Source of the DNA: a virus
DNA length: 20,023 bases
Virus record (IMG/VR): IMGVR_UViG_3300046096_000061
Span: 1-20,023 of that record
Reading direction: 5' to 3' (one strand)
Shown piece by piece: positions 1 through 20,023 of this stretch (positions are counted from its first letter, which is position 1; the number at the start of each line of letters is the position of its first letter). Under the pieces are notes generated by a model. The model had not been told where the DNA came from. It saw only the letters and a list, made by a program, of their open reading frames with translations, and made no database searches. Both the position numbers and the translations under genes were made by a program.

Positions 1-48
1 TTTTTAATAATAAACATTATGGTTTACCTAACAAGACACTACAACCTT

Positions 49-68
49 AGTATTGAGAAGTCAATACT
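49..68. repeat. Inverted repeat in the leader
   Basis: A perfect 8-bp inverted repeat (AGTATTGA, 4-nt loop GAAG, TCAATACT) lies about 105 bases upstream of the first gene. No T-run follows, so it does not look like an intrinsic terminator. Its right arm overlaps the place where a -35 box would sit for the perfect TATAAT at 83-88. An operator or activator site is therefore possible, but this is inference from position only. Confidence 0.4.
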
Positions 69-103
69 TAAAATGGATTTCTTATAATAAAAGTGATTAG
101 TGC

Positions 104-132
104 TTGATATATAGGCATTTTCTTGTTAAAAT
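104..132 (+). promoter_or_regulatory. Putative sigma70-type promoter upstream of the packaging genes
   Basis: TTGATA (104-109) and TAAAAT (127-132) are separated by 17 bases, each one mismatch from consensus. They lie about 40 bases before the first start codon. A perfect TATAAT at 83-88 in the same leader has only a poor -35 match and would need an activator. The leader (1-173) is very AT-rich, so chance matches are likely. It otherwise holds only the inverted repeat at 49-68. Confidence 0.4.
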
Positions 133-173
133 AAGACTATATTCTAATATTTTGCATTACAGAGAGTTATATT

Positions 174-464
174 ATGCCCTTCAAAAAAGGCGAGGTGAGT
201 AATCCAAGGGGGCGAGCTGCAGGTGTTGCCAACGATACGCGCCGTTTTAAGGTTAATATCAATAAGTTCTTGGAATATGGTAGCGATAAGTTACTTAAAT
301 GGCTAGATGAGGTTGCGGAAAAGGACCCGAAGGCTGCAATTGATGCGGTTTGTAAATTAGCGGAGTTTGCCTATCCACGCCTCGCTCGTCAGGTGGTGGT
401 TGGTGAGAAGGAAAATCCTGTTGAGGTGATGATGTATATCCCTAAAAATAATCGTGATGAGTGA
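174..464 (+). CDS. Putative terminase small subunit (short)
   Basis: This 96-aa protein is probably the DNA-recognition subunit of the packaging motor, chiefly because it sits directly before the large terminase and overlaps it. Its N-terminus is basic and carries a KKGEVSNPRGRAAG stretch. The NPxGRxxG pattern opens many small phage proteins found before terminase genes (DUF5681-like). The rest is predicted helical (about residues 30-75), with a short C-terminal tail. AGAGAG at 161-166 is a reasonable ribosome-binding site 7 bases before the ATG. It is much shorter than P22 gp3 (about 160 aa), and no clear helix-turn-helix can be called by eye. It could instead be a small accessory protein, with the true small subunit elsewhere. 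Confidence 0.6.
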   Translation: MPFKKGEVSNPRGRAAGVANDTRRFKVNINKFLEYGSDKLLKWLDEVAEKDPKAAIDAVCKLAEFAYPRLARQVVVGEKENPVEVMMYIPKNNRDE

Positions 465-1845
465 AAGAGTTGTAATAAAGCCCCAAGAGGGGGCGCAGGA
501 AGATTTCCTTGCCTCATCCGCTGATATTGCTATCTATGGTGGTGCGGCTGGTGGCGGTAAGACATTCGCATTATTATTGGAGCCTTTGCGCTATATTGAT
601 AACCCAAATTTCGGAGGGGTGACTTTTCGTAGAACAACAAAGCAGGTGAAGAATGAAGGCGGCTTGTGGGACGAAGCTGCGAAAATATACCCGCTTTTAG
701 GCGCAACTCCCAATCAAACTGATTTAACCTATTACTTCCCGTCTGGTGCAGCGTGTTCATTCCAGCACCTTGAATATGATAAGAGCGTTTATAATCATCA
801 GGGTTCACAAATGCCACTGATAATGTTTGACGAATTAACGCACTTCTCTCCCTTCCAATTCTGGTACATGGTATCACGGAACCGCTCAACTTGCGGAGTG
901 AAGCCGTATATTCGGGCGACCTGTAACCCTGACCCGAATAGCTTTGTTGCCAAGCTGATTGAGTGGTGGATTAACCAAGAGACTGGGTATCCTATCCCCG
1001 AGAGGGGCGGTAAACTGCGGTGGTTTGTTAGGATAGGCGACAAGATGGAATGGGCGGACAGTCCCGCCCTGCTGGATAAGTACAGGGACAAAGAAGGCAA
1101 AGCATTGCCTGCTAAATCATTAACATTTATTCCAGCCAAACTGACTGATAACAAGATATTAATGCAAGCAGACCCCGCTTATATAGCCAACTTAATGGCA
1201 CTTCCAGCCGTGGAGAGAGCTAGACTGCTTGATGGCAACTGGAAAATCAAAAACACTAATGCGAGGGTATTCACAAACTGGAGTGTTCAAGAGTTTGAGG
1301 CTTCAGGCGATGCTATATTCCGTTTTGGGGCTGACTGGGGCTTCAGCAATGACCCAACAGCCCTTGTGCGTTGTTATATGTATAATAATAAGATTTTTAT
1401 AGACTACGAAGCTGTGCGGATAGGGTGTGAAATTGTGGATTTGCCGCACTTATTTAGTGAAATCCCCGAAAGCAATAAATATCCTATAAATGCTGATAGT
1501 AGCCGCCCTGAAACTATCTCCTATCTGCGGAGCAATGGATACCCTAGAATATTCTCAAGCACAAAAGGTAAAAATTCAATAGAAGACGGAATTGCCTTTC
1601 TAAAGGCTTATGAGATAGTGGTTCACCCTCGTTGCGCAAATGTTGTTGCAGAGTTAACTAATTATAGTTATAATATTGACCGAGCAACTGGCGATGTGAT
1701 GACAACGCTTGAAGATAAGAATAATCACACGATTGATGCGCTGCGCTATGCGTTTGAAGCTGTACGAAGAGCGCAGGGTAGCAGTAATGACACTATAAGC
1801 GCCGTGTATGTGCCGCCAATTGTCAATAACGCTTGGAGAAAATAA
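457..1845 (+). CDS. terL: Terminase large subunit (packaging ATPase/nuclease)
   Basis: This is the motor subunit that pumps DNA into the procapsid and cuts the concatemer. The N-terminal ATPase shows a Walker A motif (GGAAGGGKT, about residues 28-36), a Walker B motif (LIMFDE, about 121-126) followed by TH, and a coupling-type RATCNPDP segment. The C-terminal RNase H-like nuclease shows three acidic positions: GADWG (Asp near 293), NAD (Asp near 347) and the terminal HTIDALRY motif (Asp near 427). The length, 462 aa, is close to P22-type terminases (about 500). A GTG at 454 lies directly before the ATG at 457. Either could start translation; I chose ATG. Both lie inside the end of the preceding gene, implying coupled translation. 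The gene ends in a TAATG overlap with the portal gene. Confidence 0.95.
   Translation: MSERVVIKPQEGAQEDFLASSADIAIYGGAAGGGKTFALLLEPLRYIDNPNFGGVTFRRTTKQVKNEGGLWDEAAKIYPLLGATPNQTDLTYYFPSGAACSFQHLEYDKSVYNHQGSQMPLIMFDELTHFSPFQFWYMVSRNRSTCGVKPYIRATCNPDPNSFVAKLIEWWINQETGYPIPERGGKLRWFVRIGDKMEWADSPALLDKYRDKEGKALPAKSLTFIPAKLTDNKILMQADPAYIANLMALPAVERARLLDGNWKIKNTNARVFTNWSVQEFEASGDAIFRFGADWGFSNDPTALVRCYMYNNKIFIDYEAVRIGCEIVDLPHLFSEIPESNKYPINADSSRPETISYLRSNGYPRIFSSTKGKNSIEDGIAFLKAYEIVVHPRCANVVAELTNYSYNIDRATGDVMTTLEDKNNHTIDALRYAFEAVRRAQGSSNDTISAVYVPPIVNNAWRK
1835..1838 (+). promoter_or_regulatory. Ribosome-binding site fixing the portal start
   Basis: GGAG lies 6 bases before the ATG at 1845. A longer reading frame could begin at TTG 1833, but that codon overlaps this site, so the ATG is the better start. 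Confidence 0.65.
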
Positions 1846-3914
1846 TGCCTGATTTTAATGAAGTATTTGAGAGAGCGAGTAAGCGGTTTTTGTTAGTTCA
1901 AAGTTACTATGATAAGGTGCGCAGGCAATGCCTTGAAGATAGGCGGTTCACCTTTATTTCTGGGGCGCAGTGGGAAGGTAGCGGATGGGAAACCCAATTT
2001 GCTAATCGTCCAAGATTAGAGGTTAATAAAACCCACCAATCTGTAATGAAAATCATTTCAGAATACAGAAACAATAGGGTTTACACTAGTTTTGCCGCCA
2101 GAGATGGTGGTGACAAAAGCAGTCTTTCAGATAATGTCAATAAGGTTTATCGTGCCAACGAGCAAGACTGTAACGCTAACGAAGCATATGATACTGCGTA
2201 TGAAGAGGGTGTTGCTGGAGGGATTGGTGCTTGGCGGTTGAGGGCGGTGCTGGAAGATGAAAATGATGAAGAGAATGAGAAGCAGAAAATTATATTTGAG
2301 AGTATCCCTGACGCTGATACAAGGGTGTTTTTTGACCCTAACTCCAAGCGAGCGGATAAATCCGATGCTGAATGGTGTTTTGTTCTAAACCCCTACGATG
2401 TAGATGTTTTCAAAGATGAGTTTGACGAAGAGCCATCTGGCTGGAATACCGTTGTTTCGGATAACGGCTTGAATTGGCTTGAAGCTGATGTTGTATATAT
2501 CGCAGAATACTACGAATACGAATATCAGCGGATTGAGCTGCGCAAATTCAAATTACTCTCTGGCGAGATTGAGAATTATACCAGCGAAGATTTCAAGAAT
2601 GACGAGGGTTTGGCTTCGCAGCTTATGGCTATTGGTGCCGAGGAGGTTTCTAGTCGTAAGATAAAGCGCCGTAGGGTTAGAAAATACCTACTGTCTGGGG
2701 GCGGGGTTCTAGAGGATTGCGGGTTAATGGCTGGTGAAAACATCCCTGTTATCCCGTACTATGGTAAGCGGGTATATATCAGCAATATTGAGTATTGTAT
2801 TGGGCATATTCGCTTCGTTAAGGACGCTCAACGCCTCAAGAATATACAGCTCTCAAAACTAGCGGAGATAGCTTCATTATCATCTGTTGAGAAGCCTATC
2901 TTTACCCCACAGCAGGTGCAAGGCTTTCAGCATCTGTATATGAATGATAACATAGAGAATTATAGTTACTTACTGGTTAACCCTATTCAAGATGCAAGCG
3001 GCAACCTTGTTCCTATGGGTGCGCTTGATTATACACGACCACCATCTATCCCGCCAGCATTGGCGGCACTACTGCAGATAACTGAAGAAGACATTAGGCA
3101 GCTTTTAGGCAATCAGCAAGAGGGTGAGAAGATAGTTTCTAACACTTCAGGCAAGGCTATTGAGATGGTGCAGCAGTCGCTTGATGCCACTAATTTTATC
3201 TATCTGGATAATATGGCTTGCGCTCGCAAGCGTTCGGCTGAAGTTTGGTTATCAATGGCTCGTGAGCTGTACATTGAAGAGGGGCGTAAACTCAAGGGTA
3301 TTGATAAAAATGACGAGGTTGCTTCAATAGAGCTTATGCAGGCAATGGTTGAAGATGGTGTTGTGTATTTTGACAATGACTTTAGAGAAGCGAATTTTGA
3401 TGTTATCTGTACTATTGGCGCAAGCTCTCAAAGCAAGAAGCAAGCCACGGTTCGCACTCTAACGGAAATGATGGGGATGACGAGCGACCCTGAAACAACA
3501 CAAGTTCTAGGGGCTGCTGCGATGATGAATGCGGAGGGCGAGGGGATAGAAGATGTGCGCAATTATTTCCGCAAGAAATTGATTAATATGGGGGTTGTGA
3601 AGCCTACTGAAGCGGAGATGTTTTCTCTGCAACAAGAAGCGGAGTCGCAGGGCGATGTTAAGCCAGATGCTAACACGGTTTATTTACAAGCGGCAGCGGA
3701 TGCGGAAAGGGCTAGAGGCGATAAAGCTAGAGCTGATACGGTATATACTCTCGCTAAGGAGAAGGAAACGCAAGCTAAAACTGCCGAGATTTTGGCGGGA
3801 ATAGATGGCAAGGAAATTGAGAATGCGCAACGAGTTCAAGAATTACTGACTGGTTTGCAGTCTCAAGAACAGGCAACCGTCCAGCCTGTTGCAATGGACG
3901 AGATAGGGGTGTGA
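1845..3914 (+). CDS. Portal protein, P22 gp1-like
   Basis: This 689-aa protein forms the dodecameric ring at the unique vertex through which DNA enters and leaves, and on which procapsid assembly starts. Its length and position match the P22 portal (about 725 aa). The N-terminus has a helical segment with QWEGSGW, and an acidic patch (DENDEENEKQ) lies near residues 145-155. The region around residue 323 (RFVKDAQRLKNIQLSKLAE) matches a conserved helical stretch of P22-type portals. The last 100 residues are charged and helical, as in the portal barrel and crown. The ATG overlaps the terminase stop by one base (TAATG, 1843-1847). The TTG at 1833, four codons upstream, is rejected because it overlaps the ribosome-binding site. 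The protein should contact the terminase during packaging and the gp4/gp10-like proteins in the virion. Confidence 0.9.
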   Translation: MPDFNEVFERASKRFLLVQSYYDKVRRQCLEDRRFTFISGAQWEGSGWETQFANRPRLEVNKTHQSVMKIISEYRNNRVYTSFAARDGGDKSSLSDNVNKVYRANEQDCNANEAYDTAYEEGVAGGIGAWRLRAVLEDENDEENEKQKIIFESIPDADTRVFFDPNSKRADKSDAEWCFVLNPYDVDVFKDEFDEEPSGWNTVVSDNGLNWLEADVVYIAEYYEYEYQRIELRKFKLLSGEIENYTSEDFKNDEGLASQLMAIGAEEVSSRKIKRRRVRKYLLSGGGVLEDCGLMAGENIPVIPYYGKRVYISNIEYCIGHIRFVKDAQRLKNIQLSKLAEIASLSSVEKPIFTPQQVQGFQHLYMNDNIENYSYLLVNPIQDASGNLVPMGALDYTRPPSIPPALAALLQITEEDIRQLLGNQQEGEKIVSNTSGKAIEMVQQSLDATNFIYLDNMACARKRSAEVWLSMARELYIEEGRKLKGIDKNDEVASIELMQAMVEDGVVYFDNDFREANFDVICTIGASSQSKKQATVRTLTEMMGMTSDPETTQVLGAAAMMNAEGEGIEDVRNYFRKKLINMGVVKPTEAEMFSLQQEAESQGDVKPDANTVYLQAAADAERARGDKARADTVYTLAKEKETQAKTAEILAGIDGKEIENAQRVQELLTGLQSQEQATVQPVAMDEIGV

Positions 3915-3915
3915 T

Positions 3916-4773
3916 ATGACTAGAATTATAGAAGAAATAGAGGTGGTTCCTGACGAAGCGGCAGCGGATACGGAAGATAATGTAGATGTTGGGCAAGGCA
4001 ATGAAGATGTTGGAGTTATAGAGGGCGCTGCTGCTAGTGATAGTGAAGCTGGCGAGCCAGTAGCACTTGAAGTTGAGATTGAAGAAGTTGTTATTGAGGG
4101 GGCGGAAGATAATGCCCACGATAGTGTTGCAATAAAATCCATTAGAGATGCTCTTAAGAAGGCGCAGAAGCGAGTTAAGGAGTTGGAAAAACAAGTGCCT
4201 GCTCAACAAAACCCGCAAGCCTTGCGCCCTAAACCAAATATTGACGATGAGGGTATAGATTATGACCCTACACTATTCACTCAAGCCCTAGATAATTGGT
4301 ACGAAGAAAAAAGCATGGTTGATTTTCAAGAGCGCGAAAAACAAAGAGCCGCTGACTCGCAAAACCAATCATTCCAGAATAAAGTAGCGGAATTTGAGCA
4401 GTCAAAAGCGCAGTTCAAACAGCCAGACTTCGCTGAGATGATTGACCTTGCAACTGGAACATTAACAGAAACACAATCTGCAATTATTATTGATATAGCA
4501 AAAAGCCCTGCGCTTGTAAAGTATGCGCTAGGGAAAAACCCCAGCAAACTAGCGGAGCTGTCTAAAATTGACAATCTTGTTCATTTTACTGCCGCAGTAA
4601 CACGCTTAGAGGAGCAAATTAAGATGGCTAAAAAACCTGTAACTACACCAGAAAAGAAAATCACTAGCAGCACCCCAATGGCTTCAAATACCTTGGAACG
4701 CCTGCGAGCAGAGGCAGAAAGAACAGGTGATTATACAAAGGTTGTTTCTTGGAAAAGGCAGAACAATAAATAA
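3916..4773 (+). CDS. Scaffolding protein, P22 gp8-like
   Basis: This 285-aa protein lies between portal and coat, the usual place for the internal scaffold that guides capsid assembly and then leaves. The first 70 or so residues are strongly acidic (many Asp and Glu). A predicted coiled coil follows (KKAQKRVKELEKQV, about residues 82-95). The C-terminus is basic (ending VVSWKRQNNK), which fits the P22 scaffold, whose basic C-terminal helix-turn-helix binds coat protein. Direct sequence resemblance to gp8 (303 aa) is weak, so the call rests on position, length and composition. The ATG follows the portal stop by one base. The gene ends just before a 143-base gap with its own promoter. Confidence 0.75.
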   Translation: MTRIIEEIEVVPDEAAADTEDNVDVGQGNEDVGVIEGAAASDSEAGEPVALEVEIEEVVIEGAEDNAHDSVAIKSIRDALKKAQKRVKELEKQVPAQQNPQALRPKPNIDDEGIDYDPTLFTQALDNWYEEKSMVDFQEREKQRAADSQNQSFQNKVAEFEQSKAQFKQPDFAEMIDLATGTLTETQSAIIIDIAKSPALVKYALGKNPSKLAELSKIDNLVHFTAAVTRLEEQIKMAKKPVTTPEKKITSSTPMASNTLERLRAEAERTGDYTKVVSWKRQNNK

Positions 4774-4776
4774 TCC

Positions 4777-4804
4777 TTGAATTTCTTGTTAAATTAGCTA
4801 TAAT
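4777..4804 (+). promoter_or_regulatory. Sigma70-like promoter upstream of the coat gene
   Basis: TTGAAT (4777-4782), a 16-base spacer and a perfect TATAAT (4799-4804) lie in the largest gap of the head module, 113 bases before the coat start. This would let the abundant coat protein be made above the level of its neighbours. The resulting leader can form a hairpin, CAGCT 4821-4825 pairing with AGCTG 4836-4840, around the sequence GTAAATAGCT. The coat ribosome-binding site is AAGGA at 4905-4909. Confidence 0.6.
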
Positions 4805-4916
4805 ATCCTTATTAAGTTGCCAGCTTACTGTAAATAGCTGAGTTTGTCATAGGGTAACCGTTCCCTTCAAAAACGAGCAATCAATCATAACATATAATTT
4901 TAATAAGGATATTAAA

Positions 4917-6188
4917 ATGGCTAATTCTTTCTCAAAGGAAGAAAGAGTGATGTTTGAAGATGTGCTTGAAGGCTTCAACGATGCTCTTGTTCTTTCTAAA
5001 AATGTTTCTAAATTTTCTCCAGACGGTGCTACAATGGCACGCACTGGCGATACTATTTGGAGACCACAACCTTATATCGCACAGTCCTTTAGTGGCACCG
5101 ATATGACTTCTAACTTCAAGGACTACACACAACTTTCTGTGCCTGTAACTCTTGGGTTCTCTAAATCAGTTCCTTTTGTATTAACTGCTCTTGAGTTGCG
5201 AGATGGTCTTCAGGAAGGTCGCATTGCTGCATCAGCTAAACAAAAATTAGCTTCTGATATTAATGTTGCGCTTCTAACTGTTGCCGCTAATCAAGGCTCG
5301 CTTGTAATTAAGCGCACTGCCGCTGCTTCTGGGTTTAATGATATAGCGCAATGTGATACAATTATGAATGAGCAGGGAATTCCTAGTTATGACCGTTGTA
5401 TCGCCTTGACTAGCCGTGATTATAACAATATGGCAGATGACCTTGCTAAGGCTTCTCGTAGCTTTGGGAATAACAAATCTGATCAGGCTTACGAAAAAGG
5501 CTTGATTGGAAATGATGTCGCAGGGTTCAGGGCTTACAAACTAGATTATGGTCTTAACTTAACGGCTGCTGCTGGTGTTGGTGTGACCGTGAACGGCGCA
5601 AACCAATACTACACTCCAAAAGCAACGGTAAGTGGTTCGGATTTATCAAATGTTGATAACCGTTATCAAAACCTAGCTATTACGGTAACATCTGGAACTG
5701 TGAAAGTAGGAGATTGCTTTGCTCTCGCTTCTGTGAATGCTGTTCATCATATTACCAAAGGCGACACAGGTCAGGCTAAAACATTCCGTATTACTGCTAT
5801 AGTTTCTGGTGGTGGCGGCACTGGCACCGTTACAATCACCCCCCCGATTATATCTGGTGGTGGCTCTACGGATGTTGAGCTGCAGTATAAGAATGTGACT
5901 GCAACACCTGCAAACGGTGCTGTTGTTACTTTCTTGAATACTGTAACATCTGCAATGAATGTTTTCTGGCAAAAAGATGCGCTAGAGATTATCACTGGAT
6001 CATATATGATAGACCCTAATGCTGGTGCGCTCGTGATGCGTGGCAAGACTGACCAAGGGCTTGAGGTTGTGATGCAGAAGCAATATGACATTAACACAAT
6101 GAAACATAAAATTCGTTTTGATACATTGTTTGGGGTTGCTAATAAAAACCCCGAAATGTCTGGTATTGAGTTATTCTCGCAAACTTGA
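4917..6188 (+). CDS. Major capsid (coat) protein, P22 gp5-like
   Basis: This 423-aa protein builds the icosahedral shell. Length and layout match the P22 coat protein (430 aa). The N-terminal part contains ATMARTGDTIWRP, corresponding to the SMQRSSNTIW region of gp5, followed by SVPVTLG and a helical LASDINVALLTVAANQGSLVI stretch. A beta-rich insertion at about residues 225-340, with Gly/Thr-rich turns, sits where gp5 carries its telokin-like I-domain. The C-terminus (GIELFSQT end) corresponds to the final HK97-fold strands. A good ribosome-binding site (AAGGA, 4905-4909) precedes the ATG. A dedicated promoter lies upstream and a strong hairpin just downstream, fitting high expression. Confidence 0.9.
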   Translation: MANSFSKEERVMFEDVLEGFNDALVLSKNVSKFSPDGATMARTGDTIWRPQPYIAQSFSGTDMTSNFKDYTQLSVPVTLGFSKSVPFVLTALELRDGLQEGRIAASAKQKLASDINVALLTVAANQGSLVIKRTAAASGFNDIAQCDTIMNEQGIPSYDRCIALTSRDYNNMADDLAKASRSFGNNKSDQAYEKGLIGNDVAGFRAYKLDYGLNLTAAAGVGVTVNGANQYYTPKATVSGSDLSNVDNRYQNLAITVTSGTVKVGDCFALASVNAVHHITKGDTGQAKTFRITAIVSGGGGTGTVTITPPIISGGGSTDVELQYKNVTATPANGAVVTFLNTVTSAMNVFWQKDALEIITGSYMIDPNAGALVMRGKTDQGLEVVMQKQYDINTMKHKIRFDTLFGVANKNPEMSGIELFSQT

Positions 6189-6204
6189 TGATTACCTGCT
6201 AAGG

Positions 6205-6230
6205 ATAGGGCTGCAGTTAAGCAGCCCTAT
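6205..6230 (+). terminator. Strong hairpin after the coat gene (weak or partial terminator)
   Basis: A perfect 10-bp stem (ATAGGGCTGC with GCAGCCCTAT) and a 6-nt loop (AGTTAA) begin 17 bases after the coat stop codon. Only a short ATTTG follows, not a true T-run, so efficient intrinsic termination is doubtful. It could be a partial terminator or a 3' stabiliser for the coat message. Confidence 0.5.
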
Positions 6231-6267
6231 TTGAGTGAAGTTATACTGCAAAAGAAAGAGAGGGAAT

Positions 6268-6483
6268 ATGAGTAACGAAACTATGTTGTATATAGAAGGT
6301 GGTGATATAAGGGTGGGCGATAAAACCTTTCGTACCATTATTGTTGATGCCGATAATTCTGAAGATTTTGATGCTGCGAAGGCGGCAGGGTATAAAGAGT
6401 CCTCGGAAGCCTTTGCCTTTTTATTAGAAGAGAAAGAAATTGCTATTGAAGAAGTGCAATCTATTAAGAAAAAAGGTAAATAA
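6268..6483 (+). CDS. Unrecognised 71-aa protein between coat and gp4-like genes
   Basis: I do not recognise this protein. It is small, with about equal numbers of acidic and basic residues, and ends in a lysine-rich tail (IKKKGK). The first half looks like short beta strands (MLYIEGGDIRVGDKTFRTIIVDA), the second half like helices (DFDAAKAAGYKESSEAFAFLLEEKEIAIEEVQ). The frame is also open upstream to GTG 6235, but the purine-rich site GAGAGGG at 6258-6264 lies right before ATG 6268. The longer version would run through the hairpin's flank. Its stop overlaps the next start (TAATG 6481-6485), so it is translated together with the gp4-like gene. A virion accessory or assembly role is inferred only from position. 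P22 has no gene at this place. Confidence 0.7.
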   Translation: MSNETMLYIEGGDIRVGDKTFRTIIVDADNSEDFDAAKAAGYKESSEAFAFLLEEKEIAIEEVQSIKKKGK

Positions 6484-6956
6484 TGTCGTGGACAAAACGC
6501 CAGTTTGTTGAACAGGCTCTTGAGGAAATTGGGGTGGCAAGCTATGATTTTGACTTGCAGCCCGAACAGCTGCAATCTGCATTACGCACTCTTGATGCAA
6601 TGATTGCATCGTGGAATGCAAATGGGGTGAGAATTAGCTATCCATTACCGAGTAGTCCTGAAAATAGCGAGCTTGACACAGAAACCAATGTGCCAGATAC
6701 GGCGAATGAGGCTATTTATACTAATTTAGCAATACGCCTAGCTAGTAGATTTGGGAAGGTCGTGTCACAAGAATTGAAAGCCACGGCATTGCAGGCGTAC
6801 AGCTCACTGTTGGCTGGGTATATTGAAGTAGAGCCTCGCAGGTATGGCTATTTCTTGCCTGTTGGGGCGGGGAATAGTGGATATGGCTATAATAGTGCAT
6901 TTTTCCCTAATCCAGCCGACCAATTCACGGTTGGTAATGATAGTATTTTGAGGTAA
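6483..6956 (+). CDS. Head-completion / DNA stabilisation protein, P22 gp4-like
   Basis: This protein adds below the portal ring after packaging and keeps DNA in the head, forming the adaptor to which the hub protein binds. The 157-aa length matches P22 gp4 (166 aa). Recognisable features include the N-terminal QFVEQALEEIGVAS, the ALRTLDAMIASWNANGVRISY stretch (compare gp4 DDLEAMMAEWYQDGI), the AIYTNLAIRLASRFG helix, and a C-terminal Gly/Tyr/Phe-rich tail with PVGAGNSGYG (compare PTGSGNS in gp4). The start overlaps the preceding stop, and AAGG lies at 6473-6476. P22 gp4 is reported to have peptidoglycan-hydrolase activity; nothing seen here tests that. Confidence 0.88.
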   Translation: MSWTKRQFVEQALEEIGVASYDFDLQPEQLQSALRTLDAMIASWNANGVRISYPLPSSPENSELDTETNVPDTANEAIYTNLAIRLASRFGKVVSQELKATALQAYSSLLAGYIEVEPRRYGYFLPVGAGNSGYGYNSAFFPNPADQFTVGNDSILR

Positions 6957-6959
6957 ATT

Positions 6960-7415
6960 ATGAGTACAATAAACAATTGGAGTACATTAGATACACTTAT
7001 TGATGGGGACGGTTTTGCCGTCTATTCTATATCTAATGGCGATGATAGAAGATGCCCTGCTAGTGTTGTGGCAACTTACTTGGAAGGTAAAATCACTAGC
7101 GTTGATGATAAAGTCACGCAGTACGCAAGCCCCTCCGCAACAGCGTTTACAGTCACGCTGACTGATAGTTCGGTTAGCTTATGGTTGGTGTTAACACCAA
7201 CAGGGACTTTTGCTACAGGGACGATTAAAATGCCTAGTGTTGCTAATGCAACCGATAAGCAAGAAATTTTAGTTAATTGCACGCAAATTGTGACCGCATT
7301 AACACTAGATGCGAACGGCGGAACGGTTACTGGCGCACCAGCTACTTTAGCAGCTAATAGCTTCTTTAAGTTGCGCTTTGATGGCGTTGCCAAAGTTTGG
7401 TATAGAGTGGGATAA
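6960..7415 (+). CDS. Phage virion-type accessory protein (151 aa)
   Basis: The function is unknown, but the pattern is familiar from tailed phages. The N-terminal segment (LDTLIDGDGFAVYSISNGDDRRCPASVVATYL, shown in part as DGDGFAVYSISNGDDRR) resembles a short motif found at the start of many phage tail and head-fibre proteins. The remainder (about residues 50-151) is a beta-rich domain beginning YASPSATAFTVTLTDSS and ending KLRFDGVAKVWYRVG, a module that recurs in phage structural proteins. It sits 3 bases after the gp4-like gene and 1 base before the hub gene, a place where P22 has no gene. A small decoration, head-fibre or hub-associated protein is the likely role, by inference. No signal peptide or membrane segment is seen. 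Confidence 0.75.
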   Translation: MSTINNWSTLDTLIDGDGFAVYSISNGDDRRCPASVVATYLEGKITSVDDKVTQYASPSATAFTVTLTDSSVSLWLVLTPTGTFATGTIKMPSVANATDKQEILVNCTQIVTALTLDANGGTVTGAPATLAANSFFKLRFDGVAKVWYRVG

Positions 7416-7416
7416 A

Positions 7417-8820
7417 ATGCAAATTCCTATCATAAGCGGAATGTATGTTGACGGTGCTGGGGATTTTAGAGCCTCGTATCCTGTTAATTATATACCTGTC
7501 ATTGAGAAGCAGGGTATAAGCAATGGCTTTTCTCGTCCATCGGACGGTATTGTGCTGTTTGGTAGCGTTTCAACTGGCTTTGATAGGGGTGGCATAAATT
7601 GGAATGGTATCTGTTATAGAGTGATAGGAACAACGCTATATAGGGTAAATAGCGATGGCACAACAATCTCAATGGGGGCTATATCTGGAACTGGATTGGT
7701 GCGCTTTGATTATTCATTTGATAGGCTTGGAATAGCTGCTGACGGGAAGTTGTGGTATTTGACTGGCACAACCTTACAGCAGGTTACTGACACTGACTTA
7801 GGTACTGTTGTTGATATGTGCTGGGTTGATGGTTACTTTATGACCACCGATGGCGAATTTCTTATTGTAACTGAACTGAATGACCCTTTTGCAGTCAATC
7901 CATTAAAATACGGAAGTTCGGAGGTTGACCCCGACCCTGTAGAGTGTCTATTGAAGTTAAAAGGCGAGATTTACGCCCTTAATCGCTACACAATAGAAGT
8001 TTTTGAGAATGTGGGGGGGGATTTATTCCCTTTCCAGCGTATTGATGGTGGCTTGATACAGAAAGGAATTATAGGGACAAGAGCAGCTTGTATATTTAAT
8101 GATGCTATAGCTTTTGTTGGCGGTGGACGAAATGAGGGTTTGGGTGTTTATCTAGGATTAAATGGGCAAACAACTAAGATTAGCACTCGTGATATAGATA
8201 TTCTATTAACTTCTTATACTGAAGTTGAGCTATCTAGTATCCTAGTAGAAACTAGGGTTGGCACAGGGTATGAACATCTCCTTATTCATTTACCTGATAG
8301 AACTGTTGTATTTGAGGGAATTGCAAGCAAGGCGGTAGGTGAGCCTATTTGGTTTATTCTAACTAGTGCGCTGATTGGATTTGAGCAGTATAGAGCTAGA
8401 AACTTGGTCTATTGCTATAACAAATGGTTGGTTGGTGACACTAAGACCAGTAATATTGGTTGCTTGACCAATGCAATTAGCACTCACTATGGTGATGCTA
8501 TAAGGTGGGAGATTAACGCTGGTATTGTGTACAATGAAGGACGCGGCGCAATTTTTCATCAACTGGAATTAGTGGGATTGACGGGTAATCTGGTAAGTGA
8601 AGGGGATGCATATATTGCGACCAGTTATTCTTTAGATGGGCGGTCTTGGAGTATGGAAAAGCCTATAAATGCTGGGAAATACGGTGATAGAACAAAACGA
8701 TTGATTTGGTTGCAGCAAGGCAATATGCGCAACTGGCGGATACAGCGGTTTAGTGGTGATAGCAATACTCATATCTCTTTTGCGAGACTAGAGGCATTGC
8801 TAGAGCCACTTGCTATATAA
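7417..8820 (+). CDS. Tail hub / DNA stabilisation protein, P22 gp10-like
   Basis: This 467-aa protein corresponds to P22 gp10 (472 aa), the hexameric hub that binds below gp4 and to which tailspikes attach. Similar stretches run along the whole length: an N-terminal VDGAGDFRASYPVNYIPV (compare NADYIDYLPVNM), EVFENVGG..FPFQRIDGGLIQKGIIG (compare EYFSLTGA and SLMVQKGIAG), EHLLIHLPDRTVVFEG (compare ELLIIHLPRHVLVYD), and the C-terminal GDRTKRLIWLQQGNMRNWRIQRF (compare VYDKRVLWKRVGRIRRLIGF). ATG 7417 is 1 base after the preceding stop. The frame is open upstream to 7378, but that would overlap the previous gene. The coding sequence contains a run of eight G at 8013-8020 that leaves the frame intact. 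Confidence 0.9.
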   Translation: MQIPIISGMYVDGAGDFRASYPVNYIPVIEKQGISNGFSRPSDGIVLFGSVSTGFDRGGINWNGICYRVIGTTLYRVNSDGTTISMGAISGTGLVRFDYSFDRLGIAADGKLWYLTGTTLQQVTDTDLGTVVDMCWVDGYFMTTDGEFLIVTELNDPFAVNPLKYGSSEVDPDPVECLLKLKGEIYALNRYTIEVFENVGGDLFPFQRIDGGLIQKGIIGTRAACIFNDAIAFVGGGRNEGLGVYLGLNGQTTKISTRDIDILLTSYTEVELSSILVETRVGTGYEHLLIHLPDRTVVFEGIASKAVGEPIWFILTSALIGFEQYRARNLVYCYNKWLVGDTKTSNIGCLTNAISTHYGDAIRWEINAGIVYNEGRGAIFHQLELVGLTGNLVSEGDAYIATSYSLDGRSWSMEKPINAGKYGDRTKRLIWLQQGNMRNWRIQRFSGDSNTHISFARLEALLEPLAI

Positions 8821-8825
8821 AGTAT

Positions 8826-8853
8826 TTGCATAAAGCTTTTTTTATGGTATAAT
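8826..8853 (+). promoter_or_regulatory. Sigma70-like promoter upstream of the acetyltransferase
   Basis: TTGCAT (8826-8831), a 16-base spacer and a perfect TATAAT (8848-8853) lie directly after the hub gene's stop. The 16-base spacing and perfect -10 box are shared with the promoter before the coat gene. Transcription would begin near 8860 and enter the structured leader at 8859-8947. Confidence 0.6.
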
Positions 8854-8858
8854 TCTGT

Positions 8859-8921
8859 CGTTGAGTAAATAGCTCCCAACGGCATCTTTTATAAAAGATT
8901 GATTGGTGGGCTTTGTTATGA
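8859..8921 (+). promoter_or_regulatory. Structured leader RNA before the acetyltransferase
   Basis: Between promoter and terminator lie two inverted repeats: a stem CGTTG 8859-8863 with CAACG 8877-8881, and a perfect 16-base palindrome ATCTTTTATAAAAGAT at 8884-8899. There is no good reading frame here. It may be an attenuator leader, or the body of a short RNA of about 90 nt ending at the terminator. It does not match a riboswitch class that I can recognise by eye. Confidence 0.35.
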
Positions 8922-8947
8922 CCCGCTAATTAATTAGTGGGTTTTTT
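8922..8947 (+). terminator. Intrinsic terminator just before the acetyltransferase start
   Basis: CCCGCTAATT (8922-8931) and AATTAGTGGG (8932-8941) form a near-perfect hairpin with one G-T wobble, and a run of six T follows (8942-8947). It lies 3 bases before the GTG start of the next gene, so it must be read through, or used as an attenuator, for the downstream operon to be expressed from upstream promoters. Confidence 0.7.
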
Positions 8948-8950
8948 ATT

Positions 8951-9400
8951 GTGATAAGACAGGCTAATTTATCTGACTTGCCAGTTATTCTTGAGATGGG
9001 CGCAGCTTTTTTTCAAGAAGCTCATTGGAGTAAGTTTGCCACTTGGCAAGAAACAGAATGCGCCTTTATTCTTTCTAAAATAATAGAGACCCCAGAAGAC
9101 AATATACTGCTAGTTTACGATGATGGTATCGAGATACTGGGCATGATTGGTATAGTAAAACAGCCTTTGTGGTTTAATTGTGAATTTACAATTGGTCAGG
9201 AGCTATTTTGGTACACAAGACCTAAGAAGAGAAGCTCGGGCATAGGGGTGAAGCTTTTGTTAGCTGCTGAAAAGCGAGCGAAAGAGATTGGATACAATTT
9301 AATTGTGATGGCTAGTGTGGAAAAAATGCCTGACTTAAAGGCTTTGTATGAGAAGACAGGGTTTGTTTTAACTGAAAATACTTTTATGAAGAGGGTATAA
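8951..9400 (+). CDS. GNAT-family N-acetyltransferase
   Basis: This 149-aa protein is a GCN5-related acetyltransferase that would transfer an acetyl group from acetyl-CoA to an unknown amine substrate. The acetyl-CoA binding motif R-x-x-G-x-G is seen as RSSGIG (residues 94-99), followed by the helix VKLLLAAEKRAKEIG. Other family features are the N-terminal IRQANLSDLPVI and the C-terminal ALYEKTGFVLTENTFMKRV with the usual Y-x-x-x-G-F turn. The start is GTG at 8951, because the IRQANLSD segment is needed for the fold. No clear ribosome-binding site exists apart from GTGGG in the terminator's 3' arm (8937-8941), which the hairpin would hide. It lies between hub and ejection genes, where P22 has gp26 and gp14. 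It could modify virion proteins, a host protein or a surface sugar; the sequence does not say which. Confidence 0.88.
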   Translation: MIRQANLSDLPVILEMGAAFFQEAHWSKFATWQETECAFILSKIIETPEDNILLVYDDGIEILGMIGIVKQPLWFNCEFTIGQELFWYTRPKKRSSGIGVKLLLAAEKRAKEIGYNLIVMASVEKMPDLKALYEKTGFVLTENTFMKRV

Positions 9401-10039
9401 ATGGCTATAGGCACAACAGCAGCAGCAATCATGGGTGGCACAGCTATTTTAGGTGGTGTATTGCAATCTCGAGCAGCGTCCAAAGCAGCAAAAGCACAGC
9501 AAGCAGGTGCTGACGCAGGGATTGCAGAGCAACGGCGACAGTTTGACGCAATTCAAGAATTGCTAAAGCCTTATGTGCAAGCAGGAACTCCAGCATTGCA
9601 AGAGCAACAAAAGTTAGCTGGCATTTATGGTGCTTCCCCACAAAGGGCGCAAGCTCAAGCTATTAAGGGAATTGAAAATTCTCCGATGTTTAAAGCGTTA
9701 GCTAATCAAGGAGAGGTTGCTCTAACACAACAGGCATCTGCTACAGGCGGTTTGCGTGGTGGTAATGTTCAGGCGGCATTGGCGCAGTTTAGACCAAATA
9801 TGCTTAATAATTTGATTAATCAGCAATACGAACGGCTAGGTGGTTTAACTGGCTTAGGACAATCTAGTGCAGTTGGACAGGCTAATGCTGGGCAGAATGC
9901 ATCTAATCAGATTAGTGATTTATATGGACAAAGAGCGGCGGCTGCTGCTGGTGGGATTAAAGGCAAGTACGAGCCTTTCGCTAATTTGTTACAAGTGCCA
10001 TTGCAAGCTGCTGCTTATAAATACGGAAACGGTTTTTAA
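9401..10039 (+). CDS. DNA ejection protein, P22 gp7-like
   Basis: This 212-aa protein is probably one of the virion proteins injected with the DNA to cross the cell envelope. It starts with a short hydrophobic, small-residue segment (about residues 6-22, AAAIMGGTAILGGVLQ) that could insert into a membrane. An Ala/Gln-rich helical region follows (about 24-60), then a Gly-rich part with SATGGLRGGNVQAALA (near residues 114-129), a pattern typical of the gp7-like ejection family. Length agrees with P22 gp7 (229 aa). The ATG directly abuts the acetyltransferase stop, with GAGGG at 9391-9395 as ribosome-binding site. It is followed by two further ejection-type genes, the same order as gp7-gp20-gp16 in P22. 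Confidence 0.8.
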   Translation: MAIGTTAAAIMGGTAILGGVLQSRAASKAAKAQQAGADAGIAEQRRQFDAIQELLKPYVQAGTPALQEQQKLAGIYGASPQRAQAQAIKGIENSPMFKALANQGEVALTQQASATGGLRGGNVQAALAQFRPNMLNNLINQQYERLGGLTGLGQSSAVGQANAGQNASNQISDLYGQRAAAAAGGIKGKYEPFANLLQVPLQAAAYKYGNGF

Positions 10040-10050
10040 GGAAAAATGAA

Positions 10051-11157
10051 ATGCCATTATATCAACCAATTGATTATTCTCTAAATGTTAAAAACCCATT
10101 TGACGCAGCGGTTGCTGCTTATGGAGCTGGATTGCAAGCCAAGCAAGTTGAGCAACAAACTGCTGCTTATGGTGAAGCTGCAAAGTTAAAGCAGCTAGAG
10201 CAAATGAAAGTTATGCAAGAGATGAAGCAACAAGAGGCAGAACAGGCGGCTTTGAGTGAGTTTTACAACAAGCCAGAATGGACAACGGAAGATTACCAGA
10301 AAGCGGCGTTAGTTCTTCCTAAAGAGCAAGTGGACAGTATTTTAGATGTATGGAAGCAAAAGGGTGTAGAAGAACAGAAAAGCGATTTAACCTTTTACGG
10401 AAACGCCCTAGGTGCGCTAAAGAGTGGCAATATTGATGTAGCGAAACAACAAATGATGCAGCGAGCTGCGGCTTATCGCAACTCAAATAAAGAAGAAGAA
10501 GCAAGGCAATTTGAAGATTTAGCGAAGGCTATAGAGCTTGACCCTGTAGGCGTTGAAAGGGCTTTAATGATACAAGGTTCTGTAATCCCTGAAGCAAAGG
10601 GAATGATTGATAATATAGCCAATATGAACACGCCAGAAAAGCCAATTATACAAAAAGGTTATATATATGAACGAGACCCTAAGACGGGGGCGATGGTAGG
10701 GAAGGTTATTGAGGGTGGTGCGGCAAGTAAAGTTAGTGAAGATGCGAAAGGTATTAAGCAAGAGATGTTAGGGCATATTAATGCGTTACTAACAAACCCA
10801 GAGGGGGTCACTGATAATTTCGGGAATGACAGGCTTTTACCCAATCTAACCGATGCCGCAAAAAACGCAGCTACTGATTTGAATACATTGCGTGGGCTGC
10901 TAACACTTGATAATCTAAAGTTCCTAAAAGGCAACGGACAAATATCAGATACCGATATGAAATTGCTAATGAGTATAAGCTCGGGTGATATTGCCGAAAC
11001 TTCAACGGACAAGAAGGCTTGGGCTGCGTTAGGTAAGTTACAAAAAACTTTATCCCAAGAAATAAGTGGGCGGCAGACGAAAGGCGAGACAGACACAAAA
11101 CAACAAACTCAAACCACTCCATCTAGTCAGTTTCAGGGGTTTAAGATAATAAGATAA
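10051..11157 (+). CDS. Putative DNA ejection protein (gp20 position)
   Basis: This 368-aa protein has the position and composition of the second P22-type ejection protein (gp20, 471 aa). It opens with PLYQPIDYSLNVKNPFDAAVAAYGAGLQ, then a long Gln/Glu/Lys-rich predicted coiled coil (about residues 30-72) and a largely helical middle. The C-terminal tail is polar and low in complexity (QTKGETDTKQQTQTTPSS, near 343-360). Direct resemblance to gp20 cannot be shown by eye, so the name rests on gene order and the helix-rich, soluble character. The ribosome-binding site AAGGA at 10038-10042 precedes the ATG by 8 bases. The stop overlaps the next start (TAATG 11155-11159), so production is probably linked to the 923-aa protein that follows. 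Confidence 0.7.
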   Translation: MPLYQPIDYSLNVKNPFDAAVAAYGAGLQAKQVEQQTAAYGEAAKLKQLEQMKVMQEMKQQEAEQAALSEFYNKPEWTTEDYQKAALVLPKEQVDSILDVWKQKGVEEQKSDLTFYGNALGALKSGNIDVAKQQMMQRAAAYRNSNKEEEARQFEDLAKAIELDPVGVERALMIQGSVIPEAKGMIDNIANMNTPEKPIIQKGYIYERDPKTGAMVGKVIEGGAASKVSEDAKGIKQEMLGHINALLTNPEGVTDNFGNDRLLPNLTDAAKNAATDLNTLRGLLTLDNLKFLKGNGQISDTDMKLLMSISSGDIAETSTDKKAWAALGKLQKTLSQEISGRQTKGETDTKQQTQTTPSSQFQGFKIIR

Positions 11158-13928
11158 TGGCAATAACTAAAGTACAGATACCAAGCGGAGAAATTGTAAA
11201 AGTTGAACACCCTGACGGTGCAACTGACGAGCAAATATTGAGTTTTGCACAACAAAACTACAAAAGTCAATCCCCGCCAGTGGGCGAACAAAGAGGCGGT
11301 GGTGCTGGCGGTGCGGCGCAAGCTGGCTTACAAGGCTTTGCCAAGGGTGCAACCTTTAATTTTGCCGATGAAATACAAGCTGGAATTGGTGCTGGAATTG
11401 GCGTTGCCGCTGATATCGCTTACGGTAATAAGCCATCACTCAGTAGGTCTTATAATGAGGCTTTAACCTCCACAAGAGGACGGCAAGAACAATTAGCGCA
11501 AGGACAGCCTGTAGCAACAGTTATAGGGGAATTAGGCGGGGCAATAGGGATAGGCGTTGGTGGAACAAAATTAGCATTAAAGTCTTTGCCAGAATTAGCA
11601 GGAAAAGCAAGGGGAGTTTATGCAGCAGCATCACCACTGGCAAAAAAAGCATTACTTGCAGCCGCAGGCGCAACAACTGGTCAAGCATCGGGGGATTTAT
11701 ATGCCTTTGGAGCAGGCGAAGGCGGCGTTGCACAAAGAGAGCAGGCAAGAGAAGATGTTGGATACTTGGCTGGGGCTGCTGGGGCTGTTGCTCCTTTCGC
11801 TGCTCCTCTTATAGGAAAAGCGGCGACTAAAGTAGGGGGCGTTGCTAAGAGCGCAGTTAGCAATGTGTTCGGTAAGAAAGCTGTTGAAGTGATTGAAACG
11901 GTTGCTGGTGGCGTAACTTCTGCGCAGAAATTACCTGCTGAAATACCCACTTCTTCTCCATTACCTAGCGTTGCTGAAGACATTGCGTCTAATAGGATTT
12001 CTCTGCCTACTGGTGTTAAATCTGGTGATGTGGAGTTGATGCGGGTTGAAGAAGCGGCAAGACAAGGTTTACTCGGCATAAAAGAACAAGCAGTAATTCA
12101 GCAAATTGATAAAAACACTTTCCTAGACGCACAGAAGCTCATTAAGAAGATTGCGGGCGTGCCAGCCGATGCTATAATTACGGGCACGCAGTTGTCAGAC
12201 GATTACCTTGAGAGTGGTGTTGAGATGGTGAAAAACCGTTATAATGCCGAAAAGAGGCTGCAAAACGCTTTAATGAAACAGAGAAATGAAGCTATAGCAT
12301 CATCTAGTGTTTATGCTGATTACACAAAAGAAACGCTCGGGAATAATTTAGCTATATTAAGAAAGACCCCTGATTATCAAATAGCCTTACAACAAGCCGA
12401 TAATGCTGGAATTAAACAAGATTTTGATTTCCTAGATAAAATGCTAATGACTGAAGGGATAAAATCAGTCAAGCTGCCAGTGTTGGCGGCGTGGAGAAAG
12501 GGGCTTAATAGATACCAAGCAGGAACTCAAGCGGGTGTTTTGTCTAAGGGACTGGCTTCAACTTATGATGGCTGGCTGGATAATCTCACAAATGAAGCTA
12601 TCAAGAATGGGGATGATGATTTAGTTAACAAAATAACAACCGCAAACCAAGCTTATAGCAAGTTCAAGGGAATATATGGTGACAATAAATATAAAGGTAA
12701 AACTAGCCTTATCAAAGATATTGTAGAAAAGACAGAGCTAACGCCAGACCATCTCGCCAATATGGTTTTTGGAAAAGGGCTTTCTGGTGGCACTAAGGGC
12801 TTACAAAAGTTTAATGAGGCAATGGCTGCTGTTGGTGTTAGGAAACAAGATGTTTTCAAGCAAAGCGCAAAGGCAGGGTTATTATCTAGGGTGCTGGAAA
12901 CTAAAAACGGCACTATAGGAGAAATAAAAGGCAATCTTGATAAATTATTGATGAACAAGACATTCACTAAAGCGATAGCTACGCCTGAAGATGTGATAGT
13001 AATTAAGCAGTTGAATAAGGATTTAGGAGCGTTTATCGCCGCCAACTCCCGTAAGGATGTATATGCGCCGTCTGCACCCGCTTTATTAAGAGCATTGCAG
13101 CCTTTGCTTGGCACTATAGGTAATATTGCACCGCCGTTGCGTGGCGTAACTGCTATGTTTACGGAGAATGTTATAGATAAAGCTGCTCAATTTCCTGCTA
13201 AAAGGGCTTTTGAAAAATCATTGTCAGAATATAGTGAAGAGCTGGCTAAAGTAGCAAGAGAAAACCCTGTCTATTTTGGCAGCAGAATGGGGGCGGCAGT
13301 CGCTGGCGGCTCTATAGCTGGGCAGCCACAAGAAGAATTGCAACCCTATATGGAGCAATCCCAGAATACAATGCCACAACCATCCAAAGAAGAAACTGCA
13401 CCAGCGGCACAACCTATTTCAGCACCAGAAACAACTCCACAATTACGACAACCTTTGCAGCCACAATCTAGCGTTAGTAGAGATTTGCTTAATAAGATAG
13501 TTAAAGCCGAAAGCGCAGGCAATCCTAACGCCAAAGCAAAGACATCTAGTGCAAGTGGGTTGTTTCAATTCACTAATGGAACTTGGGCGCAAATGGTGCG
13601 TAAATACGGCAAAGAAGCGAATATATCATTCAAAGATAAAAATGATGTACGCTCACAATGGTATATGGCGGAGAAATTAACGCAAGAGAATGAAAGTTTG
13701 TTAAATCGCAAGATAGGAAGACAACCAACTGGCGGGGAGCTTTATATAGCACATTTTTTGGGTGCTGATAAGGCATCAAAGCTCATCAATAAGAAAGATG
13801 CTAATGTAGTAGCAGCCCTTGTTTTCCCTAAAGAAGCCAAGGCGAATAAGCCTATCTTCTTCCATATCAATGGCAAGCCCCGCACTGTTGCAGAAGTTTA
13901 CAATGTCTTAACTAGGAAGGTATCATAA
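11157..13928 (+). CDS. Large ejection protein with C-terminal lytic transglycosylase domain (gp16-like)
   Basis: This 923-aa protein is likely the third ejection protein, which opens peptidoglycan as DNA enters. Residues 1-37 form a small domain seen in other phage ejection proteins (VQIPSGEIVKVEHPDGATDE). Residues 40-230 are rich in Gly and Ala with hydrophobic helices (GAIGIGVGG and similar), possibly membrane-active. A long helical middle follows, then a Pro/Gln linker at about 721-771. The C-terminus (about 772-923) looks like an SLT-type transglycosylase: Glu785 in KAESAGNPNA, then SASGLFQFTNGTW and YIAHFLGADKAS (from about 863). Catalytic Glu785 is present. The protein is longer than P22 gp16 (609 aa), which lacks this obvious domain layout, so it is a multi-domain version. 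TAATG overlaps occur at both ends of the gene. Confidence 0.85.
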   Translation: MAITKVQIPSGEIVKVEHPDGATDEQILSFAQQNYKSQSPPVGEQRGGGAGGAAQAGLQGFAKGATFNFADEIQAGIGAGIGVAADIAYGNKPSLSRSYNEALTSTRGRQEQLAQGQPVATVIGELGGAIGIGVGGTKLALKSLPELAGKARGVYAAASPLAKKALLAAAGATTGQASGDLYAFGAGEGGVAQREQAREDVGYLAGAAGAVAPFAAPLIGKAATKVGGVAKSAVSNVFGKKAVEVIETVAGGVTSAQKLPAEIPTSSPLPSVAEDIASNRISLPTGVKSGDVELMRVEEAARQGLLGIKEQAVIQQIDKNTFLDAQKLIKKIAGVPADAIITGTQLSDDYLESGVEMVKNRYNAEKRLQNALMKQRNEAIASSSVYADYTKETLGNNLAILRKTPDYQIALQQADNAGIKQDFDFLDKMLMTEGIKSVKLPVLAAWRKGLNRYQAGTQAGVLSKGLASTYDGWLDNLTNEAIKNGDDDLVNKITTANQAYSKFKGIYGDNKYKGKTSLIKDIVEKTELTPDHLANMVFGKGLSGGTKGLQKFNEAMAAVGVRKQDVFKQSAKAGLLSRVLETKNGTIGEIKGNLDKLLMNKTFTKAIATPEDVIVIKQLNKDLGAFIAANSRKDVYAPSAPALLRALQPLLGTIGNIAPPLRGVTAMFTENVIDKAAQFPAKRAFEKSLSEYSEELAKVARENPVYFGSRMGAAVAGGSIAGQPQEELQPYMEQSQNTMPQPSKEETAPAAQPISAPETTPQLRQPLQPQSSVSRDLLNKIVKAESAGNPNAKAKTSSASGLFQFTNGTWAQMVRKYGKEANISFKDKNDVRSQWYMAEKLTQENESLLNRKIGRQPTGGELYIAHFLGADKASKLINKKDANVVAALVFPKEAKANKPIFFHINGKPRTVAEVYNVLTRKVS

Positions 13929-15868
13929 TGCTGCAAATACAATCATCATATCCTTATTTCACCGACAAGACGGGTTCGCCGCTTAACGCTGGCAGTGTTT
14001 ATATTGGGGTTGCGGGACAAAATGCGCAATCAAATCCTACGCAGGTATATTATGATGAAGCTGGAACATTACCAGCAGCGCAACCTCTAAAAACTACTAA
14101 CGGTTATATTTATCGCTCAGGTGTCCCAACTAGGCTCTACACGGCGTTGACTGACTACTCTATGGTGGTTAGAGATAAGAATGCGGCATTGGTATTTAAC
14201 ACCCTATCTAGCTCTAGCGTATTCAATAATCAACTATTGGCAACATCTTCGGGGGCAGCAGGAGTAGGTTATACGCAGGGAGGAATTAGTGCTGTAACTA
14301 GGACGGTTCAAGATAAACTAAGGGATGCCGTTTCAGTTAAAGATTTCGGGGCAGTAGGTGACGGTGTGACTGATGACATAAACGCTTTCGTTGCCGCATA
14401 CAACACAGGGAAAGGAGTTTTTGTCCCTGACGGCAGTTATATTGTTAATGTGGCAACACAAGACCAAGCAAACGCTATTATGGGTATGATGATTAGTTTG
14501 CATCTTTTCTGCAGTAGCTTAGTGGTTAATATTGGTGCTGGTGTGTTCAATTTCTCAACGAGAACTACCTTTGATGTCACGAACGGCTATAAATTAAAAG
14601 TTATTGGTGCAGCTCATAGCACCCTGACTTTTAGTGCGCTATTAAGTATTGTTTCTATTGGGAGCAATAATCATCAAGTTACAATCAGGCTAGTAAATGC
14701 AACCACGGTTGATATTGGGGATTTTCTTATTGTGGAGACTACTTTTGGCACAAATGCGCAAGAAGTGCTTGAGGGTGTTTGGGAGGTTATAGGGAAAGCG
14801 TCAAACGATGTGACGCTGAAAAACAAAGCTGATGTGGTGAGTTTTTCTGCTGTGCCAACATTAACCGCAGCGAGCATAAAGAAAATTAACACTGTTATGA
14901 AATACACAAACAGTCTTGGGTTTCTTGTTAGAACGCCTATGGGAGCAGATAGTGGCTTAGGGAGTGGTTTTTCAAGAATGGCAGTTGTTGGTGATGATAG
15001 TAGTAATGTTGGGGTCTTGATTGAGTATGGTTGCAGCGCATCATTCTCAAATGAATTTGCATTATGTAATTTTGGTTCACACGGCATATACCCAATATAT
15101 CACGGAGTAGTCATTCTGCAGGATAGTTTTGTGTGTGGTATTGGCGAGAACGGTGTTTACTCATTGAATGGCTCTACTATACAGGGGGTTAGAACTATAG
15201 TGAACGGAAATGGTGCGGCTGGGTTTGTGGCATCAACAGGTGCAAGAATTGCAGCAAGTCAGTCTAAGGCTTGTGGTAATAACTCAGGCTACCGCTCGCT
15301 TGGAGGTTCAGTAATTATTTGTAATAGCAGTGTTGCTAGTTATAATACAAATTATGGGCACGATGCTCGTGAAAGCGGATACCTTGATGCAACGGGGGCA
15401 ACATCAAAAGCTGATAGAAATGGGTTGTATGGCATCTCTGCTTCGGGGAATTGTTATGTTGATTTTACATCAGGAAATGCGGCGAGTAATGGCACTCTAG
15501 ATGCTATTGAGGCTGATATTGAAAGTGTGATTAAAGGCGGCACTTATGGCACAAGCTCCCTGAATACTCGCCCAATTAGAATGTTGACAGGGACGGCTGT
15601 ACACGACTTTGGTGTTGTAAATGCAAATACAACCAAGTTAGTTGCTATTACAGTAGCAGGTGCAGCGAACAATGCAAACAATACGGTAAGTGTCGGCTAC
15701 AATGGTGCGGAAGTTCTTAATACGGCTGGCTCGCCAATTCCTTGTCTTGTGGTAACTGGTAGGGTTACGGGTGTAGATACGGTCACGCTATACGCAAGTA
15801 ATGTTACAACATCTAATTCCAATGCAGTTGGTAATAGGACATATAGAGTTCAAGTAAATCAATTTTAA
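13928..15868 (+). CDS. Tailspike 1 with P22-type head-binding domain
   Basis: This 646-aa trimeric tailspike would bind, and perhaps cut, the host surface polysaccharide. Residues 1-105 are the P22-type head-binding domain that attaches the spike to the hub (YIGVAGQN, YYDEAGTLPAAQPL, NGYIYRSG, DYSMVVRDKN). The body begins with VKDFGAVGDGVTDD (about residues 137-150), the usual start of a pectate-lyase-like right-handed beta-helix. Coil-like repeats with Asn and Gly turns run to about residue 550. The last 90 residues form a beta-rich domain ending RTYRVQVNQF, shared with the next gene. Catalytic residues cannot be assigned by eye. The start overlaps the ejection gene's stop (TAATG 13926-13930). 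Confidence 0.87.
   Translation: MLQIQSSYPYFTDKTGSPLNAGSVYIGVAGQNAQSNPTQVYYDEAGTLPAAQPLKTTNGYIYRSGVPTRLYTALTDYSMVVRDKNAALVFNTLSSSSVFNNQLLATSSGAAGVGYTQGGISAVTRTVQDKLRDAVSVKDFGAVGDGVTDDINAFVAAYNTGKGVFVPDGSYIVNVATQDQANAIMGMMISLHLFCSSLVVNIGAGVFNFSTRTTFDVTNGYKLKVIGAAHSTLTFSALLSIVSIGSNNHQVTIRLVNATTVDIGDFLIVETTFGTNAQEVLEGVWEVIGKASNDVTLKNKADVVSFSAVPTLTAASIKKINTVMKYTNSLGFLVRTPMGADSGLGSGFSRMAVVGDDSSNVGVLIEYGCSASFSNEFALCNFGSHGIYPIYHGVVILQDSFVCGIGENGVYSLNGSTIQGVRTIVNGNGAAGFVASTGARIAASQSKACGNNSGYRSLGGSVIICNSSVASYNTNYGHDARESGYLDATGATSKADRNGLYGISASGNCYVDFTSGNAASNGTLDAIEADIESVIKGGTYGTSSLNTRPIRMLTGTAVHDFGVVNANTTKLVAITVAGAANNANNTVSVGYNGAEVLNTAGSPIPCLVVTGRVTGVDTVTLYASNVTTSNSNAVGNRTYRVQVNQF
13991..14019 (+). repeat. 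Copy 1 of a 29-bp direct repeat in the head-binding domains
   Basis: This 29-base stretch, coding the GSVYIGVAGQ region, matches 15949-15977 at all but one position, with 22 consecutive identical bases (13998-14019). The reading frame is the same in both genes. It marks a recent duplication, or strong conservation with gene conversion, between the two tailspikes. Confidence 0.85.
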
Positions 15869-15885
15869 CAAAAAAAGGCAATAGA

Positions 15886-18573
15886 ATGTTAGAAATAAGA
15901 ATACCAGTGTTGCATTTTAACGATAAAACAGGCGTACCGTTAAGTAACGGCAGTATTTATATTGGGGTTGCGGGACAGAACCCTATCACTAATCCACTAC
16001 AAATATATTACGATGAGGGTGGCACTCTCCCTGCAGCTCAGCCACTGAAGACAACTAATGGTTATATTTATAGAAGTGGAAGTCCAACAAATATCTATTG
16101 TAATGCCACTGATTATTCTATGCTTGTTAGAGATAAAAATGGTGTTTTGATATTAACAACGCCCAGTATTGCGTCTGTATATAATAACGCTGCACTGGCA
16201 CAACCGACTGCCGCAGGTGATATAGGCTATAGCCACGGTTCAACAGGTTCTGTGGCTAATACTGTTGCTAATAAGTTGAGAGAACTTACTTCCTTTGAGG
16301 ACTTCGGAGCGGTTGGCGATGGTGTGACGAATGATTTGGTAGCCATTAACAATGCTCTTACAGCTTCCAAGGTTATTTATTGCAAAGCTAATACTGTCTA
16401 TTTTGTTTCTGCAATGCCTAATATAAATGGACATACAATCTATGGGAATGGTTCAACCATAAAAATAGGTGATGTACAACAATCAATTACAAGTGAGACA
16501 AGTTTTGAGAATATTATAGCATTAACCATTGAGGGTGACAACACTTACACAACAACGCTCTCTGCTATTACCGCTGTTACAGGGAGTGATGCTAATTGGA
16601 GTGTTACCGCTACTCTCGCTGATGCAACGAATGTCGTTATTGGTGATACTGTGGTATTAAAAAATGTAACAGCGGGCGCACCAATACCAGTCGGTGCTTT
16701 AACTGGTCGCCCACCAAAGGGGCAGTTGAATAACTGTCTTACTAACTTAGGTGAAATTACAGTTACAGGCACATCTGCAACACTAACCCTATCTAATGCA
16801 ACCAGTCATCTGGCTAACGGGGACTTGGTTCTCTTAAGAGGGCAAGTGCGCACTGTTTCAGCTCTTACTGCTAGCTCTTTTACAATTAACGCAGCTCTTA
16901 CCGCTAATATAGCTGGTTATCAATATTGGTATAGGACAGTGCCATTAACAGGAACAGTAACAGTAGCTGGAACTACCGTTACTGGGGTTGGTACGGCTTT
17001 TTTAACTGAGATGAATGTTGGTGACTATATTATGATTTCTGGCTCAACATTCAGAGAAGTGACAGCTATAGCAACAAACTTGTCATTAACTATTGATGAA
17101 GCATTAACTGTTGGGGTGGCTTCCGCCTATGGCTCTATGGCATTTGGGGAGCTTCACCAAGGTGGTTGGGTAGTCACTGGGAAAACAGGTAACAACATTA
17201 CCTATATTAACACCTGCCACAACACTGCAGCGAAACCACCTGTTAATTTAATTACTGGCGGCGAGGTTACAATAATAAAAACAAATATTAAATATACCAG
17301 CACAACAAATGGCGTGACTGTAAAAGGCGGACAAATTGTTCTAAAAGATATAAGCATCATAGGCAATGGCACCTCTACAACCACCAGCGGGTTAAATCTT
17401 AACTCAGGAACAGCGCAATACTCGGCAAATGGGATTTTATTGGGAACAGTTTCAATTTCTAGTTTCGGGTACAATGTTCAAGCTGCTGGCAACAGTTATA
17501 TTTATGGTAGAGGCGTTTCTTTATGCAGCGGTTATACGGCTGGTGGTAGGGTAGCACAGGGTGCGCGAGCTTATTTTGATAGCGCACAATTTATAGGGAA
17601 TGGTAAGGCTGCGTCTGGCACTGGTTTGCTCTTAACTGAGGGGGCTTATGCAAGGCTTTCTGGTGCAAAATTTGTTGCAAATAATCTCTATGGTTTAAGG
17701 ATGGAGGTTGGCGCAGCAACTTGGAGTGATTTTGCTAATTATATAAAAAATGGAGCTGACGGAGTTGCTGCTATAGGAGGGGTTAATATTCATTTTGTTG
17801 GCGATAGATTTATTGGAAATATAGCTACTGGCTTAGAATTACAGAACGGCGGGTACGGGCGTGTTTCGGGCGGATTATTTATCAGAAATAATAATGGTAT
17901 AGTTGCCGCTGGTGGCAAACTTGAAGCACAGCAAATTAGCTCCATAGCTAATTTAAGTAATGGAATTGCAGCTTCATACTTAGGTTTCTCGTGCGAAGAG
18001 GGCGCATTTGCATTTAATGGTATTTATGGATTATATGCTTTGAAAACAACCTCTGTGAATATGAGTACTTGTCACCTTACGAGCAACATTGGCGCAGACC
18101 TGTATTTGGCATCTAAGGCTGTTATTTATGGCGATAGTGTTGGTTTTGGAGTGCCAGTAGCTACCAGTGTGTTTGCCATTAACGGCGGGAACGCAGCCTT
18201 TACAAATGCCATAGGCTTGCTTACGGCAAATGTAAATATCGGTTTAAATTCTTATAATCCTATTGACGGAACAGTTGTATCCGATGGTACGGCTACAACA
18301 TCTTATAAACCATTGACCGCCACAATTACGGCAAATATTGGTAGTATTGCGGCTAATACAACAGCGATACAGACAGTCACAGTGGCGGGGGCAACGGTTG
18401 ATAGTGATAATTTTGTTGTTGTTGGAACGAGCGGAAACAATCCTGCTGGGTTGATATTAACTGCCGCTGTCACAGCGGCAAACACAGTAACAATATCACT
18501 AAGCAATGTAAGCGCAGCGGCTATTGACCCCGCAAGCCAAACATACCGTGTGGTAGTATATAAATTATCTTAA
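15886..18573 (+). CDS. Tailspike 2 with P22-type head-binding domain
   Basis: This 895-aa protein is a second tailspike. Its first 105 residues are roughly two-thirds identical to tailspike 1 by hand alignment without gaps (YIGVAGQN, YYDEGGTLPAAQPLKTTNGY, YRSG, VRDKN), so both should fit the same binding site. FEDFGAVGDGVTND (about 137-150) starts the beta-helix. Unlike tailspike 1, a beta-rich insertion follows at about residues 220-420, with VTVAGTTVTGVGTAFLTE and MNVGDYIMISG, a phage adhesion-type module. The helix then resumes with Gly/Asn-rich coils to about 810. The last 85 residues (NTTAIQTVTVAGA, TYRVVVYKLS) correspond to the C-terminal domain of tailspike 1. It starts 17 bases after tailspike 1, with AAGG just upstream. 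Confidence 0.87.
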   Translation: MLEIRIPVLHFNDKTGVPLSNGSIYIGVAGQNPITNPLQIYYDEGGTLPAAQPLKTTNGYIYRSGSPTNIYCNATDYSMLVRDKNGVLILTTPSIASVYNNAALAQPTAAGDIGYSHGSTGSVANTVANKLRELTSFEDFGAVGDGVTNDLVAINNALTASKVIYCKANTVYFVSAMPNINGHTIYGNGSTIKIGDVQQSITSETSFENIIALTIEGDNTYTTTLSAITAVTGSDANWSVTATLADATNVVIGDTVVLKNVTAGAPIPVGALTGRPPKGQLNNCLTNLGEITVTGTSATLTLSNATSHLANGDLVLLRGQVRTVSALTASSFTINAALTANIAGYQYWYRTVPLTGTVTVAGTTVTGVGTAFLTEMNVGDYIMISGSTFREVTAIATNLSLTIDEALTVGVASAYGSMAFGELHQGGWVVTGKTGNNITYINTCHNTAAKPPVNLITGGEVTIIKTNIKYTSTTNGVTVKGGQIVLKDISIIGNGTSTTTSGLNLNSGTAQYSANGILLGTVSISSFGYNVQAAGNSYIYGRGVSLCSGYTAGGRVAQGARAYFDSAQFIGNGKAASGTGLLLTEGAYARLSGAKFVANNLYGLRMEVGAATWSDFANYIKNGADGVAAIGGVNIHFVGDRFIGNIATGLELQNGGYGRVSGGLFIRNNNGIVAAGGKLEAQQISSIANLSNGIAASYLGFSCEEGAFAFNGIYGLYALKTTSVNMSTCHLTSNIGADLYLASKAVIYGDSVGFGVPVATSVFAINGGNAAFTNAIGLLTANVNIGLNSYNPIDGTVVSDGTATTSYKPLTATITANIGSIAANTTAIQTVTVAGATVDSDNFVVVGTSGNNPAGLILTAAVTAANTVTISLSNVSAAAIDPASQTYRVVVYKLS
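15949..15977 (+). repeat. Copy 2 of the 29-bp direct repeat in the head-binding domains
   Basis: This is the partner of 13991-14019, with one mismatch (A here for G in copy 1 at the seventh base). The neighbouring DNA of the two genes is clearly diverged, so this is the best-preserved core of the paralogy and a possible site for homologous exchange of tailspike bodies. Confidence 0.85.
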
Positions 18574-18575
18574 CA

Positions 18576-18581
18576 AAGGAG
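18576..18581 (+). promoter_or_regulatory. Strong ribosome-binding site before the 92-aa gene
   Basis: AAGGAG, 6 bases before the ATG at 18588, is the closest match to the consensus Shine-Dalgarno sequence in the window. It suggests that the small protein is made in larger amounts than the spikes before it. Confidence 0.7.
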
Positions 18582-18587
18582 AATAAA

Positions 18588-18866
18588 ATGGCATTTTTAA
18601 TGAGTAAAAAGACAGTTACAACAAGCACTACAGCGCAGCTTGTTATGGATTTATCGGAGATCAATGGGGCGAACGATTTAACATTTCAGAATATAGGGAC
18701 TAGCGATGTATTTATTTTGACCGATAGCGCATCAAATGGAACTGACGCAAATTGTACCAACAAGTTATATGCTGGCGGCTCTATAAAGTATCCAGATAAT
18801 GTGGGAAGTAAGTTTTATTTAACCGCTGCCTCTGGAATACCGATAGTTAAAATAACTTGGAAATAA
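18588..18866 (+). CDS. Small 92-aa protein after the tailspikes, function unknown
   Basis: I do not recognise this protein with certainty. It looks like a single small beta domain: alternating Thr/Ser/Val strands (KKTVTTSTTAQLVMDL), then NDLTFQNIGTSDVFIL, a glycine turn (LYAGGSIKYP), and a C-terminal GIPIVKITWK strand. The pattern of a short beta sandwich with 'quantity of interest equals label' strands resembles small phage virion or fibre-associated proteins. It has no signal peptide and no membrane segment. It has the best ribosome-binding site in the window, 14 bases after the tailspike 2 stop, so high copy number is likely. A minor virion, chaperone or fibre-tip role is inference from place alone. 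The next gene starts 2 bases after its stop. Confidence 0.7.
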   Translation: MAFLMSKKTVTTSTTAQLVMDLSEINGANDLTFQNIGTSDVFILTDSASNGTDANCTNKLYAGGSIKYPDNVGSKFYLTAASGIPIVKITWK

Positions 18867-18868
18867 TA

Positions 18869-19696
18869 ATGACATATATTCAGAAATTACAAAATAAGAA
18901 TTCTCTTTATGAGAATGCAACCATTAGTGCTAGTGGGGGGCAAGTTATGTGCAACCGCCTTAGCTTCTTAGATACGAATGCTTATGCTTATGTTGATAGA
19001 TTTGCAAACTCTCCTAGCGCAGCCACTCTAAGCGCAATAAATACCTTTTTTACTACGCTCAAGGCAGATACAACCTACTCTGCATTTGATGAATTTTATC
19101 TTTTAGGTGGTCAAGATGAGCAAGCCACTAGAATTAACTTAATCAATCCCACAGTTTCATTACAGGTTGTTAGTGCGCCAGTATTTGTAGCTAATTCTGG
19201 TTGGCAAGGGGATGGAATTGATGATAGTCTAGATAGTCCAATACTATTAAGCGAAGGCGGTAAATTCACACAAGATAATGCACATTTAGGGGTGTGGAGT
19301 TTAACAAACACATTTAATGCCGCTTATTATGATATTGGCACTGGCGCAACTACTAACGCAAGGCGATTAAATTGCAGTAATACCGCCATTCAGTGCCTAG
19401 GCAACTTGAGTTCAGCAACCAATGTCACTGGCGTTGTTACTAATAGCTTAGGGCATTATGTGATAACCAGAAGTAACTCAACATCATCTACCGTTTATAA
19501 GAACGGAAGTTCAATAGGTGTGGGGGCTGACACTACTGCGGCAACCACCGATGGAGCGCTTACAATATTAAGAAGCAGAGCAACCTTCTCAGCTCGGAGA
19601 TTAATGGCAGCTCATAGAGGGCGTAATTTGACTGCTGGCGAGGTTACTACTTTGTATAATGCCCTCAATGCCTACAAAACAGCAATAGGGGCGTAA
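18869..19696 (+). CDS. Putative concanavalin/LamG-like phage adhesin (275 aa)
   Basis: This protein probably belongs to a group of phage-encoded proteins with a concanavalin/LamG-like sugar-binding domain. The N-terminal half is helical with FDEFYLLGGQDEQATRINLINP (residues about 73-94). The motif ANSGWQGDGIDDSLDSP (about 108-124) is typical of this group, followed by KFTQDNAHLGVWS. The C-terminal half is beta-rich with YVITRSNSTSSTVYKNG, ending in a helix (GEVTTLYNALNAYKTAIGA). ATG 18869 is 2 bases after the previous stop. A TTG at 18857 is also in frame but lies inside the preceding gene. Binding to a host glycan, or decoration of the virion, is likely but unproven. The stop overlaps the next start (TAATG 19694-19698). 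Confidence 0.72.
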   Translation: MTYIQKLQNKNSLYENATISASGGQVMCNRLSFLDTNAYAYVDRFANSPSAATLSAINTFFTTLKADTTYSAFDEFYLLGGQDEQATRINLINPTVSLQVVSAPVFVANSGWQGDGIDDSLDSPILLSEGGKFTQDNAHLGVWSLTNTFNAAYYDIGTGATTNARRLNCSNTAIQCLGNLSSATNVTGVVTNSLGHYVITRSNSTSSTVYKNGSSIGVGADTTAATTDGALTILRSRATFSARRLMAAHRGRNLTAGEVTTLYNALNAYKTAIGA

Positions 19697-20023
19697 TGAA
19701 AGATAAACCCCTAACAAGAGACCAGTTAGCTAAGTTCCTTCCTGACCAGCAAGCAATCAGGCAGTTTGAAAAAATTGTTAATACTACTAGCGATAGCTCG
19801 GAAGCAATAACTATTATTGAGGGCGAAGTTGCCGAATTAAAAAGTGCGCATTATATCACTGCGGTTGCGAGTGCTTTTTTAACTAATGATGTGGCTATTG
19901 CCGATTTGCTAGTTGATACAAACTCCTTAGATTTGAATTTTGATAGTGTTTCGCAAGCATTAACTGGTAATGTCTTGGTGCGTGATACTACAACTGCTAC
20001 AACGACAATTACAGCGGCAGGGG
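19696..20023 (+). CDS. Partial phage protein, N-terminal 109 residues
   Basis: This reading frame starts at the TAATG overlap and stays open to the end of the window, so only the first 109 residues are visible. The opening (KPLTRDQLAKFLPDQQAIRQFE) matches a recurrent N-terminal pattern of phage proteins encoded near tail or fibre genes. It is followed by a helix (SSEAITIIEGEVAELKS) and then a Thr-rich beta region (VLVRDTTTATTTITAAG) that may be the start of a fibre-like domain. The protein is probably a virion or receptor-binding accessory. The C-terminus, which would decide this, lies outside the window. Confidence 0.7.
   Translation, partial: MKDKPLTRDQLAKFLPDQQAIRQFEKIVNTTSDSSEAITIIEGEVAELKSAHYITAVASAFLTNDVAIADLLVDTNSLDLNFDSVSQALTGNVLVRDTTTATTTITAAG

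Follow-up and report, generated by a model that had tools for sequence, protein, structure and literature searches.

Tandem P22-type tailspike genes with homologous docks in an environmental phage may equip its virions with two specificities

Results

Two tandem spike genes lie in a P22-type morphogenesis module

The window analyzed here is a linear virus record of 20,023 bases (IMG/VR IMGVR_UViG_3300046096_000061) from a P22-like environmental phage. Pfam and phrog matches identified a P22-type morphogenesis module, in which genes for the terminase large subunit, P22 portal, scaffold, P22 coat, gp4, a 151-aa protein, and gp10 are followed by those for a GNAT acetyltransferase, gp7, a 368-aa protein at the gp20 position, and a gp16-position protein with an SLT transglycosylase domain at its end. 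Directly after the gp16-position gene come two spike genes, and then genes for a 92-aa and a 279-aa protein. The spikes thus share a module with ejection-protein genes and with their likely docking partners, a gp4-type tail accessory factor (6483..6956, plus strand; Pfam P22_Tail-4, 4e-15) and a gp10-type hub protein (7378..8820, plus strand; Pfam Phage_stabilise, 5.4e-27; phrog_578, 1.6e-88), each present as one copy in the window.

Several other genes of the module deserve mention. The 151-aa protein between gp4 and gp10 (6960-7415) is conserved in many relatives, where it mostly has 150-170 aa and is sometimes longer; it gave no convincing family match. The acetyltransferase gene (8951-9400) sits between gp10 and gp7, an interval that in P22 is occupied by gp26 and gp14. 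Pseudomonas phage PfAn1 likewise has an annotated acetyltransferase immediately before its gp7-position gene. No obvious candidate for a tail-needle gene was found within the 20-kb window. The 279-aa protein (18857-19696) matches the phrog_26223 C-terminus, and the ORF located 3' of its gene (19697-20023) is cut by the contig end; both may represent additional proteins of the tail or of receptor binding. A comparison with isolated phages gave no match at the DNA level, and we found no close IMG/VR relatives of the spike 1 body, the spike 2 body, or the gp16-position protein.

Both spike genes are intact ORFs on the plus strand. Spike 1 (13928..15868) encodes 646 aa and spike 2 (15886..18573) encodes 895 aa. 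Each gene has its own start and its own Shine-Dalgarno–like sequence, and the two are probably read from a single transcript since the gap between them is 17 nt. The proteins have the same plan, consisting of an N-terminal dock (residues 1-95; 13928..14212 in spike 1 and 15886..16170 in spike 2), a neck (residues 96-138 in spike 1 and of the same length in spike 2), a body, which in spike 1 is of the pectate-lyase type, and a C-terminal domain. The body starts in both with the motif DFGAVGDG at residue 139, and hence the dock-to-body spacing is identical. The C-terminal domain covers residues ~546-646 of spike 1 (15563..15865) and ~804-895 of spike 2 (18295..18570). According to the HMM alignment, the spike 2 body additionally carries an insertion of ~145 residues (~264-408; 16675..17109, approximate borders), which is missing from spike 1 and has no Pfam match above the cut-off.

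Both docks resemble the P22/Sf6 head-binding domain

With single sequences, the Pfam Head_binding family was matched only weakly, with an E-value of 0.0077 in spike 2 and no reported hit in spike 1. The same family was matched by 9 of the 15 docks of the wider dock family, the best at 4e-08. A profile built from the 15 sequences (A2) hit P22 structures with E-values between 1.6e-5 and 5.6e-7; these were the tail complexes and the head-binding domain 1lkt, which had the lowest value. Sf6 gp14 was matched at 9.9e-8. These matches were further supported by AlphaFold2 models, which were confident for both docks (mean pLDDT of about 87 over residues 11-90); in the full-length models, high confidence was limited to the docks and the first part of each body. 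In Foldseek comparisons, TM-scores normalised to 1lkt were 0.73 and 0.76 for the two docks. The predicted docks also matched the in situ complex 8eb7 (TM 0.69 and 0.66) and the Sf6 gp8:gp14N complex 7sg7. Thus, as judged by profiles and predicted folds, both spikes start with a domain homologous to residues 1-~100 of gp9, that is, to the P22/Sf6 head-binding domain.

These results agree with the sequence-only reading of this DNA, which had proposed two tandem spikes with P22-type head-binding domains about two-thirds identical over ~100 residues and had suggested comparing them with the P22 structure. Its placement of the dock on the gp10 hub comes near the solved arrangement; by their titles, the PDB entries are a P22 gp4-gp10-gp9N complex (8eb7) and a P22 tail hub-tailspike complex (8tvr). 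Each P22 tail carries gp9 as six trimeric spikes, together with twelve copies of gp4 and six of gp10 (PMC8402733). Our literature search found no published dock-hub contact residues with which the docks could be compared at the interface.

The docks look old and maintained

Over residues 1-272, the two spikes are 44% identical (BLASTP, E 4e-59), a similarity that chance does not explain. The docks alone are 66% identical (63 of 95 residues), with a nucleotide identity of 63%, while no other dock in our collection comes closer to either of them than 53-56%. In the dock tree, given without branch support values, they are sisters and each other's nearest relatives. Both retain the conserved columns of the dock family. 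Their synonymous sites are saturated (dS about 3.9, dN 0.31), and third positions agree at 13 of 26 fourfold sites. Since the proteins have stayed similar while synonymous sites became saturated, the docks look old and maintained, which dates the duplication as old and indicates that the dock protein was conserved. With dS saturated, dN/dS is unreliable and only indicative, and by itself does not prove that both docks are in use now. The two docks also have a 22-nt exact repeat in common and a run of identical codons longer than under shuffling (p 0.03; weak). Gene conversion between the docks was accordingly a weak candidate. The two docks may be nearly interchangeable.

Bodies and C-termini point to a whole-gene duplication

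With regard to the right-handed beta-helix body of P22-type tailspikes, Pfam Pect-lyase_RHGA_epim exceeded the cut-off in spike 1 only, End_N_terminal remained below the cut-off in spike 2, and the body models were of low confidence. A body profile made from the spike 1 body and five distant E. coli phage spikes matched spike 2 in colinear pieces, from 139 to ~263 and again from ~409, with the insertion in between. When the first 45 body columns, which contain the common motif, were removed, spike 2 still scored 43.6 bits. The 94 other dock-spike bodies reached at most 3.0 bits with the motif-less profile, and 0 of 100 shuffles were reported; because the composition-bias correction for spike 2 was large (66.6 bits), these controls carry greater weight than the E-value. 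Between the two spikes, the last ~100 residues also matched (BLASTP, 2e-08; reciprocal phmmer, 6e-07), while no other dock-spike scored better than 0.15 in the C-terminal domain search. Two relatives (L025 and L026) have a related stretch at the C-terminus of spikes that themselves bear no dock.

Thus, on sequence grounds, the bodies are distant homologues that stay colinear for most of their length. Because bodies and C-termini are homologous too, which the sequence-only reading had not noted, the pair is best described as a whole-gene tandem duplication. The earlier statement that the bodies differ in length and sequence is accurate for length, given the insertion, and for sequence at first sight, but the profile and C-terminal matches mark them as remote homologues. 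The data fit a duplication within this lineage and an acquisition from a closely related, unsampled one equally well.

Two dock-bearing spikes are rare among sampled relatives

We gathered docks from IMG/VR, isolated phages, and bacterial genomes. One dock was carried by 193 of 195 loci, the remaining two being a single contig (L147 = L174). Once near-identical records had been removed, a single dock was present in 167 of the 168 distinct dock-bearing records, with L147 as the exception, and likewise in 49 of 50 whole records and 7 of 7 contigs of bacterial genome assemblies, which include probable prophages of Massilia and Pseudorhodoferax; given the many incomplete loci and a sampling based on the dock itself, the one-dock rate is approximate. 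One spike gene per phage is the usual, though not strictly defining, P22-type trait, and it is absent here, as the window has two. Two dock-bearing spikes are thus rare, being all but missing from the ~170 relatives sampled. The exceptional contig (IMG/VR 3300037493_000553) resembles the window in having two dock-bearing proteins in tandem; however, its docks come from two clades and its first protein has only about 229 aa. Since the docks belong to different clades, this contig is a mosaic rather than a case of spike duplication.

Other architectures were encountered in the same sample. In about 76 related contigs (L174-L253), a P22-type dock sits on a conserved protein of ~155-159 aa with a small C-terminal domain, which suggests that the dock is used as an adaptor. 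L025 has a dock protein of 298 aa and, between gp4 and gp10, three tandem pectate-lyase–type spikes with a different N-terminus of ~50 residues (L025:333-5535). Short dock proteins of both sizes would then act as adaptors. A 98-aa protein between gp10 and gp7 in two further contigs (L015:3764-4057 and L016:5784-6077) aligns with a portion of the dock profile (E 3e-5). E. coli phage VEcB, with its tandem fibre genes, was considered as a precedent and rejected, as vecB_139 and vecB_140 are non-homologous.

Discussion

A shared dock would give mixed virions

With P22-type head-binding domains on both N-termini, a shared dock is the simplest reading. We consider it fairly probable that the pair is a tandem duplicate of one P22-type spike, whose products, both homotrimers, fill the same six gp4/gp10 sites and yield mixed virions with two polysaccharide specificities. 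A single ancestral tailspike gene, located in its usual place directly after the gp16-position gene, would have been duplicated in tandem, with both copies retaining the dock and neck while the bodies diverged and spike 2 came to differ by its insertion. Each spike would form a homotrimer, and both trimers would bind the same six sites at random, in proportion to supply, so that virions would bear a mixture of the two spikes. We infer both the occupancy and the receptor specificity, and the two bodies could recognise related glycans rather than different receptors. Random filling of six equivalent sites is the simplest mechanism given the equal dock and neck lengths and the single gp4 and gp10 genes. 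More tentatively, and with some doubt on our part, the paralogous spikes may compete randomly for six identical P22 sites in such a way that the virion ratio of the two specificities varies within a clone, set by supply, with neither adaptor nor switch.

The two spikes may be unequally supplied. The predicted anti–Shine-Dalgarno duplex is stronger for spike 1 (−7.7 kcal/mol) than for spike 2 (−3.2 kcal/mol); thus, spike 1 may be in excess, and the occupancy of spike 2 could be low. This weaker ribosome-binding site would also fit a phage in which one spike dominates the virions and the other is scarce or mainly released as a free depolymerase, the duplicate serving as a recombination reservoir. 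The 22-nt dock repeat could aid such recombination, although the accompanying codon run is a weak indication. We regard this alternative as unlikely, since docks that remain 66% identical with saturated synonymous sites look as if both dock, and a free enzyme needs none.

Even less probable is the alternative that the docks bind different places, with one specialised, for example, on a neighboring tail ring. Paralogous docks can diverge, 34% of the dock residues differ here, and docks of different clades coexist in L147. Against this, both docks keep the family's conserved columns and an equal neck length, and the window, with one gp4 and one gp10 gene, shows no sign of a second hub.

The sequence-only reading had also proposed that one spike is a branched partner, and such a complex, with one spike fixed to the tail and the other mounted on it as in G7C, CBA120, or KP32, is a described podovirus route to two spikes (PMC6872550). 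Relatives such as L025 indeed pair a short dock protein with separate spikes that have another N-terminus. Here, however, each spike has a complete dock and neither starts with a mere short conserved peptide. A search of both spikes for a T4 gp10-like D2/D3-type domain between anchor and body gave no match, and the position of the body motif at 139 leaves no room for such a module. We thus consider branching or an adaptor very improbable, and the window's full docks on both spikes do not fit a system of the SP6/K1-5 type, with a separate adaptor and short-peptide spikes. The proposal of a switchable phage found no support either: with respect to an inversion or DGR switch, the 20-kb window yielded neither an invertase nor a reverse transcriptase, and no inverted repeats in flanking position.

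Last, that an assembler joined two population variants of one spike gene is very unlikely, because even though the pair is known from a single metagenomic contig and a search of IMG/VR with the exact junction sequence (possibly leaving out the window's own record) found no second, independent contig spanning it, the dock DNA is only 63% identical and the rest less so, alleles with no long shared stretch are not readily joined, each copy has its own start and Shine-Dalgarno–like sequence, and the junction is clean.

Comparison with known two-spike phages

Podoviruses with two spikes are not uncommon (BASEL paper, PMC11990801), and those reviewed are built by adaptor or anchor-branch systems (PMC6872550). 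In the literature searched, with most subscription papers outside it, we found no description of two paralogous same-dock P22-type spikes; nor were tandem, duplicated, or paralogous tailspike genes named in those phrases. In most of the described two-spike podoviruses, an adaptor or a branched complex fixes the spike ratio. If the shared dock is true, the ratio would instead be a matter of expression, giving phenotypic virion mixtures from one genotype, and a single-spike P22-type phage would have a simple route to a second host glycan. Because relatives so seldom have such a pair, it provides a natural test of the cost, if any, of bispecificity through a shared dock.

G7C (gp66/gp63.1), CBA120 (TSP1-4), and the KP32-type branched spikes would be similar to the present case in having several polysaccharide-specific spikes per virion, but the window spikes have neither a T4 gp10-like branching domain nor a short-peptide second spike. 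SP6 and K1-5 (gp37 adaptor) are likewise podoviruses that have two spikes, believed to target alternative surface glycans; their spikes attach to the adaptor via short peptides, while here each spike has a tail-docking domain. With P22 gp9 and Sf6 gp14, the likeness lies in dock fold and profile, P22-type gp4/gp10 tail proteins, and a probable pectate-lyase–like body. In contrast to P22 and Sf6, which have one spike, the phage described here has two tandem dock-bearing paralogues.
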